Shown one piece after another: positions 1 through 64,000 of a DNA stretch of 64,000 nucleotides (within the stretch, counting starts at the first letter, position 1; every line of letters begins with the position of its first letter). The DNA is from a bacterium (GTDB taxonomy: Bacteria; Planctomycetota; UBA1135; GCA-002686595), in the NCBI GenBank assembly GCA_024226735.1, contig JAAELL010000348.1:1-64000 (forward strand), in the 5' to 3' direction. The position numbers were made by a program, and so were the translations under genes. The notes below the pieces were generated by a model that saw nothing but the letters and a program-made list of their open reading frames with translations, did no database searches and had not been told where the DNA came from.

Positions 1-137
1 ACGCGCCACGGCGTTGCGGCTCCTGCGACCAATCCCAGTATCACCGTATTGGCAGCGAAGTTGCGTCGTCGCCGCGCCTTGTGGCACGCACACGCGAACT
101 CGGGATAAGACCGCAACTGTCTGCATCACACCACTAG
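1..137. repeat. Dispersed palindromic repeat, copy A (truncated by window edge)
   Basis: The right-hand 137 bases of an element that is nearly identical over its whole visible length to bases about 19951-20087 (only a few mismatches). It ends in ATCACACCACTAG, the inverted form of the left end of copy C at 62726. A 29-base core (52-80) is shared by all three copies. The left arm, which should complement the right arm, lies outside the window. The terminal CTAG (134-137) overlaps the stop codon of flgD. Confidence 0.85.
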
Positions 138-631
138 TTGGTCGGGTCGGCCGGGGCCTCGGGGTCGGTCGGCTCGCTCGGATCGGGATCGACCGGGTCG
201 TCACCGGTCACCTCGGTCACGTTCGCCAACGGCACGTCCTGTCCATCGATGCGCAGAATCGCGAGACCCTGCTCGATCCGGACGGAGTCGACCGTTCCGA
301 GCGCCTCGACCTCGGTCGACGGATCGATGAAGCGCACGTTGCGCCCGATCAAGGCGCTCGAGTCGGTCAGCTGCGACATGAGGGCGTTGCTCTGCTGCAG
401 CGCGGCAAGTGCGACGAGGTTCTCGTTCACGCCCTGCATCTCTTCGAGCGACGAGAACTGGGCAAGCTGAGCGATGAAGTCCTCGTTCGCGGTCGGCTCG
501 AGCGGGTCCTGATTCTTCATCTGCGTGACGAGCAGAGTGAGGAATGCGTCCTCGCCCAGGTCCTGGGAAGCGACCTCGCTGGGTGCGCCGGTGATCGGGT
601 CGGTCGCGTTGATGCCTTGGATCGGGTCCAT
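134..631 (-). CDS. flgD: Flagellar hook-capping scaffold protein FlgD
   Basis: FlgD caps the growing flagellar hook and directs assembly of hook subunits outside the cell. The 165-residue product shows the family N-terminal signature: QMKNQDPLEP at 37-46 and QLAQFSSLEEM at 55-65, followed by IGRNV at 95-99. It is shorter than typical FlgD (over 200 residues), with a reduced C-terminal region and an acidic, Pro-rich tail. It starts 11 bases after the end of fliK on the same strand, so the two are probably co-transcribed. Its TAG stop codon lies inside the terminal CTAG of repeat copy A, so a repeat begins exactly at the end of the gene. The identity is secure; the short C-terminus is the only oddity. 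Confidence 0.93.
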   Translation of the reverse strand: MDPIQGINATDPITGAPSEVASQDLGEDAFLTLLVTQMKNQDPLEPTANEDFIAQLAQFSSLEEMQGVNENLVALAALQQSNALMSQLTDSSALIGRNVRFIDPSTEVEALGTVDSVRIEQGLAILRIDGQDVPLANVTEVTGDDPVDPDPSEPTDPEAPADPTN

Positions 632-642
632 CGTCTTCTTCC

Positions 643-2151
643 TCAGGCGTAAAAATCGACCGCGTCGTCCGCGAGGACGGCGGTGTGCATCTCACGGATG
701 TCGAGCAATCGCTCGACTTCGCTCGAAGCGTTGTCTTCGTGCTGCTCCCCGCCCGAGCGCTCCGACCCGGCGTCGGAAGCTTCATCTTGGGCGAGCGCGA
801 ACTCGAGGCTCCCCGGCTGCAGCCCTGCACGTTCGAGCATCGCACGCAGCTCGGGCACGTGGTCTTGCAGGACCGCGAGCGTCTCGGGCCGCTCCGCGCG
901 CATGAACGCCGTCATCTCGCCGTCCTCGACGTGAAGGCGGATGAACAGCTTGCCGAGGTTGGCGGGCTCGAGCTCCACGGTCGCTTGGCGCAGCTCCGGC
1001 GCCAGCTTCAGGCGGACCTGATCGAGCACGGTCTCGGCGAGGCGTGGCGAAGTGAGCGCGGTCGCCGGCTCCGCGACGCGAACGCCGAGCGGTGCACGCG
1101 TACCGACGAGCGGAGTCGGGCCGATCGGCGCGGCGTCGGCGTGCGCGCCGTCCGCAACCGGACGGGCCTGCGGCACGGCTCCTTGCACGACCGCATTCTC
1201 GACCTGTGTCGCGCCGACACGCACCTCGGGGGCCGGTTCCACCAAGCCTTGCGGAGCGGGGGGAGCGGTCTCGAGACCAGGGGGGACCGGTCGCTCCGTA
1301 GCCGCGGCGGCCGTCTGCTGGACCGGGCCCGGCTGGACCGGGCCTGGCTGGACTGGGCCTGGCTGGACCGGGCCCGGCTGGACCGGCGGGACCGCGGCGG
1401 GAAGCTCGCCCTTGGCGGTCGCTCCAGGTGCCGACTCGGCGGCGCTTGGCGGAACCGGTGCGTTCGTACGGATGGGGTGGCCGTGCGCGGCGGCGACCGG
1501 ATGATCGGGGCGAGTCGCGAGCTCTGCCTGATCGCTCGCTAGCGCAACCTCGGGGTCCGCCGCCGCGTTCTCGGGTAGCGGGGCCGGCGCCGGCGCGTCG
1601 GGCCCTGGCTCCACCACCGTGTCTGGCGCCACCATCATGTCTGGCACGGGGAGCGCGGGTTCGTCGCTGTTCGCGCGGATCGGGGCGTGCGCGGGCTCGG
1701 CGGGCACCGTCGTGCTCGGTGCGACCTCGAACGGAACGGGATGCTCGCTCTCTGCACGGTCCTCGGTCGGTGCGGACGTCGTGTCCTCCGGCTCCCGAAC
1801 CACCTGCTCGGACCTCTCCACCGGGTCATGCTCGGCTGCCGCGGCATCTTCCGCGGGAGCTCGCTGCGCTTCCTTCCTGTCGACATCGTCCGCCCGGTCT
1901 TCGCGCTGGCGCTCGGCCGGGCCGGGGCGCCGTTCCCTCTCCGAAGCTGGCTCGTCGACCGCGCGCGGCGCGGGAGCGGAGTTCGCCGGTGACGACATCT
2001 CTTCGAGGCTCTCGGCAAGTACGCCCGTAAAGCTTCGTTCCGTGATCGACGCTCCATCCACCGCGGAGGCGTGCGTGGACGGCCGCCCCGTGCCGGGCGA
2101 CCGTCCAACTGCATCCAAGGATAGGAGACTGAGTTGGGACTTCAGTTCCAT
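643..2151 (-). CDS. fliK: Flagellar hook-length control protein FliK
   Basis: FliK measures hook length and switches the flagellar export gate to filament substrates. The 502-residue product has a long, low-complexity Pro/Ala/Glu-rich N-terminal and central ruler region, including four VQPGP-type repeats, and a folded C-terminal hook domain of about 100 residues near residues 380-470 (motif LEPANLGKLFIRL). The Met at 2151 was chosen because the reading frame upstream is unlike protein and runs over the rpiA-fliK gap. A sigma-54-like element ends 14 bases upstream of this ATG, which would leave a very short leader, so the start could also lie further in. flgD follows after 11 bases. Only the C-terminal domain is conserved in the family, so identity rests on that and on context. 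Confidence 0.88.
   Translation of the reverse strand: MELKSQLSLLSLDAVGRSPGTGRPSTHASAVDGASITERSFTGVLAESLEEMSSPANSAPAPRAVDEPASERERRPGPAERQREDRADDVDRKEAQRAPAEDAAAAEHDPVERSEQVVREPEDTTSAPTEDRAESEHPVPFEVAPSTTVPAEPAHAPIRANSDEPALPVPDMMVAPDTVVEPGPDAPAPAPLPENAAADPEVALASDQAELATRPDHPVAAAHGHPIRTNAPVPPSAAESAPGATAKGELPAAVPPVQPGPVQPGPVQPGPVQPGPVQQTAAAATERPVPPGLETAPPAPQGLVEPAPEVRVGATQVENAVVQGAVPQARPVADGAHADAAPIGPTPLVGTRAPLGVRVAEPATALTSPRLAETVLDQVRLKLAPELRQATVELEPANLGKLFIRLHVEDGEMTAFMRAERPETLAVLQDHVPELRAMLERAGLQPGSLEFALAQDEASDAGSERSGGEQHEDNASSEVERLLDIREMHTAVLADDAVDFYA
1321..1380. repeat. 15-bp in-frame tandem repeat (4 units) in fliK
   Basis: Four near-perfect 15-bp units (1321, 1336, 1351, 1366) encode successive VQPGP pentapeptides in the FliK ruler region. 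Unit differences are single C/T changes. In-frame length variation here would alter ruler length without breaking the gene. Confidence 0.85.
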
Positions 2152-2165
2152 CGCTCGGGCACTGG

Positions 2166-2182
2166 AGCAACGCCGGTGCCAA
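2166..2182 (-). promoter_or_regulatory. Sigma-54 (RpoN) type promoter upstream of fliK
   Basis: On the minus strand the sequence TTGGCACCGGCGTTGCT matches the -24/-12 consensus, with the diagnostic GG and GC dinucleotides separated by exactly 10 bases. It points at fliK, and sigma-54 control of hook genes is common. The predicted transcription start would be only about 4 bases before the annotated ATG, which is the main weakness. Confidence 0.55.
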
Positions 2183-2311
2183 GCGCCGAATCCGCCGGAA
2201 AGGGCCCCAGGCGGCTCCGCGGACGTATCGAAACGGCGCACACACGAAAGTCGTGCAGGCCGAGTGGGTACGGGTTGCCGACTGTTGGAAGGTCTTTCGA
2301 CCGCGAGTCGA

Positions 2312-3013
2312 TCAGCTCTTCTTCTCGCGCACCTCGACCGTCCCGTCCTCGTCGCCAATGACGACGACGTGCGCGAGGCCGATGAAGAGGCCGGTCTCGA
2401 CGACGCCCGGAATGGCGTCTAGCTCGCGTTCCATCGCGGCCGGATCGGCGATGCCGTCGGGGAATTTGCAGTCGAGGATCTCGTTCTCGTTGTCGGTCAC
2501 GAACGAGATTCCCGGCTCGCGCTGGCGCAGAATCGGATCGGCGCCGATGCGCCGGATCTCGCGCGCGACGACGGGACGCGCGAACGGGGCCACCTCGACG
2601 GGAAGGAGGAACGTGGTCCCCAGGCGCTCGACCAGCTTCGGCCTCGTGACGACGATCGCTTCTCGTTTCGAGATGTAGGCAACGACCTTCTCGCGCAGGA
2701 GCGCGCCGCCCCCACCCTTGGTCATGTTGAAGTCCCCGTCGATCTCGTCGGCCCCGTCGATCGTCAGGTCGATCTGCTCGACGTCGTCCAGGGCCTGGAG
2801 CGGGATGCCCAGCTCCTGGGCCTTCGCCTCCGTGTCGAGCGAGGTGGGGACGCAGCGCAGGGCGAGGCCCTCCTCTTCGATCCGCTCGGCCAGCCGCGCC
2901 AGCGTGTAGTACACGGTCGAGCCGGTCCCCAGACCGACTCGCATCCCGTCCTCGATCAGCTCCGCGGCGCGCCTGCCGGCCGCTTCCTTCGGGTTCTGCA
3001 CGCTCGTCTCCAT
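2312..3013 (-). CDS. rpiA: Ribose-5-phosphate isomerase A
   Basis: Interconverts ribose 5-phosphate and ribulose 5-phosphate in the non-oxidative pentose phosphate pathway. The 233-residue protein carries the phosphate-binding GTGST loop (29-33), the catalytic DGADE motif (86-90) and the KGGGGALLREK segment (99-109). Length and motifs are typical of RpiA (about 220-235 residues). It lies alone between the divergent feoAB operon and the downstream fliK, with about 160 bases to each neighbour, so it probably has its own promoter in the 3014-3168 region shared with feoA. Confidence 0.97.
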   Translation of the reverse strand: METSVQNPKEAAGRRAAELIEDGMRVGLGTGSTVYYTLARLAERIEEEGLALRCVPTSLDTEAKAQELGIPLQALDDVEQIDLTIDGADEIDGDFNMTKGGGGALLREKVVAYISKREAIVVTRPKLVERLGTTFLLPVEVAPFARPVVAREIRRIGADPILRQREPGISFVTDNENEILDCKFPDGIADPAAMERELDAIPGVVETGLFIGLAHVVVIGDEDGTVEVREKKS

Positions 3014-3140
3014 CGGGTGGTGTGTGGCCGCGCATCCTACCCGCTCGCACCTGGGCGGCTCCCGTGGGTTTCCGATCGAGGCCGCTGAAATTCATCCTCA
3101 ATTTCCTGCTTCCGGATGGTCGACTCACCGGCTAGGATAC

Positions 3141-3155
3141 TGAGACTGGTTCTCA
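3141..3155 (+). promoter_or_regulatory. Fur-like operator upstream of feoA
   Basis: TGAGACTGGTTCTCA is an imperfect 7-1-7 inverted repeat close to the common Fur-box form TGAGAATNATTCTCA (TGAGA and TCTCA arms exact). It ends 13 bases before the feoA ATG and follows a TAGGAT that could be a -10 element, placing it where Fur would block an iron-uptake promoter. Confidence 0.65.
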
Positions 3156-3168
3156 TTTACAGCCAACC

Positions 3169-3468
3169 ATGAGACCTCTTCGCTCCCTAGCCCCCGGTAC
3201 GAGCGCCCGCCTGCTGCAGGTCGGGGGCGAGCGCGCATTCCGGCGCCGCCTGATGGAGATGGGGCTCCTGCCGGGCACGCTCGTGCGGCTCGTGCGGCGC
3301 GTCGACGTCGGCAACCTGCTCGAGCTGGAAGTGCGCGGCTGCCACGTCAGCGTGCGTCACTCCGAAGCGAGCCAAATACACGTCGAAGCTGATGGGCACG
3401 TCGAAGCTGATGGGCACGTCGAGCCCGATGGCGTCACCCCCGGCTCGCCGGCGAGCGATGGGTCGTGA
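3169..3468 (+). CDS. feoA: Ferrous iron transport protein A
   Basis: Small SH3-like cytoplasmic partner of the FeoB iron transporter. The 99-residue product begins with the FeoA fold: a PGTSARL segment, the RRRLMEMGLLPGT motif at about 25-37 and an LELEVRGCHVSVR strand. The last 30 residues are a low-complexity His/Glu/Asp tail made by an 18-bp tandem repeat (HVEADG three times), which is not part of the family fold and might bind metal. It overlaps feoB by 11 bases, indicating translational coupling. Fur-like control is suggested by the operator just upstream. Confidence 0.92.
   Translation: MRPLRSLAPGTSARLLQVGGERAFRRRLMEMGLLPGTLVRLVRRVDVGNLLELEVRGCHVSVRHSEASQIHVEADGHVEADGHVEPDGVTPGSPASDGS
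3381..3434. repeat. 18-bp tandem repeat (3 units) in the feoA tail
   Basis: Units at 3381, 3399 and 3417; the first two are identical, the third diverged. They encode HVEADG/HVEPDG repeats in the FeoA tail immediately before feoB starts. Confidence 0.85.
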
Positions 3469-5695
3469 TGCGGTGACGGAGGTCAACGCGCCGTCGACGA
3501 TCGGGACGCGAGCGCCGCTCGTCGCGCTCGCCGGCAACCCGAACACGGGGAAGACGACGCTCTTCAACCGTCTGACCGGCTCCGACCTCAAGGTTGGCAA
3601 CTATCCCGGTGTCACGGTCGAACGGCACGAAGGACACCTGCGACTCGAGACCGCGGGCGAGGTGCGCCTGCTCGACGTGCCGGGCTGCTACAGCCTCTCG
3701 GCGCGCAGCGAGGAGGAACAGATCGCGGTGCGCTCGATCTGCGGCCTACCGCCGTACGAAGCGCCCGACCTCGTCGTGCTCGTGATCGACGCGACGCAGC
3801 TGTCGCGCAACCTCTACCTCGCCCTGCAGACGATCGAGACGAACGTCCCGCTCGTCGTGGCGCTCAACATGGTCGACGCGCTCGAGAGCGAGGGACGGAC
3901 GGTCGACGCCGCTGCACTGGAGCAGGCGCTCGGCGTGCCGGTCGTCCCGATCGTCGCGCGTCAGGGAGATGGAGAGAGCGAGCTCGTCAAGAGGATCGAC
4001 TCCGTGCTCTCGGCTCCGTCCACGGCACTGCCGGGCGCGCGCTGGACGGCGGCGTCGCCCGCGCTGCGCGAAGACGTCGATGCGGTCGCGCACGTGATTC
4101 CGGACGCATGGTCGCGCGGCGACGTTGGCCGCGCGAACGCGCTCGCTCTGTGGGCGCTGCTCTCGGTCGACGAGAACGACGAGCTGATCGACATCCCCGC
4201 GGACCTGCGGCGCGTCACGCTCGAGCGGCGCGCCTCCGCCGCCCTGGCGGGGCGCGAGATCGACGCGGAGGTGATCGGTGGTCGCTACGGCTGGATCGAC
4301 CGCAACCTCGAGCGCATCGAGCAGCGTGGAGATCCGCACAAGCGTCGCTGGTCCGAGCGCGTCGACGCGCTGGTGCTGCATCCCGCGGCCGGCTTTGTGA
4401 TCTTCCTCACGCTGATGGGGCTCATCTTCCAGTCGCTGTTCAGCTGGGCCGATCCGGCGATCGGCTGGATCGAGCTCGCGGTCGAGCAGCTCGCTATCGG
4501 CGTCAGCAAGATCGTCCCGCAGGGGATCGTCCAAGACTTCCTCGTCGATGGCCTGATCGCCGGCGTGGGTAGCGTCGTCGTCTTTCTGCCGCAGATCCTG
4601 CTCCTGTTCTTCTTCCTGGGCTTGATGGAGGACTCGGGCTACATGGCGCGCGTCGCGTTCTTGATGGATCGCGTGATGAAGGGCCTCGGACTGCACGGGC
4701 GCGCGTTCGTGCCGATGATGAGCGGCTTCGCGTGCGCCATCCCCGCCCTGATGGCGACGCGCACGATCGAGCGTAGGCGCGATCGGTTCTTGACGATGAT
4801 GGTCATCCCCTTGATGACGTGCGCTGCGCGGCTGCCCGTGTACTCGCTGATCATCGGGGCCCTGTTTCCGCCGATCGCGATCTGGGGTTGGCTGCCGGTC
4901 CAGGGCCTGCTGATGGTCGCGATGTACCTGTTCAGCACGATCTGCGCGCTCGCCACGGCGGCCGTCTTGTCGCGCACCCTGTTCAAGGGACCCAAGGTCC
5001 CGTTGATCCTCGAGCTACCGCCATACCGCTTGCCGCAGCTGCGCATGGTCCTGCGAATGATGTGGCTCAAGAGCCGCGTGTTCATGACCGAGGCCGGCAC
5101 GGTGATCCTCGTGTGCACGATCGCTCTGTGGGTCCTCTTGACCTTCCCTGGCGACACGCCGCTTGCGGGCGAGTACGAGGCGCAGCGGACGGCGCTCGAG
5201 GCGCAGTCGCTGGCGTCCGAGGAGCTGGTGGAGCGCATGGCCGCGATCGACACGGCCGAGGCCAGCGAACGGCTGCGCGAGAGCTACGCCGGACGCCTCG
5301 GACAGATGATCGAGCCGGCGATCGAGCCGCTCGGGTTCGACTGGAAGATCGGCATCGGCCTGATCGGCTCGTTCGCGGCGCGCGAGGTCTTCGTAGCGAC
5401 GATGGGAGTGGTCTACGGCGTCGGTGACGAAGTCGACGAGGACTCGCCCAGCCTGCGCGAGAAGATCAAGGCCGAGAGCCGCGCGTCGGGCACACCCGTC
5501 TACACGCCGCTCGTCGGCCTGTCGCTGATGATCTTCTTCGCCCTCGCGTGCCAGTGCATGAGCACGCTCGCGGCCCTCAAGCGAGAGACACGCAGCTACC
5601 GTTGGCCCGCCTTCCTGTTCGTATACATGACGGCGCTCGCGTGGGGCGCGAGCTTCGTCGTGTACCAGGGTGGCCGGCTGTTGGGCTACGCGTAG
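3458..5695 (+). CDS. feoB: Ferrous iron transporter FeoB
   Basis: Inner-membrane Fe(II) transporter with a cytosolic G domain. From the ATG at 3458 the protein has 745 residues: P-loop GNPNTGKT at 26-33, G3 DVPG at 73-76, G4 NMVD at 137-140, then a helical spacer and the membrane part with two gate repeats (segment SGFACAIPALMATRTI is characteristic). Near the end FFALACQCMSTLA carries the conserved Cys pair of the last membrane region. An in-frame GTG at 3473 is an alternative start. No feoC follows. The gene ends in a hairpin-rich zone shared with the convergent DsbD-like gene. Confidence 0.96.
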   Translation: MGRDAVTEVNAPSTIGTRAPLVALAGNPNTGKTTLFNRLTGSDLKVGNYPGVTVERHEGHLRLETAGEVRLLDVPGCYSLSARSEEEQIAVRSICGLPPYEAPDLVVLVIDATQLSRNLYLALQTIETNVPLVVALNMVDALESEGRTVDAAALEQALGVPVVPIVARQGDGESELVKRIDSVLSAPSTALPGARWTAASPALREDVDAVAHVIPDAWSRGDVGRANALALWALLSVDENDELIDIPADLRRVTLERRASAALAGREIDAEVIGGRYGWIDRNLERIEQRGDPHKRRWSERVDALVLHPAAGFVIFLTLMGLIFQSLFSWADPAIGWIELAVEQLAIGVSKIVPQGIVQDFLVDGLIAGVGSVVVFLPQILLLFFFLGLMEDSGYMARVAFLMDRVMKGLGLHGRAFVPMMSGFACAIPALMATRTIERRRDRFLTMMVIPLMTCAARLPVYSLIIGALFPPIAIWGWLPVQGLLMVAMYLFSTICALATAAVLSRTLFKGPKVPLILELPPYRLPQLRMVLRMMWLKSRVFMTEAGTVILVCTIALWVLLTFPGDTPLAGEYEAQRTALEAQSLASEELVERMAAIDTAEASERLRESYAGRLGQMIEPAIEPLGFDWKIGIGLIGSFAAREVFVATMGVVYGVGDEVDEDSPSLREKIKAESRASGTPVYTPLVGLSLMIFFALACQCMSTLAALKRETRSYRWPAFLFVYMTALAWGASFVVYQGGRLLGYA

Positions 5696-5765
5696 CGGGG
5701 CGATGCCCCGCTAGGTGCAACAAGTTGCACCAGGGTGTTCTTGGTTCAACGGCTGACGCCGTTGA
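5693..5765. terminator. Triple stem-loop array between feoB and the DsbD-like gene
   Basis: Three consecutive perfect hairpins: 5693-5713 (9-bp arms TAGCGGGGC), 5714-5731 (8-bp arms GGTGCAAC) and 5746-5765 (8-bp arms TCAACGGC). They sit between two convergent genes and lack a U-run, so they may act as RNA-stability or Rho-associated ends rather than classic terminators. A very similar array occurs at 20087-20165. Confidence 0.7.
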
Positions 5766-5786
5766 GACGATAGCGGGGCGAGTGAT

Positions 5787-8276
5787 CTACATCACCGCGG
5801 CGAGGCCCTTCTCGAGGAAGTCGATGAAGGGTTGGTCGCTGGTCAACGTCGCGCCGTCGTGGCGTGCGTATTGGGTGCCGCTGACCGGGTCGACCGCGAG
5901 GTAGACCGGCTGCGCGACCGATTGCGTGAGCTCCTTCTGGAACTCCCTGAGATGCTTGTGCTTGTCGGTGTGCAAGCGCGCTTCGACGTAGTTCTCCAGG
6001 ACCGCGGCGACCGCCGGGCGAGGGAAGACTTTCTCTTCCATCTTGCGACAGTTCACTCACGTGATTCCGGTGAAGTTGACGAACAGGAGTTTCTTCTGCT
6101 CCCGGGCCAGCTTGGCGGCGGCCTCGTAGTCGTCGACGACGATCATGTGGCTGCCGCGCCCATGGCTGTTCGAGCCGCCGCCACCCCCCGCCGCCGGCGA
6201 GAAGCCCGCGAGCCGCTCGCTCGAGTAGTTGGGAATGATGGCCGTCATGATGTCGTCCATCACGAAGCCCTGAACGCCGATCCAGCAGTACAGAGAGAAC
6301 AGCACCGTCGCGACGCCGCTCACCATCCGCACGGGACCGATGCCTTCGTCGTTCTTGCCCTTCAGCTTGATCCAGCCGAACAAGAACATCGCCGCGCACA
6401 GGAAGATGCCGGTCCAGAGGAGCAAGAACACCTCGCGCGACAGGATCCCCCAGTCCCACATCAGGTCGACGTTCGACAGGAACTTCAGCGCGGCCGCGAG
6501 CTCGACGAAGCCCAGGAAGACCTTGAGCACGTCCATCCACTCGCCCGCCTTCGGCAGCGACTGCATCTTGCCCGGGACGAGAGACAGGAAGACGAAGGGC
6601 GTCGCCATCGTCAGCCCGAACACGCCCATGCCGAGGATGATGCGCGAGAGGCCGCCGCCCCCCTCCGCGCCGACCGCCAGCAGCGAGCCCACGAACGGCG
6701 CGGTGCACGTGAACGACGTGACGACCAGGGTCGCGCCCATGAGGAACACGCCCCCGTATCCACCGCGCATCGAGGCCTTGCCCGCCACGTTCATCAGGAA
6801 CGCCGGCGGCTGCAGGTTGATCGCGCCGAACAGGACGAACGCGAAGAACACGAACAGGGCACCGATGATGAGGTTCGTGACCGGGTGCGCGGCGAAGACC
6901 AGGATCGGCGGGCCGATCACGACGCCGATCAGGATGAAGATCAAGACGATCCCCGCGCCGTAGGCGAGCGAGAGCCCGAGGACCTTTCCGTCGCGCGCCG
7001 TCGCCTGCTTGGTGAAGAACGAGATCGTGATCGGGATCATCGGGTACGTGCACGGCATCAGCAGCGTGAACAGACCCCAGAAGACCGCGAGCAGGAGGAA
7101 CTTCGCTAGCGAGTCATCCTCCTCTTCCCCGTCGCCGTCTGCGCTCTCCGCAGCGACGGTGCCCGCGTCGGCCACGTCCTGACTGGCGGCGAAGACCTCG
7201 TCGGGCCCGCTTCCGGCGAACTCGAGCTCAAGGTCGAACTGCAGGCAAATGCCTTCGGCATCGCTGCACGTCAGGCCGCTGATGCGGGCAGTCCCGCTGC
7301 CGGGCTTCGCACCGGCACCGGTCGCGCGGAAGACGAGTGTGCCGTGGTGGCCATTGATCCACGTGTCGCGGCCGCCCTCGCCGAGTCCGAGCTGTTCGAG
7401 CCGCTCGGGCGCGGGGAATTCGAAGGGCTCGAAGTCGACTCCTTCGACCTCGACCGTGATGGTCGTTTCCTTGCCCGTGTTGTCGCTCGGGCCGAGGTCG
7501 CTCCGCGTGGGACCGTGGTAGATGTGCCAACCGTCGTCGATCTTGAAGTGAATGACGACCTCGGTACGCTCTCCGCTCGGGCGCACGAAGAGGCGAGCGT
7601 CGACGTGTTCGGTCGCGAAGTCGGGCGTCCAGCCACCGCTGTCATCGACTGCGCCCGGAGTGTCGAGGGCGGCGCCGCCGAGCGGCAAACCCACGCCCGG
7701 GTCCGGCACGCTCCCCTGTTCACTCCCTTCGGCACTCACCGGCTCGTCGACCGCGGCTGCCATCACCAGTTCGGCCGGGAAGCTCGCGAAGACCTTGTCG
7801 CGCCCCTTGCCGAGCGTCGTGAGCTCTTCCTCGTACGGGATGCAGGTCCCCTCCTCGTCGCTGCACGTCAAGCCGGCGAGGGTAGCGCTCGCGGTGCTCG
7901 CGTCGCCTCCTCCGGCGACTTCGCCCAGGACGTGGATCACGACCTTGCCGTAGTGCACCCAGTCCCAAGTGCCCTCGGGGTAGTCGGACTCGTGGCGCTC
8001 CGGCTCGGGCAGGCGCGGCTCTCCCCACGTGATGCCGTCGCCGCCGAGCGTGAGCTCGAGCTGCTGGCTGATCGCGTCGGGGTGTCCCTTTTCGGTGTGG
8101 TACAGGTGCCAGCCCGGCGAGACGCGAATCTCGAGCACCGCTTTCACTTCGGTGCCGTCGACGCGTGTGTAGAGCCTGCCCGTGGCTTCGTTCTGGGACG
8201 CGGCGGGGGCCGCGAGTCCGAGAAGGACGCTCAGGCCGAGGAGAAGGCCGATGCAGTCGGAGATGGTCTGTCTCAT
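5787..8276 (-). CDS. DsbD-like thiol:disulfide interchange selenoprotein (UGA decoded as Sec)
   Basis: Membrane thiol reductant conveyor. Order: signal peptide (1-27); two DsbD-alpha-like domains, each with a Cys pair (C138/C145 and C337/C344); a CcdA/DsbD membrane domain from about 392 with Cys in the MPCTYPMIP segment (C409) and in SFTCTAPF; then a C-terminal thioredoxin domain. The frame meets TGA at 6057-6059 after FVNFTGIT and continues without a gap for 89 residues as VNCRKMEE..., ending at TAG 5787. In relatives this site reads FTGxxCVNCRKME, so TGA replaces the first catalytic Cys (Sec740, Cys743). A SECIS-like hairpin follows the codon. Full length would be 829 residues. If TGA were a stop, the thioredoxin domain would lack its active site. 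No selenocysteine synthesis genes are in the window, so decoding remains inferred. Confidence 0.85.
6023..6059 (-). promoter_or_regulatory. Putative bacterial SECIS element with its UGA codon
   Basis: In the mRNA sense, 17 bases after the UGA (6057-6059) come GGAAGA, loop GAAAG and TCTTCC: a perfect 6-bp stem with a 5-base loop that begins with G. Position (loop about 27 bases from the U of UGA), loop size and the leading G fit the loose bacterial SECIS model recognised by SelB. The lower stem pairs poorly. Confidence 0.6.
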
Positions 8277-8370
8277 GGGATGATTCCGAATCCGCGAAAT
8301 CCTAGCAGTTCTCGACTCTGCCGGCGTCGCGGTGTTCGTGGTGCCTTGGCGGCTTGTGCCCCTTGGGGTT

Positions 8371-9252
8371 CTACGCCGGATTCACGTGAACGGAGACCTG
8401 TACGGCTGTCGGCTCAGCGCGTGTGACCACCTCTTCGACTTCGTGGGCGATTGCGTGACCCTTACGGACGCTCATTTCGCCGTCGACGCTGATCTCCATG
8501 TCGATGTGCAGAACGGCTCCGATCGGGTGAGCGGAGACGCGCTGGACTCCGGTGACCCCATCGACCGCACGGGCGATGCTGACGACTCGGCCACGCAGCT
8601 CGACGTCGATCACGCGGTCCATCAGGACATCGGCACTCTCGCGCACGCTGCGCAATCCCATCACGAGAATGAACAGTCCGATGATTCCGGTGACGAGCGG
8701 CTCGACCCATTCGACATGCAGAGCGCTGCCTCCCACGCCGACGATGACGAGGATGCTCGACAGCGCGTCCGAGCGATTGTCGCGCGCGAGCGCACGCAGC
8801 GCGTGGCTCCCCGTGCGCTGCGCGGCGCGGTGCGTGATCCAGACGAGCCACTCGTTGACGGCGATCGAGAAGACCGCCGTGCCCAGCGCGAGCGACACCT
8901 CGATCCCGGTGTAGCTCGGCGAGCTGAGCGAAGTCGCCTGCCAGAGCACGCTCGCGCCCGCTCCGCCGAGCACCAGGCCGATGAATACACCGGCGACCGC
9001 CTCTGCCTTGCCATGGCCGAAGTGGTGGTCGTCGTCGGCGGGCGTCGACGCGACGCGGAAGCTGACCCACGCGACCGCATTCGTCGCGAGGTCGGCGATC
9101 GAGTGGTAGCCGTCAGCGAGCAGCGAGGGCGAGCCGGAGATCAGGCCAGCTGCGATCTTGACCAGCGCCAGGAGGGCGTTGAGGCCAATTCCGAGCCGGT
9201 GAGCGATCTCTCCCAATCGCCGATCTTGTGGATTCGCAGCGGCTTTGGACAT
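8371..9252 (-). CDS. Cation diffusion facilitator family metal exporter
   Basis: Proton-coupled efflux of divalent metal (Zn, Fe, Co, Cd or Mn; substrate not determinable). The 293-residue protein has about six membrane segments, the ADGYHSIAD metal site in TM2 (46-54), the HHFGHGKAE loop (76-84), a second acidic pair in TM5 (D158 and D162 in DNRSDALSS) and a C-terminal cytoplasmic dimerisation domain with HPIGAVLHIDMEI. TM5 carries D-x3-D where several characterised relatives have H-x3-D, which may shift metal preference. It lies 94 bases downstream of the DsbD-like gene start on the same strand. Proximity to feoAB suggests a metal-homeostasis neighbourhood, but they are separate transcripts. 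Confidence 0.92.
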   Translation of the reverse strand: MSKAAANPQDRRLGEIAHRLGIGLNALLALVKIAAGLISGSPSLLADGYHSIADLATNAVAWVSFRVASTPADDDHHFGHGKAEAVAGVFIGLVLGGAGASVLWQATSLSSPSYTGIEVSLALGTAVFSIAVNEWLVWITHRAAQRTGSHALRALARDNRSDALSSILVIVGVGGSALHVEWVEPLVTGIIGLFILVMGLRSVRESADVLMDRVIDVELRGRVVSIARAVDGVTGVQRVSAHPIGAVLHIDMEISVDGEMSVRKGHAIAHEVEEVVTRAEPTAVQVSVHVNPA

Positions 9253-9350
9253 GACCGGGCGTTGGGTTCGAAGACAATTCGGCCGACAGTCTATTCTAGT
9301 GAGGTCGGGCGCGACCCGGCTTCCGCGAGACCCCTCTCCCCGATCCGATC

Positions 9351-10022
9351 ATGAAGGTCCTCTTCGCCGCCCTGACTCTGCCCTGCATGCTGTTCTTCCA
9401 GGATCCGCCCCAGCCGGAGCGTGGGCCGCAGGATCCAGAGCCGCAACCGCAAGCGCCCGACCTCGACATCTTCGGCCGCACGAAAGAGGACGGCAGCGGC
9501 GGCACGCTGGCGATGATGCAGGGGGCCTGGCAGCTCATGGGCGTCAAGGCGTCCGACTACCCGCTGACCGGAATGGAGCCCGCCGGGTTCATGGTGATCT
9601 CGGACTCGTTCATGGCGATGACCGTCCAGATCTCGTGGGACGCGGACGCCGATTCGGGCCTCGACTTCCTCGAAGACTACCAGTCGTTCATCGCCGATAT
9701 CAGCCCGCTCGCGGGTGGCGAGATCGAGTGCGCGACGCTGATCGGCGCCTCGATGGCCAGCGACGCCAACGAGTTGGACTGGGAGGCCCGCGGCCAGAAA
9801 CGCCGCTTCCGCGTGGTCCTGCAGGGCAACATGATGGAGCTGAAGTGGGGCGGCGACAACGCCCTGACCTTCGGTCGCAGGCGTTCGATACGTCCAGGCA
9901 AGGAGGGCTTCTTCGGCGTTCCCGACGCATTCGGCGGCAGCTCCAACGTGGACCTGTTCGGACGCGGCAAGGGCGAGAAGAAGGAAGAAGGGGAGACCGG
10001 TCGCGGAGGAGACGACCGGTAG
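9351..10022 (+). CDS. Secreted protein of unknown function
   Basis: A 223-residue protein with an N-terminal hydrophobic segment (1-16), consistent with export, followed by a Pro/Gln-rich linker. The central region (about 50-170) begins MMQGAWQLMGVKASDYPL, which loosely recalls small lipocalin-like domains that start with a xQGxW motif; this similarity is weak. The C-terminus is charged and Gly-rich (Lys/Glu, then Arg/Asp). No catalytic motif was seen. It is divergent from the CDF exporter (98 bases between starts) and convergent with nrdJ, from which it is separated by a strong hairpin. Confidence 0.7.
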   Translation: MKVLFAALTLPCMLFFQDPPQPERGPQDPEPQPQAPDLDIFGRTKEDGSGGTLAMMQGAWQLMGVKASDYPLTGMEPAGFMVISDSFMAMTVQISWDADADSGLDFLEDYQSFIADISPLAGGEIECATLIGASMASDANELDWEARGQKRRFRVVLQGNMMELKWGGDNALTFGRRRSIRPGKEGFFGVPDAFGGSSNVDLFGRGKGEKKEEGETGRGGDDR

Positions 10023-10044
10023 GCCAAGTCGCGCCACACACGAA

Positions 10045-10094
10045 CGAACGAGCGGCGGCGGTGACCTTTGCAGGTCACCGCCGCCGCTCGTTCG
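10045..10094. terminator. Bidirectional terminator-like hairpin, 22-bp perfect stem
   Basis: Arms 10045-10066 and 10073-10094 are perfectly complementary with a 6-base loop. It lies between two convergent genes (stops at 10022 and 10124), the expected place for a shared terminator, although there is no T-run on either side. Confidence 0.75.
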
Positions 10095-10123
10095 GAAGGG
10101 TCAGGTTCAATCAGGGTCGACGA

Positions 10124-12658
10124 TCAGCACTGGCTGAAGCCGCACGAGTAGCACTTCACGCAACCCTCCGAGAAGGAGAGGGTCCCGCTGCACGCGGGGC
10201 ACTTCACCTTGTAGTTGGAGACGTTGCGCGGAGCCTGGTTCGCACGGGCCATCGGAGGCGCCGCCGCATCCGATGTATCCGGGTTGACCCGGCCCAGCAG
10301 GAGCGCCTCGAGGCCGTGTGCCTTCTTGGCGTCGAGGTAGCGCTGCAGTGCGGCGGCGAGTCCGTCGGCGAGCGACATGATGCGCCCGTCCTTGGTCGGC
10401 ACGCTCAAGCTCGAACCGATACCGTAGAGCTGCGCCACCGCCTTCTTCAGGCTTCCGTTCGAGCGCAGCCACAGGCTCAGCATGCGGCAGATCGCTTCGA
10501 GGTCGGAGTTGGCCACGTCACCGCCCTTGCCGAGCTGAGCGAAGACTTCGCGTTCGCGGCCGGAGCCCGGATCGACGGTCACCTTCACGTGCATGTTGCC
10601 GAACGGCGTCATTTGCCGGATCCGCAGGCAGCTCATGATCTCGGGCAGCTTGATGGGAGCGAGCTCGTCCTCTTGCTTCAGCAGACGGAAGCCGGTGGCG
10701 GCCATGTCCTCGCTCGACGGGCTGGTCTCCTCGCCTTCGCCGCGCTTGCCCGAGCCCTTCAGCGCCATCGGCTGCATGTCGCGGCAACCGTCGCGGTAGA
10801 CGGTGACGCCCTTGACGTCGAGGTCGATGGCGAGCTCGTAGATGCCGCGCACGTCCTCGACCGTCGCGTCGTGCGAGAAGTTGATCGTCTTGGAGATCGA
10901 CGAGTCGCAGTGGCGCTGGAACGCGGCCTGCATCCGCATGTGCCACTCGGGCGTGATGTCGTGGGCCGTGACGAACACTTCCTTGTGCTCGACCGACGGC
11001 TCGCCCAAGTGCTCGAGCGTGCCGTCTTCGATGATGCGGTCGATCAACTCCTCGGAGTAGTAGCCAGCGGCCTTGGCGGCCTGCTCGAAGACGTAGTTGA
11101 CCTCGCGCATGACCGTCGGGCGGCCCTTCGTGTCCTTCATCACCTGGCGGTTGAAGGCCAGGCTGAACATCGGCTCGATGCCGCCCGAGCAATCGGCGAT
11201 GATCGAGATCGTGCCGGTCGGCGCGACCGTCGTCGTGTAGGAGTTGCGCAGGCGCCGGCCTTCCTTCTCCCAGTCGGAACCTTCCCAGGCGGGGAACACG
11301 CCGCGCTCGTCGGCCAGGATCTCGGAGGCGAGATGGGACTCCTCGTTGAGCACCCGCATCACCTCCTCGCCGAACGCACAACCGGACTCGGTGTTGTAGG
11401 CGATCCCGAGCTTGTAGAGGGCGTCCGCGAAACCCATCACGCCGAGCCCGATCCGGCGGGTCGTGCGCGACATGTTGCCGATCTGCGGCAGCGGGTAGCG
11501 GTTGACCTCGATCACGTCATCGAGGAAGCGCGTCGTCGTGTGGATGATCGACTTGTACTCGTCCCAGTCGAACCGCGCTTCGGCCCCTTCGCCACGCACG
11601 AGCATGCCGAGGTTGATCGAACCGAGATTGCACGAGTCGTAGGGGTGCAGCGGCTGCTCGCCGCACGGGTTCGTCGCTTCGATCAAACCGACGTTCTTGA
11701 TCGGGTTGCGCGCGTTGATGCGATCGATGAACACGACGCCCGGCTCACCGCTGCGATGGGCGTGCTCGACGATCTTGTCCCAGAGCTCGCCAACGGTCCA
11801 GTTCTCGGACGTCGGGAGGCCCTCGTCGTCGACCTTCTGGTACTGCGACCACTCCTTCGTGCGCGGGTTCTGCACGGTGTGCACCATGCTCGGATCGCGC
11901 CGCACGTCCTCCAGGAACTTGTCGGTCACCGCAACCGAGATGTTGTAGTTCTGCAGCATCGACCGATCGTCCTTGAAGTCGATGAAGCGCGCGATGTCGG
12001 GGTGGTCGATGCGCAGGATCCCCATGTTCGCGCCGCGCCGGAACGCGCCTTGCTGGATCGCGTCCGTCGCCTTCGAGAACACCTGGATGAACGACAGCGG
12101 TCCTTCGGTCGTTCCGCCCGAGCTCTTGACGATGTCGCCGGACGGACGCAGGCGCGAAAAGCTGAAGCCCGTTCCGCCGCCGGCCTTCTGGATCAGCGCC
12201 GTCGCCTTGATCGAGTCGAAGATCCCGTCGATGGAGTCCTCGACAGGCAGAACGAAGCACGCGGACAACATGCCCATCTCGCGCCCGGCGTTCATGAGGC
12301 AGGGACTGTTCGGCATGAACACCCGGCTCGCCATCAAGTTGTAGGAGTCGCGCGCGACCGTGAGCGCGAGCTCGGCTCCACCGCCCTCGAACTCGAGTTC
12401 CGCCTTCGCGACGTGGCTCGCCACGCGCCAGAAGAGCTGGCGCGGAGTCTCGATCACTTCACCCGTGTCGGACTTCTTGAGGTACCGGCGCGCGAGGACC
12501 GTACTCCCGTTCGCGGAGAGGTCCGGGTCGGGCAAATCGCGCGGCGGGTCGATCGCATCGAGCTGCCTCGACGCATCCGTCACGGCAGCGGAGCGGGTCG
12601 GGGTAGCCATCGTTGCGGATTGTCCGAAGGAGGAGGACGGTTGTTCGCTCACGTGCAC
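10124..12658 (-). CDS. nrdJ: Adenosylcobalamin-dependent ribonucleoside-diphosphate reductase (class II)
   Basis: Reduces ribonucleotides to deoxyribonucleotides with a B12-generated thiyl radical; oxygen-independent. The 844-residue protein carries class II hallmarks: MNAGREMGMLSACFVLPVED (redox Cys), the KAGGGTGFSFSRLRP segment, ATNPCGEQPL with the radical-site Cys, then the C-terminal TSCPD-like domain and a Cys-rich tail (CPAC...CVKCYSCGFSQC) that presumably re-reduces the active site or binds zinc. Start at 12658 is the first Met; Met17 (12610) is equally possible because the first 40 residues are not conserved. No cobalamin riboswitch was recognised in the 143-base gap upstream, which contains a GGCTCCGCC/GGCGGAGCC inverted repeat. 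Confidence 0.96.
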   Translation of the reverse strand: MHVSEQPSSSFGQSATMATPTRSAAVTDASRQLDAIDPPRDLPDPDLSANGSTVLARRYLKKSDTGEVIETPRQLFWRVASHVAKAELEFEGGGAELALTVARDSYNLMASRVFMPNSPCLMNAGREMGMLSACFVLPVEDSIDGIFDSIKATALIQKAGGGTGFSFSRLRPSGDIVKSSGGTTEGPLSFIQVFSKATDAIQQGAFRRGANMGILRIDHPDIARFIDFKDDRSMLQNYNISVAVTDKFLEDVRRDPSMVHTVQNPRTKEWSQYQKVDDEGLPTSENWTVGELWDKIVEHAHRSGEPGVVFIDRINARNPIKNVGLIEATNPCGEQPLHPYDSCNLGSINLGMLVRGEGAEARFDWDEYKSIIHTTTRFLDDVIEVNRYPLPQIGNMSRTTRRIGLGVMGFADALYKLGIAYNTESGCAFGEEVMRVLNEESHLASEILADERGVFPAWEGSDWEKEGRRLRNSYTTTVAPTGTISIIADCSGGIEPMFSLAFNRQVMKDTKGRPTVMREVNYVFEQAAKAAGYYSEELIDRIIEDGTLEHLGEPSVEHKEVFVTAHDITPEWHMRMQAAFQRHCDSSISKTINFSHDATVEDVRGIYELAIDLDVKGVTVYRDGCRDMQPMALKGSGKRGEGEETSPSSEDMAATGFRLLKQEDELAPIKLPEIMSCLRIRQMTPFGNMHVKVTVDPGSGREREVFAQLGKGGDVANSDLEAICRMLSLWLRSNGSLKKAVAQLYGIGSSLSVPTKDGRIMSLADGLAAALQRYLDAKKAHGLEALLLGRVNPDTSDAAAPPMARANQAPRNVSNYKVKCPACSGTLSFSEGCVKCYSCGFSQC

Positions 12659-12801
12659 CTGCTTAGGTCGTTGGCAGAAGGGCGTTCAGGAGAGAATCGA
12701 ATCTTCTTGGCTCCGCCGTCTCGTTTCAAGACGCAGCCGCAAACTTCGATACGTCAAGGGCGGAGCCGAGGAAACACTCCAAGGCGCCGGAAGGTGACCG
12801 C

Positions 12802-14445
12802 TCAGCGCGCGCGCCCACGCAGCCGCTTGGCCTCGGGCACGCGCAGCAGCAACACGAGCACCAGATAGACACCCATGCCAAGGAGGATGGCGACGCCGAG
12901 CGCGCCGGCCCCCCCCAGGCTCTCCCGCGCCAGGCTTTCGACCCACCACGCCGAGAGCCCGCATCCGAGGGCGGCGAGCAGCATGCGCGACAGCGCGCTC
13001 GCCACCCCTGCCTCGCCGGCCGGCAAATGCAACCTTCGTCGCAGGAGCGGGAATAGCACGGCGAGGCCGACCCAACTCGTGGTCGCGGTGGCGAGGGCGA
13101 GGCCGTCGACGTCGAGCGACAGGACCCGGATGCAGAACAAGTTGAGTGCAACGTTCAGCACCAGCATCGCGCTCGACACGACGACGGGCGTGCGGAAGTC
13201 CGACAGCGCGTAGAACGTGCGCGCGACGAGGCCCATCGCCCCCGCCGGCAAGATCGCGAAGCAGAGCATGCGCAGTGCGCCAGCCGTGCGCTCCACACCC
13301 TCCGCGCCGAACGCACCGTGCTCGAACGACACGCGGATCACGGGTTCGGACAGCGCGTAGAGTCCGATGCTCGCGGGCAACGCGACAAAGGCGATCGCAC
13401 GGTGGGTGCGATCGTGCAGCGCGCGCACCGCTTGTCGGTCGCCGCGGTGGCCGTGCGCCTGCAACGCGGGGAACACGGCGCTCGTCGCCGCGACGGCGAT
13501 CAGCGCCATCGGGAACTGCTGCACGCGGTTGGCGTAGTAGTGCAGCGTAGGACCGCCGTCGGGAAGGAGCCCCTCGGCCATCAACCCGTCGAGCATCACG
13601 TTGATCTGGTACACCGCGGCGCCAACGGCCAGCGGCGCGGCGCGCCGTAGCACCGCACCCGCTTCTCCGCGCGCGCTCCGCCAGTCGACGCGCGCGCCGC
13701 CGATCAGGCCCTGTGCGCGAAGCGCGGGTACCTGCACGACGAGCTGAACGACACCCGCGGCCAGGACGCCCCAGGCGAGCGCGCGCGTCATCGCCATGTG
13801 CCGGTCCATGTCGCGTGGATCGACGGTCCATCCGAACGAGACGCCGACGACGACGAGCGCTCCGATCCAGGCCACGTTCATCGCCGCCGGCGCCCATGCC
13901 GGGCTCGCGAAGTGTCCTCGCACCTGCAGCGCACCGCCGATCAGCGCGGAGAGGCAGACCAGCACGACGAACGGCATCAGCCGCGACACGAGGTCGCGCA
14001 CGGGCTCGGGATCCGCGCCCAACCAGCGCCAACCCGTGAACGGCATCGCGTCGGGCATCGCCAGCACGGCCAGCGTCACGACGACGCAGAGGGCGAGCAG
14101 GATCCAGGTGACCATCCGCAGGGTCGCGTGGAACAGCGCCCGGCCCGCTTCCTCTCCCTGCGTGCCATCGGTGCGCGTCAGGCTCGTCTGGAACGAGGTC
14201 GAGAGCGCCCCTTCGCCGAGGAAGCGGCGGAACAGGTTCGGGATCCGCCAGGCGGTGATGAACGCGTCGTAGACGGCCGAGCGGTCACCGAACAGCGCCG
14301 CTGACACCATCTCGCGCACGTAGCCGAGGATGCGGCTGACGAGCGTGAGGCCCGACACGAGCGCCGTCCGGCTCAGGAGGCGTCGGTGCCGCCCGACGAG
14401 GTCGGCACCGTCTCGCTGTTTGATCTCTTCCTCCGCGCTCGCCAC
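12802..14445 (-). CDS. murJ: Lipid II flippase MurJ
   Basis: Flips lipid-linked peptidoglycan precursor across the inner membrane (MOP exporter superfamily). The 547-residue, about 14-helix protein starts with the typical segment SRTALVSGLTLVSRILGYVRE, followed by FITAWRIPNLFRRFLGEGALSTSF, both diagnostic of MurJ. Together with dapF it shows that the organism makes a peptidoglycan wall. It is the upstream gene of nrdJ on the same strand (143-base gap) and follows the secreted protein at 14496-15437 by 50 bases; these are probably independent functions. Confidence 0.95.
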   Translation of the reverse strand: MASAEEEIKQRDGADLVGRHRRLLSRTALVSGLTLVSRILGYVREMVSAALFGDRSAVYDAFITAWRIPNLFRRFLGEGALSTSFQTSLTRTDGTQGEEAGRALFHATLRMVTWILLALCVVVTLAVLAMPDAMPFTGWRWLGADPEPVRDLVSRLMPFVVLVCLSALIGGALQVRGHFASPAWAPAAMNVAWIGALVVVGVSFGWTVDPRDMDRHMAMTRALAWGVLAAGVVQLVVQVPALRAQGLIGGARVDWRSARGEAGAVLRRAAPLAVGAAVYQINVMLDGLMAEGLLPDGGPTLHYYANRVQQFPMALIAVAATSAVFPALQAHGHRGDRQAVRALHDRTHRAIAFVALPASIGLYALSEPVIRVSFEHGAFGAEGVERTAGALRMLCFAILPAGAMGLVARTFYALSDFRTPVVVSSAMLVLNVALNLFCIRVLSLDVDGLALATATTSWVGLAVLFPLLRRRLHLPAGEAGVASALSRMLLAALGCGLSAWWVESLARESLGGAGALGVAILLGMGVYLVLVLLLRVPEAKRLRGRAR

Positions 14446-14495
14446 GCGGCCAGTGTGGCGCCCGGCCTATTCGATATCCATCGACTCGGTCGCCA

Positions 14496-15437
14496 TCACT
14501 GGAAGGCCATCGTCACGCCGTCGGTGAAGTTGCTCGTCCCTCCGTCGCGGTACCACGCCTGGAAGTTCCAGGTCTCGCCAGCGACAACGGGTTGTGGCGG
14601 GTTGACCGGGATCGCGGTCAGGTCGACATCGATCTCGCCGAGCGGGCCCTGAAAGATCTCGGCGATCGCGTTGTACCGGCCGATGTTTCCCGCGAGACAC
14701 AGGATCCCCACCGAGCCGGGAGGGGTCAGCGAGCCTTGGGTCTGCCCGACGAGGAAGTAGCCGAACTGACCGGCCGGCATGTCGCGCGCGACGAGGGACA
14801 GGTCGTTGACGACGATGTCGAGGAAGCCAAAGGCTTCGATCGACGCGCCCACACCGGTCGAGTTCGGGAGTGCGGGGCTACAGTAGCTCGTCCCCACCTG
14901 CGGATCGATCGCGGGGCCGATCTCGAGCTCGTCGACGATGACCTCGACGACCCCAGAGGCCAGGACGGTCAAGAGCCCGTTGTCGAAGAGCGAGCCCGGA
15001 TACACGCCGTACTCGGACTCGAGGTCGGTCGTATCGAACAGAGCGCCCGTCGAGTTGCTCAGCGTCAGGTTCAAGAAGTGCCCCGGCTCGGTCATCGGAC
15101 TCGTCATGATCGCGACGCCGTCGGCGACCGGAAAGTCGTTCTGAACGAAGAAGCTCGGGGTCGGGCTGTCTGGCAGCGTCCCCAGCGCCGTTCCCGAGAG
15201 AAACACGAGTCCCGGCGCGATGTCGTAGCGCTCGTACTGTCCCGGAACCACCGGGGAACCGGGAGTCGTCACGTCGAAGCGCAGAACGGCGCCATCGCCG
15301 ACGCTCACGCCCGCGAAGGGCCCACTGCCCATCGACGCGGTGACGACGGTGCCCCTGAGGGTCACGCGCGTGTCCTGGGCCGAAGCGGCCGATGCGAGCG
15401 CGAGACAGACTAGAACGGTCCGGAGATTCGGTTTCAT
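14496..15437 (-). CDS. Secreted protein with a C-terminal beta domain recurrent in planctomycetes
   Basis: A 313-residue exported protein (signal peptide 1-20, ending ASAASAQ). The C-terminal third, from YCSPALPNSTGVGASIEAFG to the end, contains QFGYFLVGQTQG, GNIGRYN and GETWNFQAWYRDGG. I recall this pattern as a repeated module at the C-terminus of many secreted planctomycete proteins, where it may serve surface display or sorting; this is memory, not a search. The N-terminal 180 residues show no motif I recognise. It lies between yqeY (48-base gap) and murJ on the same strand. Confidence 0.75.
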   Translation of the reverse strand: MKPNLRTVLVCLALASAASAQDTRVTLRGTVVTASMGSGPFAGVSVGDGAVLRFDVTTPGSPVVPGQYERYDIAPGLVFLSGTALGTLPDSPTPSFFVQNDFPVADGVAIMTSPMTEPGHFLNLTLSNSTGALFDTTDLESEYGVYPGSLFDNGLLTVLASGVVEVIVDELEIGPAIDPQVGTSYCSPALPNSTGVGASIEAFGFLDIVVNDLSLVARDMPAGQFGYFLVGQTQGSLTPPGSVGILCLAGNIGRYNAIAEIFQGPLGEIDVDLTAIPVNPPQPVVAGETWNFQAWYRDGGTSNFTDGVTMAFQ

Positions 15438-15485
15438 GGTCGGCTCCTTGTACGGAAAAAGCCTAACCGGAACGTCCGAGCTCGC

Positions 15486-15929
15486 CTACTCGAGCATGCC
15501 GGCCGCGAGGCCCTGGACGAGCTTGCCGTCGACCAGCCCCTTGTGCTTCGCCATGACCGCCTTGATGACGCGCCCCATGTCTTTTTTTGAGGCGGCACCA
15601 ACCTCGGCGATCGCCTCCTCGACGACGCGCTTCGTGTTGGACTCGGACATCATCTTGGGCAGGTAGCCCTCGATCATCTCGATCTCCGCCGCCTCCTTGG
15701 TGGCGAGGTCGTCGCGCCCGGCCTTCTCGTACTGCTGCGCGCTGTCGACGCGCGACTTCACGTTGCTGCGCAGCACCGCGAGCTGCTGCTCGTCGTCGAG
15801 CTCCTCACCGAGCTCGATGCGGCGGTTCTTCATCGCCGCCAGGACCATGCGCAAGGTGTCGCGCCGCAGGGCGTCGCCCGAGCGCATCGCGTCCTTCACG
15901 TCGGCTTCGAGTTGGTCCTTGAGGCTCAT
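15486..15929 (-). CDS. yqeY: GatB/YqeY domain protein
   Basis: The 147-residue protein matches the YqeY family throughout: [19 protein letters not shown] start, [11 protein letters not shown] in the middle, and a C-terminal helical half with GYLPKMMSE and [17 protein letters not shown]. The fold is shared with the tRNA-binding tail of GatB; the precise role of free-standing YqeY is not established. Its ATG overlaps the gyrA stop codon by 4 bases (ATGA), so it is translationally coupled to gyrA. Confidence 0.93.
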
Positions 15930-18580
15930 TCGTCATCCTCGCCCGCATCGGCATCGTCGGCATCGGCGCCTTCGCCGTCCTCCGTTCCGCGATTCTCGGC
16001 TTCGTCACCGTCGGGAGCGGGATCCGCCGGATCGGCGCCGTCGATCGGCGCGTCCCCGTCCACGACCTCGCCTTCCACGAGCTCACCATCTCCCAACGCC
16101 TCGTCGGCGAATTTCTCGAGGTCGCTCTCGTGCACGATCTCGACGCCGACCAGCGTGTCATCGGACTTCAGGTTGATCAGTCGGACGCCCTGCGTGTTGC
16201 GGCTCATCGCGCTGATGTTCTTCACGTGCGAGCGAACGATCATGCCGTTCTCGGTGATGAACATCGCATCATCGCCTTCGCGGCACAGCTTGATCGTCAC
16301 GACCGAGCCGTTGCGATCGCTCGTGCGGATCGAGATGACCCCCTGTCCGCCACGACCCTTGATCGGGTAATCCGTCATCGGGGTGCGCTTCCCGTAGCCC
16401 TTCTCGGACGCCGTCAACAGCTCGGCGGTGTCGTCCGCCACGACCATGCCGACGACCTCGTCATCGGCCAGCAGCTTGAGCCCACGCACGCCGCGCGAGG
16501 TGCGGCCCATCGCCCGCGCCGCCGCTTCGTCGAAGCGGATCGCGCGGCCCGACTTCGAGCACATCACGATCGTGTCGCCCGGCTGTGCGAGCGAGACGCC
16601 GACGACCTCGTCGCCCTCCTCCAGGAGGATCGCGCGGATCCCGCCACGCTTGGGACGCGAGTACGCCTCGAGCGAGGTCTTCTTGACGACGCCGCGCCTG
16701 GTCGCGAACACGATGAAGTGCTCGTTGTCGAACTCCGGCACGCGCAGGATCGACTGGATCTCCTCACCCGGCCGCAGCTGCAGCAGGTTCGAGATCGCAC
16801 GTCCCTTCGACGTCCGCCCCGCTTCGGGCAAGTTGTAGCCCTTCTGCCAGAAGACCTGCCCCATGTTGGAGAAGCAGAGCAGATAGTCGTGCGTCGACGA
16901 CACGAAGAGCGACTTGAGCACATCGCCTTCCTTGGCGTCCGAGCCGCGGACTCCGCGCCCACCGCGCGCCTGGGCGCGATACGTGTCGAGCGGGGTGCGC
17001 TTGATGTAGCCATCGCGCGAGAACGTGACCACCGTGAGGTCCTCGGCGATCAGGTCCGCCATGTCGACGTTGGTGTCGATCTCCTCGGTCGAGATCTCGG
17101 TGCGGCGGTCGTCGCCGTAGCGCTTCTCGAGGTCGTCGAGGTCCTCGCGAATGATCGTGGTGACGCGCTCTTCGCGCGCGAGGATGTCGTTCAGGTCGGT
17201 GATCGTCTCGATGAGCTCGGCGAACTCCTTCTCCAACTTCTCGCGCTCGAGGCCGGTCAGGCTGCCGAGGCGCATGTCGACGATCGCCTGCGACTGGCGA
17301 TCGGATAGCGCGAACTCGGCGGACAACCCTGCCTTCGCCGCCTCACGGTCGGGCGATGCACGGATGATCTCGATCACGCGGTCGATGTTGCTGTTCGCAA
17401 TCAGCAAGCCGTCGACGATGTGCTTGCGCTCCTCCGCCTTGCGCAAGAGGTACGCCGTCCGGCGCCGAATCACCTGGCGGCGGTGCGTCAGGTACGCATC
17501 GAGCAACTTGCGCAGCGTCAGCGTGCGCGGCTGCCGCTCGTGGATCGCAAGATTGATGATGCTGTAGGTCGTCTGCAGCGGCGAATACTTGAACAGCTGC
17601 GTCGTGATGACCGTCGGGTCTTCGCCGCGCTTCAGCTTGATGACGAGCCGGATGCCGTCCTTGTTGGACTCGTCGACGACGTCGGAGATGCCGGTGATGC
17701 GCCCATCGCGCACCGCGTCCGCGACCTTGGCGATGATGCCGGTCTTCTCGCCGCCCTTCTTGGTCTGGAAGGGCATCTCGGTGAAGACGAGCTGCTGGCG
17801 GTTCTTGACGTCCTCGACGTGGTACTTCGCGCGCAGGCGCACGAGTCCGCGACCGGTCGTGTAGGCGCTGACGATCCCGCTGCGGCCCATGATGATGCCG
17901 CCGGTCGGAAAGTCCGGCCCGGGCACGATCTGCAGCAGCTCCTGCACGGTCAGGGCCGGGTCGTCGAGAATCGCGCGGAACGCGGCGCAGATCTCGCGCA
18001 GGTTGTGCGGCGGCAGGCTCGTCGCCATGCCGACCGCGATCCCGTCCGAGCCATTGCACAGCAGGTTGGGAAAGCGCGCCGGAAGGACGGTCGGCTGGGT
18101 CCGCGTGTCGTCGTAGTTCGGCTCGAAGTCGACCGTCTCCTTCTCGAGATCGGCCATCAGCTCGACCGCGGTGCCGGCCATGCGCGCTTCGGTGTAACGC
18201 ATGGCGGCGGGCGGGTCCCCGTCGATCGAGCCGAAGTTCCCCTGCCCGTCGACCAGCGGGTAGCGCAGGGAGAAGTCCTGCGCCATCCGCACGAGCGTCG
18301 GGTAGATCACCGACTCGCCGTGCGGGTGGTAGTTGCCCGAGGTGTCGCCCGCGACCTTGGCGCACTTGCGGTACTTCGCCCGCGGACCGAGGTTCAGGTC
18401 GTTCATCGCGACAAGGATCCGGCGTTGCGAAGGCTTGAGGCCGTCGCGAACGTCGGGCAGCGCGCGAGAGTGGATGACGCTGAGCGCGTACGTCAGGTAC
18501 GACTCCTTCATCTCGCGCTCGATGTTGCGCGCGATGATGCGGCTGCCGCCGCTGTCGGGGGGGGTCGTGGTATCGGTCAT
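15926..18580 (-). CDS. gyrA: DNA gyrase subunit A
   Basis: ATP-dependent negative supercoiling subunit that cuts and rejoins DNA. From Met at 18580 the protein has 884 residues: the breakage-reunion domain with catalytic Tyr129 in AAMRYTE, then a six-bladed C-terminal beta-pinwheel that carries a GyrA-box-like QARGGRG, supporting gyrase rather than topoisomerase IV. A long acidic tail ends the protein. In the quinolone region the sequence is [13 protein letters not shown], so residues aligned with E. coli Ala84 and Asp87 are Val and Pro. The upstream Met at 18619 is an alternative start, but the added 13 residues look unlike the family. It is followed by yqeY with a 4-base overlap. Confidence 0.96.
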
Positions 18581-18657
18581 GGGGGGAATGTCTGGGGGAC
18601 GCCGTTTCGCGGACACCATCGCTCACGCGCGGTCCCGCCTTGGGAAACGGACTCGTG

Positions 18658-19722
18658 TCAGTGGGTGCGCAGTGCGCGCAGCGAGAGCTCGGCTGCGTTC
18701 TGCGCGCCGTGCTCCGTCGCGAAGACGTCGCAGAGATCGAGGGGCACGAACTCGAAGGCCTGGGAATCGACGCGCACGCCCTCGGGCGCGCTCTCCCACA
18801 GGAGCCATTGGTCGCGTTCCGACCAGGCCGGCAGCTCGAGCTGGCCGCCCGGAACGAGCTTGTCGCTGGTCGCGAACACGACGCTCGGCACCTCGAGTCG
18901 GCGCGCCTCTTCGAGCAGCGTCCGTGAACCGACCCGCAATACGAGTGCCTGGGCTCCGATCGCTTCCGTGCCGAGCCAGATCCGGTCGGAGCGCGTCACC
19001 GCGTTCGCGAGCGCCGCGTCGTAGATCAGGCGCAGCTTGGCGCCGCACGGACCGAGACGGCGCGCCATGCGTCGACCGCCCAAGTCCGGCCCGCCCTCGG
19101 TGAGGACAACCTCCGGCGCGAGCCCGCGGGCCGCGACCTGCTCGATCGCACGCGCGACCGTGTCGGAGAAGCCGTGAACGAGAATCACCTCACCGCGCTC
19201 GAGGTCGGCGAGAAACGGCTGGGCGCACGACTCACGCGCGGGGATCCGGCGGCCGGAGACGAGCGGTTCGCCGTTCCACGGCAGCTCGCCGCGGTCATCG
19301 CCGCTGTCGCCACCGAGCCACAGGCCGAGCTCCTCGGCCAACAGCTCGCGCGCCGGCACCCGCACATCCCGGTCGAGCGCCGAGCTCACGGCGACGTCCA
19401 GGGTGTGCAGCCAGCCCGCGACGGTGCCGCGCCACGCGTGCGCTTCACGGAAGGCGGCGAGGTCGACGTCGAGCACGCGCCGAGCGTCGCGCCAGCTCCA
19501 GCCCTCGGGCAACGCTTGGAACCAGCCGATCAACACCTCGCTCGCCTCGCGCACAAGCGCGTCGGCGGACGAGGCGCGATCCTCGACGAGGACCGCCAGG
19601 TGTTGTGCCAACGTCGGATCGGGCACGGGCGAGCTCGGTCGGAGGGCACCGGTCTCGTCGTCGGCTTGGCCCGGACGGAGCTGCCCGGGCCGGAGGTGAA
19701 ATGTGGGGCGCGCGGGGGCCAT
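18658..19722 (-). CDS. eIF2B alpha/beta/delta-like (IF-2B family) protein
   Basis: A 354-residue protein whose C-terminal 200 residues have the Rossmann-like fold signature of the eIF2B/MtnA family: ILVHGFSDTVARAIEQ, VVLTEGGPDLGGRRMARRL, DRIWLGTEAIG and VVFATSDKLVPGGQ. Bacterial members include methylthioribose-1-phosphate isomerase and ribose-1,5-bisphosphate isomerase, but the N-terminal half lacks clear catalytic motifs of those enzymes, so the substrate is unknown. The Met at 19722 was chosen over 19788 because the preceding residues read as non-conserved leader. It is upstream of gyrA (77-base gap) on the same strand. Confidence 0.8.
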   Translation of the reverse strand: MAPARPTFHLRPGQLRPGQADDETGALRPSSPVPDPTLAQHLAVLVEDRASSADALVREASEVLIGWFQALPEGWSWRDARRVLDVDLAAFREAHAWRGTVAGWLHTLDVAVSSALDRDVRVPARELLAEELGLWLGGDSGDDRGELPWNGEPLVSGRRIPARESCAQPFLADLERGEVILVHGFSDTVARAIEQVAARGLAPEVVLTEGGPDLGGRRMARRLGPCGAKLRLIYDAALANAVTRSDRIWLGTEAIGAQALVLRVGSRTLLEEARRLEVPSVVFATSDKLVPGGQLELPAWSERDQWLLWESAPEGVRVDSQAFEFVPLDLCDVFATEHGAQNAAELSLRALRTH

Positions 19723-19909
19723 GGTTACCTCGATGGCGGCCCCAGGAATGCCCCTCCCGATGCCTTCCGGGGGGACGTCGACCTGCAACCGCCAAGGCCG
19801 TGGATTATCGCTGTTCGGCCCCGCCCGATCGAGCCTCTTCGGGGCTTAATTCGGCCATTAAATATGTGGTGAGCGCACTCCAGACGCCGTCCGTCGCTGG
19901 AACAATCGA

Positions 19910-20087
19910 GTGGTGTGATGCAGACATTCGCAGTCGTATCCCGGCCCGCATGCACGCGCCACGGCGTCGGGGCTCCTGCGACCAATCCCAGTATCACCGT
20001 ATTGGCAGCGAAGTTGCGTCGTCGCCGCGCCTTGTGGCTCGCACACGCGAACTCGGGATAAGACCGCAACTGTCTGCATCACACCAC
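19910..20087. repeat. Dispersed palindromic repeat, copy B (complete)
   Basis: A 178-base element beginning GTGGTGTGATGCAGACA and ending in the exact inverse of those 17 bases; the arms continue imperfectly complementary for about 40 bases. The 29-base core at 20005-20033 is shared with copies A and C. Same orientation as copy A, opposite to copy C. Too small for a transposase; no ORF of interest inside. Confidence 0.88.
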
Positions 20088-20165
20088 CAGCGGGGCTGGG
20101 GACCAGCCCCGCTGGTGCCGCAAGCGGCACCGGGGTGTCTCTGGGGTAACCGAGCGCTTGAAGCG
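20087..20165. terminator. Triple stem-loop array downstream of the M48 protease gene
   Basis: Hairpins at 20087-20115 (13-bp perfect arms, loop GGA), 20114-20131 (8-bp arms GGTGCCGC, loop AA) and 20155-20165 (5-bp arms CGCTT). The order, the GGTGC stem, the AA loop and the linker GGGTGT match the array at 5693-5765, while the stem bases differ in a compensated way. Confidence 0.7.
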
Positions 20166-20193
20166 ATCCTTGGCTCGAGCGCAGTATCGTCTC

Positions 20194-21837
20194 CTAACGA
20201 AACGACGTCGCGAGCCGTGTGCGCCAGGGCTCCGCGACGAACTCGAGACTCGCGCGCGCCCCGTCCCGGGCGCCCGTGACCCAGGCTTCGACAGCCTCGA
20301 CGGCCTCCAACAGATCGAAGCGGTCGCGGTACAGGAGCAGCTCGCCGACGAGCAGCGCGCGCTCGAGCTCCCGGCGCTCGATCGAAACGCGGAACTCCTC
20401 TTCGAGCTCGGCGACTCCGAGCGCCGTGCCGCGCTCCGCGGCGAGCCCGGCGGCGGCGCGCGCCAGCTCGAGCAGCTCGGAGTCGGGGGCGTCCGAGCGC
20501 TCCAAGCGGTCGCGCGCCTGCGCGTACTGCCCGCGCGCCAGGTCGACGACGACGCGGTCCTCGGGTAGGTCGGCGGCGAGCTCGGCGACCTGCAGGCCGA
20601 TCGTGATCAGCGCGAGCGCGACGCCGCACCAGGCCCACGCCCGGCGGCGGCGGCGGAAGCGCGGGGCGAAGTCCGGATCGGTCGCCACCTTGTGCATGAA
20701 ACCGACGCGGTCGTTCGTGGAGAAGTGGCGCCAGCTCGCCACGTCGCGCAGCCGCCCACCGACGCGCTGCAGGGCGCTCATCATCGCCTCGGGGTCGCGC
20801 AGCAGCTCGAAGCTGTACAGGTCCGCCTCGAGCTCGCAGCGCCGCGACTGCCAGCCGAAGCCGAAGTACCACAAGACCATCGCGATGGCGAGCACGCTCA
20901 GCCCCGCCCAGTCGTCGCCGGGGAAGAGCCACCCGGCGAGCAGGTCGCCGCCGAGGAAGAAGGCCAATGCCCAGGCGACGAACACGAATACGTGGTGTCT
21001 CTTCGCGTGGCCGATCTCGTGCGCGAACACCGCCGCGAGCTCGCGCAGCGACAGGATCGCGAGCAGCGAGTCGGAGAACAGCACGACCCGTCGCCGCGCG
21101 CTGAGCCCTACGATCGCCGCGTTGGCGAGCAGGTTGCCCGTGCGCCACACGCGCACTTCGCGCGCTTCGAATTCGGCCTTGCGCGCGACCGCCGTGCACA
21201 GCTCGCGCTGCAGCCCCGGCGGCAGGGGCTCCGTCTCCCACGTGTTGGTCAAGAGCGCCGGCAAGAGCGACGCCAGGAGCAGCGCCAAAGCCGTCACGAA
21301 GCCCGCGTTGAAGAGCCCGACGTGCTGCACGTTCAGGCGCATGCCGTCGTTCCACCCGACCAGCACGGCGACGCCGAAGTACACAACGATCGGCGCCAAC
21401 GCCGACGCGAACATGCGCACGTGGAACGTGCGCATCCGGCGCCGCACCTCGTCGCGCGGCTCGATCCCGCGCACCTCGGCGTCGATCGCGGCCAGCTGAT
21501 AGACGACGAACGGGGCGAAAGACAGGACGAGCGCGGGCTCGGGCCACGCCATCACCGACAGCTTCGCCCCCGTCCAGGCCCGCACGCAGTCGACCCACCC
21601 GCACAGCAGCGACAGCAAGGCGAAGCACAGCACGGCCGACAGAGTCGAGAGCCGAGCGAGCCACTCCGCGCGGCGGAAGCGCCCCTTGATCCGCGCCCGC
21701 CGCAGACGCACGGCGATCAGGTAGGGAACCGGCACGAGCAGGAGCGCGACCCACGGCCGGCACGGAGCCTCGAAGACGTCCGCCTCGGCTACGGCTTGCA
21801 CGCCGACGGCGAGCAGGATGGGGAGCAGGAAGCCCAT
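20194..21837 (-). CDS. M48 family integral membrane metalloprotease
   Basis: Zinc endopeptidase of the HtpX/Ste24 type, likely acting on membrane or membrane-proximal proteins. In the 547-residue protein the zinc motif HEIGH is at 273-277 and the third ligand region ELEAD at 335-339. It has four or more hydrophobic segments before the catalytic domain, two more within it (about 283-300 and 312-328), and one after (about 395-415), then a helical C-terminal domain of about 130 residues not typical of HtpX. It starts 6 bases after the dapF stop on the same strand, so dapF and this gene probably form an operon that ends in the stem-loop array. Confidence 0.9.
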   Translation of the reverse strand: MGFLLPILLAVGVQAVAEADVFEAPCRPWVALLLVPVPYLIAVRLRRARIKGRFRRAEWLARLSTLSAVLCFALLSLLCGWVDCVRAWTGAKLSVMAWPEPALVLSFAPFVVYQLAAIDAEVRGIEPRDEVRRRMRTFHVRMFASALAPIVVYFGVAVLVGWNDGMRLNVQHVGLFNAGFVTALALLLASLLPALLTNTWETEPLPPGLQRELCTAVARKAEFEAREVRVWRTGNLLANAAIVGLSARRRVVLFSDSLLAILSLRELAAVFAHEIGHAKRHHVFVFVAWALAFFLGGDLLAGWLFPGDDWAGLSVLAIAMVLWYFGFGWQSRRCELEADLYSFELLRDPEAMMSALQRVGGRLRDVASWRHFSTNDRVGFMHKVATDPDFAPRFRRRRRAWAWCGVALALITIGLQVAELAADLPEDRVVVDLARGQYAQARDRLERSDAPDSELLELARAAAGLAAERGTALGVAELEEEFRVSIERRELERALLVGELLLYRDRFDLLEAVEAVEAWVTGARDGARASLEFVAEPWRTRLATSFR

Positions 21838-21843
21838 GGCCAG

Positions 21844-22659
21844 CTAGAGCTCGTGGACCTCGCCAGCGACCCAGACCTCGTCCGGGGCACGGGCCTCCGC
21901 CGCGCCGTCCAAGAACACGTCGAGCTTGCCGCCCGGCATGCGCACGCGCACTCGATCGCCGCACCCGAGCCGCGCGCGCGCGGCGGCGAACACCGCGGCC
22001 GCCCCGGTCGAACACGCCGCGGTCTCGCCCACGCCCCGCTCGAACACGCGTGCCACGAACCCGTCACCGGCGGGTGTGGCGACCTCGAGGTTGACGCCGG
22101 CCGGAAACCGCGCGTGCGCGTTCAGCGCCGCGCCGAAGCGCTCGAGCTCGTCCCCTCGCGGCGGCGCCCCGAACACGACCGCGTGGGGGTTGCCGACGTC
22201 GACGGGCACGACCTCGATCGATGCACCGGCCGCGTCGACCGTCTCCGCCGGCTCGACGCGCGGGACGCCAAGACACGTGGCGATCGTCCCACGCTCGTCG
22301 ACGCGCACGGTGCGCACGCCGGAATCGGTCGTCACATCGAACCGCTCGCCCCGTACGTAGCCCGCACGCAGGGCGTAGTGCGCGAGACAGCGCAGCCCGT
22401 TGCCGCAGGCCTCGGGCCGCGACCCGTCGCGATTGAACACGGTCATCGCCAGTTGCGCGTCCGCGCGCGTCAGAAGGAGCAGTCCGTCGAGCTCCTCGTG
22501 GGCGCACAGGTTGCGCGCCAAGCCGGCGGCTTCATCCGGCGACGCGGGGCCGTCCGACGACACTGCGTCGTCGACAGCATCGATCAGCACGAAGCTGTTG
22601 CCCGTGCCGACGAGGAACGCGCCCTTTCGCCCATTCCACTGTTCACCGAGATGGCCCAT
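21844..22659 (-). CDS. dapF: Diaminopimelate epimerase
   Basis: Converts LL- to meso-diaminopimelate for lysine and peptidoglycan. The 271-residue protein has both catalytic Cys: C85 in PEACGNGLRC and C216 in ETAACSTGAAAV. The substrate-loop motifs are divergent: the usual GNDF near the N-terminus is GNSF (20-23) and the usual ACGTGA is ACSTGA. It could be a divergent DapF or a related epimerase of the same fold, but context (murJ, wall enzymes) favours DapF. The divergent fragment at 22700 starts 41 bases from its start codon; the M48 protease gene follows after 6 bases. Confidence 0.88.
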   Translation of the reverse strand: MGHLGEQWNGRKGAFLVGTGNSFVLIDAVDDAVSSDGPASPDEAAGLARNLCAHEELDGLLLLTRADAQLAMTVFNRDGSRPEACGNGLRCLAHYALRAGYVRGERFDVTTDSGVRTVRVDERGTIATCLGVPRVEPAETVDAAGASIEVVPVDVGNPHAVVFGAPPRGDELERFGAALNAHARFPAGVNLEVATPAGDGFVARVFERGVGETAACSTGAAAVFAAARARLGCGDRVRVRMPGGKLDVFLDGAAEARAPDEVWVAGEVHEL

Positions 22660-22699
22660 GGAGCCGTCATTGTCGCAAACCGAAGAGGAGGCATCACCG

Positions 22700-22834
22700 A
22701 TGGCAGCCGAGATCGTGGTCGGATTGAACGTAACGGACGAAGAACGCTACACGCGCTACCGAGCGGGCATGGCGATGATCGCCGCGTACGAGGCGCGGGC
22801 TCGGTACCACCCCAACCGCGAAGCTCCTGCCTAG
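22700..22834 (+). pseudogene. 44-residue truncated DUF1330-like fragment
   Basis: A short frame reading MAAEIVVGLNVTDEERYTRY then RAGMAMIAAYEARARYHPNR and a stop. The first 30 residues resemble the start of small DUF1330-type ferredoxin-fold proteins (about 100 residues), but the rest of the domain is missing. It lies divergent from dapF and runs 4 bases into the convergent rnhC stop. It may be a remnant of a deleted gene or a short real gene; the resemblance is by eye only. Confidence 0.45.
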
Positions 22835-23730
22835 CGGCGGTCGAGCCGCGACTCGATCTTGCCCGTGTTCTTGAAGTGCAGCTTGGCCACCAGGCCGAGG
22901 TGCTTCTCACCGTGTGCGCGGCAGAACTCGGCGCCGACGGCATCGACGGGCAGACCCGCGCCCTTGTGCAGGGCGATCTCCCAGCGCGAGGACAGCATGT
23001 CGAGCCGCAGCAGGAACTCGGCACGTGCGAGCACGCTCGCCGCGGCGACGGCGACGTGGCGCTCGGCGCGCGGCGCCTGGAAGAGCTCCATGTCGGTCCC
23101 GGCCAGCGCCTCGCGCATGACGCTCTCCTTGGCGAACTGATCGACGAGCACGCGCGCACCGGACTGGGCGAGCTCACGGATCGCGTCGGCGTGCAGGTCG
23201 GCGAGCATCGCGTTGAGGCCCGTGTAGTTCGGGTAGCGCCCGTTGTAGTCGGCGGGGTCGAGCACCTGGATCGAGTGCGGCACCCGCTCGCGCAGGTACG
23301 CCGCGAAGCGCAACGCCTTGTCGTCGGAGAGCTGCTTGCTGTCGGTGATGCCGAGCTTGACGAGCCCCGCCTGCTCGTCCTCCTCGAGCCGCACCGCGGC
23401 GACGACGAGCGGCCCGAAGTAGTCGCCCTTGCCAGCCTCGTCCGAGCCGATGACGGTTCCGTCGAGCTCGAGCGCCTCCTCGGCGGGCTCGTCCGCCGCG
23501 CCCATCTCCTCGAGCTCGAGATCGGTGAAGCGCGCGAGGAACGTGAGCGGATCCGCGCTCTGCACGACGAGCTTGCCGGACTTGTAGAGCGTCGCCACGG
23601 CGCCCTCGCCCTTCACGCTGAACAGGGCGTGCGGCACGCTGCGGAACTCGAAAGCGCCGCCCTCGAAGCGCTTCTCGAGCGCGGCGCGCTGGGCGCGGGG
23701 AACCTGAACGACGAGGGTTTGCTGACTCAC
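22831..23730 (-). CDS. rnhC: Ribonuclease HIII
   Basis: Cleaves RNA in RNA-DNA hybrids. The product has an N-terminal TBP-like substrate-binding domain and an RNase HII/HIII catalytic domain with the motif GSDEAGKGDYFGPLVVAAV (acidic pair D-E) and later DSKQLSD and FAKES, typical of HIII rather than HII. A GTG start at 23730 (MSQQTLVVQV...) fits the beginning of the domain and leaves 22 bases to the divergent Rieske gene; Met at 23754 would overlap that gene by 2 bases. The mature product is then 299 residues. Confidence 0.93.
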   Translation of the reverse strand: MSQQTLVVQVPRAQRAALEKRFEGGAFEFRSVPHALFSVKGEGAVATLYKSGKLVVQSADPLTFLARFTDLELEEMGAADEPAEEALELDGTVIGSDEAGKGDYFGPLVVAAVRLEEDEQAGLVKLGITDSKQLSDDKALRFAAYLRERVPHSIQVLDPADYNGRYPNYTGLNAMLADLHADAIRELAQSGARVLVDQFAKESVMREALAGTDMELFQAPRAERHVAVAAASVLARAEFLLRLDMLSSRWEIALHKGAGLPVDAVGAEFCRAHGEKHLGLVAKLHFKNTGKIESRLDRR

Positions 23731-23752
23731 GCAGTTAGGATACGCGCCATCC

Positions 23753-24106
23753 ATGGCCGAACCCACGACCTTCGACACGCAGCTCGCCCCCGATGCCCTC
23801 GACCCCGAACGCCCCGTGCCGTTCGACACGCCGTGGGGACACTTCGCGCTCTACACGATCGAGGGCCGCGTCGTGTGCGCCGAGAGCTTCTGCCCGCACC
23901 TTCTGGGCCCGCTCTTCCAGGGCACGCAGTCGGACGACGAGGTGACCTGCCCCTGGCACTTGTGGCGTTTTTCGCTCACGACCGGCGAGTGCACCCACGC
24001 ACCGACGAAGGAGGCGATGGCGACGATACGGATCCGGCGCTTGGCCGTGGAGGTCGGGGAGAAGGGGACGTTCGTGTTGCGGCCGTTGGTGGAGGACGAG
24101 GGGTGA
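23753..24106 (+). CDS. Rieske [2Fe-2S] ferredoxin-like protein
   Basis: Small soluble electron carrier. The 117-residue protein has the complete cluster-binding set: C47-x-H49 in SFCPHL and C66-x2-H69 in VTCPWHLWRF. There is no membrane anchor, so it resembles the ferredoxin subunits of dioxygenase systems or small nitrite-reductase-like NirD proteins. No oxygenase or reductase is adjacent; the neighbours are the divergent rnhC and the downstream cystathionine beta-synthase-like gene (108-base gap). Its partner is therefore unknown. Confidence 0.9.
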   Translation: MAEPTTFDTQLAPDALDPERPVPFDTPWGHFALYTIEGRVVCAESFCPHLLGPLFQGTQSDDEVTCPWHLWRFSLTTGECTHAPTKEAMATIRIRRLAVEVGEKGTFVLRPLVEDEG

Positions 24107-24214
24107 AACGGAGGGTCTGGCCTGGCGAGCGTACGGACTTGGGCCCTACCCCTTCCGTGGCCCTCGCTCGCTCCCCTAGAATGCCCCGTCCGCCCCACCC
24201 CCGGAGACTCTCCC

Positions 24215-25579
24215 TTGCAACCTCTCGACACCATCCTCGACGCGATCGGCAACACGCCGATGGTGCGCCTCAACCAAGTCGGTAAAGACACCGGCTGCAC
24301 GTTCTACGCCAAGTGCGAGTTCATGAACGCCGGAGGTTCGGTCAAGGACCGCATCGGCAAGCGCATGGTCGAGGAGGCGGAGAAGAACGGGCGCATCAAG
24401 CCCGGCGACACGCTGATCGAACCGACCAGCGGCAACACCGGGATCGGCATGGCGCTCGCGGCGGCGGTCAAGGGCTACCGCATGATCGTGACGATGCCCG
24501 AGAAGATGAGCCACGAGAAGCAGGTCGCGCTCGAGGCACTCGGGGCCGAGATCATCCGCACGCCAACCGAGGCCGCGTGGGACGCGCCCGATAGCCACAT
24601 CGGCGTCGCGAAGCAGCTACAGAGCATCCTGCCCAACGCGCACATCCTCGATCAGTACTCGAACCCCGACAACCCGCTCGCGCACTACCACACGACCGGG
24701 CCCGAGATCCTCGAGCAAACGGGCGGCGGCAAGTTCGACTACCTCGTCGCCGGTGCGGGCACCGGGGGGACGATCACCGGCATCGCGAGGCGTCTCAAGG
24801 AAGAGGCGCCGCACGTCAAGATCATCGGCGTCGACCCCGTCGGCTCGATCCTCGCGGGGCCGGGCGAGATCTCCTCGTACAAGGTCGAGGGCATCGGCTA
24901 TGACTTCATTCCGGACGTGCTCGACCGCGACCTCGTCGACGAGTGGGTCAAGTCGGAGGACCGCGAGTCGTTCCTCGTCGCGCGGCGGCTGATCCGCAAG
25001 GAGGGCATGCTCTGTGGCGGGAGCTCGGGCACCGCGATGTGGGCCGCCCTGCAGATCGCCAAGCGCGAGGGGCCGGGCAAGACGTTCGTCATCGTCCTGC
25101 CCGACTCGGTGCGCAACTACATGACCAAGTTCGTCGACGAGCAGTGGATGAAGGAGAGCGGCTTCGACGAGCGGCGCTGGGAAGCCGACTCGTGCGGCGA
25201 CCTGATCCGGCGCCTACCCCAGCGCGAGCTCGTCACCGCGCAGAGCAAGAACACCGTCGCCGAAGCCGTGATGAGCATGAAGCAGCACGGCATCAGCCAG
25301 CTCCCGGTCGTCGAGGACGGCCGGCTCGTCGGCATCCTGACCGAATCGGACGTCCTCTCGCGCCTGGTCACCGGGAGCGCGAAGAACGACACGACCGTCG
25401 CCGAGGTCATGTTCCGCAACGTCGACACCGTCCACGCGGCGGCGGATGCGTCGGAGCTCCTCGAGCTCTTCGCCAAGGACGAGGTCGGGCTCGTCGTCGA
25501 CGACGGTGATCGGCTCGTGGGGATCCTGACGAAGATGGACCTCGTCGATCACCTGACGGCGGCGATCAGCGCGGGCTGA
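24215..25579 (+). CDS. Cystathionine beta-synthase / cysteine synthase with CBS domains
   Basis: PLP enzyme that condenses serine (or O-acetylserine) with homocysteine or sulfide. The 454-residue protein has the PLP Lys44 in GGSVKDRIG, the SGNTGIGMA loop, [13 protein letters not shown] phosphate cradle and [11 protein letters not shown], followed by a tandem CBS (Bateman) pair in the last 120 residues. Architecture equals eukaryotic-type cystathionine beta-synthase without the heme domain. The start is TTG at 24215, with GGAG 9 bases upstream; no in-frame ATG precedes the conserved IGNTPMVRL. Substrate choice cannot be decided from sequence alone. Confidence 0.93.
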
Positions 25580-25594
25580 CGCTCCGGTCGTCCT

Positions 25595-26056
25595 TTAGCC
25601 CTGCTCTTCTTGGCTCAGGCGCGGCTCTCGCTCCGCGCGCGCCTTCGCCGATCGCGGCTCCCATTCGGTGTTCGCGAGCGCGAAGGTGTCGCCGGCTGTG
25701 GCGAGGTAGAGCCAGGTGGCGCCCCAAAAGACCAGGCCGACGCCGATCTTGACGATGCCGTCGGGGCCAAGCAGCGTGCCGCTCACGAGGCCCGCGATCA
25801 GGCCGGCGAGGCTGATGCCGCCGAGCGTCAGCACGGCCGTCCAGCGCGCCCACTGACGCACCATGTAGAGGCCGCGCGCGACCAAGATCAGCATCGTGCC
25901 GGCGAAGCACTCACCGAAGCGTTGTGGCCCGACCTGGTTGAAGAGCCCGTCGCCGATGAAGAACGCCCCCGCGATCCCGACCATGAGGATCATCGGAAAG
26001 AGCGTCGCGCGCACCTCGTTGCGCGCCGCGCTCGGATACTTCTCGTGGAGCTCCAT
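25595..26056 (-). CDS. Membrane protein of unknown function (four helices)
   Basis: A 153-residue protein with about four hydrophobic segments (around 20-38, 53-68, 72-92, 101-120) and a charged C-terminus. No family was recognised. Its ATG shares one base with the stop codon of the upstream membrane gene (TGATG), so the two are coupled and probably act together. It converges on the cystathionine beta-synthase-like gene with 15 bases between stops. Confidence 0.75.
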   Translation of the reverse strand: MELHEKYPSAARNEVRATLFPMILMVGIAGAFFIGDGLFNQVGPQRFGECFAGTMLILVARGLYMVRQWARWTAVLTLGGISLAGLIAGLVSGTLLGPDGIVKIGVGLVFWGATWLYLATAGDTFALANTEWEPRSAKARAEREPRLSQEEQG

Positions 26057-26460
26057 CAGGTGACGGCCGTGTGTTCGCGCGGCATGCGCTCGAGCCACTG
26101 CATCGCGCCGACGATCGTAACGACGCTGATGACCGCGCTGATCGGGCCCGTGTTGACCAGGCCGATCCCGGAGAAGATGACCGCCGCCCACAGCCAGGGA
26201 CGAGAGCCGTGCCACGCACGCCAACAGACGTAGAGCAAGAACACGTAGAACACCGCCATGCCCGCCACGACGACGGCTCCGAGCGAGAACGCGACGATCG
26301 GCAGCAGCCCGAAGTCGGCGGGGTTGAAGGTCGACGCCGACGCGGCGAGCATCCAGAGGCCCCCGATCGCGCACAGCACCGCGGTGATCATCGCGTGCAC
26401 GGCCGAGAGCACGAGCCCAGCGGTGAGGAGCTCGGGGCGGGGGGTGGTGGGAGCGGACAT
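26056..26460 (-). CDS. Membrane protein of unknown function (three to four helices)
   Basis: A 134-residue protein from Met at 26460; the upstream Met at 26499 adds 13 non-hydrophobic residues and is less likely. Hydrophobic segments at about 15-38, 50-75 and 85-125 are consistent with an integral membrane protein. No motif was recognised. It overlaps the downstream membrane gene by one base and is divergent from the TRAP binding-protein gene (163-base gap holding both promoters). Confidence 0.72.
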   Translation of the reverse strand: MSAPTTPRPELLTAGLVLSAVHAMITAVLCAIGGLWMLAASASTFNPADFGLLPIVAFSLGAVVVAGMAVFYVFLLYVCWRAWHGSRPWLWAAVIFSGIGLVNTGPISAVISVVTIVGAMQWLERMPREHTAVT

Positions 26461-26623
26461 GGCGTGGGGCGTTTCTGGGCGTGGGGAGTCGTGGAGCACT
26501 ACTCCCGGCGCCGCCGATTATTCTGGGTCCCGGCGAAACCGGCGGCGGTTCGGTGCGGTCTCCGTGGGTCTCCCTCCGGGGGTGGGTGGGAAGGCTTCCG
26601 CCGGCGGCCGTAGGATGGGCGCC

Positions 26624-27787
26624 ATGAGCGACGCCAGCCCCTCCCCGCATCCCCGTTCGAGTCACGGCTCAGCGCCCGATCTCGCCCGCCGCGATCTCCT
26701 CAAGCGCGTCGCGATCGGCGGCGCCGCCGCGGGAGGCCTCGCCGCCTGCGGCCCGGCGTCCTCGGGGGGCCCCGCGGCGACGCATACGACCGAGCGCGTG
26801 CGCTGGCGCCTCGCCTCGAGCTTCCCCAGCTCGCTCGACACGATCTACGGCGCGGCCGACGTCCTCTCCGAACGCGTCGCCGCGATGACGGGCGGCAACT
26901 TCGAAATCCGCGTCTACCAGGCGGGCGAGCTCGTGCCGGCGCTGCAAGTGATGGACGGGGTGCAGAACGGCTCGGTGCACGTCGGCCAGACCGCGGGCTA
27001 CTACTACACCGGCAAGAGCCCCGCGCTCGCGTTCGACACGTGCGTGCCGTTCGGCCTGACCGCGCGCCAGCAGAACGCGTGGCTGCACGAGGGTGGTGGC
27101 CTCGAGGTCATGCGCAGGATGTACGCCGACTTCAAGATACTCAACTTCCCGTGCGGCAACACCGGCGCGCAGATGGGCGGCTGGTTCAAGCGCGAGATCG
27201 GCGGCATCGCGGACATGAAGGGGCTCAAGATGCGCATCCCCGGCCTGGGCGGAAAGGTGATGGACGCTCTCGGGGTCGCGGTCCAGGTGCTCGGTGCGCC
27301 CGAGATCTATCCGGCGCTCGAGCGCGGCGCGATCGATGCGACCGAGTGGGTCGGGCCGTACGACGACGAGAAACTGGGCTTCCACAAGATCGCCAAGCAC
27401 TACTACTACCCCGGGTGGTGGGAGCCGGGCCCGTCGCTGTCGTTCCTCGTCGGACGCGGGGCCTGGGATGCGCTGCCCGCGGCCTACCAGCAGGTCTTCA
27501 CCGCAGCTTCGCAAGAGGCGGCGAGCGCCATGCAGTCACGCTACGACGCCAAGAACCCCGCGGCCCTCGCGCGACTGGTCGACGCGGGCGTCGCGCTGCA
27601 CCCGTTCGCCGACGACATCCTGCGCGCCGCGCGCGAGGCGTCCGAACAGATCCTGTCCGATCAGGCCGCCAGCGATGCGGGGTACAAGTCGATGCTGGAG
27701 GGCTGGCGCGCATTCCGCGAGCAGTCCTTCCGCTGGTTCGGCCGGGCCGAGCTCGCCTACGCGAACTTCGCGTTCCGGGGCGCCTGA
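26624..27787 (+). CDS. dctP: TRAP transporter substrate-binding lipoprotein DctP
   Basis: Binds an acidic substrate outside the inner membrane for a TRAP (sodium-driven) importer. The 387-residue precursor has a Tat motif RRDLLKR (22-28) followed by a lipobox LAAC (39-42), so it is probably a Tat-exported lipoprotein. DctP features: ADVLSERVAAMTGG, KGLKMRIPGLGG with the carboxylate-binding Arg, and ATEWVGPYDDEKLGFHKIAKHYYYPGW, typical of the TakP-like branch. Start at 26624 has AGGA 8 bases upstream. The beta-lactamase/NamZ fusion begins 1 base after its stop. Permeases (dctQ, dctM) lie 5 kb away on the other strand. Confidence 0.92.
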   Translation: MSDASPSPHPRSSHGSAPDLARRDLLKRVAIGGAAAGGLAACGPASSGGPAATHTTERVRWRLASSFPSSLDTIYGAADVLSERVAAMTGGNFEIRVYQAGELVPALQVMDGVQNGSVHVGQTAGYYYTGKSPALAFDTCVPFGLTARQQNAWLHEGGGLEVMRRMYADFKILNFPCGNTGAQMGGWFKREIGGIADMKGLKMRIPGLGGKVMDALGVAVQVLGAPEIYPALERGAIDATEWVGPYDDEKLGFHKIAKHYYYPGWWEPGPSLSFLVGRGAWDALPAAYQQVFTAASQEAASAMQSRYDAKNPAALARLVDAGVALHPFADDILRAAREASEQILSDQAASDAGYKSMLEGWRAFREQSFRWFGRAELAYANFAFRGA

Positions 27788-27788
27788 C

Positions 27789-30077
27789 GTGCGCCGCCAC
27801 GCACGACTCGTCCTTCTTCTGCTCGCCGCGGCGTGTTCACGGACCGGCGCCCCGCCGGCGCCCGCGCGTGGCGTGCCTCTCGACTTCTCCGCCGCGGAGA
27901 GCGCGATCGAGGAAGCGATCGAGGCGGGACACCTGCCCGGCGCGGTGCTGCTCGTCGGCCGCGGAGACGCGATCCTGCACCGCGCGGCGTACGGCAACCG
28001 CCGCGCCGCGCCCGTGCCCGAGGCGATGACGGTCGATACCGTCTTTGACCTCGCCTCGCTCACCAAGGTCGTCGCGACGGCGACGAGCGTCGTGAAGCTC
28101 GTCGAGGACGGGCGCGTGCGCCTCGACGCGCCGGTGCAGGAGTATCTTCCGGAGTTCGGAACGAACGGGAAGGAGGCGATCACGGTCGAGCACCTCCTGC
28201 TCCATCGCGGCGGCCTGATCCCCGACAACTCCCTCTCCGACTACGCCGACGGACCCGCCCAGGCCTGGGAGCGCATCTGCGCCCTCGAGCCGCGCGCCGA
28301 GCCGGGCACGAGCTTCACCTACACCGACGTCGGCTTCATCGTCCTCGCGGCGCTGGTCAAGGCGGTCGATGGCAGGGCGCTGGACGCCTTCGCCCGCGAG
28401 GAGCTGTTCGAGCCGCTCGGCATGGGCGACACGACGTTTCGCCCAGGACCCGAGCTCGCCGCGCGCTGCGCCCCGACGGAGCGACGCGAGGGACGCTGGA
28501 TGCAGGGCGAGGTCCACGACCCGCGCGCCTTCGCGCTCGGGGGCGTCGCCGGCCACGCGGGGCTCTTCTCGACCGCGGACGATCTCGCGCGCTATTGCCA
28601 GGCGATCCTGGCCGGCGGCGAGCTCGGCGGCGCGCGCGTCCTGACGCGTTCGACGGTGGACGAGATGACCCGGCCGCGCTGGCTGCCCGACCGCACGGGC
28701 GGACGCGGGCTCGGCTTCGATTTCGACACGCGCTACTCGTCGGCGCGGGGCTCCTTTCCGCGCGGGACGACGTTCGGCCATACCGGCTTCACGGGGACAT
28801 CCTTCTGGCTCGACCCGCGCACGGGGAGCTACGTGGTCCTGCTCTCCAGCCGCGTGCATCCGGACGGCTCGGGCAACGTGATCGAGCTGCGGCGCGCCGT
28901 CGCGTCGGCCGTCGCCAGCGCCCTGCGTCCACGCCATGCGCCCGGTCCGGTCCGCACCGGGTGCGACGTCCTCGCGGACGAGGACGCCGCGCGCTTCGCG
29001 GGCGCGACCGCCGGCCTGATCACGAACGTCACTGGCCAGACCCGCGAAGGTCGCTCGACGATCGACGTCCTGGCCCGTTCTGAACACGTTCAACTCGCGA
29101 AGATCTTCAGCCCCGAGCACGGCTACTTCGCAGCGCTCGAAGGCGACGTCGACCACGCGACCGACCCCGCGACGGGCCTTCCCGTCTACAGCCTCTACGG
29201 CGACACGCGCAAACCGACCGCCGAGATGCTCGCCGGCATCGATACGCTCGTCTTCGACATCCAGGACGTCGGCACGCGCTTCTACACGTACATGACGACG
29301 CTCGGCTACGCGATGGAAGCGGCGGCCGAGCACGGGGTGCGCGTCGTCGTGCTCGACCGCCCGAATCCGATCACCGGCGTACTGACCGGTGGCCCGAGCA
29401 CGGACCCCGAGCGCCTGTCGTTCATCGCCTACAAGCCCATCCCGATCGTCCACGGGATGACGATCGGCGAGCTCGCGCTCCTGTTCAACGCCGAGTACGG
29501 CGGCATCGGCTGCGAGCTCGAGGTCGTCCAGATCGACGGCTGGAAGCGCGCGATGTGGCTCGACGAGACGGGCGTGCCGTGGGTCAACCCCTCGCCGAAC
29601 ATGCGCAACCCCACCCAGGCGCTGCTCTACCCGGCCATCGGCCTGCTCGAGGGCGCGAACCTCTCGGTCGGGCGTGGAACCGACCAGCCGTTCGAGGTCC
29701 TGGGTGCGCCGTGGATCGACGGGCCGGCGCTCGCAGACGCGTTGAACGCGGCGCGCCTGCCGGGGCTCGCGTTCACCTCGATCGCATTCACCCCCGACGC
29801 GAGCAAGTTCGAGGGCGAGCGCTGCGGCGGCGTCTACGTGCGCGTCACGGGCCGCGACGCGGTGCGGCCGGTCACCGCCGGGCTGACGATCGCGTGGCAC
29901 CTCGGCCAGCTCTTCGGCGACGCCTTCGAGATCGCCGCCGTCGACACCCGCATGATCTCCCGCTCGACGTGGGAGGCTCTGGTCACGAGCGAGGATCCGA
30001 GCGGGCTAGCGGCGACCTGGAGTACGTCCCTCGCGGACTTCGAGCGCCTGCGGGCGCGGCACCTGCTCTACGATTGA
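27789..30077 (+). CDS. Fusion lipoprotein: serine beta-lactamase-like domain + NamZ (DUF1343) exo-muramidase
   Basis: A 762-residue exported protein (GTG start; lipobox LAAAC, residues 12-16). Residues about 30-385 are a class C beta-lactamase/penicillin-binding-like domain with SLTK (90-93), YTD (178-180) and HTG in GHTG (330-333). Residues about 389-762 are DUF1343, the family of B. subtilis NamZ, an exo-beta-N-acetylmuramidase; the FSPEHG motif (Glu443) is the likely catalytic site. In Bacillus the separate genes amlC (beta-lactamase fold) and namZ share a muropeptide-recycling cluster, so this fusion probably trims peptidoglycan fragments. It is separated from dctP by 1 base, strongly suggesting joint expression. 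Confidence 0.9.
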   Translation: MRRHARLVLLLLAAACSRTGAPPAPARGVPLDFSAAESAIEEAIEAGHLPGAVLLVGRGDAILHRAAYGNRRAAPVPEAMTVDTVFDLASLTKVVATATSVVKLVEDGRVRLDAPVQEYLPEFGTNGKEAITVEHLLLHRGGLIPDNSLSDYADGPAQAWERICALEPRAEPGTSFTYTDVGFIVLAALVKAVDGRALDAFAREELFEPLGMGDTTFRPGPELAARCAPTERREGRWMQGEVHDPRAFALGGVAGHAGLFSTADDLARYCQAILAGGELGGARVLTRSTVDEMTRPRWLPDRTGGRGLGFDFDTRYSSARGSFPRGTTFGHTGFTGTSFWLDPRTGSYVVLLSSRVHPDGSGNVIELRRAVASAVASALRPRHAPGPVRTGCDVLADEDAARFAGATAGLITNVTGQTREGRSTIDVLARSEHVQLAKIFSPEHGYFAALEGDVDHATDPATGLPVYSLYGDTRKPTAEMLAGIDTLVFDIQDVGTRFYTYMTTLGYAMEAAAEHGVRVVVLDRPNPITGVLTGGPSTDPERLSFIAYKPIPIVHGMTIGELALLFNAEYGGIGCELEVVQIDGWKRAMWLDETGVPWVNPSPNMRNPTQALLYPAIGLLEGANLSVGRGTDQPFEVLGAPWIDGPALADALNAARLPGLAFTSIAFTPDASKFEGERCGGVYVRVTGRDAVRPVTAGLTIAWHLGQLFGDAFEIAAVDTRMISRSTWEALVTSEDPSGLAATWSTSLADFERLRARHLLYD

Positions 30078-30079
30078 AC

Positions 30080-31432
30080 GTGTTCAAAAAAACCTCACGT
30101 GGGCTCGCCCCCGCCCTGATCATCCCGCTAGTTGCCCCGTCGGCGTGCCGAGCGCCCGCCGCACACGACGCGCCGCGCCAGCCCAACGTGGTCCTGATCA
30201 TGGCCGACGACCTCGGCTACGGCGAGCTCGGCTGCACCGGCCACGCGACGTTCCGCACGCCGGTGCTCGACGGCCTCGCGGCACGCGGGCTCCGCTTCAT
30301 CGACTATCACTCGAATGGCGCTGTGTGCTCGCCGACGCGCGCGGCGCTGATGACGGGCCGCTACCAGACGCGCGCGGGCATCGAGGGTGTCGTGACCGCC
30401 AAGTCACATCGCGACACCGGCTTGGCGCTCGAGGAGTCGACGCTGGCGGAGGAGCTGGGCGCCGCCGGCTACGCGACAGCCCTCTACGGCAAGTGGCACC
30501 TCGGCTACAGCCCCGACTTCAACCCCGTGCACCAGGGCTTCGACGAGTTCCGCGGGTTCGTCAGCGGCAACGTCGACCTCTTCAGCCACATCGACCAGGT
30601 CGGCATGCTGGACTGGTGGCACGACGACACCCTACGGCCCGAGCCCGGGTACGTGACCGAGCTGATCACCGACCACGCCGTACGCTTCGTCACCGAGCAC
30701 GCGAGCGAGCCGTTCTTCCTGTACCTGCCCCACGCCGCGCCACACTACCCCTACCAGGGCCCGCACGACGCGGGCTACCGCGAGGTCGGCGACCCGAAGC
30801 CCGTCGGGGGCGTCGTTCCCGACAAGGCCCGCGCCTACCGCGAGATGGTCGAGTCGCTGGACGCCCAGGTCGGCCGGATCCTCGATACGCTCGACGAGCT
30901 CGACCTGAGGGACGACACGCTCGTGATCTTCTGTTCCGACAACGGCGGCACCGGCAGGCACGGCTCGTCGAACGGTCCGCTGCGCGGCAAGAAGGGGCAG
31001 TTCTACGAGGGCGGCCACCGCGTGCCGTGCATCGTGAGCTGGCCCGGACGCATCGCGGCTGGCCGGGTTTCGGACGAGCCCGTCATGAGCATCGACTTCG
31101 CGCCGACGTTGCTGCGTCTGGCGGGCGCGCGCGAATCGTCCGCCACCGATGGCGTCGACCTCCGCGGCCACTGGCTCGACGGCGCCCCTGTCGTTGAGCG
31201 CGCGCTGTTTTGGCGCCGGTCCAGCCAGGGTCGCTACGCGGTGCGGCGGGGCGGGTGGAAGCTGCACCGCTCCTCGAAGCGCGCGGACCTCGAGCTATTC
31301 GACCTGCGCGCCGACCCGGGCGAGACGACGGACCTGGCGTCCGCGCATCCCGAGCGCGTGAGCGCGCTGCTCGCCGAGTACGAGGCTTGGGAGAGCGAGG
31401 TCACCGCGGGCGTACAGCCACGGGCGAAGTGA
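30080..31432 (+). CDS. Secreted arylsulfatase-type sulfatase
   Basis: Hydrolyses sulfate esters. From the GTG at 30080 the product has 450 residues: signal peptide (1-25 region), metal-binding MADDLGYGELG (41-51), and the formylglycine signature C83-S-P-T-R87 followed by LMTGRY, then HAAPHYPY, CSDNGG and LRGKKGQFYEGG. All active-site elements are intact, so it needs a formylglycine-generating enzyme, not present in the window. A TTG at 30074 overlapping the previous stop is an alternative start. It is third in the dctP operon; the sulfated substrate is unknown. Confidence 0.93.
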   Translation: MFKKTSRGLAPALIIPLVAPSACRAPAAHDAPRQPNVVLIMADDLGYGELGCTGHATFRTPVLDGLAARGLRFIDYHSNGAVCSPTRAALMTGRYQTRAGIEGVVTAKSHRDTGLALEESTLAEELGAAGYATALYGKWHLGYSPDFNPVHQGFDEFRGFVSGNVDLFSHIDQVGMLDWWHDDTLRPEPGYVTELITDHAVRFVTEHASEPFFLYLPHAAPHYPYQGPHDAGYREVGDPKPVGGVVPDKARAYREMVESLDAQVGRILDTLDELDLRDDTLVIFCSDNGGTGRHGSSNGPLRGKKGQFYEGGHRVPCIVSWPGRIAAGRVSDEPVMSIDFAPTLLRLAGARESSATDGVDLRGHWLDGAPVVERALFWRRSSQGRYAVRRGGWKLHRSSKRADLELFDLRADPGETTDLASAHPERVSALLAEYEAWESEVTAGVQPRAK

Positions 31433-31448
31433 GCGAGTCCCGCGCACG

Positions 31449-32177
31449 TCAGGTGCGCAGCAGCCTCTGCAAGAACGTGCGCGGCCGTTGGTACGCGAAG
31501 ATCCGCTCCTCGCCAAACCGGCACACGTGCGCATCCGGACCGTAGCGTCCCCAGGCGAACCCGTCGCCCTCGCGTGCGTTGCGCAGGTCGACGATCTCGA
31601 AGGTCGCGTCGAGCTCGGCCGCGAAGCGCTCGAGGTGCCTGTCGCCCGACGCCCGGCACGCGGCGACTGTGCGCGCGCCGTCGCTGCCGTCGTCCCAGAT
31701 GTTGACGACGTCGTCGTTCGAGACGCGGTCGATCCCGCTCGAGAACGGCGGGCCCGCCATCTTCAGGGTTTCGCGCACGAACCGCTCGAGGCTCTCCGAC
31801 TGATAGACGAGCACGGGCGGATCGTGGCTGACGAAGAACACCGGACCGAAGTTGGTGCTGCTGGACGTGATGTCGGCGACCCAGGAATTGCCGTAGCCGT
31901 CCTCCGCGATCGCGATCGGGCACGAGAACAGCTCGGCGAACTCGTAGTCATCGACCCCGACGAAATCGATCTCGGGCACGAGTCCCGAGCCCGCGAAGCC
32001 ACGCGCGAAGCCGAGTGCTGCGCGCACGTCGTCACTCAGCGTCGTGGGCAGCGCAGCTTCGAAGGCGCGCAAGTCCACGTCCGAGAGCGCGGGCTTGAGC
32101 TCGAGGCGAGCGAACGCTCCAGAGCCGCTGTCCGTGCGCAGTCCATCGGCCTTGTGTAGGGTCTCGAGCAGGGTCAT
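31449..32177 (-). CDS. SMI1/KNR4 (SUKH) family protein
   Basis: The 242-residue protein resembles the SUKH fold: FEAALPTTLSDDVRAALGFARGF near the start, DFVGVDDYEFAELFSCPIAIAEDGYGNSWVADI, and FFVSHDPPVLVYQSESLERFV. Bacterial SUKH proteins are often immunity proteins against polymorphic toxins, but no toxin gene is adjacent here, so it may be a stand-alone regulator or orphan immunity protein. The start at 32177 has GGAG 8 bases upstream; the longer frame to 32297 adds 40 non-conserved residues. It follows dctM by 147 bases on the same strand. Confidence 0.8.
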   Translation of the reverse strand: MTLLETLHKADGLRTDSGSGAFARLELKPALSDVDLRAFEAALPTTLSDDVRAALGFARGFAGSGLVPEIDFVGVDDYEFAELFSCPIAIAEDGYGNSWVADITSSSTNFGPVFFVSHDPPVLVYQSESLERFVRETLKMAGPPFSSGIDRVSNDDVVNIWDDGSDGARTVAACRASGDRHLERFAAELDATFEIVDLRNAREGDGFAWGRYGPDAHVCRFGEERIFAYQRPRTFLQRLLRT

Positions 32178-32324
32178 CGGGGCATCTCCTGCATCGCAGA
32201 TCGACTGCGGAAATGGGCATCTTGAGACGAGATCGGATTGGCTCGAATCGAGGCGAGAGAGCGGCCCCCATCCACTAGTGGCTGTCGGAGTAGTCACGAT
32301 TCGCGAGCCACCCTTCCACCTGAG

Positions 32325-33656
32325 TCAATCCGAGATCATCGACGTCACGATCTCGGGGAACGCGACGACGAGCCCGAGCGCAATCAGCTGGATCGCGATG
32401 AACGGCACCACGCCGCGGTAGATCGCGGTGGTCGGAATCTCTTTCGGGGCGACGCCGCGCAGGTAGAAGAGCGAGAACCCGAACGGCGGCGTCAGGAACG
32501 AGGTCTGCAGGTTCATCGCGATCATCACGCCGAACCACACCATGTCGTCGTCGGTGATCCCGAGGGCGCGCGCCGCCGGCACGATCAACGGCAGGATGAT
32601 GAAGGCGATCTCGAAGAAGTCGATGAAAAAGCCGAGCACGAAGATCGTGACGTTGGTCGCGATCAAGAGGCCGACGATGCCGCCGGGCAGATTCGTCAGG
32701 AGATCCTCGATCCACACGTCGCCGTAGACGCCACGGAACACGAGCGCGAACGCAGTCGAGCCGATCAAGATGAAGATGACCATCGACGTGAGCCGCATCG
32801 TCTCCTGCATCGTCCCTTCGATGGCGGCGCGCGTCAGCCGCCGGTTGGCCGCCGCCAAGATCAACGCGCCGACCGCTCCGAGCGCGCCCGCCTCGGTCGG
32901 GGTCGCGACGCCGACGAAGATGCTGCCAAGCACGAGCACGATCAGGATCAGCGGCGGCAAGAGCACCTTGACGACCGACCTCGCGAGCGAGCCCGCATGT
33001 GCGTCGCGCTCTTCTTTCGGGATCGCCGGGGCGAGCTCCGGCCGCACCAGCGCAATCACCGCCACGTAGAGCGCGAACAACAACGCCAGCCCGAGCCCGG
33101 GAATGAGCGAGCCGACGAAGAGATCACCGACGCTGACGCTGAGCTGGTCGGCGAGCACGATCAGCACGATGCTGGGCGGCACGATCTGTCCGAGCGTTCC
33201 CGACGCCGCGATGACGCCCGTCGCGAGCGTCTCAGCGTAGCCGTAGCGCTGCATGATCGGCAGCGAGATCATCCCCATCGCGACGACCGAGGCGCCGACG
33301 ACTCCGGTGGCGGCCGCGAGCAACGTCCCGACGAACACGACCGCGAGCGCGAGCCCGCCGCGCATCGGCCCGAACAGCAAGCCGATCGTGCGCAAGAGGT
33401 CTTCGGCGAGCTTCGAGCGCTCGAGCATCGTGCCCATGAAGATGAAGAAGGGCACGGCGAGGAGCACGTAGTTCGACATGACGCCGAACACTCGTTCCGG
33501 GAAAGCGTACAGGAGCGACCATTCGAAGTAGCCCTGCGCGACGCCGATGAAAGCGAAGACGAGCGCGGTGCCGCCGAGCGAGAACGCCACGGGATAGCCC
33601 GCGAAGATCAACACGAACACACACGCGAACATCAACGGGCCGAGGTAGTCGCCCAT
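32325..33656 (-). CDS. dctM: TRAP transporter large permease DctM
   Basis: Twelve-helix subunit that couples sodium influx to substrate import. The 443-residue protein shows the family segments PFFIFMGTMLERS, GMISLPIMQRYGY, ASGTLGQIVPPSIVLIVLAD, TPTEAGALGA and NLQTSFLTPPFGFSLFYLRG. Its ATG at 33656 overlaps the dctQ stop by one base (TGATG); a GTG one codon upstream is also possible. With dctQ it forms the membrane half of a TRAP system whose likely binding protein is encoded at 26624-27787. Confidence 0.95.
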   Translation of the reverse strand: MGDYLGPLMFACVFVLIFAGYPVAFSLGGTALVFAFIGVAQGYFEWSLLYAFPERVFGVMSNYVLLAVPFFIFMGTMLERSKLAEDLLRTIGLLFGPMRGGLALAVVFVGTLLAAATGVVGASVVAMGMISLPIMQRYGYAETLATGVIAASGTLGQIVPPSIVLIVLADQLSVSVGDLFVGSLIPGLGLALLFALYVAVIALVRPELAPAIPKEERDAHAGSLARSVVKVLLPPLILIVLVLGSIFVGVATPTEAGALGAVGALILAAANRRLTRAAIEGTMQETMRLTSMVIFILIGSTAFALVFRGVYGDVWIEDLLTNLPGGIVGLLIATNVTIFVLGFFIDFFEIAFIILPLIVPAARALGITDDDMVWFGVMIAMNLQTSFLTPPFGFSLFYLRGVAPKEIPTTAIYRGVVPFIAIQLIALGLVVAFPEIVTSMISD

Positions 33657-34258
33657 CACACTCCGCCGTGCGGCTCCCGTCCCTTCGCTGTCTCTTGGAC
33701 CTGTGCGGCCGCGAGCTCCTCGAGACCGATCGCACGCGCGTCGTGACCGCGCAGGAGCGCCGCGTTCTTGATGATCTCCGACAGCCCCTGCAACAGGAGC
33801 AGGAGGAACGCGATCGGCACGACCGTCCGAATCGGATAGCGCGCCAGTCCTCCAGGGTCGGGCGAGATCTCGCGTACCGCCCACGACTCGCGCACGCTAG
33901 GGATACTGAAGGCGACACCGAGGACGCAGAACGGCACAAGCAGCAAGGCGCCGCCCAGAAGATCGATCCACGCCTTCGCACGCGCGGACAGGCGCCCGTA
34001 CAGGACGTCGACCCGCACGTGCGCACCGGCGCGCAGCGCGTAGGGCGCGCCGAGCAGAAACACGAGGCTGAACAGGTACCATTGCAGCTCGATGTAGGCG
34101 TTGGACGACAGGTCGCGCCCGACGTAACGGCCGAGGAAGCGCGCGACGGCGTTGAACGCGCCGACGAGCACCATCGCGAACGCGAGCCAGCCGGCCAGCC
34201 GGCCGAGGCGGCGGTTGAAGGCGTCGATGCGCCGCGCGAGGGTGAGCCAGGGCGTCAT
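33656..34258 (-). CDS. dctQ: TRAP transporter small permease DctQ
   Basis: Four-helix small subunit of a TRAP importer. The 200-residue protein has the characteristic second-helix region YIELQWYLFSLVFLLGAPYALRAGAHVRVDVLYGRLS. It precedes and overlaps dctM and lies 39 bases downstream of the first HEAT/VWA gene on the same strand, so it could be read through from that long gene run, although the functions look unrelated. Confidence 0.94.
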   Translation of the reverse strand: MTPWLTLARRIDAFNRRLGRLAGWLAFAMVLVGAFNAVARFLGRYVGRDLSSNAYIELQWYLFSLVFLLGAPYALRAGAHVRVDVLYGRLSARAKAWIDLLGGALLLVPFCVLGVAFSIPSVRESWAVREISPDPGGLARYPIRTVVPIAFLLLLLQGLSEIIKNAALLRGHDARAIGLEELAAAQVQETAKGREPHGGV

Positions 34259-34297
34259 GGGGGCGCGAAGATACCGAGGTGAGCGGCGATCCGCACG

Positions 34298-36088
34298 TCA
34301 GCGCACGAACACCATCTCGCCGCCGGTCTCGCTCGTCAATGCCTCGAGCACGCTCCCGTCCCAGCCCACGGCGACGCAGTGGATGACGACGCCACGCAGC
34401 TCGTTCCAGCGCCGAACGTTCCTGATGATGCTACGCGGGTTGCTGATCCCCTCGGTCGGCTCGCCGTCGCTGAGCAGCACGATCGTGTCGACCTCCGGGT
34501 CCCGGAACGCGGCCTTGAGGGCATCGTGCATGTTCGTCCCACCCAGCTCGCGCAATTCTCGGACGGCGCGGCGGGCGCGCTTGCGATTCTGCTCGTCCAT
34601 CCGCACGAGGTGCGGCTGCCAGGCGCTGACGTACGACTCGAAGAAGATCATGTTGACGTACTCGCCGTCACGAGTCGCGTCGATCGCCGCGAGCATCTCG
34701 CGCTGCATGCGCTCGAGCCGCCGCTCGTCCCGCATCGACCCCGAGATGTCCAACACGAACACGACGCGGTCCGAGTCGTAGCGCAGGCCGTAGAACTTCG
34801 GCGCCGCCTTCGTCGGTGCCGAGGCGCGCGCCGCGCGCCGGACACGGGCCGCCTCGAGTGCCGCCCCCCGCGCGGGCAGTGTGAACGTCTCGTGCTCGCC
34901 CTCCCACCACAGCTTCCAACGCTTGACTCCCTCGCCGTGGTCGAGCCCGGTCAGCTCGACGAGGGCCTGGTGGGCGACGGGCCGCAGCCGCACGCTGTCG
35001 TGCTCCAGGCGGGCGATCAGGTGCGGGATGGCCGCGCGCAGGCGGCGCCTGTTCGCCCCCTCCATCGCGCGCCTGCGAACGGTGGGGTGCCGATCCCCGA
35101 TGAGCTCGACCAAGAGCTCGCCCGAGGTGTCGTCGCGCCCCTCGGCGAGCGCCAGGGCCGCGCCGAGGCGCAACGCGAAGTCGTCGCCACCCACGGCCCG
35201 CACCAGGTGCGGGTGGAAGTCGGGCGAGCTGAGCCGCGCCGATGCCAGCGCGCGGAACGCCGCGCAGCGCACCGCCGCCGACCCCTTGCGCTTCAGCCGC
35301 TCGAGCGTGGGCAAGTGGCTCTCGCCGCGGTTGCGCATCGCATCGATCGCCGCGACCGCGACGATGGGACTCTTGCCGCCCATGGCCTTCTTCAAGAGTG
35401 CGGTCGTCTTGTCACCGGGGTGCAGGGCGACGGCGGCGACGACCATCGCACGCACTTCCTCGGGCGTCTTCGAGCTGCGCACGGCCGCGTGCAGCGTCTT
35501 CTGCGACTTGTCGTCGCGAAACGCCCCCAGCGCCCGCGCACCGACGTGGGATGGACCGGACACGCCAGGCCGGTAGTGATCCAGGAGGAGCTCGAGTGCC
35601 TCCTTGGTCTTCGCCGCGCTCAGCACGTCGACGAGGCCGCCGACCGCGATCTGGCGCGTCAGCTCGTCGGGGCAGTCATCCATGACTGCCTCGAGCGCCG
35701 GGACGGCCGCGGCCCCGAACGCGACGAGCGCGCGCGCTGCCGGTCGGCTCATGAACGTGCCGTCCGCGCGCGCGTAACCGGCGAGGAACTTCAGAGCCGA
35801 GCCTTCGAGCTGAGGCACGCCCGCGAAGTGCCGCAGCGCGTGCACGGCGCGCGGTCGGAGCACGATCGGAGCTCGCTCGGCGCTATCCAACAGGCCGTTG
35901 AGCGCCATGCGCGAGCGGCGCTTGCCGACGATGTCGAACACGTCGAGATCCAAGCCTTCTTCGCCGGCGATGATCTTCGCGACGAGCACGGCGGTATCGT
36001 CGTCTTGCGCCGCACTGAGCGGCGAGGCCAGCGGCGAGACGAACACGAGAGAGCACGCGAGGATCGCGCGCAGGATCCTTTGGGTCAC
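34298..36088 (-). CDS. Secreted HEAT-repeat + von Willebrand A protein (paralogue 1)
   Basis: A 596-residue exported protein (GTG start; signal peptide 1-27). Residues about 30-400 are alpha-helical HEAT-like repeats; then a short linker with TGLDHG and a Trp cluster (RWKLWWEGE); then a VWA domain (about 430-596) with an intact MIDAS site DISGS (447-451), a conserved Thr in GGTNMHDAL and LLSDGEPTEG. It ends ETGGEMVFVR, a motif shared with its two neighbours. It starts 1 base after paralogue 2, so they are co-translated. VWA domains usually bind protein partners through a divalent metal; the function here is unknown. Confidence 0.85.
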   Translation of the reverse strand: MTQRILRAILACSLVFVSPLASPLSAAQDDDTAVLVAKIIAGEEGLDLDVFDIVGKRRSRMALNGLLDSAERAPIVLRPRAVHALRHFAGVPQLEGSALKFLAGYARADGTFMSRPAARALVAFGAAAVPALEAVMDDCPDELTRQIAVGGLVDVLSAAKTKEALELLLDHYRPGVSGPSHVGARALGAFRDDKSQKTLHAAVRSSKTPEEVRAMVVAAVALHPGDKTTALLKKAMGGKSPIVAVAAIDAMRNRGESHLPTLERLKRKGSAAVRCAAFRALASARLSSPDFHPHLVRAVGGDDFALRLGAALALAEGRDDTSGELLVELIGDRHPTVRRRAMEGANRRRLRAAIPHLIARLEHDSVRLRPVAHQALVELTGLDHGEGVKRWKLWWEGEHETFTLPARGAALEAARVRRAARASAPTKAAPKFYGLRYDSDRVVFVLDISGSMRDERRLERMQREMLAAIDATRDGEYVNMIFFESYVSAWQPHLVRMDEQNRKRARRAVRELRELGGTNMHDALKAAFRDPEVDTIVLLSDGEPTEGISNPRSIIRNVRRWNELRGVVIHCVAVGWDGSVLEALTSETGGEMVFVR

Positions 36089-36089
36089 T

Positions 36090-37985
36090 TCAATGCACCT
36101 CGATGTAATCGCCCCCCGTTTCCTCCGCGAGCGCCTCCAAGAGGCCCGCCGTGTAGTCGACCGCGATGCAGTGGATCACGACCTTGCGCAGGCGATTCTC
36201 GGTGCGCACGGCGCGCAGGATCTCGAGCGGGTCGACGATCTTGCCTTCGGTCGGCTGGCCATCGGACAAGAGGAAGATCGTGTCGACGTCCTCGTCGTCG
36301 AACGCGCTCATCAGCCCGTCGTAGAGCGCGGTGCCGCCGTTCGCGGTCTGCTGGCGTACGTGGCGCACCGACGCCTTGCGCGTCGAGTCCTCGACCTCGA
36401 TCATGCGCTTCTTCCAACGCTGCGCACGCATCGCGAAGAACACGAGGTTGAAGCGCGCGCCGTCCGGCAACCCGTGCAGGGTCTCGGTGAGCTCGCGCTG
36501 CACAGCCTCGAGTCGGCTCTCCCCGCCCGTCCCGACGATGCCGACGGCGGCGGCCGGCCCGAGCGGGTAGGCCATCGACCCCGAGGTGTCGAGGACGAAG
36601 CAGACGCGGTCGGAATCGACACGGATCCCGTAGAACGCCGCCTGCGTCGCACCCGCCGCGCGCCGCTTGGCGCGGGCCGTATTGAGCTTCTCGGCCTCCG
36701 CGAGCCGCGGCACCGCGAAGGTCTGCTCCTCGGCCTTCCACCACGCGGACCAGCGCACGTGGGTCACACCGTGGTCGAGGCCGGTGATCGACGAGAGCGC
36801 CTTCTGGATCCGGTGGCGCAGGCGCAGGGTCTCGACCTCCATCCTGGCGATCAGCAGCGGAATCGAGTCCTTGCGCCGCAGGTGCTGGCAAGCGTCGACG
36901 GCTTCCCCGCGCACGAGGTGGTGGTCGTCTGAGAGCAGCTCGTGCAGCCGCGCGACGCCGCTCGCATCGCGCAAGGCCGCGAGAGCGAAGCAGGCCCCCA
37001 TGCGCAGCGCGAAATCGCGGTGCCCGGCTGCGGCGAACACGCGCTTCGTCCACGCCTCGTCCTCGGGCCGGATCGCCGACTGCGCGACGAGCGCGGCACG
37101 TCGCACCGCCGCGTCCCTCGAGCGTTCGAGCCGCTCGAGCTCGCGCCAGTGGCTGGTGATGCCGCGCTCGGAGAGGGCGTCGATCGTGGCGAGCAGGACG
37201 TCGGGATCCTTGCCGCGCAGCGCGTCGCGCAGGATCTTGTCGATGTCCTCGCCCGGGATCTTCGCCAGCGCCGCGACGACCATCGCCTGGACGTCGCCGG
37301 GCGTGCGCTTGTCGCGCAAGGTCTTGACGAAGAGGCGCCGGCACTCGTCGCTTTTGAACGCGCTCAAAGTGCGCACGCCGAGCTCGTGCGAGCCCGACAG
37401 CGGCGGGCGATACCAGGTCAGCAGCATCGCGAGGGCCTCTTTCGTCCCCGCCGTGCGCAACTCCGTCAGGAGGCCGCCGACGGCCACTTGGCGCACGATC
37501 GGATCCTTGGTCGCGTCGAACACCTCGCGCAGCGCCGACCGTGACGCGTCGCCGAACGAGCTCAAGGACTTGACCGCGGCGCGCTGCTTGTAGGGAAAGC
37601 CGGACTGCGCCTCGCGCGTCAGGAACTCGAGCGCGTCGGCGGCGAGCGGGCCCCCGACGAACCAGCGGAACGCCTCGAACGCGGACTCGATGCCGGCGGG
37701 CGAGAACACCGCGAGCGCCGCCTGCTGCAGGGCAAGCAAGGCCTCGCGATCGCCGCGCGCGCCAATGACGTCGAACAGGACCATGTCCGCCGCATCGCGC
37801 TTGGTCAGGATCTCCAGCAGAAGCTCCGAGGTGTCGCGCGGGTCGATCGGGGGGGCGTCCTCGTCGACCGCATCCCCGGCGGCGGGCGCTGCTTGGGGCG
37901 CGGCGACCGCGCAGATCGGGACCGCACCACCGGCGAGGAGGAGAGCGACAGGCAGCGTCAGGGAGATGCGGAGGCGAGCGACCAT
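36090..37985 (-). CDS. Secreted HEAT-repeat + von Willebrand A protein (paralogue 2)
   Basis: A 631-residue exported protein (signal peptide about 1-28) with the same order as its neighbours: HEAT-like helices, TGLDHG then RWSAWWKAEEQ, and a VWA domain with MIDAS DTSGS (466-470), GGTALYDGLM and LLSDGQPTEG. A 17-residue Gly-rich insertion follows the MIDAS loop (PLGPAAAVGIVGTGGES), absent in paralogue 1. It ends EETGGDYIEVH. The gap to paralogue 3 is 78 bases, to paralogue 1 only 1 base. The enzyme-like ends GG-x-Y/M are conserved across the three copies and suggest a shared fold to the very C-terminus. Confidence 0.85.
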   Translation of the reverse strand: MVARLRISLTLPVALLLAGGAVPICAVAAPQAAPAAGDAVDEDAPPIDPRDTSELLLEILTKRDAADMVLFDVIGARGDREALLALQQAALAVFSPAGIESAFEAFRWFVGGPLAADALEFLTREAQSGFPYKQRAAVKSLSSFGDASRSALREVFDATKDPIVRQVAVGGLLTELRTAGTKEALAMLLTWYRPPLSGSHELGVRTLSAFKSDECRRLFVKTLRDKRTPGDVQAMVVAALAKIPGEDIDKILRDALRGKDPDVLLATIDALSERGITSHWRELERLERSRDAAVRRAALVAQSAIRPEDEAWTKRVFAAAGHRDFALRMGACFALAALRDASGVARLHELLSDDHHLVRGEAVDACQHLRRKDSIPLLIARMEVETLRLRHRIQKALSSITGLDHGVTHVRWSAWWKAEEQTFAVPRLAEAEKLNTARAKRRAAGATQAAFYGIRVDSDRVCFVLDTSGSMAYPLGPAAAVGIVGTGGESRLEAVQRELTETLHGLPDGARFNLVFFAMRAQRWKKRMIEVEDSTRKASVRHVRQQTANGGTALYDGLMSAFDDEDVDTIFLLSDGQPTEGKIVDPLEILRAVRTENRLRKVVIHCIAVDYTAGLLEALAEETGGDYIEVH

Positions 37986-38063
37986 GGCTCGCCACCTACC
38001 CTAGCGACCCGATCGGGTTTCGGGGTCGTACGGAACCCGTAACGAGCGGCTGGCGGCCACGCC

Positions 38064-39908
38064 TCACTCGACGGAGTGATAGTCGCCGCCGGTGCCGCGC
38101 GCGAGCTGCGCCAGAAGCGCGCTCTCGCGGGCGATCGAGACGCAGTGGATCCGCACGCCACGCTTGCTCGCGCGACCCAGGACGTCCTTCACGATCCGCT
38201 CGGGCTCGCGCACGCTGCCCGCCGTCGGGGCGCCGTCCGACAGGACGACGAGCGACTCGACGCGCGGATCCTCGAGGGCCGCGACCAATCCGTCGTAGAG
38301 CGCCGTCTCTCCGCGCGGGTTCTGGCGAGCGACGTGGCGCAGGGCGCGCACGCGCTCGTCCTCTGTCATGGGCACGAGCCGGTCGCGCCAGACACGCGCG
38401 CTGCTCTCGAACAGGATCAGGTTGAACAGATCACCCGTTGCGTAGCGTTCGAGGGAGCGCGCGAGCTCGCGCTCGACGAGCTCGAGCCGCGTCGCGCCGC
38501 CGGCACTGCGCTCGGCCATCGACGACGAGACGTCGAGGACGAAGCACACCGCGGTCTCCTCGATCGTCACGCCGAAGAACGTGGTGGACTTGGTCGTGCG
38601 GCCGCCGCGGACGCGCTCGCGCTCGAGGTGGGCCGCGAGCGCCTCCGCGCGCGTCGGCAGGACGAACCCCGCTCCCTCGCTGTCCCACCAGTCGCGCCAG
38701 CGGGCGGGCGAGAGACCGTGGTCGACGCCGGTGAGGCGCACGAGGACCTGGCGCGCAGCGCCGCGCAGGTAGCCCTCCTCGGCCTGCATGCGTTCGACGA
38801 GCGCACCGACGCTGCTCTTGGTGCGCAGGCCGGCCAGGCCTGCAATCGCGCTGCTGCGCACGCTGCTCGCCTCGTCGCTCGCGAGCTCGAACAGGGTCTC
38901 GTGCGCGCGCGGAGCGCTCGAACGCGCGAGGACGGTCGCGGCAGCGGAACGCCACTGCGGCTCCTTCGAGCGCGCCGTGCGCAGCATGCGCCGCAGCCAG
39001 CGTTCGTCGTCCGCACGGGCGCTGGACTGGGCGACGAAGGCGGCGCGCGCTACCGCGTCGCTGCCCTGCCGCTCGAGCCGTTCGAGCGCAAGGACGTGTC
39101 CGCGGTAGCCACGCTCGCCCAGCGCCTCGATCGCCGCGAGCCGGACCGCGTCGACGTCGACGTCGACCTTGGCCTTGGCCTCGATCTCGAGTGCACGCAC
39201 GAGCAGCTCGTCGACCGCCTCGCCCGGCATCTCCTCGAGCGCGTCGATGATCATCGTCCGCGTCTGCGACGCGAGTTCGGAGTCGAGCAGCGCCGCGCGA
39301 AACACAGCGAGGCAGGCCGCATTGTCGAACGCGCGCAGAGCGCGCACGCAGGCCGTACGCGGGCCCGAGATCGGGTAGCGATAGTGAGCGAGGATCAGCT
39401 CGAGGTCAGCCGGCCTGCGACGCACGCGCAGCTCGCTCAAGAGCGCGCCGACGGCGATCTGGCGGCACGTGTCGACCTCGCTCTCTGCCGCGACTTCCGC
39501 CAAGTTGCGCTTCGCCGCCCCTCCGATCGCGACGAGACCGCGCACCGCGCCGATCTTGTGCAACCGCTCGCCATCCTCGGCGACGCCGGCGAGGAAGACG
39601 ACGGCCTCGGCGCGCAAGGGCTCCTCGAAGTGCCGAAACGCCTCGTAGACGCGCTGCAACGACCACGGCGTGCTGACGTGTCGCGCCGCGCGCTCGAGCG
39701 CTGCCAGCGCTCTCTGGTCCCCGAGCTTGCCGAGACTCTCGAAGACCTTGTCCGGCGTGTCGTCGCCCCGCTCGCGAACGATCGCCAGGAGGCGCTGTGC
39801 CTCGCCTTCCTGGGCCTCGCCTTCCTGGGCCTCGCCTTCCTGGGCCTCACCATCCTGCGCCAGGCCGGGCGCAGGAACGAGGAGAGCCAGAAGGAGAGCG
39901 AGCCGCAA
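38064..39908 (-). CDS. Secreted HEAT-repeat + von Willebrand A protein (paralogue 3)
   Basis: A 614-residue exported protein with a TTG start (3 bases after the upstream stop). The signal peptide (1-18) is followed by a four-unit EGEAQ repeat, then HEAT-like helices (about 40-400), TGVDHG with RWRDWWDSE, and a VWA domain with MIDAS DVSSS (459-463), GETALYDGLV and VLSDGAPTAG. It ends GTGGDYHSVE. The three paralogues are diverged throughout, so the triplication is old. It directly follows the membrane AP-superfamily gene, linking the array to envelope polymer enzymes. Confidence 0.85.
   Translation of the reverse strand: MRLALLLALLVPAPGLAQDGEAQEGEAQEGEAQEGEAQRLLAIVRERGDDTPDKVFESLGKLGDQRALAALERAARHVSTPWSLQRVYEAFRHFEEPLRAEAVVFLAGVAEDGERLHKIGAVRGLVAIGGAAKRNLAEVAAESEVDTCRQIAVGALLSELRVRRRPADLELILAHYRYPISGPRTACVRALRAFDNAACLAVFRAALLDSELASQTRTMIIDALEEMPGEAVDELLVRALEIEAKAKVDVDVDAVRLAAIEALGERGYRGHVLALERLERQGSDAVARAAFVAQSSARADDERWLRRMLRTARSKEPQWRSAAATVLARSSAPRAHETLFELASDEASSVRSSAIAGLAGLRTKSSVGALVERMQAEEGYLRGAARQVLVRLTGVDHGLSPARWRDWWDSEGAGFVLPTRAEALAAHLERERVRGGRTTKSTTFFGVTIEETAVCFVLDVSSSMAERSAGGATRLELVERELARSLERYATGDLFNLILFESSARVWRDRLVPMTEDERVRALRHVARQNPRGETALYDGLVAALEDPRVESLVVLSDGAPTAGSVREPERIVKDVLGRASKRGVRIHCVSIARESALLAQLARGTGGDYHSVE
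39801..39860. repeat. 15-bp in-frame tandem repeat (4 units) after the signal peptide of paralogue 3
   Basis: Three identical 15-bp units at 39801, 39816 and 39831 and a diverged one at 39846 encode EGEAQ pentapeptides just after the predicted signal cleavage site. Confidence 0.88.
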
Positions 39909-39911
39909 GCC

Positions 39912-42389
39912 TCAGTCCTCGTCCTCGTCGTCGTCGTCGCCGCCGGCATAGTTGATCCCTTCGAGGACCTTCCTGCCGCTCGGTCCGACGCCGAATACGG
40001 TGTACTCCGGCGCGAACGCGCGCTGCTCCCCGAGGCGCTTCGCGAGGTCCGTGAGCAACGCGTCACGGTCGCCAACGGCGGAAGTCGGGTCGCGCTCGTC
40101 AGGGTCGAGCACGACGTCGAACGCGCGCGCCTCACCGGTCTCCTCGCTCCAGTGCAGAACGCTGGTGTCCGCGCGCAGCCCGTGCAGGGTCAATCGGCTC
40201 CGCTCGCCCCACTTGCCCTTCACCGTCTGGTAGTAGGCGGAGCCCGGAACATCGCTCAGACCGCCGGTGTACTCGAAGAGGAACTGGGCGTCGCCCATGC
40301 CCTCGATCTCGGCTCCGCCGATGCGCGCGAGCGTCGGCGCGACGTGGCGGTTGGAGACGATACTGGAGCAGCGCACGCCGCGTGGAATGCCGGGGCCGGC
40401 GAGCAGGAGCGGCACGTGGACGAGCTCGTGGTGAACGCCGTGTCCGTGGCCCTTGCGCCCGCGCTCGAGGAGCTCCTCCCCGTGGTCGGCGGTGAACGCG
40501 ATGATCGTGCGGTCGTCGATGCCGAGCGCCTGGAGCCGCTTCAAGACCTCCCCCACCCACATGTCGCCGGTCGCGACGCTGGCATCGTAGAGCTCGTTCG
40601 CGTAGCGCACGACGTCGTCCGGGAGCCCCGCGCCCGGCAACCGCGGGTTCTCGGGCAGGAAGTCGAGCCCCTTCTCAGGCCACTCTTGCGGCTGCTCGCC
40701 GCCGCCGAGTCGGCTGAAGAGCTGCTCGTCGGGACGGTGCGGCGTGTGCGGGTCCGCGAGGTGCAGGTACAGGAAGAAGCGCGCCTTGGCGTGGGCGTTG
40801 AGCCAGTCCAGAACCGCCGGCACGACCTCGTCGGACATGCGGAACTCGCTCGGGTGGTAGTCGAACGACTCGAAGCCCTGATCGAAGTAGCGCTCGGGCA
40901 CGATGAGCGGATTGCACGAGAACGCTGCGGTCGTGTAGCCACGCCACTGCAGCACCTCGGGCAAGCTGAGCTGTTCGAAGTTGAGCGTGCAGGCCGCGTT
41001 GCTGACGACGCCGTGCGCCTCGGGCGGCAGCCCGGTCAGGATCGAGGCGGTCGCGGGCCAAGTCCAGCTCGATGTCGAGTAGGCGGCGTCGAACTGCATC
41101 CCGCGCCTGGCGAGTCGGTCGAGGTTCGGTGTCGTCAGCTTGCCGTAGCCATGGCAAGACATCCGATCCGCGCGCTGGGTGTCCATCACGATCAGGACGA
41201 TGTTCGGCGCGTCGGGGGTCGCGCGCGTGCGCGGGCGATGCACGGTGTTGTCGACGACACAGCCGCCGAAACCGACCCGCCAGAACTCCTTCGGCACGTC
41301 CGCGAGCCCCTCGCCGTCCACCAGGCGCGTGCTCATCCGCACCACGTCGCCAGGCGCGACCTCGACCCCGCCCTCACCGCCTGCGTGGTGCCAGATCCAG
41401 CGGCTCGGGTCCCAGCCACCCGGCTTGGGGGCCTCCGCGGTGATCGGCTCGCGCCAGCGCTCCTCGCCGTTGACCGCGATCGCGTACTCGACCGTGACCG
41501 ACTCGAGCCCGTGGCTCCCGAGACGGTTGGTCACGCGCTGGTCGATTCCCGCCGCGCAGCGGAAGCGCAGCGCATCCCCCTCTTCATCCTCGGGAACGAC
41601 GAACTCGACGTCGCACGGTGGCGGCATCACGAGCGCCGGCTTGTCGGCGGAATCGGTGTGCGCCGAAACGGCCGGAGTGAGCACGCCGGCCTTGGCCGGT
41701 GCGCCCTCGTTCTGCTCGACCGCCCGCCAGGATCCGCGTTGGGCCACGAGGTCGAGGCGCACGACCCGCAGCGGAAACTCAGGTGCCCCTCCACCGCGCA
41801 GGCCGAGGTAGGTCGGCAGGACGACCGCGAGGAGACCGGCGACCACCACGGCGAGCGTCCCGGAGAACAACCGCAGCTTGCCACGCCAGACCGCCGCGGC
41901 CACGAGGAACAGGGCGACGGCGATCACGCCGGCGAGCAGCGACTGCAGCGACGCGTTGCCGAGCGAGAACTCGGGTCCGAACTGCAGGCGCTCGATCTCG
42001 GGCGCGGCGGGCCAACCGGTCAGATAGGAGCCGAAGAAGATGGCGGTGAGCGCGAGCAGTAGGCTCGCCTTGCTGCGCGGCGAGCGCGCGGCGTGGAACG
42101 CGAGCACCGCGCCGAGCACACCGACGATCCCCGGCTCGATCAGGCGCTCGTGGAGCCGGCCGAGGATCTCCCAGCGCACGAACTCCGCGGACTGGGTGCC
42201 AGCGGATCGCGCCTGCGCGATTCCCAGCAGGGCGGCGGAACGCAGCGTGGCCAAGGCGCCCATCGTCCACAGACCCAGGGGGAGGAACTCCTTCCAACTG
42301 GCGGCCGCGGAGACCCCGGGCTGATCCGTGGCCAAGCCCGTCGGATGGTCCGAGGGCGGGTCTTGCAGCGGGGATTCGCCGACGCTCAT
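39912..42389 (-). CDS. Membrane-anchored alkaline-phosphatase-superfamily hydrolase/transferase (sulfatase-like)
   Basis: An 825-residue protein: about four or five membrane helices (35-200), a beta-rich region (205-385) and a sulfatase-fold catalytic domain (394-800) with metal ligands in IVLIVMDTQRADR (D403), TADHGEEL and HGHGVHHE. The nucleophile motif is SWTWPAT (441-447): Thr443 stands where sulfatases have Cys/Ser, and the Arg of C-x-P-x-R is missing. It is thus probably a phosphodiesterase, phospho-transferase or LtaS-like enzyme and not a sulfatase. It ends in an acidic Asp/Glu tail. Its ATG overlaps the GT2 stop (ATGA), and paralogue 3 of the HEAT/VWA series follows after 3 bases. 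Confidence 0.88.
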   Translation of the reverse strand: MSVGESPLQDPPSDHPTGLATDQPGVSAAASWKEFLPLGLWTMGALATLRSAALLGIAQARSAGTQSAEFVRWEILGRLHERLIEPGIVGVLGAVLAFHAARSPRSKASLLLALTAIFFGSYLTGWPAAPEIERLQFGPEFSLGNASLQSLLAGVIAVALFLVAAAVWRGKLRLFSGTLAVVVAGLLAVVLPTYLGLRGGGAPEFPLRVVRLDLVAQRGSWRAVEQNEGAPAKAGVLTPAVSAHTDSADKPALVMPPPCDVEFVVPEDEEGDALRFRCAAGIDQRVTNRLGSHGLESVTVEYAIAVNGEERWREPITAEAPKPGGWDPSRWIWHHAGGEGGVEVAPGDVVRMSTRLVDGEGLADVPKEFWRVGFGGCVVDNTVHRPRTRATPDAPNIVLIVMDTQRADRMSCHGYGKLTTPNLDRLARRGMQFDAAYSTSSWTWPATASILTGLPPEAHGVVSNAACTLNFEQLSLPEVLQWRGYTTAAFSCNPLIVPERYFDQGFESFDYHPSEFRMSDEVVPAVLDWLNAHAKARFFLYLHLADPHTPHRPDEQLFSRLGGGEQPQEWPEKGLDFLPENPRLPGAGLPDDVVRYANELYDASVATGDMWVGEVLKRLQALGIDDRTIIAFTADHGEELLERGRKGHGHGVHHELVHVPLLLAGPGIPRGVRCSSIVSNRHVAPTLARIGGAEIEGMGDAQFLFEYTGGLSDVPGSAYYQTVKGKWGERSRLTLHGLRADTSVLHWSEETGEARAFDVVLDPDERDPTSAVGDRDALLTDLAKRLGEQRAFAPEYTVFGVGPSGRKVLEGINYAGGDDDDEDED

Positions 42390-43825
42390 GCAGGCATCGT
42401 AGCCCGCGCCGCGCGTGCTTCACGCAACGAGAGCACTCCGACCCACGTGTAACTCCACAGAAACAGGGCAAGGAACGGCAGGGAGCCCCAATTCCCGGCG
42501 CGGGCGGCGAGCACGAGTCCCACGACGAACCACAACGCCAGCACGAGCTCGAGTCCGGGTACCCCCCCGCGCCGCGCCCGGTAGCCGGGCTGGTGGCCGT
42601 CGCCGCGCTTGGGCGTGCGCACGAACGTCCCGGTCTTGCCGACCAGTCCCTCGAGGACGGCCCCGGTCTGAGCGAGGCTCATCCCGATCCCGAGCGCGAT
42701 CGCGGCAACCGTGTCGCGCAGCCGCCTGCCGAACGGCCGGCCGATCGCGCGCTGGCTCGCCTCGTAGAACATCCCGACCGACAGCGTGCAGAGCACGAAT
42801 GCCGAGAGCTGCCACAGGTGGAAGTCGCGCACCGGCAGCGCCGAGGCCAAGGGCAGGAGCAGGGCGAGCAAGAGGACGCCGGGATAGCCGACGTTGCCAG
42901 TGAGGTGCGCGAACGCCTCGAGCTTGACGCGCAGCGGCTGGGGCGAGGACGCGATCCTGCGCCCGAGCTTCTTGAAGACCTGCACGCTGCCCTTCGACCA
43001 GCGGTGTTGCTGGGACTTGAACGCCGTGATGCCCGGCGGGACCTCGGCCGGGGCGACGACGTCGGAGGCGTAGACGAAGCGCCACCCGGCGAGCTGGGCG
43101 CGGTAGGACAGGTCGAGGTCCTCGGTCAGCGTGTCGTGCTGCCAGCCCCCGGCGCCGTCGATGGCCGCGCGCCGCCAGACGCCGGCGGTGCCGTTGAAGT
43201 TGAAGAAGAGCCCGGTATCGAAGCGCGTCTTGTGCTCGATCACGAAGTGACCGTCGAGCAGCGTCGACTCGGCGCGCGTCAGGAGGCTCTCCTCCCGGTT
43301 CGCGTGGCCCCAGCGCGCCTGCACCATGCCGACTCGGGGGTTGCTGAAGGGCGCGACGGTCTTCAGAAGAAAGTCGGGCTCCGGCATGAAGTCCGCATCG
43401 AACACGCAGAAGAGCTCGCCGCGCGCCTCGCGCATACCGTAGTCGAGCGCGCCGGCCTTGAAGCCGGTGCGGTCCGCGCGGCGCACGAGCGTCGCGGAAC
43501 GTCCCGCACGGGCGAGGAGCTCGATCTCGCGCCGCGCGATCTCGGTCGTCTCGTCGGTCGAGTCGTCGAGGACTTGGATCTCGAACCGGCTCGAGGGATA
43601 GTCGAGCGCTCCCGTGGCGCGGATCAAGCGCGCGGCGACGGTGCGTTCGTTGAAGAGCGGAAGCTGCACGGTGACGAACGGCAGCTCGCCATGATCCCCG
43701 CTGGCGGTCGGCGTCGCGGCGCCCCAGCGAAAACGGACGACCAGGACGAGGCGGTGCAGCCCATAGAGACCGAGCACGCCGAGAATGGCCAGGTAGGCCG
43801 ATTGAATCAGGGTCGCCGCTTCCAC
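42386..43825 (-). CDS. Processive family 2 glycosyltransferase (cellulose/hyaluronan synthase-like)
   Basis: Membrane enzyme that polymerises or transfers sugars from nucleotide donors. The 479-residue protein has the full D,D,D,QxxRW set: LDDSTDE (D87/D88), DADF (143-146), TEDLD (234-238) and QQHRW (272-276), with an N-terminal membrane helix (about 8-28) and four or more helices after residue 310. It resembles CsaA/cellulose-synthase-like GTs that make glucomannan-type or other beta-linked polymers; the sugar is unknown. It overlaps the membrane AP-superfamily gene by 4 bases and follows the SGNH hydrolase by 122 bases, forming a likely surface-polysaccharide unit. Confidence 0.92.
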   Translation of the reverse strand: MEAATLIQSAYLAILGVLGLYGLHRLVLVVRFRWGAATPTASGDHGELPFVTVQLPLFNERTVAARLIRATGALDYPSSRFEIQVLDDSTDETTEIARREIELLARAGRSATLVRRADRTGFKAGALDYGMREARGELFCVFDADFMPEPDFLLKTVAPFSNPRVGMVQARWGHANREESLLTRAESTLLDGHFVIEHKTRFDTGLFFNFNGTAGVWRRAAIDGAGGWQHDTLTEDLDLSYRAQLAGWRFVYASDVVAPAEVPPGITAFKSQQHRWSKGSVQVFKKLGRRIASSPQPLRVKLEAFAHLTGNVGYPGVLLLALLLPLASALPVRDFHLWQLSAFVLCTLSVGMFYEASQRAIGRPFGRRLRDTVAAIALGIGMSLAQTGAVLEGLVGKTGTFVRTPKRGDGHQPGYRARRGGVPGLELVLALWFVVGLVLAARAGNWGSLPFLALFLWSYTWVGVLSLREARAARATMPA

Positions 43826-43947
43826 GCTGAGTCACGCCACCGCGTCGAGACACACAGACTCGAGCCAGAGCAGAGCCCGGCTCCAGAGCTGGAGCCCGCC
43901 AACGCGAAGGCGCCATACTCTAAGCACCGCCGGGGCGAAGAGAGCCT

Positions 43948-45015
43948 CTACTGGTCTCTTTCCTCGGTGCTCCCCGGCAGCCACTTCTGCTCGACGAGCG
44001 TCCGCACCACGGCCGTGGCGACGATGCCGTAGCCTTCGGAGTTGGGGTGGTAGCGGTCGCCGCGCAGGAACAGCTGTTTGGGGGGCGTCTCGGCTCGGGC
44101 AGCTCCTCGGAACTCCTCGGCGAGGTCTACGAAGGGCACGCCAATCTCGTGACAGGTTTGTCGCAAACGATCGATCGGGGCGGTCTCGAAGCTGTCCAGG
44201 TACACCTGGCTCTCGTACGGAAACAGGAAGACGGCCATCTGGGCTCCGGACGCCCGTGCCGCGTCGCGAATCGCCTCGAGGTAGCCGCGCTGCTTGCGCC
44301 AGACCTCGGAGTCGGCGCTGGATTCCCCGGCGCCCTTGGCGAAGCCCTCGGCGTTCTTCCAGTCCTTCGCCCGGTTCATGTGGTAGTAGGTCTGACGCGC
44401 GAAGCGGTAGAGACCGAAGCGGCCGAGGAAGTCGCGCACGCCCGTCGGCATCGCGGTGCGCAGGCCACGGCGGTTGAAGACCTCCTGATCGACGGCCCGG
44501 ATCGCGTTCGGGAAGTCGTTGAGGTTGTAGCCGATCACGACGAGGTTCGGCTTCAGCTCGGCGCCGATCTCGCGGTACATCTCCTCGTACGCCCTGCCCG
44601 AGTAACCGTTGACGCCGAGGTTGGCGACGACGGGATGCCAGTCCGCGCCGGCGGCCTTCTCGCCCAGCAGCCGCTCGAGCTGGCGCGGCCACGAGTCGGC
44701 CTCGACGACGCCCTTGCCGAACGTGCACGAGTCCCCGAGGCAGACGACCCGGTACTCGTCCGGCTCGAAGTCGAGCTCGAGCTCGGGCCCGCGCAGGCCG
44801 CGTGAATCGGTCGCGTACCACGTGCCATCCCAGCGTCCGGCGAAGTTCGGCCGGTGGCGGTGCCCGCGGCTCTCGTGATCGAGGTAGGGGTTCGAGTCCA
44901 GGAGCGCGAACGGGCCCGGCTCGAGCGCGCGAGTCACGAGCTCACCGACGATCCCGAGCAGGACGAGCGTCCCCAGCGAGATCGCGAGCTTCTTGAGCCA
45001 TTTACGACGCTTCAC
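43948..45015 (-). CDS. SGNH/GDSL-type hydrolase, membrane-anchored
   Basis: Esterase-fold protein likely acting outside the inner membrane, for example as an O-acyl hydrolase or transferase on a sugar polymer. From the GTG at 45015 (AGGA 7 bases upstream) the product has 355 residues: a positively charged start and one membrane helix (10-27), block I CLGDSCTFG (Ser96), block II NLGVNGYSG, block III GYNLND and block V DRYHPNSEGY with the catalytic Asp/His. All catalytic blocks are present. It is the first gene of the minus-strand run SGNH-GT2-AP-like-HEAT/VWA x3. Confidence 0.87.
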   Translation of the reverse strand: MKRRKWLKKLAISLGTLVLLGIVGELVTRALEPGPFALLDSNPYLDHESRGHRHRPNFAGRWDGTWYATDSRGLRGPELELDFEPDEYRVVCLGDSCTFGKGVVEADSWPRQLERLLGEKAAGADWHPVVANLGVNGYSGRAYEEMYREIGAELKPNLVVIGYNLNDFPNAIRAVDQEVFNRRGLRTAMPTGVRDFLGRFGLYRFARQTYYHMNRAKDWKNAEGFAKGAGESSADSEVWRKQRGYLEAIRDAARASGAQMAVFLFPYESQVYLDSFETAPIDRLRQTCHEIGVPFVDLAEEFRGAARAETPPKQLFLRGDRYHPNSEGYGIVATAVVRTLVEQKWLPGSTEERDQ

Positions 45016-45106
45016 ATCAGTCCTTTTCGGCTGGAGTCCCCCCGGACTCAAATCGCGCGCCCAGAGAGAGCAATCAGAGCGTGCTGAGAGCCTACTGACC
45101 GCCGTC

Positions 45107-47296
45107 TCAGCGGTGGACCAGGATCCGCTCCAAAGTCCGCTCCGCGCCCGCGACGTCGATGTGGGTGGCAGCAAAGGCACGCGTGAGCAAGTCGTCCGAG
45201 AGGTACGGGTCGTACTTCTCGCGCGCCTTCGCGCGCACGCGCCGGGCGAGATCCTCGGGGTCCGAGAAGCCCTCGTACTCGAGATCGCCCAGGTGGGCCC
45301 AGAGCTCATCGGCGCTCGTGCGCCGGGCGCAGAGCGCGAGTCCGTCGTGACTGGTCTCGACGCCGCGGCCGATGAGCTCGAGCCGGATCGTGCCGAGCAC
45401 GCGATCGCCGGCCCACGCGAACAGAATGCTGTCGCGCTTGTGCTCGACGACCGACGTCTCGCTGAGCCGCAGCTCGGCGAACGCCTCCCGCGCCTGGGCG
45501 AGCAATGCCGCTGCGCGGCCATCGAGGAACGCGGGCACCGCGTCCGTCTCGAGCACGTGGCGCATGCGCTCGCGCACCTCGCCCGCGACGCGGCCGAAGC
45601 TCGACCTGAAGACCGGCGGATCGCCACCGAAGCCGGGACGGACGGTGATCACGCCCTTCTGCTCGTCGATCTCCTCGATGCGCCACGAGCGCCCGGCGAA
45701 GACAAGGCCGCCGTCGGGCGTCAGCGCGCTCGTCACGGGCATCGTCCCGAGCGTGCGCCCGTCGGCGACGACGCGGTATTCCTCGGTGCTCTGGAACGCG
45801 GCGTAGAACGAGTAGTGCTCGACGATGCGCTCGCCCACAGGCCCGCTCAGGAGCGTGCCGCGCGAGTCCTGGGAGATGAGCTCGGCCTGCCCCATCGCCC
45901 GCAGCAGCTCCGCGAAGTCCTCGGCGTCGACGGCGTCGAACGGCCCGCGCACGCACAACAGATCGTGGAGCTCGCGCGCGTTCGCACCGCTGCGTTCGGC
46001 GACGACGGAGAGAATCTGCTGGATCAGCGTCGAGAGGTGCGGTGCGCCGGACACCAGCGGCTCGCACCAGCCCTCGAGGAGCAGCTCGATCGCGGCGATC
46101 GCCTGCACGAGCTCCTCGCGCAGCCGGTCCTGGGGCGCGGACTTCTCGCCCAGCGCGGGCTCGCGCACGAGCACGCGCAGGATCGAGGGCGTGCCGCGCC
46201 GCCCCGAACGCCCCAGCCTCTGGCGCAGGGCGGCAACGGACGGCGGCGCGCCGAGCTGGCAGACGCTGGCGACGTCGCCGACGTCGATGCCCATCTCGAG
46301 CGTCGACGTGCAGATCACGTTCGTCGGGAGCTTTCCGTCCTTCAGCCGCGCCTCGGCCTCTTCGCGCAGCAGCTTGGCGAGGCTGCCGTGGTGTGGGAAG
46401 AACTCGTTCGGGACACGGCGCTCCTCGCAGGCCTCGAACAGCCGCGCCGCGAACACCTCGACGTCGCGCCGGCTATTGGCGAAGACGAGGTTCGACGAGC
46501 CACGCAGAAAGCGGAGCAGGTCGTCCGCGATCGCGACCTCCCCACTCGTCGCGCGCGTCGGGTCGTGCGCGAGCTCGGCGTCCTCGATCTGGTCGCTGTA
46601 GCCGCGCAAGCCGATCTTGACCTCGCTGTCGCCGCCGTCGTCGACGACGAGCTGCACGCCACCCGGGTCGTCCGGGCGCAGGAACTCCGCGGCGATCGAC
46701 ATGTCGCCCAGCGTCGCGGAGAGACCGACGCGCGGAATACGCCGCTCGAGCAGGTCCTCGATCCGCGTCAGCAGCGACTGCAACTGGCGCCCGCGCTCGG
46801 AGCCGAGGAAGGCGTGCATCTCGTCGATGACGACGTACGCCAGCGGGGCGAAGATCCCGGGCAAGCGGCTCGCACGCAGCACGAACATCGCCTCGAGCGA
46901 CTCGGGGGTGATCAACAGCACGCCCCGCGGGTCGCGCGTCACGCGCTCCTTCGCGGCGCTCGCCACGTCCCCGTGCCAACGGTGCACCGGCACGTCGAGC
47001 CCGGCGGCGATCTCGTCGAGGCGGCGGTGCTGGTCGTTGATCAGCGCCTTGAGCGGCGAGAGGTACAGGGCCTGAACCCCCTCGGCGGGCGTGCGCACCA
47101 ATTGGCTCGCGATCGGCAGGAACGCGGCCTCGGTCTTGCCGGCCGCCGTCGCCGCCGAGACGATCAGGTCGCGGTCGCCGGCCAGGATCGGGTCGACGAC
47201 GGCCTCCTGGACGGGGCGCAGCCCTTTCCAGCCCTGGCTCCAGATCCAGCGCTGGACGCGCTCATCGAGGCGGTCGATCGCAGCAGTTGTGGCCAT
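45107..47296 (-). CDS. Lhr-like DEAD/DEAH-box helicase (BrxHI-like)
   Basis: ATP-dependent superfamily 2 helicase. The 729-residue protein has a Walker A ATAAGKT (49-55), Walker B DEMH (158-161), motif III SAT (193-195) and motif VI RQRLGRSGRRG, then a winged-helix-like and C-terminal region of Lhr type. Relatives named BrxHI occur next to BrxD ATPases in type 2 BREX phage-defence loci. It starts 35 bases after the BrxD-like gene and is the last gene of the three-gene operon. No pglX, pglZ or methylase is nearby, so this is not a standard BREX locus. Confidence 0.9.
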   Translation of the reverse strand: MATTAAIDRLDERVQRWIWSQGWKGLRPVQEAVVDPILAGDRDLIVSAATAAGKTEAAFLPIASQLVRTPAEGVQALYLSPLKALINDQHRRLDEIAAGLDVPVHRWHGDVASAAKERVTRDPRGVLLITPESLEAMFVLRASRLPGIFAPLAYVVIDEMHAFLGSERGRQLQSLLTRIEDLLERRIPRVGLSATLGDMSIAAEFLRPDDPGGVQLVVDDGGDSEVKIGLRGYSDQIEDAELAHDPTRATSGEVAIADDLLRFLRGSSNLVFANSRRDVEVFAARLFEACEERRVPNEFFPHHGSLAKLLREEAEARLKDGKLPTNVICTSTLEMGIDVGDVASVCQLGAPPSVAALRQRLGRSGRRGTPSILRVLVREPALGEKSAPQDRLREELVQAIAAIELLLEGWCEPLVSGAPHLSTLIQQILSVVAERSGANARELHDLLCVRGPFDAVDAEDFAELLRAMGQAELISQDSRGTLLSGPVGERIVEHYSFYAAFQSTEEYRVVADGRTLGTMPVTSALTPDGGLVFAGRSWRIEEIDEQKGVITVRPGFGGDPPVFRSSFGRVAGEVRERMRHVLETDAVPAFLDGRAAALLAQAREAFAELRLSETSVVEHKRDSILFAWAGDRVLGTIRLELIGRGVETSHDGLALCARRTSADELWAHLGDLEYEGFSDPEDLARRVRAKAREKYDPYLSDDLLTRAFAATHIDVAGAERTLERILVHR

Positions 47297-47331
47297 GGGA
47301 TCGGCTCCTGGGTCAGAGTTGGAGAACGACG

Positions 47332-48636
47332 TCAGAGCTTGAAGGACGCGAGATCGTCGTCTCCACCGTCCGCGCCGCCACCCGGCTCCTCCTCGCGCTC
47401 GATCTCGAAGCCGCCCACGAGCTCTTCCCAGTCGGCGCCGGGGTTCTGCTCGAGCACGGCCAGGAGGTGCACGAAGCTCTTCACGGTGCTGCGCGGCGTG
47501 CGGAAGTACGCCTCGCCGACGACGTCGTTGCAGTGCCGCATGAAGGCCGTGAGCCCGTCGTCGGGCAGCAGGTGCTGCTCCGGATCGCCGCCGGCCTGGA
47601 CGTTGCGGACGTTCTGCAGGAGGACGAAGAGCTCCTCGGGTGTCAGGCTGGCGAGGCGCAGGACGGGGCCCGAGTAGTCGACGAGGTCGCCCGTCGCGAA
47701 CGTGTTCTCGGCGAGGCGCGTCTGCAGCGCGGGGTAGCTGTACAGGCCGCGGCGCGTGTCGGTCAGGAACTCGGGCGTCCCGCAGAACAGGAAGCCGAGC
47801 CCCTCGGTCTGTCCCTGCAGGCTGTCGTTGAGGATCGAGAGCAGGCGCTCGTAGTTCGCGTTGCGCGCCCGACCGCTCGACAATTTGAACAGGTTCACCA
47901 TCTCGTCGAGGCAGACGAGCAGGCCCCGGTAGCCGGCTAGGCGCGCGAAGCGCGCGAGCAGCTTGAGGTGCTCGTAGACGGAGTCGTCGTCGACGATCGT
48001 GCGCACGCCGAGTGCCTGGCGCGCCTCGGTGCGGGTCGCGAACTCGCCGCGCAGCCAGCGCACCGCGTCGGCCATCAACCCCTCGTCGCCGGTGTCGTGC
48101 CCGCGCCAATAGGCCTCGATCACCTGGGCGAAGTCGTAGCCGCCGGTCTCCTCGGCGAGCTGTGTGAAGCGCTCGCCAATCACCGTGCGCGGCGAGACCC
48201 CGCGCTCCTCCGCCGTCTGCATCGCGGTCGTGACGAAGCGCTCGACGAGCGCGGCGAGCGCTCCACCGTCGGGCTTGGAGCGCGTCGAGGCATTGCGCGT
48301 CAGCTCGGCGTACAGCCCGCGCGCCCGGCCGCCACTCGCCTGCAGACGGCGGTCGGGGGTCAGATCGGCGTGAACGGTGACGAGCCGCTTCTCGAGGGCG
48401 ATCGCGCGCACGAGGTGCAGGAAGAACGTCTTGCCCGATCCGTACTCGCCGATGACGAAGCGCACCGCCGCGCCACCGTCAGCGATGCGCTCGACGTCCC
48501 CGAGCAGCGCTTCGACCTCCTTCGAGCGCCCGACTTGAACGTGTTCGAGGCCGCGCCGCGGAACGACGCCCGCACGCAGGGACTGGAGAATGGCGTCCCG
48601 CGTGCGGGGCCGAATCGGCTTGGGTTCTGTGGTCAT
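47332..48636 (-). CDS. BrxD-like P-loop ATPase (BREX ATP-binding family)
   Basis: A 434-residue ATPase with Walker A GEYGSGKT (63-70), Walker B VCLDE (241-245) and the family N-terminal motif RAGVVPRRGLEHVQVGR (21-37), which I know from BREX ATP-binding proteins (BrxD/DUF2791). Such proteins pair with Lhr-like helicases. It ends in an acidic Gly/Asp tail. It lies between the TerB-domain gene (34-base gap) and the helicase gene (35-base gap), all in one direction, so the three very likely form one complex or pathway. Confidence 0.92.
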   Translation of the reverse strand: MTTEPKPIRPRTRDAILQSLRAGVVPRRGLEHVQVGRSKEVEALLGDVERIADGGAAVRFVIGEYGSGKTFFLHLVRAIALEKRLVTVHADLTPDRRLQASGGRARGLYAELTRNASTRSKPDGGALAALVERFVTTAMQTAEERGVSPRTVIGERFTQLAEETGGYDFAQVIEAYWRGHDTGDEGLMADAVRWLRGEFATRTEARQALGVRTIVDDDSVYEHLKLLARFARLAGYRGLLVCLDEMVNLFKLSSGRARNANYERLLSILNDSLQGQTEGLGFLFCGTPEFLTDTRRGLYSYPALQTRLAENTFATGDLVDYSGPVLRLASLTPEELFVLLQNVRNVQAGGDPEQHLLPDDGLTAFMRHCNDVVGEAYFRTPRSTVKSFVHLLAVLEQNPGADWEELVGGFEIEREEEPGGGADGGDDDLASFKL

Positions 48637-48670
48637 GGTCCCCTCGCGGGTTGCGCGTGCGCGCTGCGGG

Positions 48671-51439
48671 TCACTCCCCCGCCGATGTTCCTGGGCCGAT
48701 CCATTCCGACGCGAGATCGACGTCGATCTCGATCGCGTCGTCCCCTTCCCAGAGCGGATCGCCGAGCGTCTCGAACGCTACGTCGTTCAGGGTATCGAGC
48801 GCTCCATCCGGAAGCAGGCCCAGACCGCGCGCGAGCTCCTCGACCTCCTCGCGCGGCCACGTGGTGCGTGCGCCCAGGGCGTCGAGCAGCGCGCTGTGGT
48901 CCGCGTCCAGGCCCGTGTAGGAGCGCCGCGGGGCGCTGGGCAGCGGGGTCGCGGGCGCCGGTTCGTCCCCGACCTCGGCGAACACGTCTCGCAGAAGATC
49001 GGAGACCTCGGCCGTCTCGGCCTGCTTGGCCGACAGCACGTCCGGGTCGAGCGCCAGCACGGCCCCCGCGCTGGCGGAGCGCGGCTCGGAGCCGCTCGAG
49101 AGGCCGTGCAAGTCGGCGTGCACGCCGGCGGGGTCGAGCCCGAGCAGGCCGTACGCGCGTTCGAGTAGGGCCACCTCGTCCGGGGACACCGCGCCGTCCG
49201 CGCAGGCGATCTCGAGCAGGAAGCGAGCGATTCGCGCGCGCTGCGCCTCGTCGAGCGGCGCGAGCTTGCGCGCGAGGCCGGCGAGGCTGGGCGGGTGATC
49301 GAGGGTCCAGGCGAAGTGTGCTCCGAGCCGTTCGCGCTCGGCCGGCGACAGCTCGAGCGCGGACTCGAGGTGAGCGATGATGCCCCACTCTTCGCGATGC
49401 GCAGCACCCCCGTCGGCCGCGGCGACCGCGGCGGCGAGGTTCGCCACGGCCGCGGCCGCGCCGTAGCCGGCCGTCGGCGCCGCTGGAGCCGAGGTGGAGA
49501 GCGCGAACGGCTCGAGCTCCCAGCCGGTACGCCAAGTCGGCCCGCCGAAGCGCACGTCGGGCTCGACGCCCCAGCCGAGGTGGCCGATCAGGCGTGCGTA
49601 GCGCGCGCAGTCCGCCTTCGTGGGCCTGCCGGCCTGCTTGCACGGCCACAGCTCGAGCAGGCGGCTCGCCGCGAGCGAGGGGGTCGGCTCGCCGATCTCG
49701 TCGAGCAAGCCGCGCAGCGCCTCGAGCGCGGGGTCGTCGCGAAGCTGGAGCACGACCGGTGGGAGGGTCGCGAGCGTCGCGAGGTCCGCGGGCCCGGCGT
49801 CGCGACTGTGGTGGCGCGACAGAGCACCGAGCTCCGCCGCGCAGTCGTCGGCGAACGCGGTTAGCTCGAGAGCCGCGTCGGCGTTCGCCTCGAGCGTGTC
49901 CGACTCGGCCGTGAACGAGCGCCACGCCAGCCCGGCGTTCGTCGGCTGGTAGTGCACCTGCAGCCGCGGCGAGCCGGGCCGCGGCACGAGGCCCGCGAGC
50001 CCACCCGTGTCGGTCGCCGGGGCGAAGCGGTCCTTGTAGCGCGCCCGAAAGAGCGCTTCGAACTCAGCTGGGCAGCGGCGCGCCGCCGCGCGCAGCTTGC
50101 CCCCGCTCGCGTAGTGCAGCCAGGCGCGCGCGAAACCGTGACTCAGCGGCATGCGTGCCTGGGCGTGCCGCCCGAGCGCCAACGCGAGGCGCATCGGCGG
50201 CTCCGACCGCGGCCGCTCCACGAGTGCGGGGGGAGAATCGACGAGCGCCGCGAACGCATCGGGGAAACGCAGAACGAGGTAGTCCGCAAGCTCCTCGAGC
50301 TTGGTCGCGAGCCGCCGGTCCGCGCCGTAGACCACCAGCAAGGCTTCGAGCTCGGCGTGGATGGCGGCGAGCTCGGCGCTCGTCACGGACCCACCCTCGG
50401 CATCGATCAGCACGCGCCGCTCCAGGGCCGCGAGGAACAGTCGCGCCCAGGCACCCGGCGCGTCCGGAGCACGCCGGCCGCCGGCGAGCCACGCGAGGTA
50501 GGCCGCGCGGGCGCCCGGCGTCAGCTCGGTGTAGCGCACGAAACGCGCCGTGGGCGGCGGCGCGTCCTGCGCCTTCGGCTTCGCAGCGACCCGCAGCTCC
50601 GGATCGACCAGCGACGGATCGGCGCCTTCGCCGCCGATCGCCGGCAGGTGCGAGCCGACCCACACGCCACCGCGCAGCTCGTGACCGTGGACCTCGGCCG
50701 GCGCGCCCAAGGGCACCCAGCGCGCCCGCGGCACGGCAGCCGCCGGTGCGGCGCCGCCTTTCACGCGAACATCGTCCGTGCTCGTTTTCGGGCTCGCGGC
50801 GATACCCAGCTCCCTTCCGACTCTCAACAACCGCCCTCCATCCGCCTCTCGGTCCGCCATGCCCGCCTGCAGCAGCTCCCGCACCCTGCCGACGGCATTC
50901 TTGCGTCCACGCTCGGTCTTGAGCTGCTGGGCGCGTTCCATGCCTGCGCGCAGCGCGTTTTCGTATTTGGCGGAAGACACCTCTTTGCGATCCTCGAAAA
51001 ACCGGCGCTCGAGCGCACGGGCCTCGCGCCGTGGTGTCCGCATCGCGCGCCAACGGGCGAACGTCTCGTCGGCGGCGGCGAGATGCCGCTCGGCCCGGGC
51101 GAGCCTGTCCGCCGCGAGCGCTCGACCGACGCGACTGCGCAGCTTCTGTTGGACCTTATAGCGCCGCGCGCGGTTGCGGTCGATCGCCTCGATCTTGGCG
51201 AGGTGCCTTTCGAGGCGTCCTTCGGTGTCCGGTAGGGGCCCATACTCATCGGTGGGAAACGCGAACAGACGCCCCAGACCGAGCCGAACCACCTCGATCA
51301 CGGCGAGCACACCCAGCGCCGCCAGCCAGGGCGCGGGCCGGTCGAGGGCGACCGTCCCGCCGTGCCACGCGAAGAGCCCGGCCGCGATCAGGAACGCGAG
51401 GACGAGCAGCTGGAGCTTCTTGAGGAGCGAGTCAAACAT
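48671..51439 (-). CDS. TerB_N/TerB/TerB_C multidomain membrane protein
   Basis: A 922-residue protein. Two N-terminal membrane helices (about 8-26 and 36-56) are followed by an Arg/Lys/Glu-rich coiled-coil region (about 70-215). A TerB_N-like domain follows (about 245-470; GGVWVGSHLP, LTPGARAAYLAWLAGGR), then a TerB-type acidic helical domain (about 765-805; EIACADGAVSPDEVALLERA) and a TerB_C-like segment near the end (about 860-905; ARGLGLLPDGALDTLNDVAF). TerB domains come from tellurite/phage-resistance systems and, in comparative genomics, such proteins co-occur with helicase and ATPase genes. This is the first gene of the operon. Its ATG directly abuts a 12-bp hairpin and no Shine-Dalgarno is seen next to it. 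Confidence 0.85.
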   Translation of the reverse strand: MFDSLLKKLQLLVLAFLIAAGLFAWHGGTVALDRPAPWLAALGVLAVIEVVRLGLGRLFAFPTDEYGPLPDTEGRLERHLAKIEAIDRNRARRYKVQQKLRSRVGRALAADRLARAERHLAAADETFARWRAMRTPRREARALERRFFEDRKEVSSAKYENALRAGMERAQQLKTERGRKNAVGRVRELLQAGMADREADGGRLLRVGRELGIAASPKTSTDDVRVKGGAAPAAAVPRARWVPLGAPAEVHGHELRGGVWVGSHLPAIGGEGADPSLVDPELRVAAKPKAQDAPPPTARFVRYTELTPGARAAYLAWLAGGRRAPDAPGAWARLFLAALERRVLIDAEGGSVTSAELAAIHAELEALLVVYGADRRLATKLEELADYLVLRFPDAFAALVDSPPALVERPRSEPPMRLALALGRHAQARMPLSHGFARAWLHYASGGKLRAAARRCPAEFEALFRARYKDRFAPATDTGGLAGLVPRPGSPRLQVHYQPTNAGLAWRSFTAESDTLEANADAALELTAFADDCAAELGALSRHHSRDAGPADLATLATLPPVVLQLRDDPALEALRGLLDEIGEPTPSLAASRLLELWPCKQAGRPTKADCARYARLIGHLGWGVEPDVRFGGPTWRTGWELEPFALSTSAPAAPTAGYGAAAAVANLAAAVAAADGGAAHREEWGIIAHLESALELSPAERERLGAHFAWTLDHPPSLAGLARKLAPLDEAQRARIARFLLEIACADGAVSPDEVALLERAYGLLGLDPAGVHADLHGLSSGSEPRSASAGAVLALDPDVLSAKQAETAEVSDLLRDVFAEVGDEPAPATPLPSAPRRSYTGLDADHSALLDALGARTTWPREEVEELARGLGLLPDGALDTLNDVAFETLGDPLWEGDDAIEIDVDLASEWIGPGTSAGE

Positions 51440-51480
51440 CGGAGGCCGCCCGGATCGTATCGACCCGTGGGCGGCCTCCG
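51440..51480 (-). promoter_or_regulatory. 12-bp hairpin abutting the start codon of the TerB gene
   Basis: Arms 51440-51451 and 51469-51480 are perfectly complementary (CGGAGGCCGCCC in the message sense) with a 17-base loop. The 3' arm ends at the base before the ATG. It may terminate transcription from the upstream DUF1579 gene, attenuate the defence operon, or control its translation; a GGAGG lies in the 5' arm, too far from the ATG to act directly. Confidence 0.7.
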
Positions 51481-51531
51481 GCGAAGCGTAATTGGGGCGG
51501 AAACCTCCCGCACGGCGGCGTCAGCCTGCCC

Positions 51532-52113
51532 CTACTTGTCCGCGCCGGCCTCGACCGTCGCCTTGCGCTTCAGGCGAATCTGCATCTGCTTGTGCTCGCC
51601 TTCGTCGCCGAGGCGGAAGAAAGTCGTGGTGTGGACGTCGCCCTCGGCGACGAACTCCGAGCGCATCTTGACCTTCTCGCCGGTCGGCTCGTAGCTCTCA
51701 TACGACATCACGATCGCCTTCTTCTCTTCGTTCCAACGGCCCTCCATGTTGGTCATGCGGGGCGTCATGCTGTCGATCCAGGTGCCGATGTACTTCTTGC
51801 CTTCGGGGTCGTAGCCGAGGGTCGCGGAGCCGCTGAAGGGCTGGCCCATGAACTCCATCTCGAAGTGCGAGACGGTCCACATCTGGCCGAGGGCGATGAC
51901 TTTCTCGGTGCAGGGGCTGGTCTGCGCCTCGTCGGAGCCGGGCATCCACATCGAGAGCTCGCCCTCCCACATGCCAGCGCCCTTGACGATGCGCTGGTGG
52001 TGGTCGGTCGCTTGGGCGGCACCTTGGAAGGGAAGGACGGGGGACAGGGCTGCAATCGCGACACCGCCGACAAGGACAGTGGCGATACCAGTGGCGAAGC
52101 GTGAGGTGAACAT
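51532..52113 (-). CDS. Secreted DUF1579 family protein
   Basis: A 193-residue exported protein from Met at 52113 (signal peptide about 1-33, ending near QGAAQA). It matches the DUF1579 pattern: GAGMWEGELSMWMPG, TEKVIALGQMWTVSHFEMEFMGQPFSG, GYDPEGKKYIGTWIDSM and EGRWNEEKKAIVM. Members are beta-barrel-like secreted proteins common in planctomycetes and Bacteroidetes; function unknown. It precedes the TerB operon on the same strand but is separated from it by the hairpin at 51440-51480. Confidence 0.88.
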   Translation of the reverse strand: MFTSRFATGIATVLVGGVAIAALSPVLPFQGAAQATDHHQRIVKGAGMWEGELSMWMPGSDEAQTSPCTEKVIALGQMWTVSHFEMEFMGQPFSGSATLGYDPEGKKYIGTWIDSMTPRMTNMEGRWNEEKKAIVMSYESYEPTGEKVKMRSEFVAEGDVHTTTFFRLGDEGEHKQMQIRLKRKATVEAGADK

Positions 52114-52231
52114 GGTTCTGCCTTTGAGTGTGTGGCTCAGGATTACGTGGAAGGCGGTCTGCATCATCTGCGAGGCGGCCGCGCATCATTGTCCAAATGG
52201 CCCAACAAGCAAGGGCCTGGTGTAGAGCTTT

Positions 52232-53095
52232 TTAAACCCTCCTCGCCCCAGGGGGCCCCAGGTGCCCCCGCAGGTGTTGCAGCGTGCCCCCGATCGCCCG
52301 CTCGAGGTCGGGCGTGGTGCCGGCGAGCGGGTGGCCCGCACCGAAGGTGTGGCCTGCGCCCTCGAGCCGCAGGAGCTCGGAAGCGTTCAGCGCCGCATGG
52401 ATGCGCTCGGCAGCGCCGAACTCGACCGTCGGGTCGTCCGTGCCGTGCACGACGAGGGTCGGCGCCGCGAGGCGACCGCACGCGGCGAGAATGTCGAGCC
52501 GGTCGCGGTTCTGCTCGAGGTCCTCGAGGATGTCGAGGTCGACGCGGTGGTCTTGGCCCGTGCGGCCGTTGTGGATCCACAGGTGACCGGACTCGCGCCA
52601 GGCGCGTTTCGCCTCGGCGTCGATGCGGTCGGGCGTGTCGATCGCGGCCCACGTCACGACCGCTTCGTAGCCGCCGTCCTCGGCCGCGTGCAGTAGGACC
52701 ATTCCGCCGCCGCGGCTGTGGCCGAAGATCGCTCCGCGCTCCGGATCGACGCCGGGCGCCGCCCCCGAGCGCAACCAGGCGCGGACGCGCGCGATGTCCT
52801 CGATCTCGCGCGTGTGCGTGTTCTTGGCGAAGCCCTCCTCGTCGGTGAAGTTCTCGAGGTCCTCCCCGACTCCGCAACCCGACACGTTCAACGAGACGCA
52901 CGCGTAACCGGCGGAGGCGATGCGCCGCGACAGCTCGGGGAAGAAACCCCAGTGCATGAAGCCCTTGAAGCCATGGACGACGATCACGTGCGGCGCGCCA
53001 GCGCCGACGGCGTCGGCCGACGTCTCCACGCGCACGCGAATCACGCGCGCGGGCTGGTCCGGGTAGTCGAGAACGTGGAGGCGGGATTCGGTCAT
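52232..53095 (-). CDS. Alpha/beta hydrolase (dienelactone hydrolase/prolyl-oligopeptidase type)
   Basis: A 287-residue soluble hydrolase with the oxyanion loop VVHGFKGF (39-46), the nucleophile elbow GHSRGG (Ser127), an Asp in HGTDDPTV and a His in GAGHTFGAGH, completing the triad. There is no signal peptide, so it is cytoplasmic. The substrate cannot be deduced. It is the last gene of a five-gene minus-strand run that begins at 58578, 24 bases after the DUF72 gene. Confidence 0.88.
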   Translation of the reverse strand: MTESRLHVLDYPDQPARVIRVRVETSADAVGAGAPHVIVVHGFKGFMHWGFFPELSRRIASAGYACVSLNVSGCGVGEDLENFTDEEGFAKNTHTREIEDIARVRAWLRSGAAPGVDPERGAIFGHSRGGGMVLLHAAEDGGYEAVVTWAAIDTPDRIDAEAKRAWRESGHLWIHNGRTGQDHRVDLDILEDLEQNRDRLDILAACGRLAAPTLVVHGTDDPTVEFGAAERIHAALNASELLRLEGAGHTFGAGHPLAGTTPDLERAIGGTLQHLRGHLGPPGARRV

Positions 53096-53119
53096 GGGGC
53101 GGATGCCAAGAGCACGCGA

Positions 53120-54007
53120 TCAGAAGAGGCCCTGCTGGCCCTCGATGCGAACGACGGGAGCGAGGTGCGGGAAGGAGTCGACGAGCTGCGGCGGCGCCGG
53201 CTGGGGCGCGCGGTTGGCGAAGAGGTACATCAACTCCAGGGCGTTGGCCACGGCCTTCCCCTCGAAGTGGTTGTTCGTGACGACGTACGTCTCGTCCGTC
53301 GCCTCGGCGATGCGCCGCGCCTTGCGCGCGAGCTCGCCCACCTCCGGCTGCGGGTAGAGGTAGTCGTAGCGGTCGTCACGTCCGGCCGAAGCGCGAAACC
53401 ACTGCGCCGCGTTGCGGCCGTGCAGCCGCAAGTAGCCGATCGACCCGCCGGCCGGATGCCATGCGGGCGGATGGTTCCACGCCGCGGGCAGATCGATGTG
53501 CGCAACGGTGTAGCCCAGACCGCTCGCCACATCGAGCGCGGGCGGTGCGAACCAGGACTCGTGCCGCACCTCGAGCACGAGCGGCAGCCCATCGAACAAC
53601 GAGCGGATACGCCCTAGCCTGCGCACCTCACCCGGACCGTGCAGGTAGGTGATCGGAAACTGAACGAGAACGGCGGCGAGCTTGCCGCTCGCGCGCAGGG
53701 GCTCGATCCCCGCACGCCACGTCGCGGCGGCGTCTCGCCAAGCCGCGGGGTCGTCGGGTTCGGGCGCGTGCGTGAACACCGAGAGGAGCTTGCACACGAA
53801 GCGAAAGTCCTGGTGCGGGCGGACGAGCCCGGCCCAGCGCTCGGCGTTGCGCGCGTGCGGCTGGGCGTAGAACGTGCTGTTGATCTCGATGCACTGGACG
53901 AACTGCGCGAGGTAGGCGAGCGGGTGGAAGCCGCGCGGCTTCGAGCGCGGGTAGACGCGCCCTTCCCAGTCCGGATACGACCAGCCCGCGGGGCCGACGC
54001 GGATCAA
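53120..54007 (-). CDS. DUF72 family protein (YecE-like)
   Basis: A 295-residue TIM-barrel-type protein with DUF72 features: start VGPAGWSYPDWEGRVYP, then LAQFVQCIEINSTFYAQP, FRFVCKLLSVFTH, GKLAAVLVQFPITYLH, EVRHESWFAP and YLRLHGRNAAQWF. The biochemical role of the family is not established. It overlaps the acyltransferase gene by 4 bases (ATGA). Confidence 0.92.
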   Translation of the reverse strand: MIRVGPAGWSYPDWEGRVYPRSKPRGFHPLAYLAQFVQCIEINSTFYAQPHARNAERWAGLVRPHQDFRFVCKLLSVFTHAPEPDDPAAWRDAAATWRAGIEPLRASGKLAAVLVQFPITYLHGPGEVRRLGRIRSLFDGLPLVLEVRHESWFAPPALDVASGLGYTVAHIDLPAAWNHPPAWHPAGGSIGYLRLHGRNAAQWFRASAGRDDRYDYLYPQPEVGELARKARRIAEATDETYVVTNNHFEGKAVANALELMYLFANRAPQPAPPQLVDSFPHLAPVVRIEGQQGLF

Positions 54008-54774
54008 GCGCTGACCTCCAGGCCCAGCTCCGCGGCCGCCTCGCGCTCGAGCGCGAGCAGCGTCTCCCCCACTGCTTCGCGCGTCGCCGCCAGGTCCGCT
54101 CCTTTCGCCCCGGGCTCGACCCAGACCGGTTCACCGAACGCAGCGACGACCCGCGCGCGCGGCTTGGGGATCGTGAAGTGATCCCAGCTCTTCAGGTGCC
54201 ACGCCGCGTCGGTCGCGAAGCCGACGGGCAGGATCGGATGACCGGTGATGCGCGCGAGGTAGGCGAGTCCGGGCTCGACCTTGTGCTGCGGGCCACGCGG
54301 ACCGTCCGGCGTGATGACGATCGTGCGCTCGCCCGCAAGGACGTCGAGCATCTCGCGCATCGCGCGCAGCCCACGCTTGCTCGACGAGCCACGCACGATC
54401 TCGAAGCCGAAGCGCTCGAGGAGGTCGACCGCCAGACCACCGTCGTCCGAGACGGACACCAAGATCGTCAGCTCGTCCTCCATGAACTGGCTGAACGCGG
54501 GGATCATGCGGCCGTGCCAGAAAACGACGATGCAGCCCCCATGTCCGGCCCGCGCGCGATCGCGGCGTTCGGGGTGCAGCGCCTCGACGCGCCAGGTCTT
54601 GACGAGCCCGCGCAGACCGCGCGCCCCCAGGCCACGCACGAGCGGTTCCGCCACCGCTCGCCGCGCCCGGCGCATCGCACGCAGCCACGACCGGTCGCGG
54701 CGCTCGCGGTCGGAACGCGTGTACTCCCGCTCTGTCAGCTCGTTCCGCTCGCTCAACGCATCCTGCTCCGCCAC
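54004..54774 (-). CDS. Lysophospholipid acyltransferase family protein (DUF374)
   Basis: A 256-residue protein related to lipid A/lysophospholipid acyltransferases: CIVVFWHGRMIPAF (catalytic His region), VSVSDDGGLAVDLLERFGFEIVRGSSSKRG and ITPDGPRGPQHKVEPGLAYLARITGHPILPVGF (PDGPRGP is the DUF374 hallmark). It probably acylates a glycolipid or lysophospholipid on the inner membrane. The N-terminal 60 residues are charged and not conserved. It overlaps DUF72 by 4 bases and follows the DUF3352-like gene by 36 bases. Confidence 0.9.
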   Translation of the reverse strand: MAEQDALSERNELTEREYTRSDRERRDRSWLRAMRRARRAVAEPLVRGLGARGLRGLVKTWRVEALHPERRDRARAGHGGCIVVFWHGRMIPAFSQFMEDELTILVSVSDDGGLAVDLLERFGFEIVRGSSSKRGLRAMREMLDVLAGERTIVITPDGPRGPQHKVEPGLAYLARITGHPILPVGFATDAAWHLKSWDHFTIPKPRARVVAAFGEPVWVEPGAKGADLAATREAVGETLLALEREAAAELGLEVSA

Positions 54775-54810
54775 GGACGCGCGCGACGCCGCGGCGGGCC
54801 ACGTGTGGCA

Positions 54811-57111
54811 TCACTGGCTGAGGATATCGTCTCCCGCGCCGTCCTGGTCGACGCCGTCCGGACCGATCGACCAGAGCTTGAAGGTCGTCTCTGCCGGCGC
54901 GTAGCGCAGGTCGCGACCCCAGCCGTCCTTCGGGGGGACGCTGCCACTCGGCAGGAAGCCCTTGGGGTAGTTGGTCGTCGGCTGGGCGAGGTCGGCGAAC
55001 TTGCTCGGCAGACCGCCCTGGTCGAGCTGGTACACGGTGATCGCCACGCGGACCTCCGCGAGGCGGCCGTGGGTGCGCTGGGCGCTGTCGAGCGGCTGCG
55101 GAGCATCGGGCGCGACGGGCGCGTCCGAGGCCTCGGCGCGATCGACGACGCGCACCTCGGGACTCAGGTCGCCGGGACCGGATTCGGATCCCGACATCGA
55201 CGGTAAGACCCAAGCCGCTCCGCCGACGGCTCCGAGCACGATCGCGAGCGGCGTTTCGGGGCCGAAAGACGACTCGGCGTGGTGCAAGACACCGCCTTCG
55301 ACGCGCCGTTCCCAGCGCGTCGCGGGTTGGAAGAAGGGAGTGAACACCTTCGACTTGGGCAGGCTCGCGAGGTCGATTGGGAGCTCACCGACCATGTCCT
55401 CGGCCATCGATGCGAGCGGGACGAGACCGTCGTACATCTTGCCGAGGAACGAGACCCAATCGGCGAACCCGACCTCGCTCGCGCCGGTGGGGAAGCTGCC
55501 TTCCGCGAGCAGCGGGTGGCGCTTCGGCTGGCCCTTGATCAAGCGCCGAATCTCGCGCTTGGCGTGGCTCGGCAGCGTCGTCAGGAAGACGCGGTCCTCC
55601 ATGACGACAACGGTCGGCTTGAAGAATCCCATCGGGTCGATCGGCAAGCCGATGTCGAGATCAGCCTCCCCGGTGAACTCGATCGTGAACATGCGCATGT
55701 CGCGGTACGTCGTCTCGCGCACCGCGACCTCGTCCCGCGCCTCGGCCGCAAGCAGGGCGAAGAGCCCCTCGACGCCGCGTGTGAACGTGTTCGAATCGCG
55801 CAATCCGACCGAGACCATGAGGGGCGGGGCGGCCAGCAACGACTTGATTGGCGGCAAGCTCCAGGCGACCGCCGAACCGAGCGGCTCGACCAGGTCGCGG
55901 TCGGGCCGGAAGCCGAATGCGTCCTCGATCCCGTCCATTCGCTCGGCGCCGCCGCCGGCTGCTTCGATCGCGCGGATCACCGCCGCTCGATCGAGGTGCG
56001 CCACCCAGCCGACAATCGCCTCGGGATGCACGAGGTCGAAGTCGCCCTCGGGCACGGGCGCGCTGGCGAGCAAGCCGTCGAGCGGTCCGTTCGCGGGCGT
56101 CGCGTGAAAGCCCTCGGTGACGAAGCGGCCACCGCGCAGCTGCACGCGCCAGTGGCCGCCACGCGTGATCATGGTCAACATCGGGCCGAACAGCCCTTCG
56201 GCGATGTCGATGAGGGGACCGATGTCGGGCACGTCGATCGAGCGCATCAGCTGATCGCCGATGAGCGAGAAGCCCTCGAACACGGTCGTACCGCTCGACG
56301 AGCTGAGATGCCGCGCGCCGCGCGCCAGCGCGCCCGAAGCTGCGATGCTCTCGCCGCCGCCGCCAAGCCGCTCGAGGCACGCGCCGGTCGAGTGGATCCC
56401 GGCGAGCAGCACGACGCGCTTGCCGTCGTCGAACAGGCGCAGCTCGGGGAGCGCTTCGGCGCCTGTGTTGGCGGTCGTGACGCGCACGCCGTGGTCGGCC
56501 GCGAGCGTGTGCGTCTCGTGTGCGAGCTCGGCGCCCTGCCCCTCGAGCAGACCGAGCACGAACTGGGTGTATTCGCGCGCGGCGATGTCGGAGCGGAACT
56601 CGAACCCGACCTGCAGCCCGAGGTGGCCGCGCAAGTACCCCGCGACGTCGTCCTCGCCCTCGGGCAGAACGCCGCCCTCCATCGCACGCAGGATCGGACC
56701 GATCTGGCCGTCCTTGGCCGACAGCGAGAACGACAGGCGCTCGAGCGGCTCGAGGAAAACCGACTTGATCGGCGGCAGCTCGCCGCGCTCGACGGCGCCG
56801 TCGTAGAGCGCGCTCAGCTCGTCGAGGGGGTCGTAGCTGTCGATCCCCATGACGGCCCCGATTGCAGCCTGCACGTCGGCATCGGCCAACAGACGCCCGA
56901 GGGCGCTCGCTTCGTAGGCCCCGGTCAGGGCTTGGACGTCGGGAATCTCGAAATACAACACGGCGTCCCCGGGATGCAGGCCCGAGGCGACGGATGCGCC
57001 CGCGGGGCTCTGCGGGCCGGGCTGCGCGTTGGATAGGGGCTGCGACGCGGCGAAGGCAGCCGTCGCGGAAAGGAGTCCCGAGGCAGTGAGGAGAGATACG
57101 TGGGGGATCAT
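54811..57111 (-). CDS. Exported DUF3352-like protein with a GspG-type pseudopilin C-terminal domain
   Basis: A 766-residue protein. Signal peptide (1-23); a large domain whose start LHPGDAVLYFEIPDVQALTGAY resembles DUF3352-type proteins; a single membrane helix at about 639-652 (LAIVLGAVGGAAWVL); and a C-terminal segment (about 685-766) RLAEVRVAITVYQLDQGGLP ... PKDGWGRDLRYAP ... LWSIGPDGVDQDGAGDDI, which matches the C-terminal globular part of type II secretion major pseudopilins (GspG), without the pilin N-terminal helix. Such a module may use the calcium-binding GspG fold in a new setting. It follows the gene at 57115-58578 by 3 bases. Function unknown. Confidence 0.8.
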   Translation of the reverse strand: MIPHVSLLTASGLLSATAAFAASQPLSNAQPGPQSPAGASVASGLHPGDAVLYFEIPDVQALTGAYEASALGRLLADADVQAAIGAVMGIDSYDPLDELSALYDGAVERGELPPIKSVFLEPLERLSFSLSAKDGQIGPILRAMEGGVLPEGEDDVAGYLRGHLGLQVGFEFRSDIAAREYTQFVLGLLEGQGAELAHETHTLAADHGVRVTTANTGAEALPELRLFDDGKRVVLLAGIHSTGACLERLGGGGESIAASGALARGARHLSSSSGTTVFEGFSLIGDQLMRSIDVPDIGPLIDIAEGLFGPMLTMITRGGHWRVQLRGGRFVTEGFHATPANGPLDGLLASAPVPEGDFDLVHPEAIVGWVAHLDRAAVIRAIEAAGGGAERMDGIEDAFGFRPDRDLVEPLGSAVAWSLPPIKSLLAAPPLMVSVGLRDSNTFTRGVEGLFALLAAEARDEVAVRETTYRDMRMFTIEFTGEADLDIGLPIDPMGFFKPTVVVMEDRVFLTTLPSHAKREIRRLIKGQPKRHPLLAEGSFPTGASEVGFADWVSFLGKMYDGLVPLASMAEDMVGELPIDLASLPKSKVFTPFFQPATRWERRVEGGVLHHAESSFGPETPLAIVLGAVGGAAWVLPSMSGSESGPGDLSPEVRVVDRAEASDAPVAPDAPQPLDSAQRTHGRLAEVRVAITVYQLDQGGLPSKFADLAQPTTNYPKGFLPSGSVPPKDGWGRDLRYAPAETTFKLWSIGPDGVDQDGAGDDILSQ

Positions 57112-57114
57112 GCG

Positions 57115-58578
57115 TTACAGGCCGGCAAAGGCGCGGAGCTCGGCTTCGTGCTTCTCCAGCTCCTTACGCAGCTGGGCGAAGATCTTCCCGGTGTCTTTGC
57201 CTTCCTTCAGGGCCTGCTTGATTGCCCCGTGGGCCTCGGTGACGGGCGTGCACTTGCCGTCGAGCATGAAGGCGACCAGAAGGCCGGCCTCGTTGACCAA
57301 ACGCGTGGTCTCGGCGTTGTCGCCCGAGATCGGAAAGTCGAACAGCGTCGACCACGAGTGCAGACCACCCTGGGCACTCAGGTTGCTCGACGACCACTTG
57401 CGAACCCAAAGCGGATCGCCGCCACGCTCGACAGTCGCTTCGTACCAGCGCGACGTGTGCGCCGCGCTGCCCCAGCGGAACCAGGTCGGCAGCTTCTTCT
57501 CGCTTTCGAAGTCCTCGACCCAGCGCGAACCGGGGCCCTTCTTCTCGGCCTTGGCGACGGCCTTCGGGCTCGGGTCCATGATGTTGGCGTACGACAGACC
57601 GAGCGCCAGACGCACGTCGTGCACGGCGAACTTCTCGCCGTTCTCGGCTTCGACGTCCCAGAACGAAACGCCCATGCCGTTCCACTTCTTGGACTCGGGA
57701 TCGAACCAGCCGTCGGCAAAAAACGCGCGACCGGAGTTCGCCATGCCGGCTCCGTCGGTCGCGGGGAACCCGAACTCCGGGTTGCCCTCGGCGATGCGCT
57801 CCATCTGTTCGACGTCGCGCAACACGAGCAGCTCGACGAGGTCCGGAGTCGGCGAGCCGTACGCGCGCACCAGGTCGCGATAAGCCCGTTCGAGCTCGTC
57901 CAAGGCCTTCATTGCCGTTTCGCGATCGCACGTCGTCGACAGCAGAACGTGATCGCCGGGGATGCGCCACCAGCGCCCGAACTCGGCGTGCCAAGCGTTG
58001 GCGGCCTCGAGCGACAGCCACTCGTCTCCGCATTTCCACAGGCCTTCGCTGATCTTCTCGATCTCGTCCGGGGCGACCCAAACGAGGTCTTGTCGAATCC
58101 AGCCCGCCTCGATCTTCTCGAGCTCTTCCTTCGAGACCCAGCGCCCTTCGTCGTTCTTCACCATCCCCTTCTCGAGGAACGGCACGTCTTCGGGGCGCAC
58201 CCACTCACCTTCGTACTCGACGAGTCCGAGCTCTTCGGCACGTTCCTTCGCCTGCTTCTTCTTGTACGCGGCGAGCTTCTTCTCGCTCGTGAACCACTTG
58301 CCGTCGAAGTGCTCGTGGCCCAGCTTCGCGCGCGCTTCGCGGTGATCGGGCTCGACGCGCACGAGCTTGAGAAGCACCTTGCGCACATTCTTGTCACGCT
58401 CGGTCGACTCGCACCAGAGGACGAGGTCCCAGAGCGCCTTCGGGTCCTTGCCCGCCTCTTCGAGGCGCTTGTCGAACTCTTCGTCCAGTTCGATCCGAAC
58501 GTCGGGCGAGATCGGAACGGGCGAAGCGCAAGGCGCGGGACACGTGAAGAGCGGGAGCGCCAGCAAGGGGGAGAGCAT
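57115..58578 (-). CDS. Secreted protein of unknown function (487 residues)
   Basis: Start at 58578 (AGGAG 8 bases upstream) gives a short hydrophobic leader (MLSPLLALPLFTCPAPCA), then a Glu/Lys-rich alpha-helical region (about 25-190) with repeated GEWVRPEDVPFLEKGM and GRWVSKEELEKIEAGW segments that look like degenerate repeats, and a mixed domain (about 190-487) containing RWWRIPGDHVLLSTT. No family was recognised. It heads the five-gene operon that includes the DUF3352-like protein and an acyltransferase, so an envelope role is plausible. Confidence 0.75.
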   Translation of the reverse strand: MLSPLLALPLFTCPAPCASPVPISPDVRIELDEEFDKRLEEAGKDPKALWDLVLWCESTERDKNVRKVLLKLVRVEPDHREARAKLGHEHFDGKWFTSEKKLAAYKKKQAKERAEELGLVEYEGEWVRPEDVPFLEKGMVKNDEGRWVSKEELEKIEAGWIRQDLVWVAPDEIEKISEGLWKCGDEWLSLEAANAWHAEFGRWWRIPGDHVLLSTTCDRETAMKALDELERAYRDLVRAYGSPTPDLVELLVLRDVEQMERIAEGNPEFGFPATDGAGMANSGRAFFADGWFDPESKKWNGMGVSFWDVEAENGEKFAVHDVRLALGLSYANIMDPSPKAVAKAEKKGPGSRWVEDFESEKKLPTWFRWGSAAHTSRWYEATVERGGDPLWVRKWSSSNLSAQGGLHSWSTLFDFPISGDNAETTRLVNEAGLLVAFMLDGKCTPVTEAHGAIKQALKEGKDTGKIFAQLRKELEKHEAELRAFAGL

Positions 58579-58790
58579 GGGCAGACTCCTGGTGGGACCA
58601 GTTGGTTGCGGGGAGAAGTCGGGAAACGTCCGCCCGAGCTCGTGGTGGACGGACGCGGCGAAGAGTTTATAGTGCTGGGCCGCAACGCGCGCGGGGCTGG
58701 TTGCAACCAGCCAGTCAAGAACCAAGTTATTGGCTATTTAAACGAGCAATAAGCCAAACATAAGGGGCCACGCCCCCATAGAAGACGGTC
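58579..58790. promoter_or_regulatory. Divergent promoter region with an 18-bp palindrome
   Basis: Between the secreted protein gene (minus) and the cyclophilin gene (plus). It holds a perfect 18-bp palindrome GGCTGGTTGCAACCAGCC (58695-58712), a TTGGCT...AGCCAA dyad (58730-58757) in an unusually AT-rich patch, and a small GGGGC/GCCCC hairpin (58764-58776). The palindrome looks like a repressor operator; its protein is unknown. Confidence 0.5.
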
Positions 58791-59795
58791 ATGGCCAAGC
58801 ACAAGGCTCCGACGCAGATCACCATCCACACCGAAGAGAAGTCCTCCCTCGCTCAGTGGGTCGACGACCACTGGATGAAGGGCGCGGTGCTCGCGGTGCT
58901 CATCGCAGGCGGCATCCTCGGGGCGCAGTACTTCGGCGAGAAGGCGTCGGCGCAGGAGCAGGCCAAGTGGGACGTTCTGCGGGCGGCGATCGCCACCAAC
59001 GACGCGGCCGAGCTCGGCAAGGCGGCGGAGGAGCTCGCCGGCACGGGGATCTCGGGCTGGGCCCACGCCTCCCAAGCCACGGTGGCCGCGCACGATCGCT
59101 CGTACGACGAAGCCCTCGAGGCCGTGGCCGCGGTCGAGTCCGACGGCTCCAAGTGGCTGACCCAGGTCTCGTTCCCGATCACCGAAGACGGCCCGCAAGA
59201 GACGATCGCCAGCTACCTCAAGCGCGCAGTCGCAGGCACGAAGGCCTTTGACGACGCCAACCCGAACGTGTTCAAAAACGCGTCGGCGCCGGAGGGCTCG
59301 CCGCGCGTGCGCATCGAGACCAGCGCGGGAAACATCGTCGTCGCGCTCTACGAAGAGGAAGCCCCGAAGCACGTCGAGAACTTCCTCAAGCACGTCAACG
59401 AGGACTACTACGTCGGCACCAAATTCCACCGCGTCATGAAGGGCTTCATGATCCAGGGCGGCGACCCGAACACGAAGGAAGGCGAGATCGACACGTGGGG
59501 CCAAGGCGGTCCGGAGTACAAGATCGACAGGGAGCAAAACGACCTCTCGCACGGGCGCGGGGTGCTGTCGGCCGCCAAGCAGCCGCAGGAGTTCCAGAGC
59601 TCCGGCAGCCAATTCTTCATCACCGTCGATACGGCCTACCACCTCGATGGTCAGCACGTGATCTACGGCGAGGTGCTCGAGGGCATGGATGTCGTGGATG
59701 AGATCGTCGCCGGGGAAGTGCGCGAGCCGACTGCAACGGTGCAGAACGTTCCGGTGAACCCGGTGGAGATCACGAAGGTTGCTGTGATCGAGTAG
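58791..59795 (+). CDS. Membrane-anchored cyclophilin-type peptidyl-prolyl isomerase
   Basis: Assists folding of exported proteins at proline bonds. The 334-residue protein has a cytoplasmic N-terminus, one membrane helix (about 30-47) without a cleavage site, a helical linker domain (50-160) and a cyclophilin domain (165-334) with FHRVMKGFMIQGGDP and GSQFFIT, the catalytic Arg and the substrate-binding residues being present. The architecture recalls membrane-tethered periplasmic foldases such as PpiD-like proteins, but with a cyclophilin rather than a parvulin module. It is a single-gene unit ahead of the parS region. Confidence 0.93.
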   Translation: MAKHKAPTQITIHTEEKSSLAQWVDDHWMKGAVLAVLIAGGILGAQYFGEKASAQEQAKWDVLRAAIATNDAAELGKAAEELAGTGISGWAHASQATVAAHDRSYDEALEAVAAVESDGSKWLTQVSFPITEDGPQETIASYLKRAVAGTKAFDDANPNVFKNASAPEGSPRVRIETSAGNIVVALYEEEAPKHVENFLKHVNEDYYVGTKFHRVMKGFMIQGGDPNTKEGEIDTWGQGGPEYKIDREQNDLSHGRGVLSAAKQPQEFQSSGSQFFITVDTAYHLDGQHVIYGEVLEGMDVVDEIVAGEVREPTATVQNVPVNPVEITKVAVIE

Positions 59796-60057
59796 CGGCG
59801 GTTGGGCTTCGGGCCGCGGTTTTCCCGTTGCGGCCCGCCCCCGCCGGGGACCGTGGTCCGTCCGCCACGATCGTGCGTCGCTCCGTTTGCGTGCACTTGC
59901 CCCGCGCCTTTGCGCTCGCCCTGCCCGGTGAACGTGCTCGCGGGGCGCTCCCAGGCCTGACGCAACACTCGACCGCGCCAGGGGTGCCTGGCTCCTTGGT
60001 CGCACGGGCATCGCGCGCGCTTGCGCTCGAGCGCTCCTCGCCCGGGACTCCAGCGAG

Positions 60058-60073
60058 TGTTCCACGTGGAACA
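60058..60073. promoter_or_regulatory. parS: parS site 1
   Basis: TGTTCCACGTGGAACA is a perfect 16-bp palindrome and matches the chromosomal parS consensus TGTTNCACGTGNAACA. ParB loads here to form the segregation complex. It sits 192 bases from the end of parB. Confidence 0.95.
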
Positions 60074-60104
60074 CATCTGGCTCGCGGTGGATCGGATCAC
60101 CGAC

Positions 60105-60120
60105 TGTTCCACGTGGAACA
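60105..60120. promoter_or_regulatory. parS: parS site 2
   Basis: A second identical TGTTCCACGTGGAACA, 47 bases from the first site start to start, in the same gap. Confidence 0.95.
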
Positions 60121-60264
60121 TCAACGGTCCGCCATGATGTCATGCCGCATCCGGAACGACGGTCCGGAAAGACGAGGCACGCGCGGCGGACCGTGGGGAT
60201 ACGCGGCGTTACGAGCAAGCCTCGGGAGTCAAGTGACGGTTGTGCCCACCGACCCCATCACGCC

Positions 60265-61149
60265 CTACAGCTCGTCCCGCGGCGCCAACGCTTCGCAGAT
60301 CCGATCCAACGTTTCCCGATCGCCGTATTGCAGCACGATCTGGCCTCGGAAGCCTTCCCCGTTCTGCACGCGAACGCGCACGCCGAGACGCTCACGGATG
60401 CGCGCTTCAACCTCCTTCGCCCACGGCTCGATCTCGCGCGCTGGCCTCGCTTCGCCGCGCGCTGCAGGCATCGCGCCTCGGCGCGCGCGCAGCTCGAGCT
60501 CGCGCACCGACAGATCCTTGCGCACGGCTTCCTTGAGGAGCTCGAGCGCCTGTGCGGGCTTCTTCGCCGAGAGCAGTGCCTTGCCGTGACCCATTGAGAT
60601 CAGGCCGGCGGCCACCGCGTCTTGCGCCTCGCGCGGTAGGTCGAGAAGGCGGATGTGGTTGGCGACGCTGCTGCGGCGGAGTCCGACCTTGGCGGCGACC
60701 TGCTCCTGGGTGAGACCCAAGCGCGTCATCATCTCGCGGTAGCCGTCGGCCTTCTCGAGCGGATTCAGGTCCTGGCGCTGGACGTTCTCGACGAGAGCCA
60801 GCTCGAGCATGGTGTCCTCGTCGACGTCCTCGCGGACCGTCGCGGGGATCCGGCGCAAGCCGGCGAGGCGGGCGGCGCGCCAGCGGCGCTCGCCGGAGAT
60901 GATCTCGTAGCCACCGTCGACGCGGCGCACGCAGATGGGATGCAGGATCCCGTGGGCGAGGATGCTGTCGCGAAGCTCCTCGAGCTGATCGCTGTCGAAG
61001 GCTTTGCGGGGCTGGTTGGGGTTCGGGCGGACCTGGGTCAGCGGAATCTCGACCGCCCCGCCGGCCTCCGGCCTCGGCTCTCCGACCTCCGCCGCCGCCG
61101 TCTCGCCGCCGAGCAGGGAACCCAATCCGCGACCCAATCTACGCTCCAT
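60265..61149 (-). CDS. parB: Chromosome partitioning protein ParB
   Basis: CTP-dependent DNA clamp that binds parS and guides chromosome segregation. The 294-residue protein starts MERRLGRGLGSLLGG, the usual ParB N-terminus (ParA-contact region), then box I GERRWRAA (86-93), box II ENVQRQDLNPLEKA (121-134) and a helix-turn-helix (146-170). The C-terminal dimer domain is present. Usually parA precedes parB; here the gene upstream is divergent and encodes a membrane protein, and no ParA is seen anywhere in the window. The parS sites lie just beyond its 3' end. Confidence 0.95.
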   Translation of the reverse strand: MERRLGRGLGSLLGGETAAAEVGEPRPEAGGAVEIPLTQVRPNPNQPRKAFDSDQLEELRDSILAHGILHPICVRRVDGGYEIISGERRWRAARLAGLRRIPATVREDVDEDTMLELALVENVQRQDLNPLEKADGYREMMTRLGLTQEQVAAKVGLRRSSVANHIRLLDLPREAQDAVAAGLISMGHGKALLSAKKPAQALELLKEAVRKDLSVRELELRARRGAMPAARGEARPAREIEPWAKEVEARIRERLGVRVRVQNGEGFRGQIVLQYGDRETLDRICEALAPRDEL

Positions 61150-61317
61150 GTGCTTGCCTCGAACTTGCCTGGCCTCGCCGTCGATCCGGCGCGCGAAGTA
61201 CTCCCGTTGAAGCGGTGGAGCCTCTACCGGCTGGGCCGCAAAGTCAACGGTCGCATCGATCGGAACGCCCCGTCCCAGCGGTTCCAAGCGTCCGAGGCAT
61301 TCACTACATTCCCCCCA

Positions 61318-61992
61318 ATGCTCGCCGCGAACCTCGCAGTCTGGGTTCTTCGACATCAGGTCCGCAGCCCCGCTCTGTGGCTCTGGGGAGCGGTCTTCGC
61401 AGCGACTTGGCCAGCCGTCACGGTCTTCACTCCGCTCGGCGTGACGACGTCGATGGCGGGGACGCCTCCGCTGCTTTACGAAATCGCATTTCTGGCGAGC
61501 CTGGTCGGGCAAACCGCGGGCATCGCCCAGATCGAGGGGAGTCGGTGGATCCTCGGCCACGGGTCGGCTGCCCGGCGCGCGTTCGCCGAGTGGATCGTCC
61601 TCGTGAGCGCGTCCCTTCCGTTCCTCGCGGCCGCTCTCCTGCCCCCGCTGCTCCTCGGAGCGCGGGACAGCTTCGGGTGGGGGTCCCTGATCGGGAGCGC
61701 GACGACCCTGCTCCACCTCTCGGCGATCGCCCTGGTCCTCGTCCGACTCCCGATATCGGGGGCCGCGCGCCTCGCGGCCCTGCCCGTTTTCGCCTGGGTG
61801 CTCCCGGCTCTCGTACACGGGGAGAGCACGCTGGGAATCGTTTTGCTACACGTCTTCGACGCGGCGCGACACGTGCAGGATCCCGATTTGGCTGGCTGGA
61901 CGAGCGCCGTCCTTCCGATCATAGGGTTGCTCGGTGCGGCGTTCGTCTCCTCCCGCACCTCGATTCCGCATGCGATACGCAATCCTCGGTGA
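61318..61992 (+). CDS. Membrane protein of unknown function (about six helices)
   Basis: A 224-residue protein from the ATG at 61318, almost entirely hydrophobic (segments at about 18-38, 50-70, 87-110, 120-140, 145-165 and 195-215), with a short polar N-terminus. The topology resembles the permease part of small ABC-2-type exporters, but no family signature was recognised. It is divergent from parB (168-base gap) and its last 23 bases overlap the start of the metallophosphatase gene, so the pair is co-translated. Confidence 0.75.
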   Translation: MLAANLAVWVLRHQVRSPALWLWGAVFAATWPAVTVFTPLGVTTSMAGTPPLLYEIAFLASLVGQTAGIAQIEGSRWILGHGSAARRAFAEWIVLVSASLPFLAAALLPPLLLGARDSFGWGSLIGSATTLLHLSAIALVLVRLPISGAARLAALPVFAWVLPALVHGESTLGIVLLHVFDAARHVQDPDLAGWTSAVLPIIGLLGAAFVSSRTSIPHAIRNPR

Positions 61993-62704
61993 CATCCACG
62001 CCAACCTGACGGCGCTCGAGACTGTTCTCGCGTCGATTCAGTCGGAGGGCGTAGACCGCATTCTCAGCGTGGGAGACGTCGTCGGCTATGGCGCGGCACC
62101 GACCGAAGTCGTGCAGATCGTGCGCGAGTTGGACGTCGTCGTCGTCAAGGGCAACCACGATGCCGCGTGTGTCGACGAGCTCGACACGACGTACTTCAAT
62201 CCGTACGCGCGCGCCGCGGTCGACTGGACGCGCGAAGCGCTCGACGACCCCGACCTCGAGTGGCTGCGCGCGCTGCCGCTGGTCCAGCATCTCGAGGAGT
62301 GCACGGTCTCGCACGGAACGCTCAGCCACCCCGAGCGCTTCGACTACATCCAATGCACCGAAGACGCGGACCCCTCGCTCGACGAGCTCGACGTTCCGGT
62401 CTGCTTCGTCGGCCACACGCACGTGCCCGTGGCGATCATGCGCAACATCGACGACCCGACGCGCACGTCGTACACGACCGAGTCCGAGATCGACATGTCG
62501 ACCATCGCCCGCGCGATCGTCAACGTCGGTAGCGTCGGCCAACCGCGTGACGAGATCCCCTTCACGGGCTACGCCCTGTACGACACCGAGGCCGAGCGCG
62601 TTTGGATCAAGCGGCTCGAGTACCTGGTCGAGCGCGAGGCGCGCCGCATTCGCGCGGCGGGCCTACCGGGCATGCTCGCCGATCGCCTCTTCCTAGGCGT
62701 GTAG
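61970..62704 (+). CDS. Calcineurin-like metallophosphoesterase
   Basis: Two-metal phosphatase or phosphodiesterase of the YfcE/MJ0936 type. The 244-residue protein has GDIHANL (7-13), SVGDVVGYG, KGNHDAAC and FVGHTHVPV, i.e. all ligands of the dimetal site, and a C-terminal part with NVGSVGQPRD typical of this subgroup. No signal peptide: cytoplasmic. The ATG at 61970 lies inside the preceding membrane gene. The longer frame from 61934 adds 12 residues without support. Confidence 0.93.
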   Translation: MRYAILGDIHANLTALETVLASIQSEGVDRILSVGDVVGYGAAPTEVVQIVRELDVVVVKGNHDAACVDELDTTYFNPYARAAVDWTREALDDPDLEWLRALPLVQHLEECTVSHGTLSHPERFDYIQCTEDADPSLDELDVPVCFVGHTHVPVAIMRNIDDPTRTSYTTESEIDMSTIARAIVNVGSVGQPRDEIPFTGYALYDTEAERVWIKRLEYLVEREARRIRAAGLPGMLADRLFLGV

Positions 62705-62725
62705 ACGCGGGCCCAGAGGTCCGGT

Positions 62726-62892
62726 CTAGTGGTGTGATTCACTCTTGTGCGGCATTTTGGTCGGTGCGTACGCGTTCGCTGCAAGGCGCAGCGACGACGC
62801 GACTTCGCTGCAAGTCTCGGAGGAGGCGCAACGCAGCAGCGGGCGGGTACGGGCCGACCAAGATGCCGCACAAGAGTGAATCACACCACTAG
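62726..62892. repeat. Dispersed palindromic repeat, copy C (complete, inverted relative to A and B)
   Basis: A 167-base element beginning CTAGTGGTGTGATTCACTC and ending in its inverse; the outer 39 bases of each arm are complementary with a single mismatch (a G-T wobble in RNA), and complementarity continues imperfectly inward. Only the ends and the 29-base core (62783-62811, 27 of 29 identical to copies A/B) are conserved; the intervening arm sequence differs from copies A/B. Confidence 0.9.
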
Positions 62893-62978
62893 GTCGCTTC
62901 AGCTCGAGCAGCACGTCGCGCAGGAGGGCTTCGAGCTCGGCTCCGAGCGCTCGTTGGCGTGGCCGTGGTCGAGGCGGG

Positions 62979-63098
62979 TTACGCAGTGGGCGGAGTGCGG
63001 AAGGAATCGAGGAAGAGCGCCGCGAGCCCGACCGTTGCCGCGCTCGAGAGGACGCTCGTCGCGATCAACATTGCCGTTGCGCTCACCGCGCTCCGCAT
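62979..63098 (-). CDS. Possible 39-residue small membrane protein downstream of lolD
   Basis: Reads MRSAVSATAMLIATSVLSSA, then a further hydrophobic stretch and LDSFRTPPTA. It forms a single predicted membrane helix and starts 20 bases after the lolD stop on the same strand. No family was recognised and the Shine-Dalgarno is weak, so it may be chance. Confidence 0.3.
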   Translation of the reverse strand: MRSAVSATAMLIATSVLSSAATVGLAALFLDSFRTPPTA

Positions 63099-63118
63099 CT
63101 CGAGGCCCCGTTCCGTGC

Positions 63119-63889
63119 TCAGTGCGGGATTGGAGTCCGCGAGTCCGCTTGGATCAACCCGTCTTCCATGTGGACGATCCGCTCGCAGCGCTTGGCCAGC
63201 CGTTCGTCGTGCGTCACCAGGAGCAGTGAGAGCCCCCGGGTCTCCTGCTCCTCGAAGAGCAGATCCAGGACCTTCTCACCCGTCGCGCGGTCGAGGTTTC
63301 CCGTCGGTTCGTCCGCGATCAGGATCGGCGGGTCGAGCAGGAGCGCGCGTGCGATTGCGACGCGCTGCTGCTCTCCGCCCGAGAGCTGTCCGGGCCGGTG
63401 CGTGAGACGCTCGGCGAGGCCGAAGCGCGTCAGCATCTCGAGCGCCTTGTTGGTGTACCCGGCGCGCTTGGAGCGGAACGTCGCGGCGCTGTGCGCGATC
63501 ATCGCGGGCAGGAGCGCGTTCTCGAGCGCCGAGAGCTCCGCCAGCAGGTGGTAGAACTGAAAAACGAAGCCGATCTTCGCGTTGCGGAGCCGGCTGCGCT
63601 GCGCCTGGCCAAGCTGCCAGACACGCACGTTCTCGACCTCGACTTCACCCTCGGTCGGGCGGTCGAGCAGGCCGAGGATGTTGAGCAGAGTCGTCTTGCC
63701 CGCGCCGGAGGAGCCCATCAGGCACAGACGCTCGGCCCGGTAGAGCTCGAGGTCTACGCCGTGCAGGATCTCGAGCCGCCGGTCACCGACCTTGAACGAG
63801 CGCCGCACGCCCGTAGCGGCGAGCACGCGCTCGGGCGCCTCTTGGGAAGGTGCCGTCTGCTCGTTCGTTTCGGTGCTCGAGTCGACCAT
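63119..63889 (-). CDS. lolD: ABC transporter ATP-binding protein, LolD/MacB type
   Basis: ATPase of an envelope exporter, most likely LolCDE, which extracts lipoproteins from the inner membrane. The 256-residue protein from Met at 63889 has Walker A GSSGAGKT, signature LSGGEQQR, Walker B ILIADEPTGNLD and the H-loop LVTHD, as well as the LolD-typical IGFVFQFYHLLAELSALENALLPAM. The first 28 residues are a polar extension. It follows the tail of a LolC/E-type permease by 2 bases, so both are one operon. MacB-type efflux ATPases share these motifs and cannot be fully excluded. Confidence 0.92.
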   Translation of the reverse strand: MVDSSTETNEQTAPSQEAPERVLAATGVRRSFKVGDRRLEILHGVDLELYRAERLCLMGSSGAGKTTLLNILGLLDRPTEGEVEVENVRVWQLGQAQRSRLRNAKIGFVFQFYHLLAELSALENALLPAMIAHSAATFRSKRAGYTNKALEMLTRFGLAERLTHRPGQLSGGEQQRVAIARALLLDPPILIADEPTGNLDRATGEKVLDLLFEEQETRGLSLLLVTHDERLAKRCERIVHMEDGLIQADSRTPIPH

Positions 63890-63891
63890 CT

Positions 63892-64000
63892 TTATTCGAA
63901 CCTCAGGGCCTCGACGGGATCGAGCTTGGCTGCGCGCCACGCCGGGATCATCGCGAAGGCAAGTGTGCAGACGAGGGCTCCCGCCACGATCCAAGCGACG
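63892..64000 (-). CDS. C-terminal end of a LolC/LolE (FtsX-like) permease, cut by the window edge
   Basis: The last 36 codons read ALVCTLAFAMIPAWRAAKL then DPVEALRFE and TAA. PAWRAAxLDPVEALR is the common C-terminus of FtsX-domain permeases of LolC/E and MacB. The gene extends beyond base 64000 and is 2 bases upstream of lolD. Confidence 0.88.
   Translation of the reverse strand, partial: VAWIVAGALVCTLAFAMIPAWRAAKLDPVEALRFE

Follow-up and report, generated by a model that had tools for sequence, protein, structure and literature searches.

Among the closest described systems is DsbD of E. coli (structures 1VRS, 1L6P, 1UC7 and 4IP6), in which electrons reach the gamma domain from the membrane domain and are handed on to the alpha domain; a solved structure is available for the gamma-alpha mixed disulfide (PMC3961690). 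The attacking residue of the gamma domain, Cys461, has a pKa of 10.6, raised by Asp455 and Glu468, and Asp455, by helping to hold it at this value, protects against wasteful oxidation (PMC3961690). Selenocysteine (Sec) in such a domain has been predicted before. A "thiol:disulfide interchange protein" with a UxxC motif was found in three bacterial sequences, from Syntrophus and Geobacter, in 2006 (Zhang et al. 2006, PMC1794560), an ocean survey of 2008 reported 22 UxxC sequences under "Trx-like 2" and cd02953 (PMC2398784), and the family is also present in reviews of 2022 and 2026 (including PMC13188914, Table 1). As in the protein described here, the motif of these predicted selenoproteins lies in a DsbD-gamma-like thioredoxin domain; they were, however, named by domain only, and Planctomycetota were not named. 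The entry cd02953 is DsbDgamma in CDD. Of three planctomycete genomes treated in one paper, two are reported to encode selenoproteins. A literature search combining selenoprotein, DsbD and selenocysteine returned no paper describing a DsbD whose gamma domain carries Sec, an earlier mention elsewhere being possible, and the papers found on other selenoproteins mention no DsbD selenoprotein. The UxxC kind of selenoprotein is already known, having been predicted in other bacteria in 2006-2008, while the full-length membrane form with its phylum-wide spread, the repeated switching between Sec and Cys and the loss of the pKa-tuning Asp appear to be new, none of them having been found in the literature searched.

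The gene described here lies in a planctomycete stretch of 64,000 nucleotides, the whole of which was analysed and is called the window. Its minus-strand frame, running from 8276 to 5787, comprises 739 residues, a single TGA as codon 740 and 89 more residues before a TAG stop. Judging from sequence comparison and modeling, we put the probability that it encodes a real, Sec-containing membrane reductase of the DsbD/ScsB type at about 0.96. A preliminary description of this DNA had given the coordinates 5787-8276 correctly and had left out the strand, which is minus. The features of the gene are the following:

5787..8276, minus strand: predicted Sec-containing DsbD/ScsB-type gene, 829 aa, with ATG at 8276-8274, TGA read as Sec at 6059-6057 and TAG stop at 5789-5787
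7818..8186, minus strand: first alpha domain (Ig-like, DsbD_N), residues 31-153, with Cys138/Cys145 (Pfam, alignment, model, Foldseek)
7215..7604, minus strand: second alpha domain (Ig-like, DsbD_N), residues 225-354, with Cys337/Cys344, equivalent to E. coli Cys103/Cys109 (Pfam, alignment, model, Foldseek)
6273..7124, minus strand: DsbD_TM transmembrane domain, residues 385-668, with Cys409 (E. coli Cys163) and Cys524 (E. coli Cys285) (Pfam, alignment, model)
5793..6146, minus strand: gamma domain of thioredoxin fold, residues 711-828 (Pfam, model, Foldseek)
6075..6077, minus strand: Asn734, at the position of the pKa-tuning Asp455 of the E. coli DsbD gamma domain (alignment)
6057..6059, minus strand: in-frame TGA, predicted Sec740, equivalent of E. 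coli DsbD Cys461 (frame, codon comparison, alignment)
6048..6050, minus strand: Cys743, resolving Cys of UxxC, equivalent to E. coli Cys464 and invariant among homologues (alignment)

Pfam matches on the 829-residue read-through protein are to DsbD_N (two stretches), DsbD_TM and Thioredoxin_7, giving the order of alpha domain, DsbD_TM and thioredoxin-fold gamma domain that DsbD/ScsB thiol reductases require; a match to PF13098, relevant to the Thioredoxin_2-type domain of the UxxC selenoproteins predicted earlier, is weak (21 bits, cut-off 27). The claims that a single TGA interrupts a DsbD-type frame at the first Cys of CxxC, and that coding goes on for 89 residues beyond it, both hold: the codon at 6059-6057 aligns with Cys480 of the E. 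coli DsbD precursor, which is Cys461 of the mature protein, and the Thioredoxin_7 match spans the TGA before the TAG stop is reached. Each of the six positions with a redox role in E. coli DsbD finds a partner in the alignment (C103/C109 with C337/C344, C163 with C409, C285 with C524, C461 with Sec740 and C464 with C743), and the extra N-terminal pair C138/C145 sits in the additional alpha domain. The AlphaFold2 model (mean pLDDT 74, mostly 80-97 in the membrane and gamma domains and low in the linkers) has two domains of all-beta type, a membrane domain made of helices and a thioredoxin fold; residue 740 immediately precedes the first active-site helix of this fold. As a separate observation, 37 of 60 planctomycete proteins share a further Cys close to the last membrane helix, residue 664 in the protein described here (about 6285-6287, minus strand), which Bacteroidota proteins almost always lack.

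Comparison with the known proteins places the locus near, but outside, the described subfamilies. The protein shares with E. coli DsbD the alpha-membrane-gamma order, the six catalytic positions and the alpha and gamma folds, and differs from it in having Sec in place of Cys461, two alpha domains and Asn in place of Asp455, as well as in a score far under the cut-off of the NCBIfam DsbD model (NF001419, 120.1 bits against 330). A Foldseek search against the PDB returned the N-terminal domain of ScsB (6C29) at the top, followed by the gamma domain of 3F9U and by DsbD alpha, with structures of DsbD gamma further down the list. The ScsB match, best by E-value, extends over 347 alignment columns of the N-terminal part, to which the comparison is confined, and the two domains together superpose loosely; neither scs nor ccm genes were recognised next to the gene. 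The closest solved gamma domain, the C-terminal domain of a Bacteroides cytochrome c biogenesis-related protein (3F9U), reads FTGYGCVNCRKME against FTGITUVNCRKME in the planctomycete protein, with Cys where the latter has Sec. TsoB, a rhodanese/DsbD fusion-like selenoprotein, has the DsbD membrane domain in common (NF045694, 114.8 bits against a cut-off of 805), although it is listed with two Sec residues in UxxxxU (PMC13188914), whereas the planctomycete protein has one Sec in UxxC. As neither the DsbD nor the TsoB cut-off is reached, we name the protein DsbD/ScsB-type, outside both NCBIfam subfamilies. Since no NCBIfam model covers the Sec form, planctomycete DsbD genes are likely annotated as truncated, and gene-calling at present would probably shorten them at the TGA. 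The gene is flanked by FeoB (3392-5695, plus strand) and a cation diffusion facilitator (8371-9252, minus strand), and the frame at 10124-12658 (minus strand) encodes a ribonucleotide reductase large subunit with a TSCPD domain.

The codon at the Sec site was compared in Planctomycetota and Bacteroidota matches. The genome of the window is placed in Planctomycetota through a relative from its own family-level group, whose homologue appears to be that of the public MAG PLA3 (Planctomycetaceae). The 156 Planctomycetota homologue records, which come from two collections and count a few genes twice, have TGA in 123 cases, TGC in 25, TGT in 8 and any other codon in none, and the 76 Bacteroidota homologues have Cys, with one site ambiguous. 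The TGA forms span at least 26 family-level groups, as counted from the homologue listings. The window comes from a fragmented metagenome-assembled genome (MAG) of 612 contigs, where single-base errors occur, and the TGA might thus be thought a sequencing error or a nonsense mutation on the way to a pseudogene. Such an origin has next to no probability, because TGA recurs at the same codon in most homologues of independent assemblies, only TGA, TGC or TGT is ever found there, and the residues past the TGA stay conserved, the resolving Cys of UxxC being kept in 119/119 non-identical TGA genes. The codon counts in the 156 records refute both error and pseudogene; the exchange of TGA for Cys is exact, and the argument that a nonsense mutation would rarely hit this very codon is borne out, chance being excluded by the 123 TGA, 33 TGC/TGT and 0 other codons. 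The preliminary description had also expected an unusual redox variant, and here it has to be corrected, as the Sec form is the commonest among the Planctomycetota homologues sampled and no isolated oddity. One relative (G065) has two Sec-DsbD matches, on contigs C38 and C242, possibly paralogues or strain variants (MAG contamination 7%).

A search of the genome for selA, selB, selD and tRNA-Sec, set beforehand as the test that could refute decoding of the TGA as Sec, found all four. They comprise a tRNA-Sec of 74.6 bits with anticodon TCA (contig C32), a selB of 364 bits against a cut-off of 242 (contig C28), a selA of 489 bits and a selD of 330 bits with an in-frame TGA of its own at the active site (CAG-U-AAK). 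The machinery had been supposed to lie outside the window, and its genes are indeed on other contigs; ARAGORN found no tRNA in the window. selA, selD and tRNA-Sec lie within about 5.5 kb of one another, with selB on a separate contig, and the selD gene (contig C32, about 4977-6010, minus strand) adjoins selA, close to tRNA-Sec. As SelD, which belongs to a well-known selenoprotein family, carries an in-frame TGA, the genome has one or more selenoproteins besides the DsbD/ScsB-type protein. Among the relatives, selB is above the cut-off in 112 of 121; of the nine MAGs with no selB match, two have the Cys form and six the Sec form, the latter in mostly incomplete assemblies. Cys forms are also present in some selB-positive genomes, and Sec is therefore not strictly required.

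The reading-through of TGA in this gene could also be expected if the codon had been reassigned genome-wide to a sense codon, for instance for Trp or Gly. The chance of this is vanishingly small, given that many long frames of the window end at TGA, that homologues as a rule have exactly one TGA apiece, that the residue exchanged is Cys and neither Trp nor Gly, and that selA and selB are free of in-frame TGA. Among the other TGA-ended frames of the window, read through and inspected by eye, no continuation was recognised as that of a selenoprotein.

Decoding of UGA as Sec in bacteria is associated with a hairpin (bSECIS), for which the criterion used was a hairpin directly after UGA, with an apical loop about 16-37 nt downstream and a G within the first two loop bases. 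The gene in the window has such a candidate, its loop GAAAG lying at nt 24-28:

6013..6049, minus strand: bacterial SECIS-like stem-loop, 8-44 nt past the TGA (folding and comparative pairing)
6039-6034 with 6028-6023, minus strand: SECIS-like apical stem of 6 bp, nt 18-23 with 29-34 after the TGA
6033-6029, minus strand: SECIS-like loop GAAAG of 5 nt, G first, nt 24-28 after the TGA
6049-6046 with 6016-6013, minus strand: SECIS-like lower stem, nt 8-11 with 41-44 after the TGA

The simple loop rule discriminates poorly by itself, as 69% of the TGA genes satisfy it and so do 55% of those with Cys. Stem pairing was measured against synonymous recoding with each gene's own codon usage, a null chosen because the conserved ME..VFP residues dictate part of the apical stem, also in Cys genes. 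In the 119 non-identical TGA genes, pairing exceeds this null in the apical stem (z 8.2) and in the lower stem (z 5.6), and in 33 Cys genes the values are not significant (0.7 and 1.2); these z-values are somewhat inflated, since the null takes no account of relatedness among the sequences. When the set is thinned to 71 divergent TGA genes, the apical stem gives 5.3 and the lower stem 2.4, with 1.6 and 0.8 in 28 Cys genes. In the TGA genes, the 45 nt directly behind this codon have a folding z of -1.08 ± 0.12 (standard error), whereas seven other windows along these genes lie between -0.13 and -0.38. The support for the putative hairpin is comparative across homologues, since the gene in the window alone gives a weak signal (z -0.67 against synonymous recodings and -2.37 against dinucleotide shuffles), and Rfam, run on the window and on the region around the TGA, matched no RNA family, SECIS included. 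In TGA genes, the next 45 nt, codons +16 to +30 (about 5967-6011 in the window, minus strand), are less structured than synonymous recodings (mean z +0.82), a trait absent in Cys genes; perhaps the hairpin must stay free of competing pairs. Together, the machinery of the genome, the TGA/Cys exchange, the conserved hairpin and the DsbD architecture by sequence and fold uphold the original proposal of Sec at the first position of CxxC.

We propose that the TGA would be decoded as Sec by SelB and Sec-tRNA(UCA), guided by the hairpin just 3' of it. On the pattern of E. coli DsbD, cytoplasmic thioredoxin would then supply electrons to the membrane Cys pair 409/524, and these would move on to Sec740-Cys743 of the gamma domain and further through the Cys pairs of both alpha domains to periplasmic partners, the presumed substrates. 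Sec740 would be the nucleophile of the gamma domain, and the hand-over from gamma to alpha would go through a selenenyl-sulfide, a step proposed because Sec occupies the place of Cys461, the attacking residue of the gamma-alpha mixed disulfide. UGA termination generally competes with Sec insertion, and the codon might, compatibly with its decoding as Sec, serve as a selenium-sensitive switch, with low selenium leading to a 739-residue protein that has no active gamma domain and with both products mattering to the cell. We regard such a role as improbable, as the truncated form would be devoid of the gamma-to-alpha link and the sequence gives no sign of a separate function for it.

Sec insertion would mean that selenium is used in a trans-membrane thiol conveyor across much of a phylum, with repeated switching between Sec and Cys. 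On a tree built without the Sec column, whose root state is unsettled, the Sec and Cys states need 14 changes, at least 10 of which are forced by well-supported branches. That sister lineages have Cys forms, with so many switches, indicates that Cys is tolerated, and UGA might accordingly be decoded as Cys in vivo when selenium is scarce, the protein then being an ordinary DsbD. This is very hard to credit, as the hairpin after the TGA and the Sec-type SelD are both maintained, and TGA should in that case decay to TGC or TGT far more often. With the TGA taken as Sec, the repeated natural exchange in otherwise similar proteins offers a ready-made experiment on the presumed kinetic benefit of selenium in a thiol relay. 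The class of chemistry was to be expected; the scale, this clean natural experiment and a hint of a relaxed pKa lock were not.

The last of these concerns the residues around the nucleophile. In the 123 Sec forms, the position of Asp455 is occupied by Asn in 100, Asp in 14, His in 5 and Glu in 4, and in the Bacteroidota Cys forms it is Asp throughout; the position of Glu468, residue 7 after Sec, is Glu in 119/119 TGA genes. In a two-trait model, Asp is lost on Sec branches and hardly on Cys branches, with p 0.007 in a post hoc 1-df comparison and p 0.055 in the full 4-df model; an independent-pairs test had no power and was uninformative. We take the apparent correlation of Asp loss with Sec as a lead only. 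It is conceivable, at somewhat less than even odds in our view, that with Sec the gamma domain has come to be controlled differently, a low-pKa selenium nucleophile combined with a relaxed electrostatic lock giving the conveyor a different operating principle. Several Cys forms are nested in Sec clades and retain Asn at the Asp455 position, and on the tree these look like reversions from Sec to Cys.
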